Of a DNA stretch of 64,000 nt, positions 1 to 64,000 are shown piece after piece. The position numbers were made by a program, and so were the translations under genes. Every line of letters begins with the position of its first letter. The stretch's first letter is position 1. Where the stretch lies: contig NZ_CP012369.1 of the NCBI RefSeq assembly GCF_001267405.1, positions 398,001 through 462,000 on the forward strand, read 5' to 3'. This DNA comes from Moorella thermoacetica (lineage in GTDB: Bacteria; Bacillota; DSM-521; Neomoorellales; Neomoorellaceae). The notes below the pieces were generated by a model. It had not been told where the DNA came from. It searched no databases and saw only the letters and a list, made by a program, of their open reading frames with translations.

Positions 1-1095
1 CACCTGGGGTACCGGCCTGACCTGCCGGCACCGGTCCGGGAGGAGGTCTACCGGGCGCGCAACAGGGTTTTGCAGGCGGCCGTGGACCTGGCCCTGGACC
101 CCCGGCAGGGAATCAGCCTGGTCCTCATCGCCGGGGACCTCTTTGACAACCACCGGCCGGAGGCTTCCCTGGTGGAGGAAACCATCCGCCAGCTAACCCG
201 GCTGGAAGCCGCCGGCATCCAGGTGATAACGGTGCCGGGGAACCATGATGAGATTACATATAACGATGCGGTATACCGCCGGGAAGCCGGCCGCTGGCCG
301 GGCCTCCTGGTGACCGATCCCATGCCGGCTAAAGTGGCTACCCTAAAAGTCAAGGGCGACACCTGTCACCTAATGGCCATGGCCTACACCGGCGGTGTGA
401 CCAGGGTTGACGGCCCGTTAAAGGCCTTCCCTCCGGCCGAGGGGGAAGGGGTGAACCTGGCGGTTTTCCACGGCTCCCTGGACTGGGACGGCGGGGAAAG
501 GAGCTTGCCCCTGGATGGGGAAGCCCTGGCAGCCGCCGGGTATGACTACATAGCCCTGGGCCACATCCACCGCGGGGGACAAAGGAGGTTGGGCCGGGGA
601 CTGGCCGTCTACGCCGGCATGGTGGCCGGCAAGGGCTTCGCCGATCCCGGGACCGGCTCTTGGACCATAGTCACCCTGGGGGACGGCCCGGCCCGGGTGG
701 AGCAGGTACCGGCCCGGGTAACGCCCTGGCGGCTCGTTGACCTGGACGTTACGGCTTTCCAGGAACCGGAGGAACTGGAGACGGCCGTCAGGGACGCCCT
801 TGACCCCGGTGCCCTGATGCAGGTGCGCCTGACGGGCAGCCTCGCCTTTGATCTGGACCTTGAGGGCCTCCAGGCCCGCCTGGGTCACCCCTGCCCATAC
901 CTGGAACTGGTGAACGAAACGGCAGGATGGACGCCGGAAATCCTGGAGAGTATCGCCGCTGAACCAACCATCAGGGGCCTTTTTGTCCGCCGCCTGCAAG
1001 AAAAGCTTGCCGGCTCTGCGGGACCCGGGGAAGCAGAGGTGATCCGCCGGGCGATTTTTCGCGGCCTCCTGGCCCTGAAGGGGGGTAGCAGGTAA
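1..1095 (+). CDS. SbcD/YhaO-like DNA repair metallophosphoesterase (5' end outside window)
   Basis: Calcineurin-like metallophosphoesterase of the SbcD/Mre11 nuclease type, expected to act with the ATPase encoded immediately downstream in end processing of DNA breaks. The frame is open from base 1, and the first residues read HLGYR, the end of the first metal-binding motif (D-x-H), so the true start lies upstream of the window. Further metal motifs are visible: GDLFDNHRP near 135-160, GNHDE near 238-252 and GHIH near 559-570. The C-terminal part from about 715 is the less conserved capping region. The stop overlaps the next start (TAATG at 1093-1097), so the pair is translationally coupled. 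Family assignment is from motifs and the partner gene. Whether it is closer to SbcD or to Bacillus YhaO cannot be settled by eye. Confidence 0.85.
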   Translation, partial: HLGYRPDLPAPVREEVYRARNRVLQAAVDLALDPRQGISLVLIAGDLFDNHRPEASLVEETIRQLTRLEAAGIQVITVPGNHDEITYNDAVYRREAGRWPGLLVTDPMPAKVATLKVKGDTCHLMAMAYTGGVTRVDGPLKAFPPAEGEGVNLAVFHGSLDWDGGERSLPLDGEALAAAGYDYIALGHIHRGGQRRLGRGLAVYAGMVAGKGFADPGTGSWTIVTLGDGPARVEQVPARVTPWRLVDLDVTAFQEPEELETAVRDALDPGALMQVRLTGSLAFDLDLEGLQARLGHPCPYLELVNETAGWTPEILESIAAEPTIRGLFVRRLQEKLAGSAGPGEAEVIRRAIFRGLLALKGGSR

Positions 1096-4000
1096 TGCCA
1101 GCGGTAACCTGGCAGCGTCTGAGGCTGGCCGGTTTCGGCTGCTACCGGGAGGGGGTGACCGTTGTTTTCCAGGAAGGCCTCAACGTCCTCGTGGCCCCCA
1201 ATGAAAAGGGCAAGTCAACCCTGGTTGCCGGCCTGGAAGCCGTCCTTTTCGGCCTCCCCAATAGCGGCAACCCGGAGGCCTTTGGCAGCGCCCGTTTTGC
1301 CAACCGGGAAGAGCCGGACCGGTTTGAAGGCGAGTTGGAATTCCTGGTGGACGGCCGGGCCTATGCAGTGAGGCGTCAATTTAATAATAACCGGGTGACC
1401 ATTAGGACCAGGGGGGCTCATGGCTGGGAAGAGGTCTGGCGGGGGAGCCACAACCCGGCAGCCCACAAGCACAACCCGGTCTATAACGAGCACCTGGCTT
1501 CCCTACTGGGAATGACCTCCCGGGAACTCTTTGAAGCCACCTTCTGCCTGGGCCAGCCCCTGCCGGAAGGAAGGGCTTTAAGCAGTGAGGTGCAAAAGCT
1601 CCTTTCCGGCAGCGGCGGCCACTACCAGGAAGCCCTGAAAATGCTGGCTGACGACCTGAGGGCCCTGACCCGTTATTGCGGTGACCGGGGCGTGGGCAAC
1701 AACGGGCGCAAGGATGCCCGGCTGGAGGAATTGCAGGCGGAGATTGACTCTTTACGGGCGCAGCAGCAGGCTACCGGCAGTACCATTGAAGAACTGGCTG
1801 CCGTGCGTTCCCGGCTCCAGGAACTGACGGCAGAGATTAAAGCAGTCCGGGTGCAACTAAAAAAACAACAGGACCTTCTGGCAGCCTGGGACGGATGGCG
1901 CGCCCTGCAATTGAGGTACAAAAGCGCCCTGCGCGAACAGCAGCAGGCCGGGGCGGTCCAGGAAAGAGCCCGGGAACTGGAGGAGAAGATCTGCCGGCAC
2001 AAGGAGCTGGCGGCCCGGTCGTATCCCGAGTGGGCCGGCGCCCCGGCAGGTAGCGCCGGCAAACTCGACCGCCTAGCGGAGCTGGAGCAGGAAATAGCCC
2101 GCTTAAAGGGCGAGGCGGCGAACTGGGAGGCGCAGCTCCGGGATTTAAACGCGGAGCAGGAGGCATTAACAGCCAGGCTGCAGGGAGAACTGGCGGCGGT
2201 GGCTGATCACCCGGACATCCTGCGGGACCTGGAGGACCTGCAGAGCCTCCTCAAGGAGCGGGAGGAACTGGAAGGGCAGGTGCGTGAACTGGCGGCCCGG
2301 GCGGCAGAAACGGCTGCTGAGCTGGCCGCCCTGCCTGATTTCAGCTTGCTGGGAAACAGCCCGGCCACGGTCCTGGAGGGCTTGCAGGTGGCCGCGCGTC
2401 AGCTCCTGGAGGAATGGGGCCGCTTCCAGGAGCAGCAAAACCGCTATAAGGAACTGGAAGCGGAACTGGCGGGGGATCTGAGCTGTTTTGCCGGGCTGCT
2501 GCCGGAAAAGGAAACCCTGCTGGCCAACTACGCCGCCACCAGGCTCGCCCTGGAAAGGGAAGAGCAGGCGGCCCGGGACGCCTGCCGGCGCCTGGAGGAA
2601 CAAAAGGCCGCCTACCGGCGCCGCGAGGAAGAGTTCCGGCGAGAATTCGGCGACCTGGAAGACCTGGGGGGGGAAGCCATCCAGGCAGCGACAGATAAAC
2701 CCCGGATCCTGGAGGAATTACAGGCCAGGGAAGCAGCCAGGAAGGCGGCCCTGGCAGCCTGCAGGCGCAGGAGGCTGGCCACAGCCCTGGGCCTGGCGGG
2801 CGCCGGCCTGGTGGGGGGGCTGGTAACCGGCCTGGCCACCGGCAATTGGCTTCTCGCCCTAGCAACTGCCCTGGTCCTGGCCGGCCTGGGCTATGCTGCC
2901 GGATCTTACCTGGGCCGACCCGGTAGGGACATCCTGGACCTGACCGCGGCGATTACCACCCTGCAGGGGCGCCTGGCGCAGCTGGATGCTATCTTAGGCC
3001 CCTGGGCGGGGGCCACGGCGGCTGAACTGGGGGAGCTCCGCCAGCGCCTGCGGGAGCGGGATAGGGTCCGGGAGGAACTGGCAACCCTGGCCGCTTCTTT
3101 GCCCGGCACGGCTGAAGAAGAGGCGGCCCGGCAGGCTCTGGAGGCAGCAACCAGGGTTAGAAGCGATTTCCATACCGCTACCGCCGCCATCAGCGCCCGC
3201 TTTAGCGATGTGACGGCAGCCTACCGCCGTTACCTGACTACCAGGGAAGAAAAGCGGCGCCTGGCAGCTGAGATGGAATCATTTACCATAAAGGCTGTGG
3301 GAACACCGCCGCCGGCGGCTTTAACAGTACCCCTTGCCGGCCTGGGAGCCCCATGGCCGGGTCTTGCCTCCCTGGCGCGGCTGGCGGGGCAGGCTCCGGC
3401 CACGGTGGGCGAGCTTTTAACCTGGTTAAAGGAACTGGATCATGCCGCCTGGGAAGATTTCCTGGCCCGGGCGCGGCGGTGGGAAGAGTTGACGTATCTT
3501 AGCCGGCAGGTGCAAGAAAAGAGGGAGCAGCTCCTTAAACCGGATAAAGAGGGGCGGACGGCCCTGGAACGCCTGGCGAAGAAGATTGCCGCCCTGGAAA
3601 GACACGTGGCCCCCTTTACCGCGGCGATCGATCCCGGAGCCGTTGCCCCCCTCCTAGAGGAGGCGGGCAGGATAAAGGAACGCCTGGGCGAGCTGGCCGG
3701 CCGGCGGCAGGCCGCCGGGAGCCGGGTAAAGGATTTATGGGAGCAAATCCAGGAGCTGGAACCTGAGGCGGCCGGCTTGCGGGAAGATCTGGCCGCCATC
3801 CTGGCACCGGGCGGGGGAGGGGCCGGTAAAGCCCTGGAGCGCCGGCAGGCCTATGAACAATTGGCCCAGGAGTGGCAGGGCTGGCAGGAACAGCTGGCCG
3901 GCCTCCTGGGTGAAGGCGACCTGGAAGACCTGGCCACAGCTTATCTGGATGCTGCCAACCGGACCGTGGCCGTTCTGCAGGAATGGCAGGACCTGGTCCG

Positions 4001-4679
4001 GGAGCATCCGGGCCTGCCCGAACCCGGAGGGGAAACAAAAGGGGAGGAATTGGAAGAACAGTACAGGGCCCTCCGGGCAGGGATAATAGAAACGGAAGGC
4101 CGGTTACGGGGGCTGGAGGAAGAAGAACGTCAGCTCCTGCGCCGCCAGTCCCAATTGGAAGGCAGCCAAATCGCCAACATGGCCATTGTTGCCGAGACCC
4201 TGGCGGCCAGGGAAAAGGAGCTGGAGCGCCTGGAGCTGGAGGCCGGGGCCCTGGCCCTGGCCTACCGGGAACTGGCGGCCGCGGCCCGGGACTACAGCCA
4301 GAACTACCGGCGGGAGCTGGCCCGGACCGCCAGCCGCTATTTCAACCTCTTTACCGGCCACCGGGAACGACAAGTTGATATAACTGAAGATTTCCAGGTA
4401 GAGGTACGGGAAGCCGGGGTGGTTATGGCCCTGGCCCAGCTCAGCCGCGGCGCCCAGGATCAGCTCTACCTCTCCTTACGCCTGGCTATCGGTGACCTCC
4501 TGAGCGCCAACCTGACCCTGCCTTTTATCTTCGACGACTGCTTTGTCAACTGCGATGCCGCCCGCCGGGAGCGCATCCGGGAAAGCCTTGCGGCCCTGGC
4601 CCTCGAGCGGCAGTTGATTCTTTTATCCCATGACCCGGATTTTGCCGCCTGGGGGATGCCGGTGAAGATCGAAAAGTAA
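1095..4679 (+). CDS. YhaN/SbcC-like AAA ATPase with coiled coils and a central membrane hairpin
   Basis: Large SMC/Rad50-like ATPase (1194 aa), the likely partner of the upstream nuclease. The Walker A motif is PNEKGKST at residues 35-42, the ABC-type signature is SRGAQDQLYLSLR near 1116, and Walker B is LPFIFDDCF near 1142. Between the two ATPase halves lie long Glu/Arg/Leu-rich coiled coils. Around residues 560-605 there are two adjacent hydrophobic stretches rich in Gly, Ala and Leu, which look like two transmembrane helices. This membrane hairpin in the middle of the coiled coil is characteristic of the YhaN type rather than of SbcC, and suggests a membrane-anchored complex. It starts with ATG overlapping the stop of the nuclease gene. 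A 181-bp gap separates it from addB. The biochemical role is inferred from family. Confidence 0.85.
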   Translation: MPAVTWQRLRLAGFGCYREGVTVVFQEGLNVLVAPNEKGKSTLVAGLEAVLFGLPNSGNPEAFGSARFANREEPDRFEGELEFLVDGRAYAVRRQFNNNRVTIRTRGAHGWEEVWRGSHNPAAHKHNPVYNEHLASLLGMTSRELFEATFCLGQPLPEGRALSSEVQKLLSGSGGHYQEALKMLADDLRALTRYCGDRGVGNNGRKDARLEELQAEIDSLRAQQQATGSTIEELAAVRSRLQELTAEIKAVRVQLKKQQDLLAAWDGWRALQLRYKSALREQQQAGAVQERARELEEKICRHKELAARSYPEWAGAPAGSAGKLDRLAELEQEIARLKGEAANWEAQLRDLNAEQEALTARLQGELAAVADHPDILRDLEDLQSLLKEREELEGQVRELAARAAETAAELAALPDFSLLGNSPATVLEGLQVAARQLLEEWGRFQEQQNRYKELEAELAGDLSCFAGLLPEKETLLANYAATRLALEREEQAARDACRRLEEQKAAYRRREEEFRREFGDLEDLGGEAIQAATDKPRILEELQAREAARKAALAACRRRRLATALGLAGAGLVGGLVTGLATGNWLLALATALVLAGLGYAAGSYLGRPGRDILDLTAAITTLQGRLAQLDAILGPWAGATAAELGELRQRLRERDRVREELATLAASLPGTAEEEAARQALEAATRVRSDFHTATAAISARFSDVTAAYRRYLTTREEKRRLAAEMESFTIKAVGTPPPAALTVPLAGLGAPWPGLASLARLAGQAPATVGELLTWLKELDHAAWEDFLARARRWEELTYLSRQVQEKREQLLKPDKEGRTALERLAKKIAALERHVAPFTAAIDPGAVAPLLEEAGRIKERLGELAGRRQAAGSRVKDLWEQIQELEPEAAGLREDLAAILAPGGGGAGKALERRQAYEQLAQEWQGWQEQLAGLLGEGDLEDLATAYLDAANRTVAVLQEWQDLVREHPGLPEPGGETKGEELEEQYRALRAGIIETEGRLRGLEEEERQLLRRQSQLEGSQIANMAIVAETLAAREKELERLELEAGALALAYRELAAAARDYSQNYRRELARTASRYFNLFTGHRERQVDITEDFQVEVREAGVVMALAQLSRGAQDQLYLSLRLAIGDLLSANLTLPFIFDDCFVNCDAARRERIRESLAALALERQLILLSHDPDFAAWGMPVKIEK

Positions 4680-4860
4680 GGGCAACCTGTTAAGTTCTAC
4701 TTTATGATCCTTTTGTCCATAAAACGGAGTGGGTACGGCGATGGTAGGTAGTGAAGGCGGCGACGCCCTTTAATAAGATTTAAACAGGGCCTTCAACGGG
4801 AGGTCCAGGGATGTTGAGGATGGTAAGACCGGTATTTTGGGTACAGGCAGGTGTTGACCT

Positions 4861-7800
4861 TTGGCTTTACGTCTGGTCCTGGGCCGCGCCGGGTCGGGCA
4901 AAACGCGCCTCTGCCTTGAGGAGATAAAGGCGATCCTGGCGGAGGGGCCGGCAGGCCCGGCCCTCATTATCCTCACCCCGGAGCAGGCCACCCTGCAGAT
5001 GGAACTGGACCTGCACCGGGCGGCTGGTGTTCCCGGCTTCAGCCGGGTCCAGGTGTTGAGCTTTCGCCGCCTGGGCTGGCGAGTCTTCCAGGAAGCCGGC
5101 GGCGCGGCCCGGCCCCACCTGGGCGAGATGGGCAAGGCTATGGCCCTGCGGGCGGTAGTGAGCGCCCACCGGGACGACCTTGGCCTTTTCGCTCCCCTGG
5201 CCGGGAGCCCGGGCTTTATCGAGCAACTGGCCCACACCATCGCCGAGTTGAAGCTCTACCGGGTAACGCCGGCGGACCTGGACAGAATCCTGGAGAGGTA
5301 CCGGGAGACAGGCCGCGAGCAAACCATCCTGGCCCGCAAGCTCCGGGACCTGGCCCTGGTCTACCGGGAGCTGGAGACTTACCTGGCGGGGCGCTACCTG
5401 GACCCCGACGACTATCTCACCCTCCTGGCCGGTCGGCTGCCGGAAGCAGCCTTTATCCGGGGAGCACGGGTTTGGGTCGACGGCTTTAATGGTTTTACTC
5501 CCCAGGAGGAGGCCGTTCTCCAGGCCCTGATGGCCGTCGCGGAGCAGGTAACCGTCACCCTGTGCCTGGACCCGACCTTGAGGCACCGGCGGCTGGGGGA
5601 GACGGAGCTCTTTCACCCCACCGGCGAGACCTATCACCGCCTGCGGCAGCTGGCCCTGGCAGCCGGGGTCCGGGTGGAAGACGACGTCTGCCTGGCGGGA
5701 ACCCCGCCCCGTTTCCGGGAGGCGCCGGCCCTGGCCCACCTGGAAGCCCATTTCGGCCGCTGGCCCCTGCGGCCATTCCGGGGCGATGCGGCAGGCATCA
5801 GGCTCGTGGCCGCTGCCAACCGCCGGGTGGAGGTTGAGGCGGCAGCCAGGGAGATCCTGCGCCTGGCCAGGGAGGAGAACCTATCCTGGCGGCAGATGGC
5901 CGTCCTGGTACGGGACCTGGAGCCCTATCACGACCTTATCGTCAACACCTTTCGCGATTTTAACATCCCCTTGTTCATCGACCGCCGCCGGCCGGTGGGC
6001 CACCACCCATTGGTGGAACTGGTCCGGGCCGCCCTGGAGGCCGTCCTGGAGGACTGGGCCTATGATCCCGTGTTTCGTTATCTCAAGAGCGACCTGGTGC
6101 CCGTTCCCCGCGAGGAGATCGACCTCCTGGAGAACTACGTCCTGGCCCACGGCATCCGCGGCCGCCGGTGGCGCGATAGCCGGCCCTGGCAGTATGGAAA
6201 TTCCCGGGATCTGGAAACCCCTTCGCCGCCGGGCAGTGCCGCCGGCGAAACCATTAACGCTATCCGGGAGCGGGCCAGCTGCCACCTGCGGCGCTTCGAC
6301 GGGGCCCTCCGGGGCCGGCAACTGACGGGACGGGAGATAACCGCAGCCCTCTTTGACCTCCTGCAGGAGCTGGGGGTGCCGGAACGGCTGGCTGCCTGGA
6401 GCCGGCAGGCGGCCGCTGCCGGGGATCTGGACGCCGCCCAGGAACACGAGCAGATCTGGGAAGGCCTCATGGACCTCCTGGAGGAACTGGTGTTAGCCCT
6501 GGGCGATACTTCCCTGGAGCTGGAGGAGTATGCCGCCATCCTGGATACCGGCCTGGAGAGCCTGAAGCTCCGCCTCATCCCCCCGGCCCTGGATCAGGTA
6601 GTCGCCGGTACCCTGGACCGCTCCCGCCAGCCGGAACTCCAGGCGGCCTTTGTTCTGGGGGTCGGTGAAGGGGTCCTGCCGGCCCGGCTGCCCGAGGACG
6701 CCACCTTCAGCGACCGGGAAAGGGAGGAACTGCGGGCGGCCGGCCTGGAGCTGGCCCCTACGGGAACCCTGCGTCTCTTCCACGAGGAATTCCTGGCCTA
6801 CCTGGCCCTGACCCGCTCCCGCCGCTACCTGTGGCTGAGTTACCCCCTGGCCGACGCCGAGGGCAAAGCCCTCTCTCCCTCGCCCCTGGTGCGCCGCTTG
6901 CGACAACTGCTGCCGGGCCTTAGGGAAGAGACCGCCGGCACGGAGCTCCCCGGGGGCGACGACGACCTGGTTTACCTGACCACGCCACGCCAGGCGGCCG
7001 GCCACCTTGCGCGCCTCCTGGGCCGGGGTCGGCCCCTGCCACCCCTGTGGCAGGAGGTTTACCGCTGGTTGCACCAGGACGCCAGGGGACAAAAAATGCT
7101 GGGCCTCCTGGAGGGAGGGGGGTATCGCAACCAGGTGGACCCCCTGGAACCGGAGTTGGCCCGGGGCCTCTACCCCCGGCCCCTGCGGCTCAGCATCTCC
7201 CAGCTGGAGACCTTTGCCGGCTGCCCCTTCCGCTATTTTTTAAGCTACGGCCTGGGGTTACAGGAACGCCGCCTCTACCAGGTGGACCCTGCCGGGATGG
7301 GCCAGTTCTATCACGCCGCCCTGAAGCTATTTGTCGAAGAGCTGGGCCGCCGGGGCCTTGACTGGGGCCGGCTCAGCGACAACGAAGCAGCGGCCATCAT
7401 CAGCCAGGTCGTTGACAGCCTGGCACCTGCACTGCAGCATGAGATCTTGAGCAGCAACGCTCGCTACGGCTACCTGCGGAAAAAGCTCGAGCAGACCCTG
7501 CAGCGGGTAATGGAGGTCCTCAACGAGCATGCCCGGCGGGGCGAGTTTCGTCCCCTGGCTGTGGAAACGAGTTTTGGCTGCCGGGGGAAGCTGCCGCCCC
7601 TGCAACTGGACGCCGGACCCGGCCGAAGAGTTTTCCTGGAGGGGCGGGTGGACCGGATCGACGTGGCCCGGCGCCAGGGGCGCCCCTACCTGCGGGTGAT
7701 CGACTACAAGAGCAGCCCCACCACCCTGGACCTCACAGCCGTCTATTACGGGCTGGCCCTGCAGTTGCCCCTCTACCTGCGGGCGGCCCTGGACGCGGCC

Positions 7801-8316
7801 CCGGAGTTGCTGGGGGAGGCGGCCGAGCCGGCCGGCATGCTTTACTTTGCCGTCAGGAACCCCCTGATCCGGCAAAGGGGCCCGGTTGGAAAGGAGGCCG
7901 CCGCCAGGCTCCGCCGCCAGGAATTGAAGATGCGCGGCCTGCTCCTGGACGATGTGGAAGTGATCAAGCTTATGGACCGGGAGATAGCAGCCAGCCCGGA
8001 CCTGCTGCCGCTCCGCCTGAATAAAGACGGCAGCCTGCGCAAGGGCGCGCCGGTGGCCGGCCGGGAGGAGATGGCGCTCCTTTTGGACCTGGCCCTGGCC
8101 AGGGCGGCTGAACTGGCCGGCGCCATCCTCTCCGGCCGGGTGGAGATCAGCCCCTACCGCCGGGGCCAGGAAACAGCCTGCGATTTTTGCCCCTACCGGC
8201 CGGTATGCGCCTTTGACCCCCAGATCCCGGGCAGCGGTTACCGCCGCCTGGGAAACCTGCCGGGGGATTTCTGGCAACTGGCCGCCGCTTTTCTGGGGAG
8301 CCAGATGAAAGGGTGA
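4861..8316 (+). CDS. addB: AddB subunit of AddAB helicase-nuclease
   Basis: AddB (1151 aa) is the partner of AddA in the RecBCD-like complex that resects double-strand breaks and loads RecA. The N-terminal Walker A is GRAGSGKT (residues 8-15). The C-terminal RecB-type nuclease domain shows DYKSS near residue 948. The iron-sulfur cluster cysteines expected for AddB are present: C788 in CPFRYFLSYG and C1107, C1110 and C1116 in CDFCPYRPVC. The start is a TTG preceded by a weak purine-rich site (aggtg), and no better in-frame start is visible. Length matches the family. The stop is 9 bp from the addA start, so the two genes form an operon. Confidence 0.96.
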   Translation: MALRLVLGRAGSGKTRLCLEEIKAILAEGPAGPALIILTPEQATLQMELDLHRAAGVPGFSRVQVLSFRRLGWRVFQEAGGAARPHLGEMGKAMALRAVVSAHRDDLGLFAPLAGSPGFIEQLAHTIAELKLYRVTPADLDRILERYRETGREQTILARKLRDLALVYRELETYLAGRYLDPDDYLTLLAGRLPEAAFIRGARVWVDGFNGFTPQEEAVLQALMAVAEQVTVTLCLDPTLRHRRLGETELFHPTGETYHRLRQLALAAGVRVEDDVCLAGTPPRFREAPALAHLEAHFGRWPLRPFRGDAAGIRLVAAANRRVEVEAAAREILRLAREENLSWRQMAVLVRDLEPYHDLIVNTFRDFNIPLFIDRRRPVGHHPLVELVRAALEAVLEDWAYDPVFRYLKSDLVPVPREEIDLLENYVLAHGIRGRRWRDSRPWQYGNSRDLETPSPPGSAAGETINAIRERASCHLRRFDGALRGRQLTGREITAALFDLLQELGVPERLAAWSRQAAAAGDLDAAQEHEQIWEGLMDLLEELVLALGDTSLELEEYAAILDTGLESLKLRLIPPALDQVVAGTLDRSRQPELQAAFVLGVGEGVLPARLPEDATFSDREREELRAAGLELAPTGTLRLFHEEFLAYLALTRSRRYLWLSYPLADAEGKALSPSPLVRRLRQLLPGLREETAGTELPGGDDDLVYLTTPRQAAGHLARLLGRGRPLPPLWQEVYRWLHQDARGQKMLGLLEGGGYRNQVDPLEPELARGLYPRPLRLSISQLETFAGCPFRYFLSYGLGLQERRLYQVDPAGMGQFYHAALKLFVEELGRRGLDWGRLSDNEAAAIISQVVDSLAPALQHEILSSNARYGYLRKKLEQTLQRVMEVLNEHARRGEFRPLAVETSFGCRGKLPPLQLDAGPGRRVFLEGRVDRIDVARRQGRPYLRVIDYKSSPTTLDLTAVYYGLALQLPLYLRAALDAAPELLGEAAEPAGMLYFAVRNPLIRQRGPVGKEAAARLRRQELKMRGLLLDDVEVIKLMDREIAASPDLLPLRLNKDGSLRKGAPVAGREEMALLLDLALARAAELAGAILSGRVEISPYRRGQETACDFCPYRPVCAFDPQIPGSGYRRLGNLPGDFWQLAAAFLGSQMKG

Positions 8317-8325
8317 TTCCTTAAG

Positions 8326-11300
8326 GTGACTGCAACGGGCAAACGCGAGTGGACGCCGGATCAGCTAGCCGCCATCAGGGCCCGTCGGGCCAACATCCTG
8401 GTGGCCGCCGCTGCCGGGGCCGGTAAGACGGCCGTCCTGGTGGAGCGGATTATCCAGCGGCTGACTGACCCGGAGGACCCCGTCAGCCTGGAGAACCTGC
8501 TGGTGGTGACCTTTACCGAAGCGGCCGCCGCCGAGATGCGCCAGCGCATCGGCGCCGCCCTGGAGGCGGCCGTGGCCAGGGACCCCGAAAATGAGGCCCT
8601 GCGGCGCCAGCTCCTCCTCTTAAACCGCGCCCATATCAGTACCATCCACTCTTTCTGCCTCTGGGTCCTGCGCACTTACTTCTACCGCCTGGACCTGGAC
8701 CCGGGCTTCCGGGTCATGGACCCGGCCGAAGTGGACCTCATGCAATTGGAGGTCATGGATCGGGTCTTGGAGGAGGCCTTTGCCGCCGAACCGGACGGCG
8801 GCCCGGTTACCGACCTGGCCGACAGCCTGGGGGGCCGCGGTGACGCCAACCTGGTGGACCTGGTGCTAAGGGTCTGGGAATTCAGCCGCAGCCTGCCCTG
8901 GCCGGAAGCCTGGCTGGAACAGGTGACATCCTCCTACAAGGTAACTCCGGAAACTCCCCTGGAATCCCTGCCCTGGTACGGTGAACTCCGGCAAATGATC
9001 ACCCTGGAGCTGCAGGAAGCGGCCTGGTACCTGGAACAGGCCCGGCAGGCGGCCGCCGCCCCCGGCGGCCCGGCCGTTTACCTGGACAACCTGGAGAACG
9101 AAAAGGAACAGGTCACGCGGCTCCTGGAGGAAGTGGGGGACCTCCCCTGGGAGGAACTGAACGCTAAACTGGCAGCCGTCCATTTTGGCCGGCTCAAGGC
9201 CGCCCGGGGGGAGGATGTGGACCCCGTCCTGAAGGAAAGGGCCGGCAAGCTGAGGAACCAGGCCAGGGACCTCCTGTATGCCTTAAAAGAGGACCTCTGC
9301 CGGGATGAGGCTGCCGTCCGGGCCGAGCTGGAACGGTCCGGTGAGCTGGTAGCCACCCTGGTCGGCCTGGTCCGGCGCTTTGACGCCGCCCTCCGGGAAG
9401 CAAAGGGCCGCCGCAACCTGATTGATTTCAGCGACCTGGAGCACCTCTGCCTGCGGGTACTTCTGGACGAGGGCGCCGGCCCCGGCCGGCTGCAACCCTC
9501 GGACGTCGCCCTGGAGCTGCGGCAACGGTTTGCCGAGGTGCTGGTGGACGAGTACCAGGATATCAATACCGTCCAGGACGCCATCCTGGCCCTGGTTTCT
9601 CGCCAGGACGTAGCTGAAAACAACCTCTTTATGGTCGGTGACGTCAAGCAGAGTATCTACCGATTCCGCCTGGCCAACCCGGATCTTTTCCTGGCCAAGT
9701 ACCGGCAGTACCCGGAGGGAGAAGGGGGGCCGAACCGCCGCATCCTCCTTAAGGCCAACTTCCGTAGCCGCCAGGGTGTGGTGGACGGGGTGAACTTTAT
9801 CTTCCGCCAGGTCTTCTCGCCCCTGGTGGGGGAACTGGAGTACGACGCCGCCGCGGCCCTGGTGGGCCGGGCCGGGTACCCGGAGAACCCGGCGGCAGCA
9901 ACCCCGGCGGTGGAGGTCTACCTCCAGGAGGGTAAGGTGGCAGCTGGCACCGGGGCCGGGGGAAGGACAGACCTGCCGGAGGCCGTTGGCGCTGGCAAGG
10001 GAGGGAAAATTAGCGGCGGTGCCGGGTATGGGGAAACCTTATCCGGATACGGGGCCGCCTCACCTGGCGGGGAAACTGGCGCACCGGACCTGGAGGATTT
10101 AACGGCCCTGGAGAGGGAAGCCCTGCTGGTGGCCCGGCGTATCCGGCGCATGGTCCGGGGCACCCCGGAGCGGCCCGGGCCGGAGTTCCAGGTCTGGGAC
10201 CAGGAGAAGAAGGAGTACCGGGACCTGACCTACCGGGACATAGTTATCCTTTTGCGGGCTACCAGGGACCGGGCGCCGGTTTTTCTGGAGGCCCTAAAGC
10301 AGTATGGTATACCCGCCTATGCCGACCTGGGCAGCGGCTATTTTGCCGCCACGGAAATCGAGACCATCCTCTCCCTCCTGCGGGTCATTGACAACCCTCA
10401 CCAGGACATTCCCCTGGCGGCCGTCCTGCGCTCACCCATAGTGGGCTTATCGGCCGGAGACTTGGCCCGCATCCGCCTGGCGGCCCCGGGGGAAGACTTC
10501 TTTACTGCTGTGGTGAAGGCGGCGGGAGCGCCACTGCTGCCTTTCACTGCCAGGGAGTCCGCCGCTCCTTCCTCCACCGCTACGGGATCAGGGGGGGCTT
10601 TAGATAACCAGCCTGGTCAGGACCCGGTCTGCATCGCTCCCTATATCGAAGATACCCAGGAACCGTGGCGCGACGATCATCCCGGTCCAGGGGCGGCGGC
10701 CGGCAAGGCCGTCCCGGGTAAGGACCGGGACCTGGCTTCCCTGCTGCGAGAATTTTTAGCCCGCCTGGAGCGGTGGCGTACCCTGGCCCGCCGCCAGCCC
10801 CTGGGGGACGTTATCTGGCAGCTTTACCGGGAGACCGGTTACCTGGAGTTCGTCGGCGGCCTGCCCGGCGGGGCCCAACGCCAGGCAAATTTACGCGCCC
10901 TCCTGGACCGGGCGCGCCAGTTTGAAGGCTTCGCCCGCCACGGCCTCTTCCGCTTTCTGCGCTTTATCGAGCGGCTGCAGCAGAACGAGGGCGACCTGGG
11001 AACGGCCCGGGCCCTGGGAGAGAACGAGGATGTCGTCCGGGTCATGAGCATCCACCGGGCCAAGGGACTGGAGTTTCCGGTGGTCATTGTCGCCGGCCTG
11101 GGCAAGGGCTTTAACCTGCGCGACCTTTCCGGCGACTTTCTCCTCCACGGCCGGCTGGGCCTGGTGCCCTTGTACCTGGATGCCGCCGCCGGCATTAAAT
11201 ACCCCACCCTGCCCTACCTGGCGACCGGCCACCGCCTGCGCCTGGAAGCCTTGAGCGAGGAACTCCGCATCCTTTATGTCGCCCTGACCAGGGCCCGGGA

Positions 11301-12543
11301 GAAACTCATTCTGGCCGGCACGGTCCGGGACCTGCCTCGCCAGGCTGAAAACTGGTGCGCCAGCCTCTTCCTGCCCGGCGAGCAATTACCACCTGTGCTC
11401 ACGTCCCGGGCGGGTAACCCCCTGGACTGGCTCCTGCCGGCCCTGGCCCGGCATCCGGATGCTGCCGCTATCCGGGACCTGGCCGGGGTAGGCGGCGGTC
11501 ATCTGTTGCCCGACCCCTCTTCCTGGCAGGTGGAGGTGGTAAGGGGAGGAGAGTTGCCGGACCGGGGGAGTGAGGAACCTGGGGTACAGGTTCGGGTAAC
11601 GGCCGGGTATCAGGGAACAGAATCGGCCGGGCAGCAGGAGAACCCCGGCCTGTTATGCAGCGGCTGGCCTGGTGGCAGTAGGGAACTTGCGGGGGCCGTA
11701 ACCCCGGTACAGGAAACCGCCGGTAAAACCGTTGCCCCTCCAGGCAGCAACATTGCAGAAGCCGGGGTGGAACCAGGTGTATCTCCGCCTGCGGGTGCAG
11801 TTTCGCCGCAGGATGAAACCGGCCCCACCTGGCTGCAGCAGGAAGTGGCCCGCCGCCTGGCGTGGACCTACCCCCGGCAGCCCCTCACGGCGCTGCCGGT
11901 TAAACTCACCGTAACGGATTTAAAACGGCGTTTTGACGTTTTTAACGAAGGCGAGACCCCCTTGCGGCCGGGGGAGAACACCTTCACCCGCCGGCCGGCT
12001 TTCCTCCAGTCCCACCAGGGCCTTACCGCCGCCGAGCGCGGCACCGCCACCCACCTGGTCCTGCAGCATGTCGACCTGAGCCGGCCGGTGACGGGAGAAA
12101 GCCTGGCCGGGCTGCTGCAGGAAATGGTAGAGAGGGAGATCCTGACGCCGGAGCAGGCTGCCGCCGTCGATATCAGAGCTATCGTAACCTTTTTTGCCGC
12201 CCCCCTGGGGAAACGCCTCCTGGCCCGGTGGGAGCAAGTAAAGCGGGAACTCCCCTTTTCCCTGGCCGTGCCCGCTGTCGAGCTCTACCCCGGCCTGCCG
12301 GCGGAAGCGGCCGCTGGCGAGATCATCCTGGTCCAGGGCATCATCGACTGTCTGGTCGAGGAGGAAGACGGCTTTTTGCTCCTGGACTTCAAGACGGGCC
12401 GAATCCCCCCCGATCCCCTGGCCGCCTACCGGGAGCAGGTACGCTTCTACACCCGAGCCGTAGAAACAATTTTTAACCGGAACGTTAAAGAAGTCCACCT
12501 CTATTTCCTTGACGGGGGCGTGGATTTTAAGGTAACAAGTTGA
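8326..12543 (+). CDS. addA: AddA helicase-nuclease subunit with Gly/Pro-rich inserts
   Basis: UvrD-type 3'-5' helicase and RecB-family nuclease of the AddAB recombination complex. Walker A is AGAGKT (residues 30-35), the DEAD-like box is VDEYQD near residue 407, later helicase motifs include VMSIHRAKGLEFPVV and YVALTRAREKL, and the nuclease motif DFKTGR is near residue 1355. The start is GTG with an upstream AAGG. At 1405 aa it is longer than the usual 1,200-1,250 residues of the family. The excess lies in three low-complexity segments rich in Gly, Pro, Ala and Ser at about 9,937-10,090, 10,530-10,725 and 11,540-11,825. The catalytic motifs on either side are intact and the frame is open throughout, so I read these as tolerated insertions, not damage. 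Confidence 0.96.
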   Translation: MTATGKREWTPDQLAAIRARRANILVAAAAGAGKTAVLVERIIQRLTDPEDPVSLENLLVVTFTEAAAAEMRQRIGAALEAAVARDPENEALRRQLLLLNRAHISTIHSFCLWVLRTYFYRLDLDPGFRVMDPAEVDLMQLEVMDRVLEEAFAAEPDGGPVTDLADSLGGRGDANLVDLVLRVWEFSRSLPWPEAWLEQVTSSYKVTPETPLESLPWYGELRQMITLELQEAAWYLEQARQAAAAPGGPAVYLDNLENEKEQVTRLLEEVGDLPWEELNAKLAAVHFGRLKAARGEDVDPVLKERAGKLRNQARDLLYALKEDLCRDEAAVRAELERSGELVATLVGLVRRFDAALREAKGRRNLIDFSDLEHLCLRVLLDEGAGPGRLQPSDVALELRQRFAEVLVDEYQDINTVQDAILALVSRQDVAENNLFMVGDVKQSIYRFRLANPDLFLAKYRQYPEGEGGPNRRILLKANFRSRQGVVDGVNFIFRQVFSPLVGELEYDAAAALVGRAGYPENPAAATPAVEVYLQEGKVAAGTGAGGRTDLPEAVGAGKGGKISGGAGYGETLSGYGAASPGGETGAPDLEDLTALEREALLVARRIRRMVRGTPERPGPEFQVWDQEKKEYRDLTYRDIVILLRATRDRAPVFLEALKQYGIPAYADLGSGYFAATEIETILSLLRVIDNPHQDIPLAAVLRSPIVGLSAGDLARIRLAAPGEDFFTAVVKAAGAPLLPFTARESAAPSSTATGSGGALDNQPGQDPVCIAPYIEDTQEPWRDDHPGPGAAAGKAVPGKDRDLASLLREFLARLERWRTLARRQPLGDVIWQLYRETGYLEFVGGLPGGAQRQANLRALLDRARQFEGFARHGLFRFLRFIERLQQNEGDLGTARALGENEDVVRVMSIHRAKGLEFPVVIVAGLGKGFNLRDLSGDFLLHGRLGLVPLYLDAAAGIKYPTLPYLATGHRLRLEALSEELRILYVALTRAREKLILAGTVRDLPRQAENWCASLFLPGEQLPPVLTSRAGNPLDWLLPALARHPDAAAIRDLAGVGGGHLLPDPSSWQVEVVRGGELPDRGSEEPGVQVRVTAGYQGTESAGQQENPGLLCSGWPGGSRELAGAVTPVQETAGKTVAPPGSNIAEAGVEPGVSPPAGAVSPQDETGPTWLQQEVARRLAWTYPRQPLTALPVKLTVTDLKRRFDVFNEGETPLRPGENTFTRRPAFLQSHQGLTAAERGTATHLVLQHVDLSRPVTGESLAGLLQEMVEREILTPEQAAAVDIRAIVTFFAAPLGKRLLARWEQVKRELPFSLAVPAVELYPGLPAEAAAGEIILVQGIIDCLVEEEDGFLLLDFKTGRIPPDPLAAYREQVRFYTRAVETIFNRNVKEVHLYFLDGGVDFKVTS

Positions 12544-12735
12544 TTTCCTTAATACCCTGTGGTACTATAACTTTGAATGGGAAAAATTGAAAATGTAAGT
12601 AGGATTGAATTGCAAGGTGGTAATAATCCCCCCCTCCTGGTGGTACCGCAACACCCCGCCAAGTGACGTGGAGCTGGAGGAGGAATTTTAGAAAACCGCT
12701 AACGGGAAAAGGAAAAAAAGATAGAGGCGATAAAA

Positions 12736-12957
12736 TTGGCATCTCACTGTTTCCTAGTTGTAATCGAACAAGACGAAGATGGCAAATACATTGCTTCTGT
12801 ACCCTCTCTTCCCGGCTGCCATACCCAGGCGGATAACCTGGCTGAATTGGAAGAGCGGGTTCAAGAAGCAATCAAACTTTACCTTAACGAAAACAGCGAT
12901 TTTATCCCTGCACCAGACAAATTTATAGGCATCCACCAGGTTGAGGTGCAGGCGTGA
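12736..12957 (+). CDS. hicB: HicB-family antitoxin
   Basis: Small HicB-fold protein (73 aa), the likely antitoxin of a HicBA pair. The N-terminal pattern (VVIEQDEDGKYIASVPSLPG followed by CHTQADNLAELEERV) is the typical partially degraded RNase-H-like HicB domain. No separate DNA-binding domain is present at this length. The start is TTG with a GAGG site 8 nt upstream. The stop overlaps the hicA start (GTGA), with the antitoxin first. The pair lies in an AT-richer stretch between addA and the Wadjet operon. The upstream gap 12,544-12,735 holds no clear promoter that I can defend. Confidence 0.85.
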   Translation: MASHCFLVVIEQDEDGKYIASVPSLPGCHTQADNLAELEERVQEAIKLYLNENSDFIPAPDKFIGIHQVEVQA

Positions 12958-13190
12958 GAAGGCTTGCTATTATTTCTGCTGAGGATATGGAACGCATATT
13001 AATCCACTTGGGCTTCGAGCGAAAAAGGCAGGTAGGAAGCCACGTCATGTTTGCCCATCCCGATGGGCGCTGCACAGTTGTTCCCTTCCGCAAGGGAGAA
13101 GATTTAGCCAGAAGTTTAATCAGAAAAATCCTCCGTGATGTAGACATATCCCCGGAAGAATATGAAAAATTAAGGCAAGAAATTTTATAA
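12954..13190 (+). CDS. hicA: HicA-family mRNA interferase toxin
   Basis: YcfA/HicA double-stranded-RNA-binding-fold toxin (78 aa), predicted to cleave mRNA when not held by HicB. The expected active-site region is visible as QVGSHVMFAHPDGR with the conserved Gly-Ser-His, followed by VVPFRKGEDLARSLIRKIL and the usual C-terminal D-x-S-P-E-E-Y. It starts with a GTG overlapping the hicB stop and is followed after 2 bp by an 11-bp-stem hairpin that probably ends the transcript. Many such pairs are stress or anti-phage modules, and the position beside Wadjet and CRISPR fits that but does not prove it. Confidence 0.88.
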   Translation: MRRLAIISAEDMERILIHLGFERKRQVGSHVMFAHPDGRCTVVPFRKGEDLARSLIRKILRDVDISPEEYEKLRQEIL

Positions 13191-13191
13191 G

Positions 13192-13223
13192 AAACCTGCT
13201 ACTCAATAGTTGTAGCAGGTTTT
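13192..13223 (+). terminator. Hairpin after hicA
   Basis: AAACCTGCTAC (13192-13202) pairs perfectly with GTAGCAGGTTT (13212-13222) across a 9-nt loop. The T-run is short (TTTT then GG), so termination may be leaky. Confidence 0.6.
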
Positions 13224-13239
13224 GGCTTATTTTAGCGAT

Positions 13240-13676
13240 ATGACATTTTTCGACACCGTTTTGCAAGGACAAGCGGTGAGCCCTATGGACTATATTAAGC
13301 AATCTGTTAAACAGCTTGTAGAAAAATATAAAACCAATGACCCCTACCGCCTGGAGCAGGATATGGGTATCGACGTAGATGAATTTCCTTTTCGCCGGAT
13401 TAAGGGGAAGGTTGCCATTGTCCTTAACTCCAACCTCACGGAATGGCTGAAACGCGTCGTTTTGGTGCACGAATTGGGACACAGGCAATTGTCTCCGCAG
13501 GGGGCGGGATATTTTTTCCTTGCAGAACACACCCTGATGGAATAGAGTATGAAGCCAACAGATTTACCGTAGAATTGATTACCTGGGACGAAGAGCCGGA
13601 ACTAAATGAAACCCTGGAACATTTTGCGACTGGTTGGGTTGCCAGTGGAAATGCTGCGTATAAAGTGAACTCGTAA
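13240..13676 (+). pseudogene. Frameshifted ImmA/IrrE-family metallopeptidase
   Basis: Zincin-like peptidase of the ImmA/IrrE family, usually an activator of mobile-element or stress regulons by cleaving a repressor. The first frame, from ATG at 13240, reads through the zinc motif VLVHELGHR and on to YFFLAEHTLME, then stops at 13543-13545. The next frame continues with the family's downstream pattern EYEANRFTVELI (about 13,546-13,580) and ends at 13676. Family members normally carry HTL...EANRFA.EL in one frame, so a 1-nt slip around 13,535-13,548 has split the gene. No XRE-type repressor gene is next to it. A sequencing error or programmed shift cannot be excluded. Confidence 0.7.
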
Positions 13677-13764
13677 TAAAAAGGGGGAGACGATCCAAAC
13701 TTTAATAAATCGATCAAACTTTAGCTAAACCACTAAAAACATTAGAAGGAGGCTAACATTTGCC

Positions 13765-14580
13765 ATGAAATCTTATTTAACCCGCTTAATCGTTATTATT
13801 ATGATTTTGGGGATCGTGATGTACGTAGCTGGATGTAGTAGCGCCAATACCACTTCCACTTCAAAAGCAACTCAGGAAGTCTTGAAAAACGATAAATTAG
13901 CTGAACTAACCACTGAACCGGATAAATTTAAGAATTATCCGGTGGAGCTAACTGGGAAAATTTTTACTGCCCCTGAAGTAAAAGACGGGAAAACCGCATT
14001 TCAAATGTGGGGCGACCCTCAAAAAAGCGAATTTAATGTGGTAGTTTATTATAATGGCACATCAAATGATATTAAATCTGATAACTACGTTAAAGTTAAA
14101 GGGACAGTAAAAGGGAAATTTGAGGGTTCAAATGCTTTCGGGGCCAAAATTACTGCTGTTGCAATAATGGCGGATGCTGTTGAAAAAGTTAATCCAGTTG
14201 ATATTATTGCTCCTGCCAAATTAAAAATAGATGTGAATAAGGCCGCTAACCAAAAGGGTTACTCTATAACATTACAAAAAGTCGAATTTGCAGACAATGA
14301 AACTAGAGTATACTTAGCAGTCAAGAATGAGACCAACAATAAAATTTATTTCTGGGAACATAGCGCAAAGGCGCTTCAGAATAATAAACAATTGGATGTT
14401 AAAATGAATTTTGATTATCCTAGGGTACAGCCGGAAATTTTACCTGGCGTAGTCAGCGAAGGCGTTGTGGTTTTTCCTGCGCTTGATATAAACGCAAAAA
14501 GTGCCACGTTTGTTTTTGAGGGTTCTTCTGATGATTTTAATATACGAATTAACCCAATGTCGTTTGACGTTTCGTGGTAG
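13765..14580 (+). CDS. Predicted lipoprotein of unknown function
   Basis: A 271-aa secreted lipoprotein. Residues 1-24 form a signal peptide with a lipobox (VAGC), so the mature protein should be lipid-anchored. Residues about 35-130 look like a small beta-barrel domain of the OB-fold type seen in tRNA_anti-like lipoproteins (LTGKIFTAPEVKDGKTAFQM, then VKVKGTVKGKFEG). The C-terminal half resembles the immunoglobulin-like DUF4352 type (VEFADNETRVYLAVKNETNN). The start is ATG with AGAAGGAGG 13 nt upstream. Base composition is clearly AT-richer than the neighbouring repair and Wadjet genes, suggesting separate acquisition. The function is not recognised. Confidence 0.75.
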   Translation: MKSYLTRLIVIIMILGIVMYVAGCSSANTTSTSKATQEVLKNDKLAELTTEPDKFKNYPVELTGKIFTAPEVKDGKTAFQMWGDPQKSEFNVVVYYNGTSNDIKSDNYVKVKGTVKGKFEGSNAFGAKITAVAIMADAVEKVNPVDIIAPAKLKIDVNKAANQKGYSITLQKVEFADNETRVYLAVKNETNNKIYFWEHSAKALQNNKQLDVKMNFDYPRVQPEILPGVVSEGVVVFPALDINAKSATFVFEGSSDDFNIRINPMSFDVSW

Positions 14581-15124
14581 CTATCTTAAAGTAAGTTAGT
14601 TGTGTCCTTATAGTTGCGGATAGAGTTTCTGCCTAAATCTTATCGCAACCCGATCCTCTCCCCGCCCTGCCTACTAAAGGCCTGGAACAGCTAGGCCGTT
14701 TCTATTGAAATCGTTGTATGGGTCTGGGAGTATGCTGGATTACTAGAGCCATGCAACGGTTTCCCTTCGGTGGGTTGCCAAAAGCGGTAATGGACCACCG
14801 CTCTGGAGGTCTTTTATAGTGGTCGAGTAGAGGTATGCCTTGCGGCATACCTCTACTCGACCACCTTACCCAGATATCCTCTGAATACGGTATTCACCCA
14901 TCCATCCTTAACTATAGAAATGGTAGCTGCAGGGTTCTTTTTTTACGAAGAAAAATGACGGGAACCTTAAAAACTAAAAAGGACTTCCAGGTGCGGTGTC
15001 GAATAGTAACGAATAAAGATTTAATCTGCCCGGGTAGCCCTGCAAACCTGCAGGGGGAAGCCAGCGGGCGCTTTTAATATCCAGGCCATCACGGCACGGC
15101 CATCTAATCACTGGGGGCTGGCGG
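14581..15124. other. 544-bp non-coding stretch upstream of jetA
   Basis: I see no convincing gene here; the longest plus-strand frame (14835-15077) starts inside a hairpin and resembles nothing. It contains the perfect 21-bp inverted repeat described separately, an imperfect hairpin followed by CTTTTA near 14,793-14,816, and a 7-bp CCCTGCA/TGCAGGG hairpin at 15,038-15,055 just before jetA. The stretch separates the AT-rich accessory patch from the G+C-rich Wadjet operon and may hold the jet promoter. Confidence 0.5.
14819..14864. repeat. Perfect 21-bp inverted repeat with 4-nt loop
   Basis: The arms 14819-14839 and 14844-14864 are exact reverse complements; each contains GTCGAGTAGAGGTATGCC. 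The loop is TTGC. There is no T-run on either side, so it is not a standard intrinsic terminator. It could be a transposon end remnant, a protein-binding cruciform or a strong RNA hairpin. Confidence 0.9.
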
Positions 15125-16582
15125 ATGAAGCTTTTCGAGGTCATACCGGAACGCCTGTTCCAGGTTTTCAGCGGCCGTAACAGGTATATTTACGCCGAGG
15201 CCCTGCTCCTCCTTTATGAGCAGTACCGGGTCAACCGCTTTGGCATTCAGTATGAAGTTATGCGGGATTTAATGCAGGAGCTGATCGAGAGCCAGGAGGA
15301 GGCCGGCCTGGCGTTTGAGGTGGAAGAGGAACAGGAACAGGAGCCTGCTGCCAGCGGGCTTTTTAACGGCGACGGCGAGGACCAGGCCCGGTTGAAGGCC
15401 GGCGTTATTTTACGTCGGTTGGAAAAGCTGAAATGGATCCAGGTGGAAGTGCGGGAGAATTTCCGCCATTACATTGTCCTGCCCCACTACGCCAGCCGGC
15501 TGCTGGCCGTTTTCCAGGAATTATGCGAGAATCGGACCGTTGAATACCAGCGTTTTGCCTTCGTTACCTACCAGCTCCTTTCCGGTGAGGAGGCCAGGCA
15601 GCGGCCCGGCTTTGCCATCCTGGAGGCCCAGAGGATGACCCAGGAGTTCCTGGAGGAGCTACGGGTGCTGGCCAACAATATGAAATACCATATGGAGCAG
15701 GTGGTAGCCAAAACATCCATCCAGGAGGTCCTGGACCACCATTTCGAAGAGTACAAGGCCCACATCATCGACCGCAGCTACCACCGCCTCAAGACTTCGG
15801 ACCATGTTTCCCGTTACCGGCAGCGGATCCTGGCCACGGTCCAGGAGTGGCTCCTGGACCCGGAATGGATGGCCCGGGCCGTGGAAGACGCCCTGCGCAA
15901 CGAATTTTTTGCCACTCGGGAAGAGGCGGCGGAGCAGCTGCGCCGCGCCCTCATGGACATTGAAGAGATTTACCGCGGCCTGGACGAGATCTTTTACCAG
16001 ATCGACCTGCGCCACAACCAGTACCTGCGCGCCTCCTTTGAGCGGGCCCGTTATTTAAGCCAGCACAGCTCCGGCGTCGACCAGTACCTGGCGCGGATCC
16101 TGGAATGGATGGCAGCAGGAATCAGGAGAGGCGACCTGCCGGAGGAAGATTGCCTGCCCGGCATGTTTAACCTGATGCGCCTCAATCAATTAAACGAGCA
16201 GTCCCTTTATACGCCGCGCCGGCGGCGGGCGCCCCACCGGCCGGAACCCCAGGTGGTGGTGGCTGTCCCCGAAGAACTGAAAAGGCAGCTGCGGGAGCAG
16301 AACCTGCAGCGGGTGCGGCAGGCCATTACCAGGGAAAAGGTGAGCGCCTACGTCCTGGGCCGCCTGGGCGAGCGCCGGGAGATGGGCATCGAGGAGCTGG
16401 CACCCACCAATATGGAGGAATTCCTGTATCTCCTCTACGTTTATCTCTACGGCTACGACGGCCTGGCCGGCTACCGGCTGGTGCCGCGGGGCGCGAACCG
16501 TATCCTCGACATCGGCGGCTATCGCTTTTATGATCGGCGGGTAGTGCGGGTGGATACGGGCAGGAAGGGGCGGGCCGTTTAA
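15125..16582 (+). CDS. jetA: Wadjet protein JetA (MukF/kleisin-like)
   Basis: First gene of a Wadjet (MksBEFG-like) plasmid-defence operon. The protein (485 aa) matches the JetA family formerly called DUF5716: it opens with LFEVIPERLFQVFSGRNRYIYAE, followed by long helical segments and a C-terminal winged-helix-like region. In Wadjet, JetA is the kleisin subunit that bridges the JetC ATPase heads and binds JetB. The start is ATG after a G-rich site. A 92-bp gap leads to jetB. Together jetA-B-C-D occupy 15.1-22.1 kb in the canonical order. I cannot assign the Wadjet subtype without a family search. Confidence 0.88.
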   Translation: MKLFEVIPERLFQVFSGRNRYIYAEALLLLYEQYRVNRFGIQYEVMRDLMQELIESQEEAGLAFEVEEEQEQEPAASGLFNGDGEDQARLKAGVILRRLEKLKWIQVEVRENFRHYIVLPHYASRLLAVFQELCENRTVEYQRFAFVTYQLLSGEEARQRPGFAILEAQRMTQEFLEELRVLANNMKYHMEQVVAKTSIQEVLDHHFEEYKAHIIDRSYHRLKTSDHVSRYRQRILATVQEWLLDPEWMARAVEDALRNEFFATREEAAEQLRRALMDIEEIYRGLDEIFYQIDLRHNQYLRASFERARYLSQHSSGVDQYLARILEWMAAGIRRGDLPEEDCLPGMFNLMRLNQLNEQSLYTPRRRRAPHRPEPQVVVAVPEELKRQLREQNLQRVRQAITREKVSAYVLGRLGERREMGIEELAPTNMEEFLYLLYVYLYGYDGLAGYRLVPRGANRILDIGGYRFYDRRVVRVDTGRKGRAV

Positions 16583-16674
16583 GGCTCCCGGCTCCAGGCC
16601 CCGCGACCCCGGCAAGGGGAGAGGGGGAAGGGGCGCTGCCTGTAAGACCCAGGAAGAGGTAAAGGGGGAAACCG

Positions 16675-17286
16675 GTGCTTAACCTCGGGGAAAACCTCAG
16701 TGAACAGGAAGCAGGGCGGTTGCGGGAGGTCATCAACCGCCTGCTGGCTGTAAATTTCCTAAACAAGGAACAGGAGCGGGAGCATTACCTGGTGGCGCGG
16801 CGCCACCGCCAGGTTCTGGAGGAGTTTTTCCGCTTCCTCGGCTGGGAGATCGTCTTTGACGACCGCCACGAGTGCCTCTTTGTCCTGTCCCCTGAGGCCG
16901 GCTGCCGGCGCAACCTGACCCGGGATGAGAGCATCTGGCTCCTGGTCCTGCGCCTCATCTACCAGGAAAAGCGCCAGGGCCTTTCTTTGAGCGAGTTTCC
17001 GGTGACCACCCTCCACGAGATCCGGGCCAAGTATGAAGCCTTCCGCCTGCCCCTTTTTAACAAAACCAGGCTGCAGGAACTGGTGCGCCTGGGCACCCAG
17101 TACAAACTCCTGGAACCCCTGAATGACGACATCAGGTCCGACGATTGCGCCTTCCGCCTGTTTCATACCCTTCTTTATGCCGTCCAGGCGGATACGGTAG
17201 AAAAGCTGTATCAGAAGATAGCTGCTTATGAACAGGGGAAGGAGGAACTGCCGAATGAAGTGGATGCGCCGCCTGCGGTTGATTAA
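16675..17286 (+). CDS. jetB: Wadjet protein JetB (MukE-like, DUF4194)
   Basis: A 203-aa protein of the JetB/DUF4194 type, the tandem winged-helix (kite) partner of the JetA kleisin. Recognisable are the N-terminal helix EAGRLREVINRLL, the segment HRQVLEEFFRFLGWEIVFDD and the DESIWLLVLRLIYQEKR region. The start is GTG. Its 3' end overlaps the jetC start by about 30 bp, indicating tight translational coupling. In the complex it helps assemble the DNA-extruding JetABC motor. Confidence 0.9.
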   Translation: MLNLGENLSEQEAGRLREVINRLLAVNFLNKEQEREHYLVARRHRQVLEEFFRFLGWEIVFDDRHECLFVLSPEAGCRRNLTRDESIWLLVLRLIYQEKRQGLSLSEFPVTTLHEIRAKYEAFRLPLFNKTRLQELVRLGTQYKLLEPLNDDIRSDDCAFRLFHTLLYAVQADTVEKLYQKIAAYEQGKEELPNEVDAPPAVD

Positions 17287-20200
17287 CTGGCACTATTTTT
17301 ATGACGAAACCCTGGAGTTCGGCCGCCAGACTCTCATCGCCGGCCGCAACAGCGCCGGCAAGTCCACCATCATCGACGCCCTGCAGGTCCTCCTGGTGGC
17401 CAACCAGCGGCAGATCCGCTTCAATTCGGCGGCCCACGACGAGGCCAGGCGTTCCCTGATCAGCTACCTGCGGGGCAAAACCGGCGGGGAAGAAAGGAAG
17501 TATTTGCGGGAAGGTGATTTTACCAGCTATATCGTCGCCGAGTTTTATGACCAGCAAAAGAGGGAAAACTTTGTCGTCGGCGTGGTGATGGACGTCTACG
17601 GCGACGATACCATCGACGACGAATACTTTATCCTGTCCGGGGTTGAGCTGGCCGACCTGGATTTTTGGAGCCCGGCGGAACGCTGGAAAAACCGGGAGGA
17701 GTTTCACCGCTATTGTCAAAACCTGCCGGGACGCCATATCTTCGAGCGGAGCAAAACCGGCTACCAGAAGGCCCTTTTAAACCGCCTGGGGCAGGTAAGC
17801 GAGCGCTTCTTCCCTGTCTTCGTCAAGGCCCTTTCCTTTAAGCCCATCCAGAACGTGCGGGATTTCGTCTACCAGTATATCCTGGATGAGAAGGAGCTGC
17901 AGCTGGACCTCCTGCGGCAGAACTTTGAAATCCACGAGCGCTACCAGGCGGAGCTGGAAGCCCTGGAAGAGCGCCGGGAGCAGCTGGAGGCTATCTGCCG
18001 CCAGTTCGACACTTTTGCCCGGCTGCGGGATACGGTGGCTATCCAGGAGTATGTCATCCGGGGCCTGAAGCACACCCGGGAGGTGGAGCTGCGGGACCGC
18101 CTGGAGGAGGAGATACGCTTCCTGACAGCCGAGGTCGAACGGCTGGGCCGGGAGCTGGATCTGGCGCGGGCCAAGCAGCTGGAGGCCGGGCAGAAGGCCA
18201 GGGAGGCATATCAAAAGTGGCAAAGCCACCAGGCCAGGCAGCGGGAGCAGGAGTTAAAGGAAGGCCTGGCCCGTGTGGATAAGGATTTGCGGGAGCAGGG
18301 GCGGCTGCTGGCGATCCTGCGCCAGACCCTCGAACGGGAGAAGGCCCTGCTGGCCGGCCTGCAGGAGATGGAAGCGGATGAATACTGGCAGTGGCAGCCG
18401 GGGGAGCGGGAGCGCTTGGGACGGGCCCTGGAGCTGCTGTCCGGATTGGTTCCGGCCGGGGACGCTGATTGGTTACCGGGGGAGGATACCGTGGCCGCTG
18501 TGCGGGATACGGGTCTTTTCCTGGCCGGCCTGCACAGCCGCTGCGCCCGGGCTGTTGGCCGCCTGGAGGACCGGCTGGCCCTGCTCCAGCAACAAAAAGC
18601 GGAACTGGAGGGGCAGATCCGCGACCTGGAGAACAAGAAGCGGCCCTACCCCCCGCACGTCCTCAACTTGAAAAGGCTCCTGGAAGAGCGCTTGAACAGG
18701 CGTTCGCCGGTGTGGATCTTCTGCGAAGAAATGGACCTGAAGGATGAAACCTGGCGGGACGCCGTGGAGGGGTATTTATACACTCAGCGCTTCGACCTGC
18801 TGGTGGAACCCCGGGTCTTTGCCGAAGCCCTGGCCATTTACGAGAGGGAAAAAGGGAAGCACCAGATAGAAGGAGTCGGCCTGGTGGATACGGAGAAGGA
18901 GCAGAAGTACCTGGGTACGGCGCAGGAGGGTTCCCTGGCGGAGGAAATGGTAACGGGCAACCCGGTCATCCAGGCCCACATCGACCATCTCCTGGGCCGG
19001 GTCATGAAGGCCCGGGACGAGCAGGACCTGCGCCGTTACCGCACCGCCATCACCAGGACCTGCATGTCCTATCACAACCTGGTGGCCAGGCAGCTGGAAA
19101 AACACCGCTACGCCGTACCCTATATCGGCGCCCGGGCTATTGCGCGCCAGTTAGAAATCAAGCGCCGGGAGCTGGCGGAGACGAAAGAACAGATAGAGGT
19201 ACTGAAGGATAAGAGGGAGAAGCTGGCGGCCTGGCTGGAACGCCTGGCCGACAAGAAGTCCCTTTACGCCGGCATCAGCGAGCAGCTGGACCTCCCCGCC
19301 CGCATCCGGCGTTTAGAGGAGGAGCGGGCTGCCCTGGCCGCCGAACTGGAGCGGCTGGACCTGGGGGAAGTGGAGCGGTTAAAGGAAGAATATTACTACT
19401 GGGAGCGCCGCGGCAAAGAGTTGCTGGATGAAGTCACCGAAATCAGCGGCCTTAAAAAAAGCCGCGAGAACGAGTTAAACCAGAAGCAGACGGAGCTGCA
19501 CCTGCAGGAGACGAGGGTGCAGGAAGCCCAGGCCTTTTGGCAGTCCTGGCGGGAGCAGTATCCTGTCGAGCTCCTGCCCCGGGCCGAGGAACGCTGGCGG
19601 GAGGCGGCAGGGCAGGAACTGCCTGTGGCCAGCAAGCTCATCAACTGGGAGAACAGCCAGAAGGGCAATACTACCAGGCGGGAGCAGGAGTTCCAGCGCC
19701 TGCGCGACTTGCGCCACGAGTACAACCTGCGCTACACCTATAACGCCGATCCCGGAGCCCCGGATAATGAAGCCTACCGGCCCCTGCTGGCGGAAATCGC
19801 CACGGTGGATATTCCCCGTTACCGGGAAAAGCTGGCCGAGGCCCTGAAGCAGTCGGAAGAGGAATTTAAATCCCATTTTATCTTTAAGCTCCGCGAGGCC
19901 ATTGAAGCAGCGCGGCGGGATTTCAACGAGCTCAACTACGCCCTGAAAAACTTTCCCTTCCACGAGGACCGCTACCACTTTGAGATTAAACCCAGCGAGA
20001 GGTACAGGCGTTTTTACGACGTGATCATGGACCCCGGGGTGATGGAGCAGGGTTCCCTTTTCGAGCTGCCCGAGGACGACCGGACGGCTGTCCTTCACGA
20101 GCTCTTTGAGAAGCTCATCCGCGGCGAGGCCGGGGAATTGGAGGAGTTCACCGACTACCGCAACTACCTGGATTTCGATATCGTGGTCACCAGCGGTGAA

Positions 20201-20878
20201 CACCGCTATTCCTTCTCCCAGGTGCTGCGGGAAAAATCGGGCGGCGAAACCCAGACGCCCTTTTATGTCGCCATCCTGGCCTCCTTCAATCATCTTTATG
20301 ACACGGGCAAGACAGTACGGCTGGTGGTCTTCGACGAGGCCTTCAATAAAATGGACGAAGAGCGCATCCAGACCAGCCTCCGGCTCATCAAGCGCATGAA
20401 CCTGCAGCTTATAGCAGCCGTGCCCGACGAGAAAATGCAGCACATGGCGCCGGAAGTCGATACCACCCTGCTGGTGCACCGTAACGGCTTCCACTGTTTT
20501 GTGGACATGATCAGCCGCCAGGAAGTACTGGCCGGAGATGAAGTGCCAACCGGTGACGGGCAGCCGGCCGGCCCTGGCGATACCGACGGGGGCCGGGCAG
20601 GAGGGCATAAAGAAGCAGGCTACGGGGGCACCGGTGGTGAGGACTCCGGAGATGCCGGCGATGATGCTGATGATGCCGGGAATGATGGCCCGCCTCTAAA
20701 TGATGCCGCCTCTTTATCTCGCCCCGCCGGGGGAGAAGACGGTCACCGGGGCCAGGCCGGCGGTAGCGGCGGTGAAGATAGCGGCCGGCCGCGGCGAGGG
20801 GGTGTAAGGAATGGCCGGGACGGGCAGAGACCTGCAAGCGCAGTACCGGTACAGGATTCTCTCTTTGCTGATCAGTAA
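17255..20878 (+). CDS. jetC: Wadjet SMC-like ATPase JetC, with an acidic Gly-rich tail
   Basis: SMC/MukB-like motor of Wadjet (about 1207 aa), which extrudes DNA and recognises circular plasmids. Walker A is GRNSAGKST near residues 28-36, the ABC signature region is LREKSGGETQT at about 20,228-20,260, and Walker B is VVFDEAFNKMDEE at about 20,323-20,360. Between them are long Glu/Arg/Leu coiled coils. An upstream in-frame ATG at 17228 exists, but AAGGAGG at 17239-17245 sits 9 nt before the ATG at 17255, which I prefer. After the last conserved segment (about 20,530) comes a tail of about 115 residues rich in Gly, Asp, Ala and Arg, unusual for the family. The 3' end overlaps jetD by 68 bp. Confidence 0.92.
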   Translation: MKWMRRLRLINWHYFYDETLEFGRQTLIAGRNSAGKSTIIDALQVLLVANQRQIRFNSAAHDEARRSLISYLRGKTGGEERKYLREGDFTSYIVAEFYDQQKRENFVVGVVMDVYGDDTIDDEYFILSGVELADLDFWSPAERWKNREEFHRYCQNLPGRHIFERSKTGYQKALLNRLGQVSERFFPVFVKALSFKPIQNVRDFVYQYILDEKELQLDLLRQNFEIHERYQAELEALEERREQLEAICRQFDTFARLRDTVAIQEYVIRGLKHTREVELRDRLEEEIRFLTAEVERLGRELDLARAKQLEAGQKAREAYQKWQSHQARQREQELKEGLARVDKDLREQGRLLAILRQTLEREKALLAGLQEMEADEYWQWQPGERERLGRALELLSGLVPAGDADWLPGEDTVAAVRDTGLFLAGLHSRCARAVGRLEDRLALLQQQKAELEGQIRDLENKKRPYPPHVLNLKRLLEERLNRRSPVWIFCEEMDLKDETWRDAVEGYLYTQRFDLLVEPRVFAEALAIYEREKGKHQIEGVGLVDTEKEQKYLGTAQEGSLAEEMVTGNPVIQAHIDHLLGRVMKARDEQDLRRYRTAITRTCMSYHNLVARQLEKHRYAVPYIGARAIARQLEIKRRELAETKEQIEVLKDKREKLAAWLERLADKKSLYAGISEQLDLPARIRRLEEERAALAAELERLDLGEVERLKEEYYYWERRGKELLDEVTEISGLKKSRENELNQKQTELHLQETRVQEAQAFWQSWREQYPVELLPRAEERWREAAGQELPVASKLINWENSQKGNTTRREQEFQRLRDLRHEYNLRYTYNADPGAPDNEAYRPLLAEIATVDIPRYREKLAEALKQSEEEFKSHFIFKLREAIEAARRDFNELNYALKNFPFHEDRYHFEIKPSERYRRFYDVIMDPGVMEQGSLFELPEDDRTAVLHELFEKLIRGEAGELEEFTDYRNYLDFDIVVTSGEHRYSFSQVLREKSGGETQTPFYVAILASFNHLYDTGKTVRLVVFDEAFNKMDEERIQTSLRLIKRMNLQLIAAVPDEKMQHMAPEVDTTLLVHRNGFHCFVDMISRQEVLAGDEVPTGDGQPAGPGDTDGGRAGGHKEAGYGGTGGEDSGDAGDDADDAGNDGPPLNDAASLSRPAGGEDGHRGQAGGSGGEDSGRPRRGGVRNGRDGQRPASAVPVQDSLFADQ

Positions 20879-22142
20879 ATACGAAGGGAGCCGCTCTTTT
20901 CAAACCGGCACCCCGGGCAAGCAGCGGCCCCAGTTCGCCATGAAGAAGAGCCCCCTGGCCGGCGATTATTTTGATGAGATGGACCACCGCAAAAGGGAGG
21001 CCATCCACGCCGCCCTGGCCGAACTGGCGGCTGCCGGGGTGGTGGAGGTCACCTGGCCCCGCTTCCAGGAAGGCCGCCAGGTGGAAAAGGTGTATTTGAA
21101 CTTTGACGCCATCCCCCGGGCCTATGAGCTGGCGGGGCTGGTGCCCAGGGCGGAACGGATCTGCAGGCTGCGCCAGGTCCTGGCTCCCCTGGCTACCCAC
21201 CCCTGGGAGTGGGTGCGGCGATGGTGGGCCGGGGTGGACGCATCTTTAGGAGAACGGCGGTCCGCAGGCCTGGACCTGGAGGACCCGGAAGGCTACGGGG
21301 AACTGGTCAAGGTGCTCCTGGCCCTGCCGGGATTGGAAGACAGCACACCGGAGCGCATCTTCAGCCAGCGGGTCCTGGGGGATTCCAAGGCCTTCGAGCA
21401 AAGGGTGAAAAAGCGGTTGCTGGCCCTGCTCAAGTCTTACGGTCCGGAGGAATATGAAACCGACGCCGAATATCTGGACAGCGTCGGCCTGACCGATAAT
21501 CCCAAAATGGTCCTGGTGGCCGGACCCATGACTTTCCGGGTGGGAAGGACCACCGTCAATGTGGGGGGACTTCCGGGCGGCCTGGGTCTGGCCGCTCATA
21601 TGGTGCGGGCCATGGAGATAACGGCCGTTACCGCTCCTTGGGTTCTCCTGGTGGAGAATTTGACCAGTTACTATCAGGTTGTCCAAAGTGTAAGTGAGCT
21701 GGCTGTACCTTGCCGGGAAGGGGGAGGGGGCCGGGGTTTAGCGGTTGAGGGCCCTGCTGGCTTAGTAGTATATACCGGCGGCTTCCCCCACCGCGGCGTG
21801 CAGCTTTTTTTACGCCGGCTCCAGGATTACCGGGAATCCCCTGGAGCCACCGCCAGGCCCCCGGTCTACCACTGGGGCGATATGGACTACGGCGGCATCC
21901 GCATTTGCGAATATATCCGCCGCAACTTAATTCCCGATTTGCAGCCCTACCTTATGGATGTCACTACTTATACCAGGTATTTGCCGGCCGGAATACCCTT
22001 CGGCGACGAGTATGCCGCCAGGCTCCGGCACTTGGCTGAGGACCCGGCTTACGCCCCCTGGCACCCCCTCCTGCAGGCCATGCTGAAGCACCGCAAATGG
22101 GTGGAGCAGGAGAGCATTGCGATCAATGTAAGCTGGGCGTAA
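20811..22142 (+). CDS. jetD: Wadjet nuclease JetD (TOPRIM, topoisomerase VI-like)
   Basis: Nuclease subunit of Wadjet (443 aa), which cleaves the plasmid once JetABC has extruded it. The N-terminal half corresponds to the JetD N-domain (DUF3322) and the C-terminal half to the TOPRIM domain (DUF2220). The TOPRIM Glu is in PWVLLVENLTSY near 21,637-21,672, and the acidic D-x-D is in YHWGDMDYGGI near 21,868-21,900, so the active site appears intact. A short Gly-rich loop (about 21,718-21,765) interrupts the TOPRIM core. The start is ATG behind GTAAGGA, inside the jetC tail. The stop is 48 nt before the first CRISPR repeat. Confidence 0.9.
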   Translation: MAGTGRDLQAQYRYRILSLLISKYEGSRSFQTGTPGKQRPQFAMKKSPLAGDYFDEMDHRKREAIHAALAELAAAGVVEVTWPRFQEGRQVEKVYLNFDAIPRAYELAGLVPRAERICRLRQVLAPLATHPWEWVRRWWAGVDASLGERRSAGLDLEDPEGYGELVKVLLALPGLEDSTPERIFSQRVLGDSKAFEQRVKKRLLALLKSYGPEEYETDAEYLDSVGLTDNPKMVLVAGPMTFRVGRTTVNVGGLPGGLGLAAHMVRAMEITAVTAPWVLLVENLTSYYQVVQSVSELAVPCREGGGGRGLAVEGPAGLVVYTGGFPHRGVQLFLRRLQDYRESPGATARPPVYHWGDMDYGGIRICEYIRRNLIPDLQPYLMDVTTYTRYLPAGIPFGDEYAARLRHLAEDPAYAPWHPLLQAMLKHRKWVEQESIAINVSWA

Positions 22143-22190
22143 TAGCCGGGCATAACTCATCTACCCAAGCTACGCCGTTGATGCCGTCCT

Positions 22191-23882
22191 GTTTCAACCC
22201 TCGCCCGGCATGGAAGCCGGGCGCGACGCTATGGATTTTGAGTCTGCCATGGCTGATGTTAGGTTTCAACCCTCGCCCGGCATGGAAGCCGGGCGCGACG
22301 GCTGGTCAAAGTAAACCCCTCCGGCACTTCGCAGGTTTCAACCCTCGCCCGGCATGGAAGCCGGGCGCGACGTGCACAACAAAGCGGCAGAGATGGGGCT
22401 TAAACGGTTTCAACCCTCGCCCGGCATGGAAGCCGGGCGCGACTGATTTATCCTGTGCCCTTGGAAGAGACACAAAAGGTTTCAACCCTCGCCCGGCATG
22501 GAAGCCGGGCGCGACGTATTAGCGCTGATGTCGCTATCAAGGCCCTTGTGGTTTCAACCCTCGCCCGGCATGGAAGCCGGGCGCGACATGAGATTTTTGT
22601 TTTGCGTTTCCTGCGCGACCAGGGTTTCAACCCTCGCCCGGCATGGAAGCCGGGCGCGACGATTCTGTTGGATGGCAAAGCTTACTTAGTGGTTGTTTCA
22701 ACCCTCGCCCGGCATGGAAGCCGGGCGCGACTAGGCCCTCCAGGTAGCCGTTAATGGCAGCGCAGAGTTTCAACCCTCGCCCGGCATGGAAGCCGGGCGC
22801 GACGCCCACGAGGTTTATGAAAATGATTATTTTGTGCTGTTTCAACCCTCGCCCGGCATGGAAGCCGGGCGCGACTTGACGGCCTGAACCCCCATATGGC
22901 CGTGATCGATGTTTCAACCCTCGCCCGGCATGGAAGCCGGGCGCGACGTCATTGGCGAGTCAGGACAGGTATATGTAGACATTGTTTCAACCCTCGCCCG
23001 GCATGGAAGCCGGGCGCGACGACCGAATTTCGGCTCCGCTGCGGACTATAGAAAGTTTCAACCCTCGCCCGGCATGGAAGCCGGGCGCGACGACAATAGG
23101 CAGCATATGCCCCCGTATTCGGATTCGGTTTCAACCCTCGCCCGGCATGGAAGCCGGGCGCGACGGCTATTTGGCAAAACGATTGAGATGATACAAGATG
23201 TTTCAACCCTCGCCCGGCATGGAAGCCGGGCGCGACGACCTTCCGGTGGTCCTCTAGCTTCCGGCCCTGCAGTTTCAACCCTCGCCCGGCATGGAAGCCG
23301 GGCGCGACTTGCGTATCAGACGAAGGGTTAAAAGCACCGTCAGTTTCAACCCTCGCCCGGCATGGAAGCCGGGCGCGACTTTCGGCTTCGGGGCCTTATA
23401 TTCCTTGCCATCCAGTTTCAACCCTCGCCCGGCATGGAAGCCGGGCGCGACGTAGATCCATATCCGATCAAGTCCAAGAATATGTTGTTTCAACCCTCGC
23501 CCGGCATGGAAGCCGGGCGCGACGCACCTTCACCTGCTTAAATTATACCACATTTCCAGTTTCAACCCTCGCCCGGCATGGAAGCCGGGCGCGACATTTG
23601 TTCGCCATTTGAAAGAGTGGCGAACGAGTGTTTCAACCCTCGCCCGGCATGGAAGCCGGGCGCGACCTCTCGCCCGAAAAAAATCCTCAAAAAATTTTTC
23701 GGTTTCAACCCTCGCCCGGCATGGAAGCCGGGCGCGACATTAGACGGTCTTACCAAAGGTCTAATCAGGACAGGTTTCAACCCTCGCCCGGCATGGAAGC
23801 CGGGCGCGACGATACGCCAGGCTGTGCAAGCCTTTCGGCTATACGGTTTCAACCCTCGCCCGGCATGGAAGCCGGGCGCGAC
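22191..23882 (-). CRISPR. Type I-C CRISPR array, 24 repeats and 23 spacers
   Basis: Twenty-four copies of a 37-bp repeat begin at 22191, 22263, 22335, 22407, 22479, 22551, 22624, 22695, 22767, 22839, 22911, 22984, 23055, 23128, 23200, 23272, 23343, 23415, 23487, 23559, 23630, 23702, 23774 and 23846. All copies are identical by eye. Spacers are 34-36 nt and all differ. On the minus strand the repeat starts GTCGCGCCCGGC and ends GGGTTGAAAC, the usual form for type I-C, with an 8-bp palindrome CGCCCGGC/GCCGGGCG around a 6-nt loop. The array is therefore read from the cas2 side toward jetD. The newest spacers should lie near 23.8 kb and the oldest near 22.2 kb. Open frames through it are artefacts of the repeat. 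Confidence 0.98.
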
Positions 23883-24053
23883 ACTTCGCGCTAAAACCCT
23901 TGGCGGACAACCCCTATATTACTACTCTGCGCGAACCTGATGACTAAATTAGAATACTTCATTATGCTTCACCTCTAAAATTAGCTTCAGGTCTTGATTC
24001 GCCAAAGAACGCGAACCTTTCGGCCTTTTGCCCCTTGCTATATGTTCGCGGGT
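23883..24053 (-). promoter_or_regulatory. CRISPR leader
   Basis: A 171-bp AT-richer gap between the array and the cas2 stop, at the end of the array where transcription and spacer acquisition are expected. CGCGAACC occurs twice (23930-23937 and 24010-24017), and GTTCGCG recurs at 24044-24050. These could be leader motifs for adaptation or simple chance. No clear promoter pair can be defended by eye. Confidence 0.65.
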
Positions 24054-24344
24054 TTACAAAACCAGGGGGGCGTCAAAATCAATCGTAAGGTTGACGCCAT
24101 ACTCCTGGATGTATTTTTTCGCGGGTTCGCGCAGTCGATAAATCCGCAGGCTATCGCTTTTTTCATCGATACACTGCAAGAGCCGGTGCTTTAACTGTTC
24201 AAACTGGGCTTCGTTGACCGAACACTCAAAGACGGACTTTTGCACCCTCTGACCAAAATCTTTACATACCTGGGCAACTTTACGCAGGCGTTTTTTACCT
24301 GCCTCTGTTTCTGTAGAAACATCATAAGTAATTAAAATATACAT
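24054..24344 (-). CDS. cas2: CRISPR-associated endonuclease Cas2
   Basis: Cas2 (96 aa), ferredoxin-fold dimer that joins two Cas1 dimers in the spacer-integration complex. The N-terminus MYILITYDVST carries the conserved first-strand Asp, and the rest (KRLRKVAQVCKDFGQRVQKSV) is typical of the subtype I-C protein. It is the last gene of the cas operon, 32 bp after cas1, and its stop abuts the leader. Length is normal. Confidence 0.97.
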   Translation of the reverse strand: MYILITYDVSTETEAGKKRLRKVAQVCKDFGQRVQKSVFECSVNEAQFEQLKHRLLQCIDEKSDSLRIYRLREPAKKYIQEYGVNLTIDFDAPLVL

Positions 24345-24376
24345 GTTATCTACACCACTTAAGAAAAGCGATATAT

Positions 24377-25408
24377 TTACCGGTACATAAAGGGCAAATA
24401 TTCCTCAGCATCTCCCCTCAGGACACGGGCGAGTAAACGGGCCTGGATATGGGGAACCAGCCCTAGGGGCACCTTTCTATTCAGGACGGGATGAAGTACT
24501 TCTTCCTGCTTGCGCTTCTGGTAAGCAATGGCAATCTCTTTCCTGGCGTTGTCATTAATATGCACGGCGCCACCAGGGCGTTCGACAAAATCCCTTTCAT
24601 CGATCTGACGACGGTTTACTAAAGTCAGGGCCAAACGGTCAGCCAGGATTGCACGAAACTCCTCCATCAAATCTAAAGCCAGAGCTGGTCGCCCCGAACG
24701 GAGGACGTGGAGATATCCAATCTGGGGATCAAGCCCTACACCTTCGGCAGCGCTAAGACAATCGTTCAGCAAGAGAGCATATATATAGGATAATAAAGCG
24801 TTCATCCTGTCCAGGGGCGGCCGCCGGTTTCGGTGGGTGATTTTAAAGGCTTCTCGGTTAACTCTGACCATGCGATCAAGAGTTGCGAAGTAATGCCGGG
24901 CGGCGTTACCTTCGATACCACGAATTTGCTCTAGATCGGGGGAACGTGACAGGGCATCCAGTCCGTGAGCCAGTTCCCTGGCTGTTTCCTGGAGGGCTTT
25001 CCTATCGTCTTCGTTATCGGCTTCCCGGGCACCGCGTAGCACAACTTGCCGGGTATTGCGGATTTTTCCGGCGACTATATTTCTGGCGATAGCGGTTGTT
25101 TTTTTACTATCAGATAGGGCTTCATGCTGGGCGTGGCGAAGAAAAACGTTTCCTGATACCGGGCCTTCCACGCGGGCTTTAAAACGGCCATGCTGGTCGT
25201 GAAAGACAATCAAGCGTTTGTCCTCGGCACAGCGCATTATTAAGGGCGTGGTAAGTGTAACATCACCAAAACAGACGATGCTGCCCAGGTGGTGCAGGGG
25301 AATCTGCATTTTTAATTCCCCTTCCACCTCGATTTTTACCGTCTCGTGATCTAAGCGCACCAGGGTGCGCGGTGTCATAAGGTACAGGGTGTTTAACAGG
25401 ATATGCAT
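24377..25408 (-). CDS. cas1: Type I-C CRISPR integrase Cas1
   Basis: Cas1 (343 aa), the integrase that inserts new spacers at the leader end. The start MHILLNTLYLMTPRT is characteristic of the I-C form. Conserved features include IEGNAARHYF in the helical domain, with the catalytic Glu, GYLHVLRSGRPALALDLMEEFR with the His and second acidic patch, and the C-terminal basic helix. The ATG is preceded by AAGGA about 13 nt upstream, inside a CRISPR-repeat-like sequence (25416-25452) described separately. It lies 71 bp after cas4 in a single minus-strand operon. Confidence 0.97.
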   Translation of the reverse strand: MHILLNTLYLMTPRTLVRLDHETVKIEVEGELKMQIPLHHLGSIVCFGDVTLTTPLIMRCAEDKRLIVFHDQHGRFKARVEGPVSGNVFLRHAQHEALSDSKKTTAIARNIVAGKIRNTRQVVLRGAREADNEDDRKALQETARELAHGLDALSRSPDLEQIRGIEGNAARHYFATLDRMVRVNREAFKITHRNRRPPLDRMNALLSYIYALLLNDCLSAAEGVGLDPQIGYLHVLRSGRPALALDLMEEFRAILADRLALTLVNRRQIDERDFVERPGGAVHINDNARKEIAIAYQKRKQEEVLHPVLNRKVPLGLVPHIQARLLARVLRGDAEEYLPFMYR

Positions 25409-25415
25409 CGTTTGT

Positions 25416-25452
25416 CTTCAATCCTTGTACGGTATTTGGGTTCGGGTGTAAC
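25416..25452 (-). repeat. Diverged CRISPR-repeat-like sequence before cas1
   Basis: A stretch the same length as the array repeat (37 nt). On the minus strand it begins GTTACACCCG and ends AAGGATTGAAG, against GTCGCGCCCG and AGGGTTGAAAC in the array. Roughly 60 percent of positions agree by hand alignment with one small shift. The central palindrome is not preserved. It also shares TTCAATCC and GTAAC blocks (plus strand) with the element before cas4. It may be a decayed repeat or a chance match. Confidence 0.45.
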
Positions 25453-25479
25453 AAATGGCCCGTGAAATGGATATACGTT

Positions 25480-26124
25480 TCAAGTATCACCTTCAGGTTT
25501 AAACAATTCACATAGGAGCATGCGCAGCCGACCTTTCTCCTTTATTTGCGGCAGGCAGGAGTCCTGTAAAGAACATTCCCGGCAACGCTCATCGGCGGCA
25601 GGTGGGGGGAGGATGTTACTACGCTGCATCATGCGGATCCGGATAATTGCCGCTTCTACCTGTTCCCTTAAATAGCTGTCAAAAGTAACCTCCCTTCGCC
25701 GGTGGGATGAATGATGGTAAATAGCTCCCCTGGGAACCTGCTTGCCGGTCATTTCTTCCAGGCACATAGCCTGGGCACAGACCTGCAAATCGTCATGCTG
25801 GTGTTTGCGCTTGGGGCCATGTTTATATTCAACGGGATAGGGGATATTGCCGTGAAATTCGACTACATCGGCCTTGCCGATGAGGCCTAAGCGCAGGGAC
25901 CAGATGGGCAGGGCGCGTTCAATATGCACCCCGCCCTCCATCTCCCCACATTCAACATCTACTAGATTATGAACGAATCGTCCTTTCAGGGTATACATAT
26001 TTTCCGTAAAAGTTTGTTCTACATGGATGAGGGCACACTGGCGGGGGCAGTATGCATAGTGTTCCAGGGCCGATACCATGACGATATCCCTGTCGTCCCA
26101 ACCGGGAAGTATGGTGCTTTCCAT
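25480..26124 (-). CDS. cas4: CRISPR-associated exonuclease Cas4
   Basis: RecB-like nuclease with a 4Fe-4S cluster (214 aa from the chosen start) that trims prespacers and enforces PAM selection with Cas1-Cas2. The four cluster cysteines are visible: one in YCPRQC near the N-terminus and three in CRECSLQDSC near the C-terminus. Nuclease motifs include GKADVVEF and PVEYKHG. A longer frame opens with GTG at 26160, but the ATG at 26124 has AGGTGG 6 nt upstream while the GTG has no ribosome site and lies inside the repeat-like element at 26147-26190. Confidence 0.95.
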   Translation of the reverse strand: MESTILPGWDDRDIVMVSALEHYAYCPRQCALIHVEQTFTENMYTLKGRFVHNLVDVECGEMEGGVHIERALPIWSLRLGLIGKADVVEFHGNIPYPVEYKHGPKRKHQHDDLQVCAQAMCLEEMTGKQVPRGAIYHHSSHRRREVTFDSYLREQVEAAIIRIRMMQRSNILPPPAADERCRECSLQDSCLPQIKEKGRLRMLLCELFKPEGDT

Positions 26125-26146
26125 ATATGCCACCTTTTGTTTGTTT

Positions 26147-26190
26147 ATTTCAATCCACACCGGTATGGAGATATTGGAACCGGGCGTAAC
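26147..26190 (-). repeat. Diverged CRISPR-repeat-like sequence before cas4
   Basis: On the plus strand the element reads TTTCAATCC, then CACCGGTATGGA, then GGAACCGGGCGTAAC. The array repeat reads TTTCAACCC, CGCCCGGCATGGA and AGCCGGGCGCGAC in the same order. The main difference is about 8 extra nt in the hairpin loop. A stem CCGGT/ACCGG is retained. It lies between the cas7 stop (26208) and the cas4 start (26124), in the same orientation as the array. Confidence 0.65.
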
Positions 26191-26207
26191 ATTATGAGAA
26201 AATAATC

Positions 26208-27101
<894 letters not shown>

Positions 27102-27193
27102 TTTAAATCTCCTCCTGTTTGATAATCAATTATTACCATGAGTAACAGGTGGTTACGTTATCCAACTGCATCAACTCAGGTAGTTTTAATGAG

Positions 27194-28876
27194 CTATGGC
27201 CGGGTTTCCTCCCCGTCTTCCTTAGAATTTGTGCCTTCCCTGTTAGCTGCCCGCTGGTGGTAATAACCCAGGGCAAAATAACCCTGCTCCTCCAGGGTTA
27301 AAACAGGAGGGAAGGACGACAGGTTTCCTAGAATAGATTCCAGGGCCTGCTGCCAGTAATAGTAAAGGCCGGGCTTTTCCTTGCGCAGCTTGCCCAGGTG
27401 GCTCTGGCTGCCGCGGAGCAGCCTGCTGAAGACCGCGGCCGGCGCCGTGGAAGCAGTCCCATAGAAACGGTCGACGATGGTGGCTTTTATCCCTGGAAGG
27501 GCAGACCACTGGATGCCTTCCAGGACAGCCAGGAGACGGCCGCACAGGTAAGCAGGGTTTCGGTTGGACGTGTCCAGCTTTTCCAAGGCAGATCCCTCCG
27601 CTAGATTTGGTTTTTGAGAGAAGAGAACCATTTTGATTAAAGCCGCCCGGGACCGGGTTATTTTTTCCTGATCCTTTTCTGCCCGGGCCCGCTTTATGGC
27701 TTCATAAAGAAGCCAGTGGGGCAGGGCACCGCCCTTGAGGGCGAAGTGCAGGAGGGCCCGAGTAGTTGTGGGCGGCAGGTCCTTGGGCTCCCGGACGGTG
27801 CTCCAAGCAAGGGGGAATAATCCCAGCGGCGGTCCTTCCCGGCCACCGGCATCGACTAGCCGCTGTAAGGCGAAGTAGTGGCCCAGGTTGCGCTTGACAT
27901 CCCCCAGGGTCGTTTCCAGCCAGTCGCGCACTGCCACCCGGCCGCCACTGCTGCTCAGGGCCGTGGCATAAAATAGGTTGTCGTCTTCAAGGTCCGCCTG
28001 GCGGCCGGTATACACTGCGGCAAGGAGGGCTTTGACGTCCTCCGGTTGGGGATTGGAAAGGAGACTGGCGATGGAAAAATTGCTTGGCTTACGGGTCCAG
28101 AAGAGGTAGATACAGGAACCCAGGCGCAGGTGGGTGGCATCATTTTCAATTAAAGCATTGGCCGCCTTGCCGTAACGCTCGGCGCAGTCGTAGCAGATAG
28201 GGGCAATAAGGGAAGCCTGCAAGCCATAGGATTCAAAGGCGGCAGCGTTGGCCGACACTAGGGCCATACCTGCTGTCTGCCCGCCGGGGATGCCTTTGAT
28301 TTTCACTGGGTGGCGCTCAGCCGGGGTTTTAAGCTGCCCGCAGAGCAGGCAGGTGGTAGCTTCTCCCTCCTGGGGATTGGTATAATCGGCCCAGAAGCTT
28401 TGTACATCTGGATCTTCTATCGGCAGGCGGCCATCGACCCGGAAGGTTAGATTATCGCCGGGATTAAAATCCTCGGGGAGTCTGGCCCCTTCGGGGTCCC
28501 AGTTTTCCAGGAAACGCAGGACCGCCTGAACGGATTTATTACCTGTAGAAATGGCGCACTGACGTACCAGGTCGATAAAGGCCCGGTGACATTCATTTAC
28601 CCTTTCCAGTTTTGACTTTTCACTGGCCAGGCCCAGGACATAATCGCCCTTATCGGCCAACAGCTTTGGTTTAACTCCTGAGGAACGGACTATATTCGGG
28701 GCATACATTATTTTGCCGCGGTCCTTGCCCCGGGTTTCAGGCCCTGTAGCTGAAACAAAACCCAGCAAGTTACCCTGGCTGTCCAGATCGATAAACCAGC
28801 GGATGGGGGTTTTAACATACATGACCGGGGGCAGGTCCAGGCGGGTGGAATACTCCCGCAGGCTTTCTAAGAGCAT
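27194..28876 (-). CDS. cas8c: Type I-C Cascade large subunit Cas8c (Csd1)
   Basis: Cas8c/Csd1 (560 aa), the large subunit that recognises the PAM and recruits Cas3. The N-terminus (LLESLREYSTRLDLPPVMY) and the regions YVLGLASEKSK and GMALVSANAAAFESYGL are typical. A Cys-x2-Cys pair in CLLCGQ and a second in CYDCAERY suggest a zinc-binding region. In type I-C, the C-terminal part of cas8c is also known to encode Cas11c from an internal start; I did not identify the exact site here. It follows cas5c after 9 nt. Confidence 0.95.
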   Translation of the reverse strand: MLLESLREYSTRLDLPPVMYVKTPIRWFIDLDSQGNLLGFVSATGPETRGKDRGKIMYAPNIVRSSGVKPKLLADKGDYVLGLASEKSKLERVNECHRAFIDLVRQCAISTGNKSVQAVLRFLENWDPEGARLPEDFNPGDNLTFRVDGRLPIEDPDVQSFWADYTNPQEGEATTCLLCGQLKTPAERHPVKIKGIPGGQTAGMALVSANAAAFESYGLQASLIAPICYDCAERYGKAANALIENDATHLRLGSCIYLFWTRKPSNFSIASLLSNPQPEDVKALLAAVYTGRQADLEDDNLFYATALSSSGGRVAVRDWLETTLGDVKRNLGHYFALQRLVDAGGREGPPLGLFPLAWSTVREPKDLPPTTTRALLHFALKGGALPHWLLYEAIKRARAEKDQEKITRSRAALIKMVLFSQKPNLAEGSALEKLDTSNRNPAYLCGRLLAVLEGIQWSALPGIKATIVDRFYGTASTAPAAVFSRLLRGSQSHLGKLRKEKPGLYYYWQQALESILGNLSSFPPVLTLEEQGYFALGYYHQRAANREGTNSKEDGEETRP

Positions 28877-28885
28877 GTGACGGTT

Positions 28886-29587
28886 TCACCTCCCGATTTC
28901 TTTATAAAGGTCTTGCGGCACCCGGAGGATGCCGTTTTCCAGGCGAGCGTTAAAGAATACGGGCCTGCCTTCGCCGCTGCCATCAGAATTGTATTTGAGG
29001 TCCAGAAGCATCTGGCCGAGATACTCACTATGCTTAATAGGTTGATCGGCAGGGCTAGACGGTCCGAAAAAGGCGCAGAACTCCCGGCAGCCCAGGTAAG
29101 GCCGGTGGTAGCACTGGCCGCGTTCCACCCGCCGCCGGAATTGGTCCCGGTATTTTGCCGGGTGGATATCCCGGGCGTGGGCGGCCATGACCTGTTCGGC
29201 ACGGATTATGTAGGCTACTTCCCGCAGGGCCAGGGTATGGCGCTGGGCACGGTGCTGGGGTTGGTCAGCATAATAACCGCCGCCGTTCCTGGCCCAGCCG
29301 CGGGCGGTGGAAACGACCATTTTATCGTTTACTTCATTACGTAAGATGGAGAAATACCGGATGGGCTTCAATACTTCAATCTGCCGCACTCGCCAGCGAA
29401 ACTCCGGCTTCCAGAAGATGGCCTCTAGTATTCCCCGGGCTGCCGATGGCGTCATAACGGGATAAGAAACCCGTTCCACCTTCATTTCCGGCCTGGTAAA
29501 ACAGGCCAGATCACCCCACACTTTAACTGCCAGCCATCCTTCGACCCCCGCCTGATCTGACGATCCGGCGCCAGCTAAAGACTTCAT
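28886..29587 (-). CDS. cas5c: Type I-C Cas5c/Cas5d crRNA-processing endonuclease
   Basis: Cas5 of subtype I-C (233 aa). Type I-C lacks Cas6, so this subunit cleaves the pre-crRNA at each repeat hairpin and then caps the 5' handle. The N-terminal RRM (VKVWGDLACFTRPEMKVERVSYPVMTPSAARGI, quoted in parts: VKVWGDLACF, SYPVMTPSAARGI) is well conserved, and GCREFCAFF is the typical later block. The preceding gene is cas3, 61 bp upstream. If the repeat-like sequences in the cas4-cas1 region fold appropriately, this enzyme would be the one to cut them. Confidence 0.95.
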   Translation of the reverse strand: MKSLAGAGSSDQAGVEGWLAVKVWGDLACFTRPEMKVERVSYPVMTPSAARGILEAIFWKPEFRWRVRQIEVLKPIRYFSILRNEVNDKMVVSTARGWARNGGGYYADQPQHRAQRHTLALREVAYIIRAEQVMAAHARDIHPAKYRDQFRRRVERGQCYHRPYLGCREFCAFFGPSSPADQPIKHSEYLGQMLLDLKYNSDGSGEGRPVFFNARLENGILRVPQDLYKEIGR

Positions 29588-29648
29588 ACTTTTCCTTACA
29601 CCATCCCTTCCGAGATTTTTATTAAAAACATTTGAGAGCTAAAACTCG

Positions 29649-31832
29649 CTAAAATACCAGCTCCTCCGGGTCGCGGGCCGTCGTCACCAGGCCACGAATT
29701 TCGTCGTAACCCCCCAGCCATTCATACAGGCCGGGAAATATTTCCTGGACCACGCCTTCCCTTTGGAGAGAATTAACAGTGTAAGCGTTGATATTTACCA
29801 GGTAGGGCTGCAACTGCCGCATGATTAGACGACTTACACCCCGGTGGCGGAGGGCGCTGATTAGTTCATCCACCCTCCGGTCATCGGGGCCTTCATGGTA
29901 GTTGACAATTACCGGAACCACCCTTTGCTCGATCATCTGGAATTTTTGCGCCACTTCGGGATAATTCAAGCTGCGGCGGCTGGCCTGAATTCCTTTGGCA
30001 TCCAGGGTGCAGGACTGGTAGAGGCGCTGAAAATAGATCCGGTACAGGCCGGGGTCATGCAGGTCAACCCCTGTCACACTAGCGAGCAGCGTGGCGGCAA
30101 TTTCGGTCCCGGTCTTATAGCTGCCAGGAGGAAGGCAGCCTTCTTCCGGATTGAAAATTATCACCCGGCCTTCTTGCAGCTTCCCTTCCCGGTTGCACCG
30201 CCCGGCGGCCTGGACAATCCTGTCCAGGGGACCCACAGCCCGCAGGACGAGGGGGAAATCCAGATCAACCCCCGCCTCGACTACCTGGGTGGCGACCAGG
30301 CGGCAGGGCCGGCCGTTTCCCAGGCGCCGGCGTACCTCCTGCAGGACCTTACGCCGGTGAGCCCCGCAAAGGAGCGTGGAGAGATGTAAAGCTTCAGGGT
30401 CATCCAGAGCCTCCAGGAGGGCCAGGGCATCCTGTTTGGTGTTAACAACAGCCATGGCCTGGCGGGATTGGCGTATTACTCCGGCTACCTGTTCCCAGCT
30501 CCATTTTTCGTTGCCGGCGGGTACCTGGTAACCCACCCTTTTGAGCAGGGCAAAGTATTTTTGCGGATCAGGAATTATTTCCCTTACGCCCTGCAGTCCC
30601 CGGAAAAAGGGGCTGGTCTCCAGGGCCGGCTGGGTGGCCGAGCACAGGATGACCGTTACTCCATAAAAGTGGACCAGCTGCTGCAGGACATCAAGGATGG
30701 GTTCTAAAAGATGTACCGGCAGGGTCTGGACCTCATCCAGGATGATGACGCTGTTGGCGATGTTGTGGAGTTTGCGGCAACTGCTGCTGCGGTCGGAGAA
30801 TAAACTCTCAAATAGCTGTACCGTGGTTGTAACGATGAGGGTGGCATCCCAGTTCTCGCTGGCCAGGCGGGCCCACAGTTCCTCAGGGGTAGGGTTTTCG
30901 GGATCTAGCGGCGGGGCAACGGCGCTGTGATGCTCAAGGACATTGGCGTTACCAAAGATATCGCGGTAAACGTCGGCCGTCTGCTCGATAATGCTTGTGT
31001 AGGGTATGGCGACAATGATTCTCTCCTTCTGATAACGCAGGGCGTGGAGCAGGGCGAAGGCCATCCCGGAACGGGTCTTGCCGCCACCGGTGGGTACGGT
31101 CAAAGAAAAGAAACCTGGCGTTAGTTCGGCCGCCCGGCAACAGTGCTCGTAGATTTCCCGGCGGATCTGGTTGACATGGCCGCCGCTTTTATCCATTAGC
31201 CTTTGCTGGTTCGCTGCTAATAAAGACCATAAATTAGCAATGGAGGCTTCCTTTTGTCGCAATTTTGTCAGGGAAGGATCAAAATGCCTTTCCGTGTCAA
31301 GGAAATCGGCATCAACCAGGGAACTGAATAGAAGGCGCAGGAATAATTCAACCCTGCTAGCTACATCTACACCTGCTCCTTCCTGCAAAAAGGGCGGCAA
31401 TTCCATATCCAGGGGTTGCTTCGGTTCTAAAGAGGGGATAACCCGGCGGGCGTTTTGCAGGGCGGTGTTATAACGTTTCAGCTGTACCTTATCTTTTAAG
31501 CGAGTCTTTAATTCTGCCCGGGCGGGCAGGCCGCCGTGATGGCCGGCGATAACGAAGGCCAGGGGTTCAAAATATTTTGAGGCCAACATGGCACCGGCGC
31601 TGGAATGGTTGGGGCCGCGGCGGCCGCCTTCGCCTTGCAGGTAAGCCTGGAACTCCGGATGGAATTTCCCCAGGTCATGCCACAGGCCGGTACGGTAACC
31701 AATATGTGGTACTCCCAGTGGTTCGTTAAATTTTTGGGTTAGGTTAGCAACCGCCTCAAGATGATCTAATAGTGATTGTTCTTTACCCTGGGAATTTGCA
31801 GTGTGGGCCAGGAATTGTTCCATGAATATCAC
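29649..31832 (-). CDS. cas3: CRISPR helicase-nuclease Cas3
   Basis: Cas3 (727 aa), recruited by Cascade to unwind and degrade the invader. The N-terminal HD nuclease has LWHDLGKFHPEF near residue 50 and AGHHGG near 97. The superfamily 2 helicase has Walker A PTGGGKTRSG near 250, DEVQTLP near 370 and the C-terminal motif VAGRCNREG-like QAAGRCNREGK. Both activities therefore look intact in one polypeptide. It is the first gene of the cas operon; the 196-bp gap to the divergent WYL gene holds a TTGACA-like -35 overlapped by a GACA/TGTC palindrome. Confidence 0.96.
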   Translation of the reverse strand: MIFMEQFLAHTANSQGKEQSLLDHLEAVANLTQKFNEPLGVPHIGYRTGLWHDLGKFHPEFQAYLQGEGGRRGPNHSSAGAMLASKYFEPLAFVIAGHHGGLPARAELKTRLKDKVQLKRYNTALQNARRVIPSLEPKQPLDMELPPFLQEGAGVDVASRVELFLRLLFSSLVDADFLDTERHFDPSLTKLRQKEASIANLWSLLAANQQRLMDKSGGHVNQIRREIYEHCCRAAELTPGFFSLTVPTGGGKTRSGMAFALLHALRYQKERIIVAIPYTSIIEQTADVYRDIFGNANVLEHHSAVAPPLDPENPTPEELWARLASENWDATLIVTTTVQLFESLFSDRSSSCRKLHNIANSVIILDEVQTLPVHLLEPILDVLQQLVHFYGVTVILCSATQPALETSPFFRGLQGVREIIPDPQKYFALLKRVGYQVPAGNEKWSWEQVAGVIRQSRQAMAVVNTKQDALALLEALDDPEALHLSTLLCGAHRRKVLQEVRRRLGNGRPCRLVATQVVEAGVDLDFPLVLRAVGPLDRIVQAAGRCNREGKLQEGRVIIFNPEEGCLPPGSYKTGTEIAATLLASVTGVDLHDPGLYRIYFQRLYQSCTLDAKGIQASRRSLNYPEVAQKFQMIEQRVVPVIVNYHEGPDDRRVDELISALRHRGVSRLIMRQLQPYLVNINAYTVNSLQREGVVQEIFPGLYEWLGGYDEIRGLVTTARDPEELVF

Positions 31833-31861
31833 CCAAAACTTTCAAAAATATACTTCTGGGT

Positions 31862-31880
31862 TCGACAGGTTTTTGTCAAA
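31862..31880. promoter_or_regulatory. Candidate cas promoter -35 and overlapping operator
   Basis: On the minus strand TTGACA is followed 18-21 nt later by AAGTAT/TATATT, a plausible promoter for cas3. The same -35 is part of an inverted repeat GACA-N6-TGTC (TCGACAGGTTTTTGTCAAA on plus). A regulator bound here would block the promoter. The divergent WYL protein is the obvious candidate. Confidence 0.45.
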
Positions 31881-31917
31881 ACCTTTTTTTAAGATGACTT
31901 TAATATAAATCATAACT

Positions 31918-31934
31918 CCGACATAAACTGTCGG
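31918..31934. promoter_or_regulatory. Second GACA/TGTC inverted repeat in the cas-WYL gap
   Basis: CCGACATAAACTGTCGG has perfect 6-bp arms around 5 nt and shares the GACA...TGTC half-sites of the element at 31862-31880, 50-odd bp away. Two related palindromes in one divergent promoter region suggest a dimeric regulator. Confidence 0.5.
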
Positions 31935-32028
31935 GTACATTTGTTCCCTTTTAATTTTATCCCCCTGAAGGATTAAGGTAAAATTTGACGAATACACCTA
32001 AAGAAAACATTTCCAGGGGGAACAGGTT

Positions 32029-32851
<823 letters not shown>

Positions 32852-33178
32852 CAATTAGAAAACGGTAACATGGTAGCAAAAGACACGGCGTCCGGTAAAA
32901 CAACCTCTTTAGCCACCAGCTGTTTATAGAAGACGGAAGACGACAAGAAACGTTTTTTAGTAACACGGGCCCCATAAAGCCGATCCCTGAAACCCTTGCG
33001 CAACAAGCTGTTGCGCTTATTGTTCACTTAGCAACTGTCGAACTCGGGATTTATATACTCTCTATATACTGTGACAAAAATCAAATAATACGTCATGAAT
33101 ATGTAAAGTAAGAGAGAGCCTTGACTTAGCAGGACTCTCTCTTTATGAGTCTAGATAATTTTACCCCTGCCATTCTTA
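32852..33178. other. Non-coding gap between WYL remnant and protease fragment
   Basis: About 330 bp without a supported gene. A minus-strand frame at 32815-33027 (70 aa, start MNNKRNSLLRKGFRDRLYG) has no family I recognise and overlaps the WYL remnant, so I do not call it. The end of the gap holds the hairpin at 33110-33143. Confidence 0.4.
33110..33144. terminator. Bidirectional hairpin terminator
   Basis: AAGAGAGAGCC (33110-33120) pairs with GGACTCTCTCTT (33132-33143) with one bulged base. It lies 35 bp beyond the minus-strand protease fragment and could end transcription from either side. Confidence 0.6.
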
Positions 33179-34455
<1,277 letters not shown>

Positions 34456-34467
34456 AAGCCTCTCCCA

Positions 34468-35688
34468 CTACCTTAAATACCAGGTGATCCTGTTAATTTT
34501 TACTCGATTACCCTGCCACAACCCGTAAGAAGTGTTGTCAAAGCTACCCTGATCCCGGGGATTTAAATAATTAGGATAAACATAGGTACTATCAGTGGTC
34601 AGGGCATTACCGGCAGCATCATAGACGGTATAGTAAATCTCCACCATGTAGATGGGACGTGTGGCTACATTGCGTACGGTTCCCCATACCCGGAAATCAC
34701 CTTGGGCAGTAACACTGCCGTCGCATTTTAACACTTCTACAGCCTGGGTATGATTTATGGCGTTTTCCCGGGCGGCAGCCAGTTGGGCTTGTTCCAGAAT
34801 CATTTGCTCATTCTGCTCAAAGGCCGCCTTCTGTTGTTCAATGGTTTTTTGGAATGATAACAACTGCTGGTTCTCGCTATCGTAGCCCAGTCCCTGCTGC
34901 ACTAAAGCCAGTGCACCGGCGAAATCCTTTTTCTTTAACAATTCATTGGCTTTGGTATAAATTAATTGGCAAATTTTGGTCTTTATAACTTTCGCTACTT
35001 CCTGGGCCTCCTTAACTTTAAAGGAAGATATTTTAGTCAATAAAGCAGCCAGTTCCTCGATAGAATTCTTATTATTCATCTCCTGTTTAACCTGCATAAT
35101 ATTGACCGCGGCTTTTTTGTCATTAATTAATTGACTAAGGTATTTGTAAAAATCTCCTTCCTTACCGGACACTTTTTTCTCCGCCTGTTCAATTAAGGAC
35201 AGGGCTTGATTAAATTGCTGCTGCTTGGTATGTTCCCAGGCTTCATTTAACTCACTTTGCACCTCCTGACCTTCTCTAACATATGCAAGGTCAGCCTGCA
35301 GTGTTTTGTGCCGGGGCCGCTTGTTTAAAGCATTGCTAATCAGTTTTTCCGCCTTATCCAGATCTCCCTGCAGGGCCAAATTTTCTGCTTGCACCCGATC
35401 TTGCTCCACCAGCCGGTTAATATACTGTTCATAGGCATAATATCCACCCAATACCACCGCTACTAAAACCGCGGTAGCTAAAGGTAATAGCCAGATGCTT
35501 TTACCCTTGGCCGGTACCTGCTGTTGGGTCGTTGTATGCTCCGATCCTTCCTCCTGTTTGACTTGATCCAGGGACGGCCGGGCCAGAACAACTGTATCTT
35601 CATTATTAATTGACCTAAGTTCATGTCCACAACCACTACAAAAGCGGGACCCCGCTTCTATTTTTTTACCACAATACTGGCAAAACAT
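34468..35688 (-). CDS. Zinc-ribbon membrane protein with a helical repeat domain
   Basis: A 406-aa protein of unknown function. The N-terminus has a double Cys-x2-Cys zinc ribbon (CQYCGKKI and FCSGCGHEL). A single transmembrane helix lies at about residues 67-88 (LLPLATAVLVAVVLGGYYAY in part). Then comes a long TPR-like helical region (ALQGDLDKAEKLISNALNKRP and similar units). The last about 80 residues form a beta-rich FxLYD-like domain (VWGTVRNVATRPIYMVEIYY). The architecture suggests a cytoplasmic ribbon and an extracytoplasmic sensor or scaffold. It is immediately upstream of the protease gene. I do not recognise a specific function. Confidence 0.8.
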   Translation of the reverse strand: MFCQYCGKKIEAGSRFCSGCGHELRSINNEDTVVLARPSLDQVKQEEGSEHTTTQQQVPAKGKSIWLLPLATAVLVAVVLGGYYAYEQYINRLVEQDRVQAENLALQGDLDKAEKLISNALNKRPRHKTLQADLAYVREGQEVQSELNEAWEHTKQQQFNQALSLIEQAEKKVSGKEGDFYKYLSQLINDKKAAVNIMQVKQEMNNKNSIEELAALLTKISSFKVKEAQEVAKVIKTKICQLIYTKANELLKKKDFAGALALVQQGLGYDSENQQLLSFQKTIEQQKAAFEQNEQMILEQAQLAAARENAINHTQAVEVLKCDGSVTAQGDFRVWGTVRNVATRPIYMVEIYYTVYDAAGNALTTDSTYVYPNYLNPRDQGSFDNTSYGLWQGNRVKINRITWYLR

Positions 35689-35783
35689 ATGTCCGCCCTT
35701 CTCCCCTTCTTTCGATAAAATTGCCCATATTTATATACTATAACAAAATTATCCTCTAGCAAACAACCGTTAAATTATTACCC

Positions 35784-35813
35784 TTGAAGCCCGACGGAAA
35801 TCTATGCTAGAAT
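35784..35813 (+). promoter_or_regulatory. Plus-strand promoter with extended -10
   Basis: TTGAAG (35784-35789), an 18-nt spacer and TGC-TAGAAT (-10 at 35808-35813) form a good housekeeping promoter. Transcription would start near 35,820 and run into the hairpin at 35,850-35,889; no plus-strand gene lies close downstream. Confidence 0.55.
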
Positions 35814-35849
35814 AAAAAATGTAGATCTCATAGTAACAAGGGCAACGGC

Positions 35850-35889
35850 GCCCCCTTTCCGCTTACTCCGGGCGGGAAGGGGGCTTTAT
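35850..35889 (+). terminator. Strong hairpin followed by TTTAT
   Basis: GCCCCCTTTCCGC (35850-35862) pairs with GCGGGAAGGGGGC (35872-35884), 13 pairs including one G-U, then TTTAT. With the promoter at 35784 this outlines a possible RNA of about 65-70 nt. Confidence 0.65.
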
Positions 35890-36016
35890 GATCCTGGAAA
35901 GGAAGTGCAGTCTATGAATGATGGTTTTCGGGCTGCCTGTGGAGTATGGGAAATTGGGGGGCAAACATTAGTCTAAAAGCCTTTTTGTGATCCGCCCGGG
36001 AGGAGACGAAGGTATT

Positions 36017-37543
36017 TCAGGCCGGGGCAATGTTGGCGGCCAGTACACCTACAATCCCGGCGTCTCCCCCATGCACCGGTACGGCAACAGTGATTGCCAG
36101 GCGGCCGGTTCCCTGGGTAATGAAAGGTTGAGTATGATATTCTTGCCCTCTTTTCGCCGCCTGGAACCATGGGCGGAAGGACCAATTGGTTACTTTGCCC
36201 GGCGGTTGACTATAGACGGTATTTCCGTCCGGGTCTACAGCCCGGATGGTCTTCACGATTGGCATTGTAGCTGCTGCTTCATCTAAAAGGGGTTTTATTT
36301 TATCAACTTCCATGGATTGAACCTCCGGCGTGGAGGCCAGCCGGCGGAGATTATCAAGCCCATCCCGTACCAATTTTTGGCACAGGTTTTCATCCCAGCA
36401 GTTTCTGGTATATTCGGAGGCCAGTTTAAAGAAATTGTCGGCCATCTGCGATATTTCCCGGGCATTCTTCTCTATCCTGGCCATTGCGTTTTGTTGTTCA
36501 GAACTGGAGGCATAAATCTGCTCTATGCTGGCTGCCGTTTGTTCAGCAACGGCGGCCATGCGAGCAGCGTTGTCGTTGGCCATCTTGACGTGGGTCAATT
36601 GTTGTTCAGTATACCTGGTTATTTCTTCGCTCGCCTTTGCTGCTTGGTTGACGGCGCGGCCGATGGCTTCAAAAGCTGTTTCTACCTCCTTGCTGCGAAG
36701 GGCGTTATTATTTACCAGTTCAGCGCTGTTTTTTACCTGGAGAGCAGCCCTGCCGGCCCGGGCCTGAATCTCTTCTGCCAGTTCGGTTATATGACGGGCC
36801 GCCCCCGCTGATTCTTCAGCCAGTTTTCTCACTTCTTCGGCCACCACCGCGAAGCCGCGGCCCTGTTCTCCGGCCCGGGCTGCTTCAATGGCAGCGTTAA
36901 GGGAAAGGAGATTGGTCTGGCCCGCTAGGTGATCGATTGTGTGCACAAATTCATTGATCCGTGCTATTTTTCCTTCCAGGTCTTCCATCTCTGTGGCCGC
37001 TTCGGTATTAAAAGAGGCTACATTTTTCATTTCGTCGATCAGTTTTTCTAGTAATTCCCTGCCCGCTTGTACCTTGGATAGTGCCTCTTTACCCAGGGTA
37101 AAACTCATTTGGGAACGGCTGGCGATTTCTTCGGCTAAATTGGTGAACTGACCAACATTTTCGGCTGTTTTTTGGGAGGCATGCGCCTGCTCGTCAGCGC
37201 CCCCGGCAATATCCTGCAAGGCGGCGGCCATTTCCCGGAAGCTGGTATTGCCAGCTACGGTTTCTTGTACGAATAATGAAGCTGTATAATTTAGTTCGTC
37301 GGCGACTTTCTGAATGAAAGCAATGATTTCAAAGAATCTTTCGAGAACCATGCGCGTACTTTCCCCCAGAGCCATAGAAAAACTATGGGTTCGAAAGAAT
37401 CCTTCCGCTCGGACTATATCGCCCTGACCCAGGCTGTCGAGGAATTCCTTTAAATCTGCCTGGGCATTGCTATATCTCTTCCAGAGAACCACAGCCACAA
37501 CCCATCCCGTTAGGGCGGTTCCCCATAAAGCAAAAGAAATCAT
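36017..37543 (-). CDS. Methyl-accepting chemotaxis protein with C-terminal Cache-like sensor
   Basis: Chemotaxis transducer (508 aa). One transmembrane helix at residues 3-20 anchors it. The signalling domain follows directly, with the conserved hairpin tip [20 protein letters not shown] and [15 protein letters not shown] (about residues 210-245). After about residue 370 comes a PDC/Cache-like domain ([48 protein letters not shown]). No second membrane helix precedes it, so the sensor should face the cytoplasm, the reverse of the classical order. The gene is monocistronic on the minus strand. The ligand is unknown. Confidence 0.9.
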
Positions 37544-37822
37544 TTTCTTTTATTCCCCCACTTTTACTAGAGCCTTTATCATTAAATTCGCTTAATTGGC
37601 AGCATGTCCTGCCGGCTGATATGGTTTAAATTTAAAACCTTCAACTAGCTTGATAAGCTTAACCAACCACTATTGAATCTTAGTCAAACTGGTCCAACCG
37701 TTTGATATGGTCCCGAGGAGGACGCAGATCGGCGGCAGTTAAAATGACTTATTTTGCCGGAAGGAAAAATGGGCCAGGCAGGGAATTGGTATATTGCAAG
37801 CTTTGTGAAGGGGGTTAAATGA

Positions 37823-39301
37823 ATGTTACTCTGGCAATTGCCACAACAGCACCGGGAGTTCGCTACTCACCCGGCCCTGATCTTCCAGGACCGGAGGGTT
37901 ACATACGGCGAGCTGGTCGAATGGATCGGAGCCTATGCCGGCATGTTCCAGGCCATGGGGGTTCAACCCGGGGAAAGGGTAACCATCTGCGCTCCCAACT
38001 GCCCGGAGTTTATCTACAGTTACCTGGGAGCTATTCAGGCCGGAGCTATTGTTGTGCCTCTGAACCTGATGCTCACCAGGGATGAAATTGCCTATATTGT
38101 CAAAGATGCCGGCTGCAGCACCCTGGTAATTCACCGGGCAATTGTAGAACGCCTGAACCTTGTGCCCCAGATGGCCACCGCCCTGGGGCTTAAGCACCTG
38201 GTTGTCCTGGACGAGACTACGGCAGCGAGGGCCAAGGCAGCACCTCCAGCCACCATGGTGGCGGCGAAGGAAGAAGACATCTGCGTTTTCCTCTACACCT
38301 CCGGCACTACCGGCCGGCCCAAAGGGGCCATGCTCAGCCACCGGAATTTCTTGGCGGATATTAAGGCCATGGACGCCGTTTCCAACCTGGGCCCGGAGGA
38401 TAACTTCCTCTGCGTTCTGCCTATGTTCCACAGCTTTGCCTGGACAACCAGCGTCCTCCTGCCTTTATACCTGGGCAGCACCATCACTATCAAAGAGAGC
38501 TTCCAGCCTAAGGATACTTTAAAAACCTTATCCGAGGGGGATATCACCGTCTTTTGCGGCGTGCCTTCCATATATGCCGTCCTCTGGCGCCTGGCGGAGG
38601 AGGGGCAATTTAAATCCCTTAAGTTTGCCATTTCCGGTGGGGCCCCCCTGGCGGCGGAGATCCAGCGCGGCTTTGAAACTAAATTTGCCTTCCCCCTGGT
38701 GGAGGGTTACGGCCTGTCGGAAGCCGCACCTGTGGTCTGCCTGAATCCCCTGGACGGTGTCCGCAAACCGGGATCCATCGGCATCCCCCTCCCAGGTATG
38801 GAGGTCAGGCTGGTAGACGACGATGACCGGGAGGTACCCCGCGGCGAAGTGGGCGAGCTGGTGGTTCGCGGGCCCAATGTCATGGCCGGCTATTACAACC
38901 ATCCGGAGGAAACGGCAGCTGCCCTGCGGGGTGGCTGGCTTCATACCGGCGACCTGGCCCGCCAGGATGAGGACGGCTATTTCTACATCGTCGACCGCAA
39001 GAAGGATCTGATCATCCTGGGCGGTTTCAATGTCTACCCCCGGGAAGTGGAGGAAGTCCTCCTGGCCCATCCGGCCGTTCTGGAGGCGGCGGTAGTCGGC
39101 GTAGGCGACCCGGTTAAGGGCGAGACGGTTAAAGCCTATGTAGTGCTGAAGGAAGGAGAGTCTGCCGACCGGCGCCAGCTGCAAGATTTTTTAAAGGAAC
39201 ACCTGGCCCTTTACAAGATCCCGCGCCTTTTTGAGTTTGTACCGGAACTCCCCAAGAGCCCAACTGGCAAGGTGATGAAGAAACTGTTGAAAACCCGTTA
39301 A
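37823..39301 (+). CDS. Long-chain fatty-acid-CoA ligase-like AMP-forming enzyme
   Basis: ANL-superfamily adenylate-forming ligase (492 aa) that activates a carboxylic acid, probably a fatty acid, to its CoA thioester through an acyl-AMP. The phosphate-binding motif is LYTSGTTGRPKGAMLSH near residue 155. The later motifs are GYGLSEAAP near 295, GWLHTGDLARQDEDGYF near 372 and DRKKDLIILGGFNVYPREVE near 392. The C-terminal catalytic Lys is in SPTGKVMKK. Full length for the family. The ATG lies 9 nt after GAAGGGGG. It stands alone; the substrate cannot be read from sequence. Confidence 0.93.
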   Translation: MLLWQLPQQHREFATHPALIFQDRRVTYGELVEWIGAYAGMFQAMGVQPGERVTICAPNCPEFIYSYLGAIQAGAIVVPLNLMLTRDEIAYIVKDAGCSTLVIHRAIVERLNLVPQMATALGLKHLVVLDETTAARAKAAPPATMVAAKEEDICVFLYTSGTTGRPKGAMLSHRNFLADIKAMDAVSNLGPEDNFLCVLPMFHSFAWTTSVLLPLYLGSTITIKESFQPKDTLKTLSEGDITVFCGVPSIYAVLWRLAEEGQFKSLKFAISGGAPLAAEIQRGFETKFAFPLVEGYGLSEAAPVVCLNPLDGVRKPGSIGIPLPGMEVRLVDDDDREVPRGEVGELVVRGPNVMAGYYNHPEETAAALRGGWLHTGDLARQDEDGYFYIVDRKKDLIILGGFNVYPREVEEVLLAHPAVLEAAVVGVGDPVKGETVKAYVVLKEGESADRRQLQDFLKEHLALYKIPRLFEFVPELPKSPTGKVMKKLLKTR

Positions 39302-39420
39302 AGTTGTACCCGGCGGTAAAATAGTAGCTAAGGAAATATGCCAAATTTAGGTGCGGATTTAGCAAAGAGGCTTGAGACCGGTCGGTTTTTAAGGTAAAAT
39401 GTAAACAGGCGGGAAGAGGA

Positions 39421-40011
39421 GTGGTCCCGGTGTCGGTGGCACCAGAAGCGGCGGCTTTGCTGGAACGCCTGCGTAACCATAGCATGACGACCTACCAGCA
39501 CTCTTGCAACGTCGGCAACCTGGCCTCGGCCCTGGCTGAAGGGTTGGGTATGCAGCAGGACGAGGTAAACGTTATCACCCTGGGCGGCCTGCTTCATGAT
39601 ATTGGTAAAGTCAGGGTGCGAACGTCCATCCTGCATAAGGCTGCCCGGCTGACCCCGGCTGAGTGGGAGGTTATGCGCCGGCACCCGGACTTCGGCGTCC
39701 AGATCCTTGCTACCCTGGAGAAGTTCGATATTATCGAGCCCCTGGTGGCCTATCACCACGAGCGCTGGGACGGTAAAGGGTATTATGGTCTGGAGGGTCA
39801 CGATATTCCCCTGGGCGCCCGGATTATTGCCCTGGCCGATGCCTTCGACGCCATGACATCCTCCCGGGCCTACCAGTATTCCAAGAACCTGCAGGACGGC
39901 ATCCAGGAATTGGCTACCGGGGCCGGCAAGCAATTCGATCCCCGGCTGGTGGAACTCTTTTTTGATATTATGCCTGCCGTCCTGAAACGAAACAGCCGTC
40001 GCGCTTCTTAG
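39421..40011 (+). CDS. HD-GYP-like phosphohydrolase domain protein
   Basis: A stand-alone HD domain (196 aa) of the HD-GYP type, the class that hydrolyses cyclic di-GMP. The metal motif LLHDIGKVRV and the downstream HHERWDGKGYYGL are visible; the diagnostic GYP triplet reads GYY here. IIALADAFDAMTSSRAYQ completes the pattern. No sensor or receiver domain is attached. The start is GTG with GAAGAGGA upstream. Whether it is an active c-di-GMP phosphodiesterase is uncertain because of the GYY variant; other HD substrates are possible. Confidence 0.85.
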   Translation: MVPVSVAPEAAALLERLRNHSMTTYQHSCNVGNLASALAEGLGMQQDEVNVITLGGLLHDIGKVRVRTSILHKAARLTPAEWEVMRRHPDFGVQILATLEKFDIIEPLVAYHHERWDGKGYYGLEGHDIPLGARIIALADAFDAMTSSRAYQYSKNLQDGIQELATGAGKQFDPRLVELFFDIMPAVLKRNSRRAS

Positions 40012-40165
40012 GGACAGGCCCCGGGAGGTATACCAGCTCATGGTACGGGCTGTTTCCAGGTAAACTGCACCAACTGGGGAGCAATTGAATTTGCTAAACA
40101 TCTGCGAGGAAGTCTAATGGCGCAGGTAAGCCGCCTGTTCTCGCAGCCGTATGGGGGATAAAACC

Positions 40166-40194
40166 AAGCCACCGGTGGGTATGCCGGTGGCTTT
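40166..40194. terminator. Terminator between convergent genes
   Basis: AAGCCACCGG (40166-40175) pairs with CCGGTGGCTT (40184-40193), with short T-runs on both strands. It separates the plus-strand HD gene from the minus-strand Cys-rich gene. Confidence 0.75.
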
Positions 40195-40197
40195 AAG

Positions 40198-40641
40198 TTA
40201 ACTGTTTTTCCGGGATTGGTAAGCCTGGAGGAGCTTCGGGCCCACCTCCGGGTTATGGCGGCCCACCTGCATCAGGTAGGCGGAAGCGCTACCTTCATAG
40301 TCGAAGTTTTCTCCCAGGAGGGCCAGTTCCAGGGCACGGCGGGTGACGTTAATAACGCATTCCTCTTCGTGGTTGTCGCGGCAGTTCTGGCATTGGTGCA
40401 AAACCTCCGCCAGGGCGTTGATAAGATCCTCCTGGTAGTAGACCCTAAGGTCGTCCTGGGGCACCAGTTCGTGGCCCCGGGGTATGCGGGTGGTGTTCTT
40501 CTGGCGGGCGTAGGCCAGGGCTGTCTGGGCGAAACCAACCAGGCAGCGGGCCCGGTCGCATTTGCCGCACTCACTCTCCGTCTTACAGCAGCGATCGATA
40601 AAGTGTTGCATCTTATCGAGATCAATATTACGGACGGACAT
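40198..40641 (-). CDS. Cys-rich conserved-looking protein of unknown function
   Basis: A 147-aa protein encoded just downstream of the siroheme-type protein, 34 bp apart on the same strand. A longer open frame exists upstream, but ATG at 40641 has GGAGG 8 nt before it. Two cysteine groups stand out: CCKTESECGKCDRARC near residues 15-30 and CQNCRDNHEEEC near 80-92. These could bind a metal or an iron-sulfur cluster. The rest is helical, with no membrane segment or signal. I do not recognise the family; the pairing with a 4Fe-4S redox protein suggests an accessory or electron-transfer partner. Confidence 0.75.
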   Translation of the reverse strand: MSVRNIDLDKMQHFIDRCCKTESECGKCDRARCLVGFAQTALAYARQKNTTRIPRGHELVPQDDLRVYYQEDLINALAEVLHQCQNCRDNHEEECVINVTRRALELALLGENFDYEGSASAYLMQVGRHNPEVGPKLLQAYQSRKNS

Positions 40642-40675
40642 CTTGAAAAACCTCCAATCTGAAATTCCGCCTACC

Positions 40676-41386
40676 TCACAGCCCAGCGAAGGTGAGGAAG
40701 GCGTTGTCTTCCCGGGGCCGGTAGCCTTCAAGGAAGCCCTCCGGCGGCAAGAACGCCTCCAGCCCCACCCGGGCGATGGTGTTGCAGAGGCGCTCCCGGG
40801 GTTCGGCCAGGGCGTCATAGCGTTCAAGGATCCAGGCCAGGAGGTCCTCGACCCCCTTGCCGGTTATGCCGGTGGCAATTCGGGTGGCGTGGATGGGTTT
40901 GCGGCTGCCGCCCCGTCCCCCTAGATAGACGTCGTAGGTATCGTTGCCGGTGGCAATAATGCCGTAGTCGGCACACTGGGGATCGGTGCAGCCCCGGTGG
41001 CATCCGGCCAAGGCGATTTTAAAATCGCAGGGGGTGGGACGGTTCATAAAGCGGTCCTGGAGCACGCCCCCCAGTTCAAAGACATCGCTTAAAGAGCGCT
41101 GGCAGAGGTCTTTGTTGCCGGCGCAGGCTTTGATGTTGCGCACTATTTCGCCAAAGACACCAACCTGTAGGCCCAGGGCGGTAACGCCGGCCCGCAGGTC
41201 TTCCAGCCTGTCTTCCGGAATGATAAAAATCAGGGTCTGGCGGGTCGTCAATTTGCAGTACTGGCAGTCAAGGGCACGAGCCAGGTCGCCAAGGCCGGCC
41301 AGCTGGTCAGGTGTAAGTATACCGCATCTGGCCACGATACCCACGCCCAGGTAGCCGGAGCGCTGTTTAAAAATAGCATCACCCAT
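40676..41386 (-). CDS. Small siroheme/4Fe-4S sulfite-nitrite reductase-like protein
   Basis: A 236-aa protein built from one nitrite/sulfite-reductase ferredoxin-like half-domain and the 4Fe-4S-siroheme region. Motifs include KLTTRQTLIFII near residue 45, the first cysteines in CAGNKDLC near 91, and the second pair in GCHRGC near 131-136. It is much shorter than assimilatory sulfite reductases (about 550 aa) and lacks their second half, like the small sulfite-reductase-type proteins of strict anaerobes. The ATG is preceded by GGAGGTGG. The substrate is unknown; sulfite reduction, nitrite reduction or electron transfer are all open. Confidence 0.85.
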   Translation of the reverse strand: MGDAIFKQRSGYLGVGIVARCGILTPDQLAGLGDLARALDCQYCKLTTRQTLIFIIPEDRLEDLRAGVTALGLQVGVFGEIVRNIKACAGNKDLCQRSLSDVFELGGVLQDRFMNRPTPCDFKIALAGCHRGCTDPQCADYGIIATGNDTYDVYLGGRGGSRKPIHATRIATGITGKGVEDLLAWILERYDALAEPRERLCNTIARVGLEAFLPPEGFLEGYRPREDNAFLTFAGL

Positions 41387-41561
41387 ACTTCCACCTCCAT
41401 TGTTATCAGTAATAATTCTTCATAAGGGCGGGAAATCCTGCTTATAGGGTAAACTTTGGCGGGCCATACTAAAGTGGAAGCCTGAAAGGGAGTCATCCTT
41501 TCCAGGAAGAAGGTAGAGAAGGGGTTTGCCAGGAGATTCTTGCCAAAGGAGGAGAACAAAG

Positions 41562-41717
41562 ATGGGCGCCGATAATGCCCCCCTGAGTTACCGCTGCAGC
41601 CGTTGCGGCAACACCTTTAAAGTCAACCCGGGCAGTCCCAATATTTGCCCGATTTGCGGGTTCAACTGCGGCCCGGACAAGTGCCGGCGGTTGGAGACAT
41701 CCGACGAAGGTTATTAG
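41562..41717 (+). CDS. Small double CxxC zinc-ribbon/rubredoxin-like protein
   Basis: A 51-aa protein with two Cys-x2-Cys knuckles (RCSRCGNTF and CPICGFNC), the arrangement of rubredoxin-like zinc ribbons. The ATG at 41562 has AAAGGAGGAG just upstream, which is why I prefer it to the earlier in-frame start at 41526. It could carry iron (rubredoxin-type electron carrier) or zinc (structural); sequence alone does not decide. It precedes queG by 104 bp and is divergent from the siroheme-type gene. Confidence 0.75.
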   Translation: MGADNAPLSYRCSRCGNTFKVNPGSPNICPICGFNCGPDKCRRLETSDEGY

Positions 41718-41821
41718 GTTATAACCAAGAAAATTTTGGGCTGGCACTTGTTCACAGCGAGGACCAAACAAACCCAGCCAGGAAAAGGGGCATTTTCAAA
41801 GTAAAAAGGGGGACCGGGGGA

Positions 41822-42982
41822 GTGGGCTCCACAAAGCTAACAAAGGAGCTGAAGGAATGGGCCGCGGCGCGGGGCCTGGTACTGGGAGTGGCCCCGGTCC
41901 GGCCCTTTGAACGTGGCCGGCAGGCCCTGGCTTGGCTGGCCCGCCGGGGGCTGGCCACACCCTTTGCTACCGGCCGGCCGGAAGAGCGCTACCGTCCGGA
42001 CCTCCTTTATCCGGCAGCCCGTTCCCTGATCGTGGTGGCCAGGCCCCACCCACAGCCGGTCCGGCCACCGGGCCCCGGGGAGGGGCGCATCGCCCGCTAC
42101 GCCCTGGGACCGGATTACCACCTTGAGCTCCGGGCCAGCCTGGAAGCTCTGGCCGGAATGCTGCAGCGGGCCGGTGCCAGGCTCACAGCCGTCCAGGTGG
42201 ACAACGGCCCCCTCCTGGAGCGAGAGGCCGCTTACCTGGCCGGCCTGGGCTATTACGGTGCCAGCTGCAACCTGATTATCCCGGGCCTGGGCACGGGCTG
42301 CGCCCTGGGACTCCTCATCACTGACCTGGAGCTGGAGGCGGGCCAACCCCTGACTCAGGCCACCTGCCGCAACTGTGGCCGCTGCCTGGCGGCCTGCCCC
42401 ACAGGCGCCCTGGTGGCCCCCGGCCGCTTACACCCGGAGCTTTGCCTCTCTTACCTGACCCAGAAACGGGGGGTGATTCCGGTAGAATTACGCCCGGCCC
42501 TGGGCCGGCACATCTGGGGGTGTGACGCCTGCCAGGAGGTCTGCCCGGAGAATCGGGCGGAATTCTCCCCGGCGGACCAGGGGGCGTCCCGGGCGGGGCC
42601 GGATGGTCAGTGGCAGGGGCCCGGCAGGGACCTGCCAGATGGCGGTACAGGAACCGGCCTCATCTACCCCGAACTGGCGACGATCATCACCATGGATAAG
42701 GCCGGTTTTAACCGCGTCTTCGGTGGGACGGCCCTGGCCTGGCGGGGGAAAACCCTCCTCCAGCGTAACGCGGCCATTGCCCTGGGAAACCTGGGCGACG
42801 CCCGGGCCCTGGGACCTCTGCAGCAAGCCCTCCGCGCTCCGGCGGCCGTCCTCCGGGGTCACGCCGCCTGGGCCCTGGGCCGCCTGGGGCCGCCCGCCCG
42901 GCCGGCCCTGGCTGTAGCCCTGGCTACCGAGACAGATCCCTGGGTCCGCCGGGAGATCAGGACGGCCCTGGACAGCTGCTGA
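41822..42982 (+). CDS. queG: Epoxyqueuosine reductase QueG with HEAT-type C-terminus
   Basis: Cobalamin- and iron-sulfur-dependent reductase for the last step of queuosine synthesis in tRNA (386 aa from the chosen start). The two 4Fe-4S motifs are CRNCGRCLAACPTGA near residue 182 and CDACQEVCPEN near 235. YYGASCNLIIPGLGTG belongs to the B12-binding part. The C-terminus (LLQRNAAIALGNLGDARAL onward) is a pair of HEAT-like repeats. A Gly/Pro/Asp-rich insert (about 42,566-42,660) follows the second cluster motif. The open frame extends upstream, but the GTG at 41822 gives normal QueG length and has a G-rich site before it. Confidence 0.88.
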   Translation: MGSTKLTKELKEWAAARGLVLGVAPVRPFERGRQALAWLARRGLATPFATGRPEERYRPDLLYPAARSLIVVARPHPQPVRPPGPGEGRIARYALGPDYHLELRASLEALAGMLQRAGARLTAVQVDNGPLLEREAAYLAGLGYYGASCNLIIPGLGTGCALGLLITDLELEAGQPLTQATCRNCGRCLAACPTGALVAPGRLHPELCLSYLTQKRGVIPVELRPALGRHIWGCDACQEVCPENRAEFSPADQGASRAGPDGQWQGPGRDLPDGGTGTGLIYPELATIITMDKAGFNRVFGGTALAWRGKTLLQRNAAIALGNLGDARALGPLQQALRAPAAVLRGHAAWALGRLGPPARPALAVALATETDPWVRREIRTALDSC

Positions 42983-43015
42983 GGGCCGGGGTGAACCCGG
43001 GCGGTGAGCCATAAA

Positions 43016-43046
43016 AAACCCCCGGTAGAGGGTCTGCCGGGGGTTT
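43016..43046. terminator. Bidirectional terminator between queG and the isomerase gene
   Basis: AAACCCCCGG (43016-43025) pairs perfectly with CCGGGGGTTT (43037-43046), flanked by A/T-runs on both sides. It serves two convergent genes. Confidence 0.85.
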
Positions 43047-43066
43047 GCTATTTTTGCGGGTCTTTT

Positions 43067-43801
43067 TTACTTCAGAATTTTAAAGGCTTCGGGTTCGGCG
43101 ATAAAGGCCTCGTAGAGGGATTTATTCTTCACGGCGCTGACGGGCTGGGTGAGGCTGGGGGCAGCCACCAGCTTCAGGGCAACGGAGTTCTGGTAACGGG
43201 GATTTTTGACGAAGTCGCCTTTGCTGTCCTCGCCCTCCAGGTAGTAATAGGCAGCACCGCGTTTCTCCCGGAAGGGGCCGTACAGGGAAGAGAAGTGGCT
43301 CTCAATGAGATTGGCCATGACCAGGGGCTTGTTGCCGGGATTGATGGTTACATGGCCGTAGGCAGGGGGAATAAAGACTTTATCGCCCTTTTTAGCTTCA
43401 ATGGCCATGACTTCTTCCACGTCGCCGCTGCGGTTGTTCTTCTGGAAGAGGTAAATGGCCTCGCCATCGAGAACCTCGTAGTATTCGGGATAGGTCTCGG
43501 AAGAGTGAGGCTTCAAGGGATGAAAATGGCCCACGGTTTTAATGTATTCTTTGCCAATGGTACCGGGCAGGATGACGGTGATATCATAGCGGATATCGTG
43601 CTGTTGGTAGAGTTCCCGGTCGTTTTCCAGGCAAACGCCCCGGTACATATAGTAGAGGGGCCGGTCACTGGGAGGGACATCAGCATATAATACCGGTAAA
43701 GCATCGGCCAGGCGCCGGACGTCTGGTTCCGGGGCCAGTACCCCGGCGGCAAAGGTTAACAGGCCGTTTGATTCCACTGTGAAATGCTTGCCTAAAATCA
43801 T
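43067..43801 (-). CDS. Cupin-type glucose-6-phosphate isomerase
   Basis: Metal-dependent phosphoglucose isomerase of the cupin type first known from archaea, interconverting glucose-6-phosphate and fructose-6-phosphate. The cupin metal motif is GHFHPLKPHSSETYPE near residues 123-138, with the second half VFIPPAYGHVTINPG near 180. The preceding DIRYDITVILPG and the later NLIESHFSSLYGPF fit the family. An ATG at 43801 with AAGGAGG 9 nt upstream is preferred over the longer frame to 43837. About 244 aa. Its presence in place of the usual PGI fold suggests ancient transfer, though this type occurs in other thermophilic Bacillota. Confidence 0.85.
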   Translation of the reverse strand: MILGKHFTVESNGLLTFAAGVLAPEPDVRRLADALPVLYADVPPSDRPLYYMYRGVCLENDRELYQQHDIRYDITVILPGTIGKEYIKTVGHFHPLKPHSSETYPEYYEVLDGEAIYLFQKNNRSGDVEEVMAIEAKKGDKVFIPPAYGHVTINPGNKPLVMANLIESHFSSLYGPFREKRGAAYYYLEGEDSKGDFVKNPRYQNSVALKLVAAPSLTQPVSAVKNKSLYEAFIAEPEAFKILK

Positions 43802-43852
43802 GGAGGCTGACCTCCTTGAAAGATTTTTCTTTTCCATTATAACCTAATGGTA

Positions 43853-43876
43853 CCGAAAAACAACCCTTTCCGGGTT
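43853..43876 (-). terminator. Short terminator for the minus-strand gene at 43,888
   Basis: On the minus strand AACCC-GGAAA-GGGTT is followed by GTTTTT, 12 bp past the stop codon. The stem is only 5 bp, so efficiency is uncertain. Confidence 0.55.
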
Positions 43877-43887
43877 CTGAAACTGGC

Positions 43888-44262
43888 TCAAACTTGTTTT
43901 TGGCCGTACATTTCCCGGAAGATTTTAGTTATAACCCTCTTTTCCTCCTCGTCAAAGAGGCGGGTAATAGTGAATTCCACCACCGTGGTCAGGGAACCGT
44001 CCGGTAACTCGTAGATTTCCGATTTAACTATACGGCCATAACCCAGGACTTCTTCGCTTTTAGTCACAATAAGGGCTTCCATGCCCACGGGGTGGGCCAG
44101 TTTATGGCCCTGGCGGAAAAAGCCCAGGATGATATTGCCGCTACTGCGTTTCCACAACAGTAGGTTTTCCCCGTCCCCTTTTTGCTCGCCGGGTTCCTGG
44201 GGCAGTTCGTCTACGGGAAGGCGGATCAGCCAGGTAAACTCGTATTTATACCCCACACCCAT
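43888..44262 (-). CDS. Small conserved-looking protein of unknown function
   Basis: A 124-aa soluble protein, divergent from prkA. It starts MGVGYKYEFTWLIRLP and ends with a helix (EEEKRVITKIFREMY). No membrane segment, Cys pair or recognisable catalytic motif is seen; alternating beta strands (IVKSEIYELPDGSLTTVVEF in part) suggest a compact alpha/beta fold. The ATG at 44262 has GAGGTG directly before it; a GTG two codons later would have better spacing. A still longer frame to 44301 lacks a ribosome site. Position between the isomerase and prkA gives no firm hint. Confidence 0.6.
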   Translation of the reverse strand: MGVGYKYEFTWLIRLPVDELPQEPGEQKGDGENLLLWKRSSGNIILGFFRQGHKLAHPVGMEALIVTKSEEVLGYGRIVKSEIYELPDGSLTTVVEFTITRLFDEEEKRVITKIFREMYGQKQV

Positions 44263-44423
44263 CACCTCGCCGATATTTTTTGCCGATGCAACTATTATCA
44301 TTCGGCCTTTCTTCTGTTTTTCCTGCTTCTGTCAGTTCCCTTCTTTTTCGGGGCACTCCTTCATATTATATAATACTCCCGCTTATTACAGCCTGTATTT
44401 TTACCGGGAAGGAGGAAGAGCCG

Positions 44424-46316
44424 GTGGAGATATTGCAACGGTTGGAGAAATACCGCCAGGAAGCCAGGAAGCTTCACTGGGAAGGGACTTTTGCTGAGTA
44501 TTTAAAAATGGTGATAGCCAATCCCAAACTGGCGCGGCTCGCCCATGCCCGTATATATGACATGATTGCCGGTTACGGGGTGGAGGAGATCGATGGGGTT
44601 AAGCACTACCGGTTCTTTGAAGGGGAGATCTTTGGGCTGGAGCGAACCCTGGAAAAACTGGTGGAGGAGTATTTCCATTCCGCAGCCAGGCGCCTGGACG
44701 TACGCAAGCGGATCCTGCTCCTTATGGGTCCGGTCAGCGGGGGTAAGTCGACCATTGTAACTATGTTAAAACGGGGCCTGGAGAAATACAGCCAGACCGA
44801 CGCCGGCGCCCTCTATGCCATTAAGGGCTGCCCCATGCATGAAGAGCCCCTGCACCTGATTCCCCGAGAACTGCGGCCCGAGTTACAAAAGGAATATGGT
44901 ATTTATATCGAAGGCAACCTGTGTCCCGTTTGCCAGTTAATGGTTGAAGAGAAATATGAAGGCCGGGTAGAAGAGGTCCCGGTGGAACGCATCATCCTTT
45001 CCGAGGAAAAGCGGGTCGGTATCGGCACCTTCAGTCCCTCGGACCCTAAATCCCAGGATATTGCCGAACTCACCGGTAGTATCGACTTCTCAACCATCGC
45101 CGAGTACGGTTCCGAGTCCGACCCCCGGGCCTACCGTTTTGACGGGGAACTCAATAAGGCCAACCGGGGAATGATGGAGTTCCAGGAAATGCTGAAATGC
45201 GATGAAAAATTCCTTTATAACCTCCTCAGCCTTTCCCAGGAGGGCAATTTCAAGGCCGGCCGCTTTGCCTTGATCTCAGCCGACGAGATGATCATTGCCC
45301 ACACCAACGAAGCGGAGTACCGGGCCTTTATCAGCAACCCCAAGAACGAGGCCCTGCAGTCCCGCATCATGGTCATTCCCATCCCCTATAACCTGAAGGT
45401 CAGGGAAGAGGTCAAGATCTACCAGAAGCTCATTCGCCAGAGTGATATCGACGTTCATATCGCTCCCTATGCCCTCCAGGCGGCCGCCATCTTCTCCATC
45501 CTCTCGCGCCTGAAGGAATCCAAGAAGCAGGGCATGGACCTGTTAAAGAAGATGAAACTCTATGACGGCGAAGATGTGGAGGGCTTCAAGCAAAAGGACG
45601 TTCTGGAGCTGATGAACGAGGCCGAGGCCGAGGGTATGAGCGGCGTCGACCCCCGCTACGTCATCAACCGTATCTCCAGCGCCCTCATTACCGCCGACAC
45701 CCGCTGCATCAACGCCCTGGACATCCTGCGGGCTTTAAAGGACGGCCTGGACCAGCACCCCTCCATAACCAGGGAAGAGAAGGAGCGCCTCATCAATTTT
45801 ATCGCCATGGCGCGCCAGGAATACGACGAGTACGCCAAAAAGGAAGTCCAGCGGGCCTTCGTCTATTCCTACGAAGAATCCGCCCGGGCCCTCTTCAACA
45901 ACTACCTGGATAACGTCGAGGCCTTTGTCAATAAAACCAAGGTTCGCGACCCCATCACCGACGAGGAACTGGACCCCGATGAAAAGCTCATGCGTTCCAT
46001 TGAGGAGCAGATCGGCGTCACCGAGAATGCCAAAAAGTCCTTCCGGGAGGAGATTCTCATCCGCCTCTCGTCCTACGCCCGCAAGGGGAAGACCTTTGAT
46101 TTCAATTCCCACGAGCGCCTGCGGGAGGCCATCGAGAAGAAGCTCTTCGCCGACATGAAGGATATCGTCAAGATAACTACCTCTACCCGTACGCCGGATC
46201 CGGAGCAGCTGAAACGCATTAACGCCGTCATCGACCGCCTGATTTCCCAGCACGGTTATTGCCCGATCTGCGCCAACGAACTCTTGAAATACACCGGCAG
46301 CCTGTTGAACCGTTAA
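44424..46316 (+). CDS. prkA: PrkA AAA serine protein kinase/protease-like protein
   Basis: PrkA (630 aa), a AAA+ protein with a PrkA C-terminal domain, associated with sporulation and stress in Bacillota and reported both as a kinase and as a Lon-like protease. Walker A is GPVSGGKST near residue 102. The region EEPLHLIPRELR, CPVCQLMVEEKYEG and RGMMEFQEMLKCDEKFLYNLL are diagnostic. The GTG at 44424 has AAGGAGGA 7 nt upstream and gives the family length; the open frame beyond it to 44280 is not needed. It is the first gene of the prkA-yhbH-spoVR operon. Confidence 0.95.
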   Translation: MEILQRLEKYRQEARKLHWEGTFAEYLKMVIANPKLARLAHARIYDMIAGYGVEEIDGVKHYRFFEGEIFGLERTLEKLVEEYFHSAARRLDVRKRILLLMGPVSGGKSTIVTMLKRGLEKYSQTDAGALYAIKGCPMHEEPLHLIPRELRPELQKEYGIYIEGNLCPVCQLMVEEKYEGRVEEVPVERIILSEEKRVGIGTFSPSDPKSQDIAELTGSIDFSTIAEYGSESDPRAYRFDGELNKANRGMMEFQEMLKCDEKFLYNLLSLSQEGNFKAGRFALISADEMIIAHTNEAEYRAFISNPKNEALQSRIMVIPIPYNLKVREEVKIYQKLIRQSDIDVHIAPYALQAAAIFSILSRLKESKKQGMDLLKKMKLYDGEDVEGFKQKDVLELMNEAEAEGMSGVDPRYVINRISSALITADTRCINALDILRALKDGLDQHPSITREEKERLINFIAMARQEYDEYAKKEVQRAFVYSYEESARALFNNYLDNVEAFVNKTKVRDPITDEELDPDEKLMRSIEEQIGVTENAKKSFREEILIRLSSYARKGKTFDFNSHERLREAIEKKLFADMKDIVKITTSTRTPDPEQLKRINAVIDRLISQHGYCPICANELLKYTGSLLNR

Positions 46317-46333
46317 AGGGGAGGTGAGGTCCG

Positions 46334-47497
46334 ATGCCGGTGGAGTACAACCTTTCCCGGGAAGACTGGTCCCTGCACCGCAAGGGTTACCTTGATCAGC
46401 AGCGGCACCAGGAAAAGGTCCGGGAAGCCATTAAAAAAAACCTGCCTCACATCATAGCTGAAGAGAGTATCATCATGGGCCGGGGTAAAAAGGTGGTCCG
46501 GGTGCCCATCCGCAGCCTGGAGGAGTATCACTTCCGCTTTAACTACAACCAGGGGCAGCATGCCGGCCAGGGCAGCGGCGGTACTCGGAAGGGGACCGTT
46601 ATTGGCCGTGAGGTCATCGAAGGCGCTGGCGGGGGGGCCGGGGCCGGCGACGAACCGGGGATGGATTACTATGAGGCCGAGGTCACCCTGGAAGAGGTCC
46701 AGGAGATGCTCTTCCGGGACCTGGAGCTTCCCAACCTCCGGGAGAAAAAGAAACCGGTGATGGCTTCCCCCGCTTATGAGTTTCGCGACGTGCGCCGCAA
46801 GGGCCTCATGGGCAACCTGGATAAAAAACGTACCCTCCTGGAAAACCTCAAGCGTAACGCCATGAAGGGCAAGCTGGCCATCGGCGGTATTACGCCGGAG
46901 GACCTGCGCTTTAAAACCTGGGAGGAGAAGATCCGCTACGAGACCAGCGCCGTAGTCCTGGCCATGATGGATACCTCCGGCTCCATGGGGACATATGAGA
47001 AGTATATCGCCCGCACCTTCTTCTTCTGGATGGTGCGTTTCCTGCGCAGCAGGTACCAGCAGGTGGAACTGGTCTTTATCGCCCACCATACCCAGGCCCG
47101 CGAGGTAACGGAGGAAGAGTTCTTCGCCAAGGGTGAGAGCGGCGGTACCCGCTGCTCCTCGGCCTACCGCCTGGCCCTGGAGATCATCGACCGGCGCTAT
47201 CCACCGGCGGATTACAATATCTACCCCTTCCATTTTACCGACGGCGACAACCTCCCCAGCGACAATGAGGCCTGCCTGGAGGCTGTCCAGGAACTCCTGC
47301 CCAGGGTCAACCTCCTGGGTTACGGGGAGATTGTCAATCCCTATTACCGTACCAGCACCCTGATGAATGTCCTCAAGCGCATCAAGGACGACCGCCTGGT
47401 GACGGTGGCGGTCAAGGATAAGAGCGAGGTCTACCAGGCTCTGCGGCAATTCTTTGCCGGGTCAAAAGGGGGAGAAGCTGGTGGAACAAGAATTTAA
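46334..47497 (+). CDS. yhbH: Sporulation protein YhbH (VWA-like, DUF444)
   Basis: YhbH/YeaH-type protein (387 aa) required for efficient sporulation in Bacillus. The N-terminus LSREDWSLHRKGYLDQQRHQ is typical. The von Willebrand A-like domain has the metal site MMDTSGSMG near residue 212, with SGGTRCSSAYRLALEI and FHFTDGDN as later parts. A short Gly-rich stretch (GGGAGAGDEPG) near residue 96 is an unusual loop. The ATG follows GGGGAGGTGAGG. Its 3' end overlaps the spoVR start by 17 bp. Confidence 0.95.
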   Translation: MPVEYNLSREDWSLHRKGYLDQQRHQEKVREAIKKNLPHIIAEESIIMGRGKKVVRVPIRSLEEYHFRFNYNQGQHAGQGSGGTRKGTVIGREVIEGAGGGAGAGDEPGMDYYEAEVTLEEVQEMLFRDLELPNLREKKKPVMASPAYEFRDVRRKGLMGNLDKKRTLLENLKRNAMKGKLAIGGITPEDLRFKTWEEKIRYETSAVVLAMMDTSGSMGTYEKYIARTFFFWMVRFLRSRYQQVELVFIAHHTQAREVTEEEFFAKGESGGTRCSSAYRLALEIIDRRYPPADYNIYPFHFTDGDNLPSDNEACLEAVQELLPRVNLLGYGEIVNPYYRTSTLMNVLKRIKDDRLVTVAVKDKSEVYQALRQFFAGSKGGEAGGTRI

Positions 47498-48881
47498 AAC
47501 CATCGCCCAGGCTATTGAAACCATCCACGACCAGGCCAGGAAATTCGGCCTGGACTTTTTTCCGGTCTACTTCGAGCTCTGCCCGGCTGACGTCCTCTAT
47601 GCCTTCGGCGCTTACGGTATGCCCACCAGGTTCGCCCACTGGACCTTCGGGAAACACTTTTATAAAATGAAGCTCCAGTACGACTTTAACCTCAGCCGTA
47701 TCTACGAACTGGTCATCAACTCCAACCCGTGTTATGCCTTTCTCCTGGAGGGCAATGACCTCATCCAGAATAAACTGGTCATTGCCCATGTTTTCGCCCA
47801 CAGCGATTTCTTTAAAAACAACATCTATTTTACCGCCACCTCCCGCCAGATGGTGGAGACCATGGCCGTTCACGCCGCCAAGATCCGGGAATACGAATTC
47901 AAGTACGGTCACCGGGAGGTGGAGATCTTTCTCGATGCCGTGCTGGCCATCCAGGAGCATATTGAACCCCCGGGCCCCTTCGGATATAAAGAAGAAGAGA
48001 ATGAAGAAAATGAGGATACCAGGCCGCACCGCCGGGAGACGCCCTACGACGACCTCTGGATCCTGGACGGCAGACCGAAGGAACCCCCGCCGGAACGCAA
48101 CTGCAAAATACCACCCCGGCCTACCAAGGACATGGTCGGTTTTATCATGGCGAACAGCCCCGAACTGGAGGACTGGCAGCGGGAGGTCATGGCCATGATT
48201 CGCGAGGAGATGCAGTACTTCTGGCCCCAGATGGAGACCAAGATCATCAACGAGGGCTGGGCCGCTTACTGGCATGCCCGGATTATCCGGGAACTGGATC
48301 TGACCCCGGCCGAAACTGTTGATTTTGCCCGCCTGCACGCAAGCGTTCTTCAACCGGGCTACCGGCAGATCAACCCCTACCTGGTTGGCAGCAAGATCTT
48401 TGAGGACATTGAGAAGCGCTGGGAAAACCCCAGCCAGGAGGAGCGGGAACGCTACGGCCGTACGGGAGGAGAGGGCCGCTCCAAGATTTTTGAGGTCCGC
48501 TCCTGCGAGAATGACATTTCCTTCCTGCGTAATTATCTGACCAGGGAACTGGTCGAGGAATTGGATCTGTACCTCTACCAGAAGGTCGGCTCCGAATGGG
48601 TGGTGGTGGAAAAGGATTGGGAAAAGGTCCGGGACGGCCTGGTGAGCCGCCTGATTAATTGCGGTTACCCGTACATCGTTGTGGAGGATGCCGACTACCA
48701 GCGCCGGGGCGAACTCTACCTTAAACACCGCTACGAAGGCCTGGAACTGGATGTCTCTTACCTGGAAAAAACCCTGCCCCACGTCTACCTCCTCTGGGGC
48801 CGGCCCGTCCACCTGGAGACCATCATCGACGGCAAAACAACTGTTTTTAGCTATGATGGCAAGAAAAATTGCCGGCGCTAA
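47481..48881 (+). CDS. spoVR: Stage V sporulation protein R
   Basis: SpoVR (466 aa), needed for spore cortex formation in Bacillus and conserved beside prkA and yhbH in many bacteria. Conserved blocks are FPVYFELCPADVLYAFGAYGMPTRF (quoted as ELCPADVLYAFGAYGMPTRF), HVFAHSDFFKNN with His-x3-His-type residues and NEGWAAYWHARI near residue 256, which together resemble a metal-binding core. The GTG at 47481 has GGGGGAG upstream; the open frame starts slightly earlier but lacks a site. A terminator follows within the stop region. Confidence 0.95.
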   Translation: MEQEFKTIAQAIETIHDQARKFGLDFFPVYFELCPADVLYAFGAYGMPTRFAHWTFGKHFYKMKLQYDFNLSRIYELVINSNPCYAFLLEGNDLIQNKLVIAHVFAHSDFFKNNIYFTATSRQMVETMAVHAAKIREYEFKYGHREVEIFLDAVLAIQEHIEPPGPFGYKEEENEENEDTRPHRRETPYDDLWILDGRPKEPPPERNCKIPPRPTKDMVGFIMANSPELEDWQREVMAMIREEMQYFWPQMETKIINEGWAAYWHARIIRELDLTPAETVDFARLHASVLQPGYRQINPYLVGSKIFEDIEKRWENPSQEERERYGRTGGEGRSKIFEVRSCENDISFLRNYLTRELVEELDLYLYQKVGSEWVVVEKDWEKVRDGLVSRLINCGYPYIVVEDADYQRRGELYLKHRYEGLELDVSYLEKTLPHVYLLWGRPVHLETIIDGKTTVFSYDGKKNCRR

Positions 48882-48900
48882 AATTTAGCACCGGCTTTTT
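48871..48900 (+). terminator. Terminator of the prkA-yhbH-spoVR operon
   Basis: GCCGGCGCTAAA pairs with TTTAGCACCGGC with one mismatch, followed by TTTTT. The left arm overlaps the spoVR stop codon. Confidence 0.85.
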
Positions 48901-48941
48901 AGCAGGAATTCCCTCGCTGGTGTGGAATTATCTATATCCAT

Positions 48942-50264
48942 ATGGTGATAATGGGGGGTACAGGTTTGTACTGGAACGAGAGATATGAATGTATGCCGGA
49001 GGCAGAACTGCAGGAACTCCAGCTGGAACGCCTCCAGGCAACAGTCAGGAGGGCCTTTTTTGATGTCCCCTTTTATCGCCGGGCCTTCCAGGAGATCGGC
49101 CTGGAACCGGGGGACATCAAGAGCCTGGACGACCTGCAAAGACTGCCTTTCACCACCAAACAGGATTTGCGGGATAACTACCCCTACGGCATGTTCGCCG
49201 TGCCCATGAGCGAGATCGTACGTATCCACTCCTCCTCGGGCACTACCGGTAAACCGACGGTGGTTGGTTACACCCGCCACGACATCGACGTCTGGTCCGA
49301 ACTCATGGCCCGGGCCCTCGTCTGCGGCGGCGCCACCCGGCATGATATCATTCAAAACGCCTACGGGTATGGCCTCTTTACCGGTGGCCTGGGAATCCAC
49401 TACGGCTCCGAACGCCTGGGGGCCTCCGTAATTCCAATTTCCGGCGGCAACACCAAGCGCCAGGTAATGATCATGAAGGACTATGGTAGCACCGTCCTGA
49501 CCTGTACTCCTTCCTATGCCCTGCATATCGCGGAAGTAATGGCGGAGATGGGGATCAAACCCGAGGAAATAAAGCTCCGCTGCGGGATCTTCGGTGCCGA
49601 ACCCTGGTCGGAAAGCATGCGCCAGGAGATCGAGAAGCGCCTGGGCATCAGCGCCGTCGACATCTACGGCCTGAGCGAGGTTATCGGCCCCGGGGTGGGG
49701 ATTGAGTGCCAGGAGAAAAACGGTCTCCATATCTTTGCCGACCACTTTTTGATTGAAATTATCGATCCGGTGACCGGGAAGCAACTGCCCCCGGGCCAGA
49801 GGGGCGAACTGGTGATTACCTCCCTCACCAAGGAAGCCCTGCCGGTCATCCGTTACCGCACCCGGGATATCACCAGCCTGATCCCCGGACCCTGTCCCTG
49901 TGGCCGCACCCACCCGCGGGTAGCCCGTTTCACCGGTCGTACCGACGACATGCTCATTATCCGCGGGGTCAATGTCTTCCCCTCCCAGGTGGAGAGCGTC
50001 CTCCTGGAGATGGGGGGTACCGAACCCCACTACCTCCTCATCGTCGACCGCCAGGGCTCCCTGGATACCCTGGAGATCAAAGTAGAAGTCTCTGAAACCC
50101 TTTTCTCCGATAAAGTCCGGCGCCTGGAAGATTTGGAAAAACGCCTGCGTCATGAACTGGAAAGCACCCTGGGCATCAGCGTCAAAGTAACCCTGGTCGA
50201 GCCTAAATCTATCCAGCGGAGCGAAGGCAAAGCCGTAAGGGTTATCGATAAAAGGAAGATTTAG
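48942..50264 (+). CDS. paaK: Phenylacetate-CoA ligase-like enzyme
   Basis: AMP-forming aryl-CoA ligase (up to 440 aa) of the PaaK type. The phosphate-binding loop is [16 protein letters not shown] near residue 98, the later motif is [12 protein letters not shown] near 243, and the C-terminal hinge is [19 protein letters not shown] near 337. Typical length. Two starts are possible: ATG at 48942, or TTG at 48966 with a G-run 8 nt upstream (product starting [11 protein letters not shown]); I cannot decide. It is followed by a tandem ACT protein after 15 bp. In acetogens and other anaerobes this pair is common, where the enzyme may activate aryl acids from amino-acid fermentation by indolepyruvate-type pathways. 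Confidence 0.92.
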
Positions 50265-50279
50265 GAGGAGGCGAGCCAG

Positions 50280-50711
50280 GTGAAGATCAAGCAGATCTCG
50301 GTTTTCCTCGAGAACAAATCCGGCCGGCTGGCGGCCGTAACGCGGCTCCTGGCCGGGCACGGCATCAACATCCGCGCCCTCTCCATCGCTGACACTTCGG
50401 ATTTCGGCATCCTGCGCCTCATTGTCGACGACCCGGACCGGGCCTACACCGAACTGAAGGGGGCCGGCTTTACCGTCAGCTTGACGGAGGTCCTGGGGGT
50501 AGAGATGCCCGACCGGCCCGGCGGCCTCAGCAACATCCTCTCCATCCTCGAAGAAAATGGCATTAACATTGAATACCTCTACGCCTTCATCGGCAGGGGG
50601 GATAACGGCGCCCTGGTTATCTTCCGCGTAGAAGAACTCGACGCGGCCATCGACGTTTTACAGGCCAGGGGCATTACCGTTCTTGATGGTGAGAAAATCT
50701 ACCGCCTCTAA
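50280..50711 (+). CDS. Tandem ACT-domain regulatory protein
   Basis: A 143-aa protein made of two ACT domains: residues about 1-70 (ISVFLENKSGRLAAVTRLLA) and about 71-143 (EVLGVEMPDRPGGLSNILSI). ACT pairs bind amino acids and regulate partner enzymes. The gene starts with GTG after AGGAGGAGGCG and is coupled to the ligase gene upstream, so it may sense the amino acid whose aryl acid the ligase activates. There is no catalytic or DNA-binding domain. Confidence 0.9.
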   Translation: MKIKQISVFLENKSGRLAAVTRLLAGHGINIRALSIADTSDFGILRLIVDDPDRAYTELKGAGFTVSLTEVLGVEMPDRPGGLSNILSILEENGINIEYLYAFIGRGDNGALVIFRVEELDAAIDVLQARGITVLDGEKIYRL

Positions 50712-50745
50712 CCGGCGGTTGCAGGACAAAGGAGATGAAGAACCA

Positions 50746-51843
50746 GTGGCTACCGTTCCCAAGTGTCGTGAAGCCATCCTGAGCATTAAACCATACGTTC
50801 CGGGGAAACCCATTGAAGAGGTCCAGCGTGAGCTGGGAGTTAAGGATGTCATTAAGCTGGCTTCCAATGAAAATCCGCTGGGACCTTCCCCGGATGCCGT
50901 CCAGGCCTTGCAAGAGGCCAGCGATAGGATCTTCCTCTACCCTGACGGCAACTGCTATTATCTTAAAGAAGCCCTGGCGGCCAAACTGGGGGTAAAACAG
51001 GAGAACCTGATTATCGGCAATGGTACTGATGAGATCCTGAAGATGCTGGCCGAGACCTACATTAACCCTGGCGATGAAATCGTCGTCGCCGACCCGACCT
51101 TTTCCGAATACGAATTCGCCGCCCAGGTAATGGGGGGACGGGCCATAAAGGTTCCCACTCGTAATTTCCGCCACGACCTGGCAGCCATGGCGGCAGCTAT
51201 TACTCCCAGGACGCGGCTGGTCTTCGTCTGCAACCCCAACAATCCCACCGGGACGATTGTCGGCCAGGCCGCCCTGGACGGTTTCTTAAAGCAGGTGCCT
51301 CCTTCCGTACTAGTCGTCCTGGACGAGGCCTATTCCGATTATGTTACCGCCGAACACTATCCCAACAGCCTGGCCTATGTCCGGGCCGGCAGGGCCAATG
51401 TCATAATCCTGCGCACCTTCTCTAAAATTTACGGCCTGGCCGGGTTGCGGGTCGGTTACGGGGTCGCTGTTCCCGAGATTATCAGGGACTTGAACCGGGT
51501 ACGGGAGCCTTTTAACGTCAACCTTCTCGCCCAGGTTGCCGCCGTTGCTGCCCTCAAGGACGAAGCCCACGTAGGTAAGAGCAGGGAAGTTAACAGCGAG
51601 GGCAAGGACTATCTCTACAGCCAATTTGAATCCCTGGGACTAAAGTACGTTCCCACCGAAGCCAATTTCATCTTTGTGGATATCCAGCGGGACAGCCGGG
51701 AGGTTTTCCGTCAACTGTTGCAAAAGGGAGTTATCGTCCGGACTGGCGATATCTTTGGCTATGATACCTTCCTGCGGGTAACCATTGGTACCCGGCGCCA
51801 GAACGAAACCTTCATTCGCGCTCTGAGGGAAATTTTGGCTTAG
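50746..51843 (+). CDS. hisC: Histidinol-phosphate-type aminotransferase
   Basis: PLP-dependent class II aminotransferase (365 aa) of the HisC family, transferring an amino group to imidazole acetol phosphate in histidine synthesis, or in related proteins to aromatic keto acids. Motifs are KLASNENPLGPSPDA near residue 41, VFCNPNNPTGT near 160, the Schiff-base Lys in TFSKIYGLAGLRVGY at K227, and TGDIFGYDTFLRVTIGT near the end. The GTG at 50746 follows AAAGGAGATG and gives normal length. It is separate from any histidine operon and follows an aryl-CoA ligase and ACT protein, so an aromatic-amino-acid role is also possible. Confidence 0.88.
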   Translation: MATVPKCREAILSIKPYVPGKPIEEVQRELGVKDVIKLASNENPLGPSPDAVQALQEASDRIFLYPDGNCYYLKEALAAKLGVKQENLIIGNGTDEILKMLAETYINPGDEIVVADPTFSEYEFAAQVMGGRAIKVPTRNFRHDLAAMAAAITPRTRLVFVCNPNNPTGTIVGQAALDGFLKQVPPSVLVVLDEAYSDYVTAEHYPNSLAYVRAGRANVIILRTFSKIYGLAGLRVGYGVAVPEIIRDLNRVREPFNVNLLAQVAAVAALKDEAHVGKSREVNSEGKDYLYSQFESLGLKYVPTEANFIFVDIQRDSREVFRQLLQKGVIVRTGDIFGYDTFLRVTIGTRRQNETFIRALREILA

Positions 51844-51861
51844 ACTAAAAAAATTAGTAAT

Positions 51862-51917
51862 ATATCCCTCCTTGTCGCGATATGTATGTTAATAGCAATC
51901 TGAAAAAGGAGGGATAT
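51862..51917 (+). promoter_or_regulatory. Hairpin that includes the gerMN ribosome site
   Basis: ATATCCCTCCTT (51862-51873) is a perfect complement of AAGGAGGGATAT (51906-51917) across 32 nt. The right arm is the Shine-Dalgarno sequence of the next gene, and TTTT follows directly. The structure could act as a terminator for hisC or hide the ribosome site. Confidence 0.65.
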
Positions 51918-51920
51918 TTT

Positions 51921-52523
51921 TTGCGGTGGCGTAAGTATTTAGCAGTTGTGACGGGCCTGTTGCTCATGGTTGTCATGGTCAGCGGCTGTGGCCTCACGGA
52001 CAGGTTGAGGGGCGATACCCAGCCACAGGTCAAGGTCCAGGTTCCTCCTCCTGAAGCAAGTGTTCCGACGCCGGCGCCTGAGAACAAGGTCGGGGAACCG
52101 GCCAAAACGACCCAGGTAGTCCTTTATTTCAGCGATTCCAGCGGCAACTATTTGGTGGCGGAAAAACGTAGTATTCCGGCCGTCGAAGGGATCGCCCGGG
52201 CCACCATCGAAGAGCTGATCAAGGGTCCCGCTCCCGATTCCAAACTACTGCCGACCATTCCCAAGGGAACGGTATTGAAGGATATCAATATCCGCCCCGA
52301 CGGCCTGGCCAGGGTTGACTTTAGCAAGGAATTGGTGGCCAACCATAGCGGCGGCTCCCTTGGGGAGAGCCTGACTGTTTATTCCATTGTCAATACCCTG
52401 ACCCAATTTCCCACGATTAAACAGGTCCAGTTCCTGGTAGACGGTCAGTACGTCCAGACTATTGCCGGCCATGTCGATGTTTCGGCTGCCATGAGTCGCA
52501 ACGAGAGCTTGATCAAAAAATAG
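51921..52523 (+). CDS. GerMN-domain lipoprotein
   Basis: Lipoprotein (200 aa) with a signal peptide and lipobox VSGC near residue 23, then a Pro-rich linker (residues about 35-60) and a GerMN domain (VVLYFSDSSGNYLVAEKRSI, then ATIEELIKGP and RVDFSKELV). In Bacillus the related GerM is needed for spore germination and cortex hydrolysis. The TTG at 51921 has AAAAAGGAGGG 8 nt upstream and leaves a proper signal peptide; the earlier ATG at 51882 does not. The next gene is a cell-wall amidase, consistent with an envelope role. Confidence 0.85.
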   Translation: MRWRKYLAVVTGLLLMVVMVSGCGLTDRLRGDTQPQVKVQVPPPEASVPTPAPENKVGEPAKTTQVVLYFSDSSGNYLVAEKRSIPAVEGIARATIEELIKGPAPDSKLLPTIPKGTVLKDINIRPDGLARVDFSKELVANHSGGSLGESLTVYSIVNTLTQFPTIKQVQFLVDGQYVQTIAGHVDVSAAMSRNESLIKK

Positions 52524-52570
52524 GAACCTTTATTTATACAGTTGGTATTTATACACCTGGTTCGCAAAGA

Positions 52571-52599
52571 GGGTCGCTTGAGGCGCCCCTTTGTTTTTT
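52571..52599 (+). terminator. Terminator after the GerMN gene
   Basis: GGGTCGC-TTGAG-GCGCCC forms a short bulged stem followed by TTTGTTTTTT. Confidence 0.7.
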
Positions 52600-52630
52600 C
52601 GACAAAAATTCGCAGGTGGGAAGGAAAGCC

Positions 52631-52661
52631 ACTTCCGGTAGCGAATAGTATAACCGGAAGT
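52631..52661. repeat. 9-bp inverted repeat before the amidase gene
   Basis: ACTTCCGGT (52631-52639) and ACCGGAAGT (52653-52661) are exact complements around 13 nt that contain TAGTATA, so the palindrome could be an operator around a promoter -10 or an RNA hairpin in the leader. Confidence 0.5.
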
Positions 52662-52689
52662 CGTAAAAGGGTGAAAGGAGAAAGGAAGG

Positions 52690-54666
52690 GTGATGGTTAG
52701 ACGCCTGACAAATGGCCGGTGGGGCCTGACGCTGCTGATACTGGCGTTGATGTACATAATTGCGCTGGGGCTGATGGCCCGGCCGGCTGCAGCTGACCCC
52801 GGGATTACTCTAGTCTTGAACGGCAGCAGGGTTAACCCCTCGGTTCCAGCCTACACCGACAGCAACGGTCGTACCATGGTACCTGTGCGTTTTGTCATGG
52901 AACACATGGGGGGCAGGGTGGAGTGGCTGGATGCCGAGCAGGGGATAGTAGTCAGCCGGGGAGCGACAACTTTAAAAATGTGGATTGGCAAACGCCAGGC
53001 CCAGGTCAACGGCCAGGCTATTGACCTGGATACAGTACCTGTCCTCCAGGATGGCACCAGCATGGTACCGGTGCGTTTTGTCGCCCAGGCTTTCGGCGGG
53101 AAGGTTGAATGGGATGATGCCTCCCGGACAGTTAGCATCTGGCTGGGTACGGCGTCGCCCGCCGGCCAGGTGCGGATAACCGGCAGTTATGTCAATGTCC
53201 GGACCGGGCCGGGGACTTCCTATGGGGTAATTGATGTCCTGCCCAGGGACACGCTGGTGCAATTGTTGGCTACAGGCGATGGATGGTACCAGGTGCAGTT
53301 GCCGGATGGACGCCAGGGTTGGGTTTCGGCCAGTTATTCCGAAGTGCTCCAGGGCAACAACCAACCCCAGGATACCAATCCTCCCGGCAATAATCAGCCC
53401 GGGAACGGGCAGTCGCCAGGCAACAACCCGTCACCTGGCAATAATCAGCCGGGGAATGAAGAACCACCGTCCGGACAACCCTTGGGCACAGCGATAATCG
53501 GTAACAAGCCGGTGGCCATTTTAGCCGGACCTAACCCGGTGGAAAAACAAGTCGGTATGGCACCGGCCGGCAGCCGGTTACCCATCTGGCAACAGCAGGG
53601 TGACTGGTGGTTGGTGGAGCTGGATAATGGCCTGCGGGGCTGGCTGGCCAGTTCCCTGGCAACCTTTTCACCCGAAAAACCGGGCCAGGATAATGGCGGG
53701 TCCGAAACGGGTAACGGTGGGACGGCACCTGGTGAAGGTAATCAGGGAGTGGGCAACAGTGATAGCAACAGCCTCAAGATAACCGGCGTCACGGTAAATC
53801 CCGGGCCCGATTGGATTGAAGTAACGGTACAGGGTACCCGGCCCTTTACCTTTAAAAGCTCCCGTTGGGCCGACCACCTGATTTTCGATATACCAGGAGC
53901 CACCCTGGCGGTAGCACCGGGGCAGGACAAGGTGGAAGTGAACCGGCAGCCGCTGGCCCGGGTGCGCCTGGGACAGTATGATGCCAACACCGTGCGAGTG
54001 GTATGCGATCTTAATGGGGCAGCCAATTTTACCACAACGACAGCCGGATCTACTATAACCATCAGGCTGCAAAAACCCTCTGTCCGGGGGGCTAAAATTG
54101 TCATTGATCCCGGCCATGGTACCGACCCGCAAGGTTCTGACCCCGGGGCTATCGGTCCCAGCGGCGTTCAGGAGAAGGACGTCAACCTGGCCATCTCCCG
54201 GAAATTGGCGGAACTCTTGCGCGCCGCCGGGGCGACGGTTTATATGACCCGTGATGGGGAAACAACTCCGTATACCCTATCCGGTAGGGCCTATTACGCC
54301 AACGAAGTCGGCGCCGACCTTTTCATCTGCATTCACTCCAACGCGTCCCTGAGCCCTTCAGCCTCGGGTACATCAACCTATTTCTATGCACCGCCGGGGA
54401 CGGCCCTGGGAGAACAGCGGGATGCACGCCAGCGCCTGGCCACCCTTATCCAGAGGGATCTGGTAGCTGCTATCGGCCGGCGCGACCTGGGGGTTAAAGA
54501 GGCCAATTTCGCAGTCCTGCGCAATACCAAAATGCCCTCGGTGCTTGTAGAGACGGCCTTTATCTCGAATCCTACGGAGGAGCAGCTCCTGGCCAGTCCT
54601 GATTTCCAGGCCCTGGTGGCCCAGGGGATCTTTAACGGCATCAGTGACTACCTCTCCGGCCAGTAG
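52690..54666 (+). CDS. Multidomain N-acetylmuramoyl-L-alanine amidase
   Basis: Secreted cell-wall hydrolase (658 aa) that cuts between muramic acid and the stem peptide. A signal peptide occupies residues 1-36. Two copper-amine-oxidase-like stalk repeats follow (about 38-150, each with MVPVRFV), then an SH3b domain (about 162-221, VNVRTGPGTSYGVI), an Asn/Pro/Gly-rich linker, a second SH3-like domain (about 265-330), an AMIN domain (about 365-460) and an Amidase_3 domain (about 470-655). The zinc ligands are visible in VIDPGHGTD, QEKDVNL and CIHSNAS, and the catalytic Glu in VETAFISNPTEE. GTG at 52690 lies 9 nt after AAAGGAG; ATG at 52693 is an alternative. Confidence 0.93.
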   Translation: MMVRRLTNGRWGLTLLILALMYIIALGLMARPAAADPGITLVLNGSRVNPSVPAYTDSNGRTMVPVRFVMEHMGGRVEWLDAEQGIVVSRGATTLKMWIGKRQAQVNGQAIDLDTVPVLQDGTSMVPVRFVAQAFGGKVEWDDASRTVSIWLGTASPAGQVRITGSYVNVRTGPGTSYGVIDVLPRDTLVQLLATGDGWYQVQLPDGRQGWVSASYSEVLQGNNQPQDTNPPGNNQPGNGQSPGNNPSPGNNQPGNEEPPSGQPLGTAIIGNKPVAILAGPNPVEKQVGMAPAGSRLPIWQQQGDWWLVELDNGLRGWLASSLATFSPEKPGQDNGGSETGNGGTAPGEGNQGVGNSDSNSLKITGVTVNPGPDWIEVTVQGTRPFTFKSSRWADHLIFDIPGATLAVAPGQDKVEVNRQPLARVRLGQYDANTVRVVCDLNGAANFTTTTAGSTITIRLQKPSVRGAKIVIDPGHGTDPQGSDPGAIGPSGVQEKDVNLAISRKLAELLRAAGATVYMTRDGETTPYTLSGRAYYANEVGADLFICIHSNASLSPSASGTSTYFYAPPGTALGEQRDARQRLATLIQRDLVAAIGRRDLGVKEANFAVLRNTKMPSVLVETAFISNPTEEQLLASPDFQALVAQGIFNGISDYLSGQ

Positions 54667-54701
54667 GCTGGTGAATAAAGGGGCGGGGGTCTGCAAATTG
54701 C

Positions 54702-54730
54702 TTGCAGGCCCTCGCCTTCTCTGTTACAAT
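54702..54730 (+). promoter_or_regulatory. Promoter of murI-rph-rdgB
   Basis: TTGCAG (54702-54707), a 17-nt spacer and TACAAT (54725-54730) resemble a sigma-A promoter about 100 bp before murI. The -35 overlaps the right arm of a GC-rich hairpin that may end the amidase transcript. Confidence 0.6.
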
Positions 54731-54831
54731 GGGAAGGCAGGAAATAGACATTACCAGCTTAATTTCCAGCATATAATATTCAGTACTTGGTGTTTAGAAA
54801 GAAGAAGCACCTCGATAAGGAGTTGAAGGCG

Positions 54832-55662
54832 GTGTTTCCCGTCCAACCGGTAGGGGTTTTTGATTCCGGAGTCGGCGGCTTGACAGTAGCCCGGGAGATT
54901 ACCCGGCAACTGCCTGCCGAGACGATAATTTATTTCGGCGATACGGCCCACGTACCTTACGGTTCGCGGCCGGTAGACGAGTTAATCCATTTTGCCGATA
55001 CTATAGTCGGCTTTTTAATTGCCCGGGGGGCAAAGGCCATTGTTGACGCCTGCAATACTACTTCAGCCGTGGCCCTGCCTTACTTGCAACAGAAGTACTC
55101 TATCCCCATCATCGGGGTCATTGAGCCCGGCGTCGAAGCCGCCCTGCAGGCGACTAAAAACGGGCGGATCGGCGTTATAGCCACGGAAGCTACCATCGCC
55201 AGCGACGCCCACAGGCGAGCCCTGCTGAGCCGGGGAAAGGAGGTCCAGGTCTTTACCCGGGCCTGTCCCCCCTTCGTACCCCTGGTGGAAGCCGGTATAG
55301 TTGCCGGTCCCCGGGTCGAAGGGGTGGTGGCCGAATGCCTGGAATCCCTTTTGCAAGCCGGTATTGATACCCTGATCCTGGGCTGTACCCATTACCCTTT
55401 TCTGGCGCCGGTCATCCAGGACCTGGCCGGTCCCGGAGTTACTCTGGTAGACCCGGCGGCGGCCACGGTACGGGAGCTGAAATCTGTCCTGGCAGCCGGC
55501 GGTGGCCTGCGGGGACCCCACGGTTCCCGGGCCCATGAATTCTATGTCAGCGGCGACCCACGTTCATTTAACGAAGTGGGTTTTAAACTGATCGGATGGC
55601 TGGAACTGGCCAGAACCAGGAAACTTGCCTTAGACTTTAGGGAAAAAGGTACCCCCGGGTAA
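54832..55662 (+). CDS. murI: Glutamate racemase
   Basis: MurI (276 aa) makes D-glutamate for peptidoglycan. The two catalytic cysteines are in DACNTTSAVALP near residue 73 and LGCTHYPFL near 183, and the N-terminal DSGVGGLTV motif is at about residues 10-18. The GTG at 54832 has AAGGAG 9 nt upstream and gives normal length; an earlier TTG at 54787 would add 15 unlikely residues. First gene of a likely operon with rph and rdgB. Confidence 0.95.
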   Translation: MFPVQPVGVFDSGVGGLTVAREITRQLPAETIIYFGDTAHVPYGSRPVDELIHFADTIVGFLIARGAKAIVDACNTTSAVALPYLQQKYSIPIIGVIEPGVEAALQATKNGRIGVIATEATIASDAHRRALLSRGKEVQVFTRACPPFVPLVEAGIVAGPRVEGVVAECLESLLQAGIDTLILGCTHYPFLAPVIQDLAGPGVTLVDPAAATVRELKSVLAAGGGLRGPHGSRAHEFYVSGDPRSFNEVGFKLIGWLELARTRKLALDFREKGTPG

Positions 55663-55683
55663 GAACGAAGGAGGCCTGGAGCT

Positions 55684-56436
55684 TTGCTACGAGCAAATGG
55701 TCGCGGTTTGCGGGAATTGCGCCCGGTGACCATTGAACGCCATTATCTCAAATATGCCGAGGGTTCGGCCTTAATCACCGTAGGTGACACCCGGGTGATC
55801 TGCAGTGCAACGGTGGAAGAAAAGGTTCCTCCTTTTTTAAAAAACACCGGCAAGGGCTGGATTACGGCGGAGTATTCCCTGCTGCCCCGGTCCACCAAGG
55901 AGCGGACCATACGCGAAGTCACCCGTGGCAGGCTCACGGGCCGGACCCAGGAGATCCAACGGCTAATAGGACGGTCGTTACGCAGCGTGGTCGACATGTC
56001 CCTCCTCGGGGAGAGGACCATCTGGCTGGACTGCGATGTCCTTCAGGCTGACGGCGGTACGCGCACAGCCGCCATTACCGGTAGTTTCGTGGCCCTGGCT
56101 GAAGCTTTGGCCGGCCTGGTGGCGGCCGGGGGAGTGCCGGCCATGCCCCTTAAGGATTTCCTGGCGGCAGTCAGCGTCGGCCTGGTGGACGACGAGCTTA
56201 TCCTGGACCTGGATTTCCAGGAGGACTCCCACGCCGGGGTGGACATGAATGTCGTCATGACTGGTTCCGGCCAGCTGGTGGAGGTCCAGGGAACGGCCGA
56301 AGGCCGACCCTTTACCCGGGAACAGCTCACAGCCATGCTGGATCTGGCCGGAGAAGGTATAGAGAGCCTGATTGCCATCCAAAAGCAGGTTCTTGGTGAT
56401 ATTGCCAGCCGGGTGGGGACAGGCAATGATAAATAA
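55684..56436 (+). CDS. rph: Ribonuclease PH
   Basis: RNase PH (250 aa), the phosphorolytic 3' exoribonuclease that trims tRNA 3' ends. Conserved blocks are [37 protein letters not shown] and the active-site region [18 protein letters not shown]. The TTG start follows AGGAGG with good spacing. The last 11 bp overlap rdgB, as in many Bacillota where the two genes are coupled. Confidence 0.96.
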
Positions 56437-57031
56437 ACTGGTTTTAGCTACCAAAAATGCGGGTAAAGCCAGGGAGTTCCGGGAGCTTTTGCAGGACCTG
56501 GGGGTGGAAATCGAGACCTTGCTCGATTTCCCCGGGTTCAACCTGCCGCCAGAGACAGGCAGCACCTTTGTCGACAATGCCCTTTTCAAAGCCCGGCTGA
56601 CCGCCAGCATGACTGGCTTACCGGCCCTGGGCGACGATTCCGGCCTGGAAGTTGACTTTTTAGAGGGTGCGCCGGGAGTTTATTCGGCCCGTTTTGCCGG
56701 TGAACCCACCGATGACCGGCGCAACAACGCCAAATTACTCCAACTCATGGAGGGAGTGCCCTGGGAGAGAAGGACGGCTCGCTTCCGTTGTGTGCTGGCC
56801 CTGGTTACTGAGGATGGCGATACCCACCTGGCAGAGGGCACCCTGGAAGGGCTGATTGCAACGGAACCCCGGGGCCACCAGGGATTCGGCTATGACCCCC
56901 TGTTTTACTTGCCAGAGTATGACCTGACCCTGGCCGAGCTGGGGGGTGAGGTTAAAAATAAATTGAGCCATCGTGCCCGGGCTGTAAAGAAGATGTGGCC
57001 TATCTTGAGGCGGCTCTGGCCGGCAAAATAG
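56426..57031 (+). CDS. rdgB: XTP/dITP diphosphatase (HAM1/RdgB)
   Basis: House-cleaning nucleotide pyrophosphatase (201 aa) that hydrolyses dITP and XTP. The substrate-binding motif [12 protein letters not shown] is at residues 6-17, [22 protein letters not shown] (quoted as [20 protein letters not shown]) in the middle, and [16 protein letters not shown] and HRARAVKK at the end. The ATG lies within the end of rph. Full length for the family. Confidence 0.95.
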
Positions 57032-57134
57032 CCTCCATGCCGGCCTGCCGCCAGCAAAAAGGGTCTTGCCAGGAGCAGGCCGGTCAATTATAATAAATAA
57101 TGCTTTTTTCATGGTGGTTCAGCAAAAATTATTT

Positions 57135-57163
57135 TTGACGGGGAAACGTTTTTGTGGTAAAAT
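57135..57163 (+). promoter_or_regulatory. Promoter of the tRNA cluster
   Basis: TTGACG (57135-57140), exactly 17 nt, then TAAAAT (57158-57163), 11 nt before the first tRNA. One strong promoter appears to serve six tRNAs. Confidence 0.85.
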
Positions 57164-57174
57164 AGAATTTGCCT

Positions 57175-57248
<74 letters not shown>

Positions 57249-57253
57249 AACAG

Positions 57254-57330
57254 GCGCCTGTAGCTCAGCTGGATAGAGCAGCGGCCTTCTAAGCCCCGTG
57301 CCGCAGGTTCGAATCCTGCCAGGCGCGCCA
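57254..57330 (+). tRNA. tRNA-Arg(TCT)
   Basis: Acceptor GCGCCTG pairs with CAGGCGC; anticodon loop CTTCTAA (TCT); GGTTCGAATCC T-loop; CCA encoded. Confidence 0.96.
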
Positions 57331-57341
57331 GAAAAAGACAT

Positions 57342-57419
57342 GGTGGGTGTAGCTCAGTTGGTTAGAGCACCAGGTTGTGGCCCTGGGGGTCGTGGGTTCG
57401 AGTCCCATCTCCCACCCCA
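57342..57419 (+). tRNA. tRNA-His(GTG)
   Basis: Anticodon loop TTGTGGC (GTG). G at 57342 is the extra G-1 of tRNA-His opposite C73, followed by CCA. The acceptor GTGGGTG against CTCCCAC leaves one T-T mismatch at the sixth pair. Confidence 0.94.
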
Positions 57420-57431
57420 TTTTATTTATAT

Positions 57432-57507
57432 TGGGGCGTAGCCAAGCGGTAAGGCAACGGACTTTGGATCCGTCATTCCGCTGGTTCGAATCCAGCCGCC
57501 CCAGCCA
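57432..57507 (+). tRNA. tRNA-Gln(TTG)
   Basis: Acceptor TGGGGCG pairs with CGCCCCA; anticodon loop CTTTGGA (TTG); CCA encoded. Confidence 0.96.
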
Positions 57508-57514
57508 ATAGCGT

Positions 57515-57590
57515 GAGCCATTAGCTCAGCAGGTAGAGCACCTGACTTTTAATCAGGGTGTCCGGGGTTCGACTCCCCGATGGCTCACCA
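57515..57590 (+). tRNA. tRNA-Lys(TTT)
   Basis: Acceptor GAGCCAT pairs with ATGGCTC; anticodon loop CTTTTAA (TTT); CCA encoded. Confidence 0.96.
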
Positions 57591-57597
57591 TTTTTTT

Positions 57598-57682
57598 GCG
57601 GGCGTGGCGGAATGGCAGACGCGCCAGACTTAGGATCTGGTGGGGTTAACCCGTGGAGGTTCAAGTCCTCTCGCCCGCACCA
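57598..57682 (+). tRNA. tRNA-Leu(TAG)
   Basis: 85 nt with a long variable arm, acceptor GCGGGCG pairing to CGCCCGC, anticodon loop CTTAGGA (TAG) and encoded CCA. Confidence 0.96.
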
Positions 57683-57704
57683 AATATAGATATTTCAAGG
57701 TTTT

Positions 57705-57729
57705 CCGGGTTTGAAGCCCGGATTTTTTT
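57705..57729 (+). terminator. Terminator of the tRNA cluster
   Basis: CCGGGTT-TGA-AGCCCGG (one G-U pair) followed by ATTTTTTT, 22 bp after the last tRNA. Confidence 0.85.
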
Positions 57730-57946
57730 GCTGTATCACTGGAAAGGGAAAAGGAGGGGCGCTCAAAAGAATCGGCCGGCAGCGAAGAGCGGAACGCGGC
57801 TATGGAAAAAATCGCCGCTTTCGGCTGGCGGGGTGACCATCCTGGTGCAAGAATTGCAGCCGATTGCCGCGCGGGTTAAATATAGAATTTTTAGCCTAAT
57901 CCGGCTAACTGCCGCATTTTTCATGAAGGGATGGACATGGTAGGCG

Positions 57947-58819
57947 CTACATGCATGCTGTTTCTTTAAATTCAACGGCCTCAACTACTACTACCGGTTT
58001 TTTCAGTCTTTTGGCTTTGGTTGAAGCCAGGCTGGCCATATTGACCAGGTTTTTGACGATATAGCTGCTGTCTTTACCACATTCGCGTATTTTTGAGCGA
58101 CGGCCTCCGGCTACGCCAGCAGAGATGGTGACCTTTATTTTACCGGGCCAATTTTCGTTGGCGAAGGCCGTGACAATTTGCCGGGCTAATTTTTCTGCTG
58201 CAGCCAGGGACCTGGTGGTAACAATAGCAAATTCATCGCCGGCATAGCGGCACAGGGTATCCTCATTCATGTTAATTAAATTTTTTAAGATTATAGTGGC
58301 CTGGCGCAGGACATTGTCACCATAAATATGGCCGTATTCTTTATTAATACCCCCAAAGTTATCCAAATCCAGAAAGATTATTGCTATCTCCTGGCCTCGT
58401 CTTAATAACTCCAGGGCTTTTTCATAAAAGATTTCGGCTTTGTTTAAACCCGTAAGGCTATCGGTATATTTGCCCAATTCCAGCATGATCTGGGCGTAGG
58501 TAATTATACCAACAATGTTGCTTTCCGAGGTAACTACCAGACGCTCAATCTTATTCTTGACCATTAATTTTTGTGCTTCTGTCAGGGAAGCTGTTGGTGA
58601 TATGGTGATCACTTTTCTCGTCATGGCATCGGCAACCAGCCGGTTTGGGTGAAACCTCCTGACATCCCTGGAAGTGATAATGCCTACCAGTTTTCCCTCT
58701 TCTACTACCGGGAGGCTGCCTATACCATAGCGTTCTATAATAGCGGCCGCCCGACCGACGCTTGCTAACGGGTCAATTGTATAAAGCTTCTCGCTTATAA
58801 GGCTTTTTACCGTGGGCAC
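57947..58819 (-). CDS. CBS-pair diguanylate cyclase (GGDEF)
   Basis: A 290-aa protein with two CBS domains (about residues 1-60 and 62-120) followed by a GGDEF domain (about 125-275). The CBS pair probably senses adenine nucleotides. The active-site loop reads RYAGDEF in place of GGDEF; AGDEF is a known variant that can be active. The metal-binding FLDLDNFGGINKEYGH region is present. No inhibitory RxxD site is visible just before the loop. The gene overlaps the stop of the upstream minus-strand gene by one base. The neighbouring divergent gene is controlled by a c-di-GMP riboswitch, so its product may act locally in the same pathway. Confidence 0.9.
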   Translation of the reverse strand: MPTVKSLISEKLYTIDPLASVGRAAAIIERYGIGSLPVVEEGKLVGIITSRDVRRFHPNRLVADAMTRKVITISPTASLTEAQKLMVKNKIERLVVTSESNIVGIITYAQIMLELGKYTDSLTGLNKAEIFYEKALELLRRGQEIAIIFLDLDNFGGINKEYGHIYGDNVLRQATIILKNLINMNEDTLCRYAGDEFAIVTTRSLAAAEKLARQIVTAFANENWPGKIKVTISAGVAGGRRSKIRECGKDSSYIVKNLVNMASLASTKAKRLKKPVVVVEAVEFKETACM

Positions 58820-59181
58820 TACAAATCCACCGTCCTGCTGACCTGGATGGTAATATTTATCTGGGCCTTAAGCACCATTTTATCGTCGGCGATGCGGTTA
58901 CTTTCTTCGATTACTACTGGGAGAAGCTTTTCTTTAGGGAGAAGCCTTAATAAAGATTTTTTTACTACTACGGCTTCGAAAGTCTCATGGTTTAGGCGTA
59001 CTATCTCATATTGTTCCGGCGAAACTGCATCTACCATACGCCTTACGGCTTCGGGACCGATAGGTGCTTTTTTACCAACGAACAAGATGTCCTGCATGGG
59101 GGGGATTTCAAATTCAGATAATTTTATGTTTACATCGGCTTTACGTAGCGGTTCTCGCGAGGAGGAAGTTTCCTGGGCCAT
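58819..59181 (-). CDS. Small protein of unknown function upstream of the CBS-GGDEF gene
   Basis: A 120-aa soluble protein with no signal peptide. It has a conserved-looking core (EFEIPPMQDILFVGKKAP and ISPEQYEIVRLNHETFEAVV-like VSPEQYEIVRLNHETFEAVV) and ends QINITIQVSRTVDL. No known domain is recognisable. The ATG at 59181 follows AAAGGAGGACC; a longer frame to 59214 lacks a site. It shares one base with the CBS-GGDEF start, so the two are translationally coupled and may form one signalling unit. Confidence 0.75.
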   Translation of the reverse strand: MAQETSSSREPLRKADVNIKLSEFEIPPMQDILFVGKKAPIGPEAVRRMVDAVSPEQYEIVRLNHETFEAVVVKKSLLRLLPKEKLLPVVIEESNRIADDKMVLKAQINITIQVSRTVDL

Positions 59182-59324
59182 AAAAAGCGGTCCTCCTTTC
59201 TTGCCTAAACACACATCATTTATTATACCCTTTTTTACTAAATTTGCCCATGGGGTTTGATATTAATTTTTCAAAGTCAACCACCCTGACAGTTAAAAAA
59301 TAGTTAAAAGTGACGATAAATATT

Positions 59325-59420
59325 TGTGAAAACCGCTAAAGGCGAACCTGACCGAAAGGCGGGGGCGCAAAGCCACGGGCCTAAAGCCTCAACAGGCCAT
59401 GGCAGCCGGGTTGCCGGATA
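59325..59420 (+). promoter_or_regulatory. Cyclic di-GMP-I (GEMM) riboswitch
   Basis: The hallmark segments of the GEMM-I aptamer occur in order: GGCGAACCTGACCGAAAGG, then GGGGCGCAAAGCC, then GGGCCTAAAG, and finally CCATGGCAGCCGGGTTGCCG. Downstream sequences up to 59,490 (GCCAATTTG...GCTGGC and a GC-rich stretch before TTTTTGCGGG) may form the switching hairpins. It precedes the copper-amine-oxidase-domain protein at 59502, so c-di-GMP should control that gene. Confidence 0.92.
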
Positions 59421-59501
59421 AGCCAATTTGAATATTGCTGGCAATTAGGGGCAACTACGGTTTTTGCGGGTTGTCTTAAAATTTTATAGGGGGTATGCAG
59501 G

Positions 59502-60398
59502 ATGAAGTACAAAAAATTAATCAGTATGCTGGCCATAGCGAGCCTGCTTCTGCCGGCGGGGATGGCTTATGCCCGCCCGGGCAATGGTAACAGTGACCAT
59601 GGGGCCGGTAAGTATGTAATGGCGTCGGGAACGGGGAATAATCATGAAGAAGATAGTCAATTAGGAGATGAATTGAAAGATCAAGAAAGGGGAGAACAAG
59701 GAGAAGCAAACATTGAAGAAGAAAATGGATTAAACGAACAGGAACGGGAAGCCAAGGGAGAATCCCAGGAAAATGATTCTCACCATTCTGAGCAACAGTT
59801 GAAAAAAGAGGTGCGGCAAAGGGAAGAAATCCAGGTACGTGAAGAAGCCCAACACGCTGGATTGGAAAAATTCCAGGGCCGAATCCGGGTTAAAAATAAA
59901 GAAATTAATTTTGATGTGCCGCCAGTGATTAAAGCCGGCCGCACCCTGATCCCTGTCAGAGCGGTTACGGAAGGTCTGGGCGCAACTGTTAACTGGGATG
60001 AGGCAACAAATGCCGTGACTATAGCCAAAAATGGAGTTACGGTAGTACTTATCCCCGGCAGCGCGGAAGTAACCGTTAATGGCACAAAAATAAATTTGGA
60101 TGTGCCAGCTCTATTAATCAGCAACCGTACTTTTGTGCCCTTGAGGTTCTTGAGTGAAGTATTTAAAGAAAAAGTAAATTATAATGACGCCACTGGCGAC
60201 ATTGATGTTGAAGAAGGCGAGGGAGAGGCGACCTCCACGACTCCGGCAACGTCACCGAGCACCAGCCCGACTGCTACAGAAGTTCCAGCAGGTACGGACA
60301 CTGTGTCCACAGCCGGCAACACAGCCAGCACTACCACGACCTCTCCTCCTTCCATCCCTGCGCCAACTACAACTACCTCCTCAATACCTGCCGCTTAA
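59502..60398 (+). CDS. Secreted copper-amine-oxidase-N-domain (stalk) protein under c-di-GMP control
   Basis: Secreted protein (298 aa). Residues 1-25 are a signal peptide ending AYA. Residues about 35-115 are highly charged and rich in Glu and Gln. The centre (about 125-240) has two stalk-type repeats of the copper-amine-oxidase N-domain, with AGRTLIPVRAVTEGLGATVNW and SNRTFVPLRFLSEVF (quoted in parts). The last 55 residues are Thr/Ser/Pro-rich, like a cell-wall-spanning or glycosylated tail. No catalytic site is seen. The ATG follows TAGGGGGTATGCAGG. The c-di-GMP riboswitch upstream suggests a surface or biofilm role. Confidence 0.88.
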   Translation: MKYKKLISMLAIASLLLPAGMAYARPGNGNSDHGAGKYVMASGTGNNHEEDSQLGDELKDQERGEQGEANIEEENGLNEQEREAKGESQENDSHHSEQQLKKEVRQREEIQVREEAQHAGLEKFQGRIRVKNKEINFDVPPVIKAGRTLIPVRAVTEGLGATVNWDEATNAVTIAKNGVTVVLIPGSAEVTVNGTKINLDVPALLISNRTFVPLRFLSEVFKEKVNYNDATGDIDVEEGEGEATSTTPATSPSTSPTATEVPAGTDTVSTAGNTASTTTTSPPSIPAPTTTTSSIPAA

Positions 60399-60407
60399 GT
60401 GGTAACC

Positions 60408-60436
60408 AAAACCCTGCTCTAAAAAGCAGGGTTTTT
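60408..60436 (+). terminator. Terminator after the stalk protein
   Basis: AAAACCCTGCT (60408-60418) pairs with AGCAGGGTTTT (60425-60435), followed by TT. A strong intrinsic terminator. Confidence 0.9.
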
Positions 60437-60846
60437 TACCGAAGATAGGCTAGCCGCGGCCCACACACCCACCGGGGCAGGCTATGATTTCTACATAAAG
60501 TTAAATTGCTTGCCGGTGTAAAATTAATTTAATTTTAAAGGTGGCTTAATACGTTTATAACGACCGCGTGCTATCATAAACCTTGAGCAAAGCCCTCTGA
60601 CCTCCTTTAAAATATATACCCTACCACACCCGGATATATCCGGGATTTTTTTTACAGGGATAAATAGAGACATTGGCGCAGCTGTTGAGGTTACGGAGGA
60701 AACGGCGGCCATGATTGATGAGCAGGCAGGTATCGGTCGGGCGGCCCGGGAGTTTTTTGTCGCTATAGCGACGGCGGTAGGTGATATACGGCAGGAAAAT
60801 GGCCGCCAGTGTGGAATAGAATCACTCTAGCAAAAGGTTAATACCC
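60437..60846. other. 410-bp gap with a possible decayed coding fragment
   Basis: No intact gene is supported. A plus-strand stretch at about 60,657-60,830 is open without a proper start and reads INRDIGAAVEVTEETAAMI, then DEQAGIGRAAREFF and IATAVGDIRQENG, which faintly resembles the tail of a chemotaxis transducer. This may be a gene remnant. Confidence 0.3.
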
Positions 60847-60937
60847 AAGGGATGGGGTTCCCTTTAAATCTGCGCTGGTGCAGTGATGACCCCTACGCGG
60901 GGGGGTAAAGTTTCCCCGGGGTAGGGGTTTATTTTTT
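60847..60937 (+). promoter_or_regulatory. Fluoride (crcB) riboswitch with terminator
   Basis: The crcB-motif aptamer is seen as AAGGGATGGGGTTCCCTTTA, then CTGCGC, then GTGATGACCCCTAC (ending 60896). The last part ACCCCTAC (60889-60896) can also pair with GTAGGGGT (60921-60928), which is followed by TTATTTTTT, making a terminator that competes with the aptamer. Fluoride binding should therefore allow transcription of the two crcB genes that follow. Confidence 0.93.
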
Positions 60938-60964
60938 GCCGCCATGGGAGGAATGATATTCACC

Positions 60965-61387
60965 ATGCTCTACCTTTACCTTGCCGTAGGAGGATTTTGT
61001 GGCGCTGTCGGCCGTTATTTCCTGGCTAGTTTTATCAACCGTCTCTGGCCAGGTTCCTTTCCCCTGGCTACCTGGATCATTAACCTGGGCGGTTGCCTGG
61101 CCATGGGCTTTATCCTGACCTATACCCTGGAACGACTGGTCATGGGCCCGGAATTGCGCCTGGGGCTTACTACAGGGATGCTCGGTGCCTTCACCACCTT
61201 TTCCACCTTCAGTGTGGAAACCCTCCACCTGCTCCAGGGAGAAAAAATTCCCCTGGCCCTCCTTTACCTCTTCGCTTCCCTGGCCGGGGGACTTATCTGT
61301 ATGCAAACCGGTATTTTTTTAGCGCGCCTGCCCTTATCTTCAAAAGCATTGAGTAGTATAATAACCAGGGAGGATGGGGAGGAGTAA
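60965..61387 (+). CDS. crcB: Fluoride channel CrcB/Fluc, subunit 1
   Basis: Small membrane protein (140 aa) with four transmembrane helices, the fluoride-export channel family. The conserved region GGFCGAVGRYFLA, NLGGCLAMGF and GMLGAFTTFSTFSVET are all present. Upstream in-frame ATGs at 60944 and 60953 flank or overlap the GGGAGGA ribosome site, so 60965 is more likely. The stop overlaps the second crcB start (TAATG). Paired crcB genes usually form a heterodimeric channel. Confidence 0.93.
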   Translation: MLYLYLAVGGFCGAVGRYFLASFINRLWPGSFPLATWIINLGGCLAMGFILTYTLERLVMGPELRLGLTTGMLGAFTTFSTFSVETLHLLQGEKIPLALLYLFASLAGGLICMQTGIFLARLPLSSKALSSIITREDGEE

Positions 61388-61755
61388 TGGCCTGGCTCTA
61401 TGTAGGCTGTGGCGGGATTGCCGGGACCCTGGCCCGTTTCCTGCTAAGTCGCTGGCTGGGAAATCGCGTCCGGGGTACCTGGCCCCTGGGTACCCTGTTC
61501 GTCAACTTAAGCGGAGCCTTTCTGCTAGGCCTGCTCCTGGCCCTGCCCCAGGGAAGGTTACCGGCTAACGTGACCCTGGCCTTGGGGACAGGGTTTGTGG
61601 GAGCCTATACTACCTTTTCAACCTTCACCTATGAAACCGTCACCATGATTGGCGATGGCGAGGGTAAACGGGCCCTGGCCTACAGCCTGGGGAGCATTCT
61701 GGGAGGCTTGCTCCTGGCCTGGCTGGGCTGGCTGGCGGCAGGGAGTTTATTTTAG
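61387..61755 (+). CDS. crcB: Fluoride channel CrcB/Fluc, subunit 2
   Basis: Second Fluc subunit (122 aa), with four predicted helices and the motifs GGIAGTLARFLL, NLSGAFLLG and GFVGAYTTFSTFTYET. It differs clearly from the first copy, as expected for dual-topology pairs that diverged into fixed opposite orientations. The start overlaps the first crcB stop; GGGGAGG in the end of that gene serves as ribosome site. Same fluoride-riboswitch transcript. Confidence 0.94.
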   Translation: MAWLYVGCGGIAGTLARFLLSRWLGNRVRGTWPLGTLFVNLSGAFLLGLLLALPQGRLPANVTLALGTGFVGAYTTFSTFTYETVTMIGDGEGKRALAYSLGSILGGLLLAWLGWLAAGSLF

Positions 61756-61764
61756 GCTGGAGGG

Positions 61765-62142
61765 ATGGGTATGACCGGCACGAGGGCCAAGCGTTTGACG
61801 GTTTATCTGGGGGAGGGTATGAAGTGGCAGGGTATGGCCCTTTACCATGCTCTGGTTCTCGAATTAAAGGCCGCCGGCCTGGCTGGGGTTACTGTAGTCC
61901 GTGGTATCGAGGGATATGGCAAGCGTAAGCAGCTGTATGCCTCACGCCTCCTGGAGCTCTCCGCCGATCTGCCGGTTCTTGTTGAGGCAGTGGACAGCCC
62001 CGAAAAGATAAACGCCGTGTTGCCCCGGGTCCGGGAGATGGTCCAGCAGGGCTTGATTACCCTGGCGGATGTGGAAATCATCTCCTCTGCCGGAACTGCC
62101 AGCAACAAGGAAAATAGCCCCGGCCCGGGGAGGAGAGCTTGA
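61765..62142 (+). CDS. DUF190 family protein
   Basis: DUF190 protein (125 aa), a small PII-like alpha/beta fold found next to crcB in many bacteria. The pattern RLTVYLGEGMKWQGMALYHA and AGLAGVTVVRGIEGYG is diagnostic. ATG at 61765 or 61771 both lie behind GGAGGG. It begins 9 bp after the second crcB gene and should be induced by fluoride with it. A direct role in fluoride resistance is not established as far as I know; regulation of the channel is a plausible inference. Confidence 0.88.
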   Translation: MGMTGTRAKRLTVYLGEGMKWQGMALYHALVLELKAAGLAGVTVVRGIEGYGKRKQLYASRLLELSADLPVLVEAVDSPEKINAVLPRVREMVQQGLITLADVEIISSAGTASNKENSPGPGRRA

Positions 62143-62203
62143 CAGGGCCAGGGGTTTTTGCTAATATATCGCTACGGAAAGCCGTGATGGTACCGAATAA
62201 CGG

Positions 62204-62278
62204 GCGGAAGTAGCTCAGTGGTAGAGCATCGCCTTGCCAAGGCGAGGGCCGCGGGTTCAAATCCCGTCTTCCGCTCCA
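62204..62278 (+). tRNA. tRNA-Gly(GCC)
   Basis: Acceptor GCGGAAG pairs with CTTCCGC; anticodon loop CTTGCCA (GCC); T-loop GGTTCAAATCC; CCA encoded. Confidence 0.96.
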
Positions 62279-62292
62279 TATTTTTGCTTATT

Positions 62293-62327
62293 AGTACCTC
62301 GGACCTGACCCGTCCGAGGTACTCTTT
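62293..62327 (+). terminator. Hairpin after tRNA-Gly
   Basis: AGTACCTCGGAC (62293-62304) pairs perfectly with GTCCGAGGTACT (62312-62323), followed by CTTTC. The T-run is weak but the 12-bp stem is strong. Confidence 0.7.
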
Positions 62328-62463
62328 CACAGGCTATTTTTTATTATTTTAGCAGGAAAAGCTTCAGGCACGGCGAAATAAATCCTGAAGGTATTTTTAG
62401 ACAAACGGATGGTCATAATGAATGGCGTCCAGTAGTCGGGAGTAGGGAGGAGCAAATAAGTAG

Positions 62464-63804
62464 ATGAAGGCTGCCGTAGAAAAACTGGATAAAAACCAGG
62501 TACTCCTGGAAGTAGAAGTTGAAGCCCCCAGAGTCCAGAAGGCTATAGACCAGGCATATCGTCGACTGGTAAAGCAGGTCAATATTCCAGGATTCAGGAA
62601 GGGCAAAGCCCCTCGCTTTATCCTGGAGCAATATATTGGCAAGGAGCCTATTTATAACGAGGCAGCGGAGATTGTTATTCCTCCGGCTTATGAAGAAGCT
62701 GTGGCCGAACACCAGCTGGAACCCATCGACCGGCCGGAGGTTGAGATAGTTAAAGTAGAAGATGGAGAACCCCTGGTTTTTAAAGCCAGGGTGGAGGTTA
62801 AACCGGAAGTCCAGCTTGGTCCCTACACCGGCCTGGAGGTGGAACGCCAGGAAGTAGAGGTAACAGAAGCCGATATCGATGCTTACCTGAAGCGGCTGCA
62901 GGAGCGTTATGCCGAGCTGGAGGTAATCGAGGACGAACCGGCAGCAGCCGGTGATATTGTTACCATTGACTTCAAGGGCACCGTGGACGGCCAGCCTTAC
63001 CCGGGAATGGAAGGGAACAACTACCCCCTGGAGCTGGGTTCAGGCACCTTTATAACCGGTTTTGAGGAGCAACTGGTTGGTGCCAGGGTAAATGAAGAAC
63101 GCACCGTTAATGTCACTTTCCCTTCCGACTACCACGAAAAGGATCTGGCCGGTAAAGAAGCCGTTTTCCAGGTCACCGTGCGGGGGATAAAACGTAAGAA
63201 ACTGGCTCCCCTTGATGATGAGTTTGCCAAAGATGTGAGCGAGTGCGAGACCCTGGCGGACCTGCGCCAGGATATCCGCCGGCGCCTGGAGGAAAGCCAG
63301 AAACAGCGAGTTGAAGCCGCAGTTCGGCAGGCCGTGGTGGAAAAGGCTGTCGCTGCGGCCACGGTGGAACTCCCGGAAGTTATGGTGGAACGGCGTATCG
63401 ATGCCCGGATCCGGGAACTTGAGCGCAACCTACAGGCCCAGAAGATGACCCTGGAGGAGTTCTTAAAGAACACTGACAAGACTATTGGTGATTTAGAAAA
63501 AGAATTCCGGCCCGGGGCCGAAAGGGACGTAAAAACGGAACTGGTTCTGGAAGCTATTGCCAAAGCTGAAAATATCCAGCCCAGCCAGGAAGAGATTGAT
63601 GCCGAAATCGAGAGGATGGCCAGGATTTTCCGGCAAGATCCGGATACTGTACGGAAGAATTTGGGCGACTTGTCCGTCCTGAAATACGATATAATGATTA
63701 AAAAGACCATAGATTTTCTGGTAGAGCACAGCAAGCCCGTACCGCCCCGGGAACAGGGCGCGGCAGGGGAAACAGCAGAAACAGCGGAAGCTACGCCGGC
63801 TTAA
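62464..63804 (+). CDS. tig: Trigger factor chaperone
   Basis: Trigger factor (446 aa), ribosome-bound chaperone and peptidyl-prolyl isomerase. The ribosome-docking signature PGFRKGKAPRF is near residue 41. The FKBP-type isomerase domain lies at about 160-245 (GDIVTIDFKGTVDG, LGSGTFITGFEEQLVGA). The C-terminal helical domain follows. The last residues are Ala/Glu/Thr-rich. The ATG lies 11 nt after GGGAGGAG. It is followed 41 bp later by clpP, the usual order tig-clpP-clpX. Confidence 0.97.
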   Translation: MKAAVEKLDKNQVLLEVEVEAPRVQKAIDQAYRRLVKQVNIPGFRKGKAPRFILEQYIGKEPIYNEAAEIVIPPAYEEAVAEHQLEPIDRPEVEIVKVEDGEPLVFKARVEVKPEVQLGPYTGLEVERQEVEVTEADIDAYLKRLQERYAELEVIEDEPAAAGDIVTIDFKGTVDGQPYPGMEGNNYPLELGSGTFITGFEEQLVGARVNEERTVNVTFPSDYHEKDLAGKEAVFQVTVRGIKRKKLAPLDDEFAKDVSECETLADLRQDIRRRLEESQKQRVEAAVRQAVVEKAVAAATVELPEVMVERRIDARIRELERNLQAQKMTLEEFLKNTDKTIGDLEKEFRPGAERDVKTELVLEAIAKAENIQPSQEEIDAEIERMARIFRQDPDTVRKNLGDLSVLKYDIMIKKTIDFLVEHSKPVPPREQGAAGETAETAEATPA

Positions 63805-63845
63805 CTGTGATCTCTGAACGATTTTAACGTGGAGGTGTGTTGGCA

Positions 63846-64000
63846 GTGTCAGTTCTGGTACCAATGGTTGTCGAGCAGACCAGCAGGGGCGAACGGGCTT
63901 ATGATATCTATTCCCGCCTATTGAAGGACAGGATCATTTTCCTGGGGAGTGCCATTGACGATCATGTAGCCAACCTGGTCATTGCCCAGATGCTTTTTCT
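63846..64000 (+). CDS. clpP: ATP-dependent Clp protease proteolytic subunit (3' end outside window)
   Basis: The first 51 codons of Clp[36 protein letters not shown] and [11 protein letters not shown] are nearly invariant in the family. The GTG at 63846 is preceded by GGAGGTG with somewhat long spacing. The Ser-His-Asp active site lies beyond the window. Confidence 0.95.

Follow-up and report, generated by a model that had tools for sequence, protein, structure and literature searches.

A decayed solo CRISPR repeat in the type I-C cas operon of Moorella thermoacetica and a dispersed family of solo repeats in Moorella

The junction between cas7 and cas4 in the type I-C CRISPR locus studied here holds a repeat-derived element (26,147–26,190, minus strand), whose origin and identity are well supported by its sequence, a covariance-model match, a junction shuffle test and homologs in two relatives. 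Sequence comparison establishes the identity, homology, orientation and dispersal of the element as well as its lack of a promoter target. It is probably a decaying ectopic solo repeat with little or no present effect, one of a small family dispersed in Moorella, and a functional Cas5c site is less likely than a relic. The family itself, with its sense-oriented copies, is a more interesting result than the element.

The element between cas7 and cas4

The host genome is a single contig of 2.53 Mb, and the window (the whole 64-kb stretch of DNA that was analysed) contains a complete type I-C system on its minus strand. Its closest relatives among the genomes searched, with Cas7 identities of 97–98%, are Moorella strains. 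The gene order is cas3-cas5c-cas8c-cas7-element-cas4-cas1-cas2-array, with the cas genes and the array all read in the same direction. The genes are cas3 (29,649–31,832), cas5c (28,886–29,587; TIGR01876), which encodes the presumed repeat endoribonuclease of the locus, cas7c/csd2 (26,208–27,101; TIGR02589), cas4 (25,480–26,124; TIGR00372), cas1 (24,377–25,408; TIGR03640) and cas2 (24,054–24,344; TIGR01573). The array (22,191–23,882) has 24 repeats of GTCGCGCCCGGCTTCCATGCCGGGCGAGGGTTGAAAC.

The cas7–cas4 gap has the mRNA-strand sequence ...GTTACGCCCGGTTCCAATATCTCCATACCGGTGTGGATTGAAAT AAACAAACAAAAGGTGGCATATATG, of which the first 44 nt correspond to window positions 26,147–26,190. Three blocks of the array repeat, in the order and orientation of the array, had been reported for this site in the initial annotation and are present exactly there. 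The annotation had also described ≈8 extra nt in the loop, which is correct, and a shortened stem, which agrees with the folding: the arms (26,179–26,186 and 26,156–26,164) form a hairpin (26,156–26,186) of eight pairs with one bulge, a 14-nt loop and a predicted energy of −10.2 kcal/mol, half as stable as the array repeat (−20.1 kcal/mol). The 3′ handle of the element, GTGGATTGAAAT (26,147–26,158), would be the 5′ handle of a crRNA. Many canonical I-C repeats have exactly this handle, and its only exact copy in the 2.5-Mb genome is the one in the element. Between the handle and the coding sequence of cas4 lie an unstructured AAACAAACAAAA segment and an AGGTGG Shine-Dalgarno, followed by the ATG (26,122–26,124; whole segment 26,122–26,146). 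An open reading frame for cas4 starts at a GTG inside the element (26,160). As the conserved start is the ATG at 26,124, automatic annotation may begin cas4 too early.

A scan of the 64 kb with the strain's own repeat gave the element a score of 29.1, with several other sites scoring equally or higher (up to 35.3), and against shuffled repeats the match was no better than chance (z 0.9). The genus repeat GTTGCGCCCGGCTCCCATGCCGGGCGAGGATTGAAAC scored 42.0 in the cas7–cas4 junction, a value reached by none of 2000 dinucleotide shuffles (p ≈ 0.0005) and in the sense orientation only; the same test was not significant for the cas3–cas5, cas8–cas7 and cas1–cas2 junctions of the window. A comparison with shuffled sequences, proposed earlier as a way to refute the element, has gone against it for the own repeat and in its favour for the genus repeat within the junction. 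The covariance search that had been suggested was done with a model built from I-C array repeats alone, opposite-strand matches inside the array being set aside. It recovered the element at full length and exactly at 26,147–26,190 (12.5 bits), as the best non-array match in the 64 kb, tied with one 14-nt site, but with an E-value of 0.29 for this length. A search against Rfam returned for the element a single sub-threshold match, to CRISPR-DR15 on the plus strand (17.7 bits, E 3), and the copies of M. stamsii matched CRISPR-DR9, with the solo ones under the curated cut-off.

Repeats in the cas operons of Moorella and of other I-C loci

The same junction carries a homolog in M. stamsii (locus L009; GTTACGCCCGGCTCCAATGCCGGTGAGGATTGGAAC, score 52, z 10.2) and in strain DSM 21394 (L010; GTTACGCCCGGCTCCAATACGGGTGAGGTTTGAAAA, score 46, z 7.9), whereas the top-scoring unrelated site of these two loci reached ≈27. 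The M. stamsii homolog can be aligned to the array repeat of its own genome over the whole length, with about four mismatches and a one-base gap. All three copies have the derived changes GTTA, TCCAA, a 1-nt deletion and GTG for GCG in common, which points to descent from one insertion. The conserved handle (GG)ATTGAAA(C/T) is present in the window element and degraded in DSM 21394 (GTTTGAAAA). Two other Moorella I-C loci, L011 and that of M. sulfitireducens (L012), have short cas7–cas4 junctions that lack the element. M. stamsii and this strain are ≈91% identical across the cas5–cas2 stretch, whereas two housekeeping regions are 77–82% identical. Judged by these identities, the cas operon has been transferred horizontally between Moorella lineages, and the shared element would reflect this transfer rather than conservation through the history of the species.

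A second and more decayed repeat, GTTACACCCGAACCCAAATACCGTACAAGGATTGAAGAC, was found at the cas4–cas1 junction of the window (25,414–25,452, minus strand), where the junction shuffle gave p ≈ 0.0005 in sense and p 0.37 in antisense. Only the handle AAGGATTGAAGA remains at this junction in M. sulfitireducens, the stem being gone, and this handle may have been co-opted as the Shine-Dalgarno of cas1. The cas1–cas2 junction contains a solo repeat with TTAAGTGTGG on either side in both M. stamsii (L009, 5,290–5,355) and M. sulfitireducens (L012, 9,668–9,730), and a single TTAAGTGG-like stretch in the window. The TTAAGTGTGG direct repeats (≈10–12 nt) are a possible target-site duplication. Three adaptation-gene junctions thus carry, or once carried, a repeat in some Moorella.

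Approximately 120 I-C loci were gathered, and 82 of these were scanned with their own array repeat. Locus L013 has two ectopic repeats ≈62 nt apart at cas7–cas4, with intact stems and paired changes on both sides. Clear ectopic repeats were also identified at cas4–cas1 in L015, at cas3–cas5 in L109, L122 and L137, and upstream of cas3 in L110 and L137, as well as in L117 and L119 when generic repeats were used. Others lie within the reading frame of cas3 (L134, L137 and L119/L136); in L137, L119 and L136 the in-frame repeat replaces ≈18 nt of the relative L109, and a target-site duplication is not evident in these cas3 copies. With each clear site counted once, about 15 of the 16 ectopic copies are in the sense orientation (p 0.0005; our own count), L027 being the clear antisense exception. 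A short-motif scan picked up weaker antisense look-alikes at cas3–cas5 in canonical I-C loci.

Solo repeats at genes outside the CRISPR locus

A search of the whole genome of M. stamsii (G012; 150 candidates scored per genome) revealed four further solo repeats, all in gene sense. One is in frame close to the priA start (L181) and identical to the array repeat at 35 of 37 positions, with no target-site duplication evident. The other three are found between fliP and fliQ (L182), before dsrA (L183) and before purA (L184). The 718 kb searched in this genome held no solo repeats beyond these four. The fliQ and purA sites are filled in M. stamsii, G007, G010 and G005, with a degenerate purA copy in G013, and the priA site is filled in M. 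stamsii, G007 and G010 and decayed in G005. All three sites are empty in the genome of the window (G000), where a GGATTGAAACAAAC pattern search allowing one mismatch gave one match, namely the cas7–cas4 element. None of G005, G007 and G010 has an I-C Cas7 match above the family cut-off. Several of the solo copies (fliQ, purA and dsrA, with a similar arrangement in the window) are followed by an A-rich AAACAAAC-like tail and then a Shine-Dalgarno. With several copies at unrelated sites that are filled or empty among relatives, the repeats form a dispersed family. An origin from phages was rejected, as the repeat had no match in phages and viral contigs.

Dispersed solo CRISPR repeats were not described in any paper returned by a literature search; a study by Shmakov and co-workers from 2023, which reportedly deals with standalone repeats, lay outside the comparison. 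Several known systems share features with the Moorella repeats. CreA of CreTA and CreR are likewise single degenerate repeats in a cas locus, of the subtype of the array, but they differ in that the element has no toxin gene and no promoter-matching guide, and in that copies of it also occur at non-CRISPR genes. The hairpin with handle of a cognate repeat in a transcript is shared with the sites at which Cas5c or Cas6 process pre-crRNA, although in Moorella it lies in an mRNA, has a weakened stem and is a putative site only. Rickettsia palindromic elements and REP/BIME are short hairpins inserted between and within genes, also in frame in proteins. The Moorella copies differ from these in consisting of CRISPR repeat sequence and in being all in gene sense, and no transposase was identified. 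Lone repeats without an array are also known as solitary repeat units, or Racr RNA anti-CRISPRs, which are viral and among which a type I-C case is carried on a bicistronic mRNA (PMC10651486). The Moorella copies, by contrast, are chromosomal and lie inside the cas operon or close to housekeeping genes.

Lone repeats of cas loci have thus been known as guides or viral decoys, while here they also stand beside or within unrelated host genes, oriented in gene sense and with clean filled and empty sites among relatives. It is conceivable, though we consider it improbable, that I-C repeats are seeded in sense into host mRNAs (cas genes, fliQ, purA, dsrA and priA) and that they are cleaved or bound by the Cas5c of the host, acting by itself or together with Cas7. 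If so, a CRISPR processing enzyme would act as a general mRNA regulator, and the window element would be a worn member of its target set. The dispersed family makes both the copying of repeats outside an array and the cutting or binding of ordinary mRNAs by Cas5c testable in cultured bacteria. M. stamsii combines intact copies with a type I-C system and lends itself to such tests far better than the worn element of the window.

Origin and possible role of the element

The reading as a decayed solo repeat, one of those offered in the initial annotation, is supported by the sister loci and by the wider solo-repeat family. A solo copy of the I-C repeat would have entered the cas7–cas4 junction, in the sense of the mRNA, in an ancestor of the present cas locus, and would since have decayed at about the neutral rate while moving along with the cas operon between Moorella lineages. 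Its family, uniformly in gene sense, would comprise at most two more members in the cas operon, the copies upstream of fliQ, purA and dsrA, and the one inside priA. The newly inserted element would have been a good Cas5c substrate. Today it would present a weakened hairpin and a handle in the cas mRNA, just 5′ of the ribosome-binding site of cas4, and is predicted to be at most a poor substrate with little or no effect. The sense bias of the ectopic copies counts against the relic reading, as passive decay alone is insufficient to explain it.

In pairwise comparison the three junction copies differ at ≈5 of 36 sites (identity ≈0.86; our own count), and identity at fourfold sites of the cas genes is ≈0.73–0.91. 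Purifying selection on the element was not detected in this comparison, which has low power, as its divergence is close to the fourfold-degenerate (neutral) rate. All three copies fold to ≈−10 kcal/mol, with the position of the hairpin kept and a Shine-Dalgarno just downstream, and in this strain the closing pair has changed on both sides, from C-G to U-A. The shared folding energy and this paired change could be due to weak selection. The stem energies were no better than those of a neutral simulation (P 0.17 and 0.38), and a pooled stem test of 26 copies was not significant (p ≈ 0.26–0.28), both tests being of low power; covariation was therefore rejected as proof of function. Nor does the element follow changes in the array repeat: the array repeat of the strain has changed to GGGTTGAAAC (GTC.., GGGTTG), and the solo repeat has retained the ancestral GGATTGAAAT (GTT.., GGATTG).

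The same observations bear on the proposal that the element is a working processing site, with Cas5c cleaving the polycistronic cas mRNA at the hairpin's 3′ base so as to split cas3-5-8-7 from cas4-1-2. In an extended form of this proposal, Cas5c may remain bound to the handle and the next 20–35 nt downstream, including the ribosome-binding site of cas4, may become covered by Cas7, so that spare Cascade may lower the translation of the adaptation genes. The nearly uniform sense orientation of the ectopic copies agrees with such a site, as do the kept hairpin position, the short distance from solo repeats to a downstream Shine-Dalgarno at several junctions, and the sense repeats at the cas junctions of L013 (cas7–cas4), L015 (cas4–cas1), and L109 and L137 (cas3–cas5). 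We nevertheless regard it as rather unlikely, given the lack of detectable constraint, the absence of the element in L011 and M. sulfitireducens, the ancestral handle bases and the halved stem stability. Near-intact repeats are tolerated in priA of M. stamsii, which has a I-C system, and in cas3 of L137, where the open reading frame would be severed by cleavage; this argues against efficient cutting of translated mRNA. Copies also persist in species without a I-C Cas7 match. No paper on Cas5c cutting cas mRNA was found in a literature search.

A different origin, as the remnant of a mini-array or through shuffling of the operon at repeats instead of insertion of a single repeat, has precedents in the survey. 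L137 and L119 have a repeat-spacer-repeat unit with a 34-nt spacer at cas3–cas5, L109 retains one repeat and part of the spacer, and from these sequences a mini-array remnant would explain the cas3–cas5 cases; the two repeats of L013 can be read similarly. For the window element we find such an origin quite improbable, as only ≈20 nt separate it from the cas7 stop, with no second repeat nearby, and as the cas1–cas2 copy of M. stamsii is single and placed between short direct repeats.

The location of an ectopic repeat within a cas locus also recalls CreR or CreA, where the repeat and its downstream sequence would form a crRNA-like RNA by which Cascade is guided to the promoter of a cas gene, and CreR RNAs are reported to be widespread among type I systems (PMC12737573). 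In a guide scan of the junction repeats of this strain, M. stamsii (without the stretch upstream of cas3) and DSM 21394, neither the region upstream of cas3 nor other promoters held a seed match flanked by a TTC-type PAM, and no match of another kind was clearly above chance, although the same scan recovered a plausible CreR in L117 as a positive control. The sequence from handle to ATG moreover differs in phase among the species (22, 18 and ≈17 nt), so no guide is conserved. The CreR-type guide suggested in the initial annotation thus lacks a TTC-flanked promoter match and is very unlikely. A CreTA module was rejected as well, the ≈20 nt between cas7 stop and element leaving no room for a toxin RNA gene, and no promoter match being present. 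Chance resemblance, with which the ordinary score of the own repeat would be compatible, is hardly credible in view of the junction shuffle and is ruled out by the M. stamsii homolog, near-complete in its alignment, and that of DSM 21394.

Some other I-C loci have CreR-like features of their own. The likely CreR upstream of cas3 in L117 (511–680) consists of a repeat followed by ATGATTGGTATATTAAC, which partially matches ATGATaGGTgTcTTAAC in the promoter region of cas3. L114 and L126 both have canonical I-C ectopic repeats upstream of cas3, followed by similar ATGTTTTTTGTGTA-like sequence, and these are possibly a conserved CreR.
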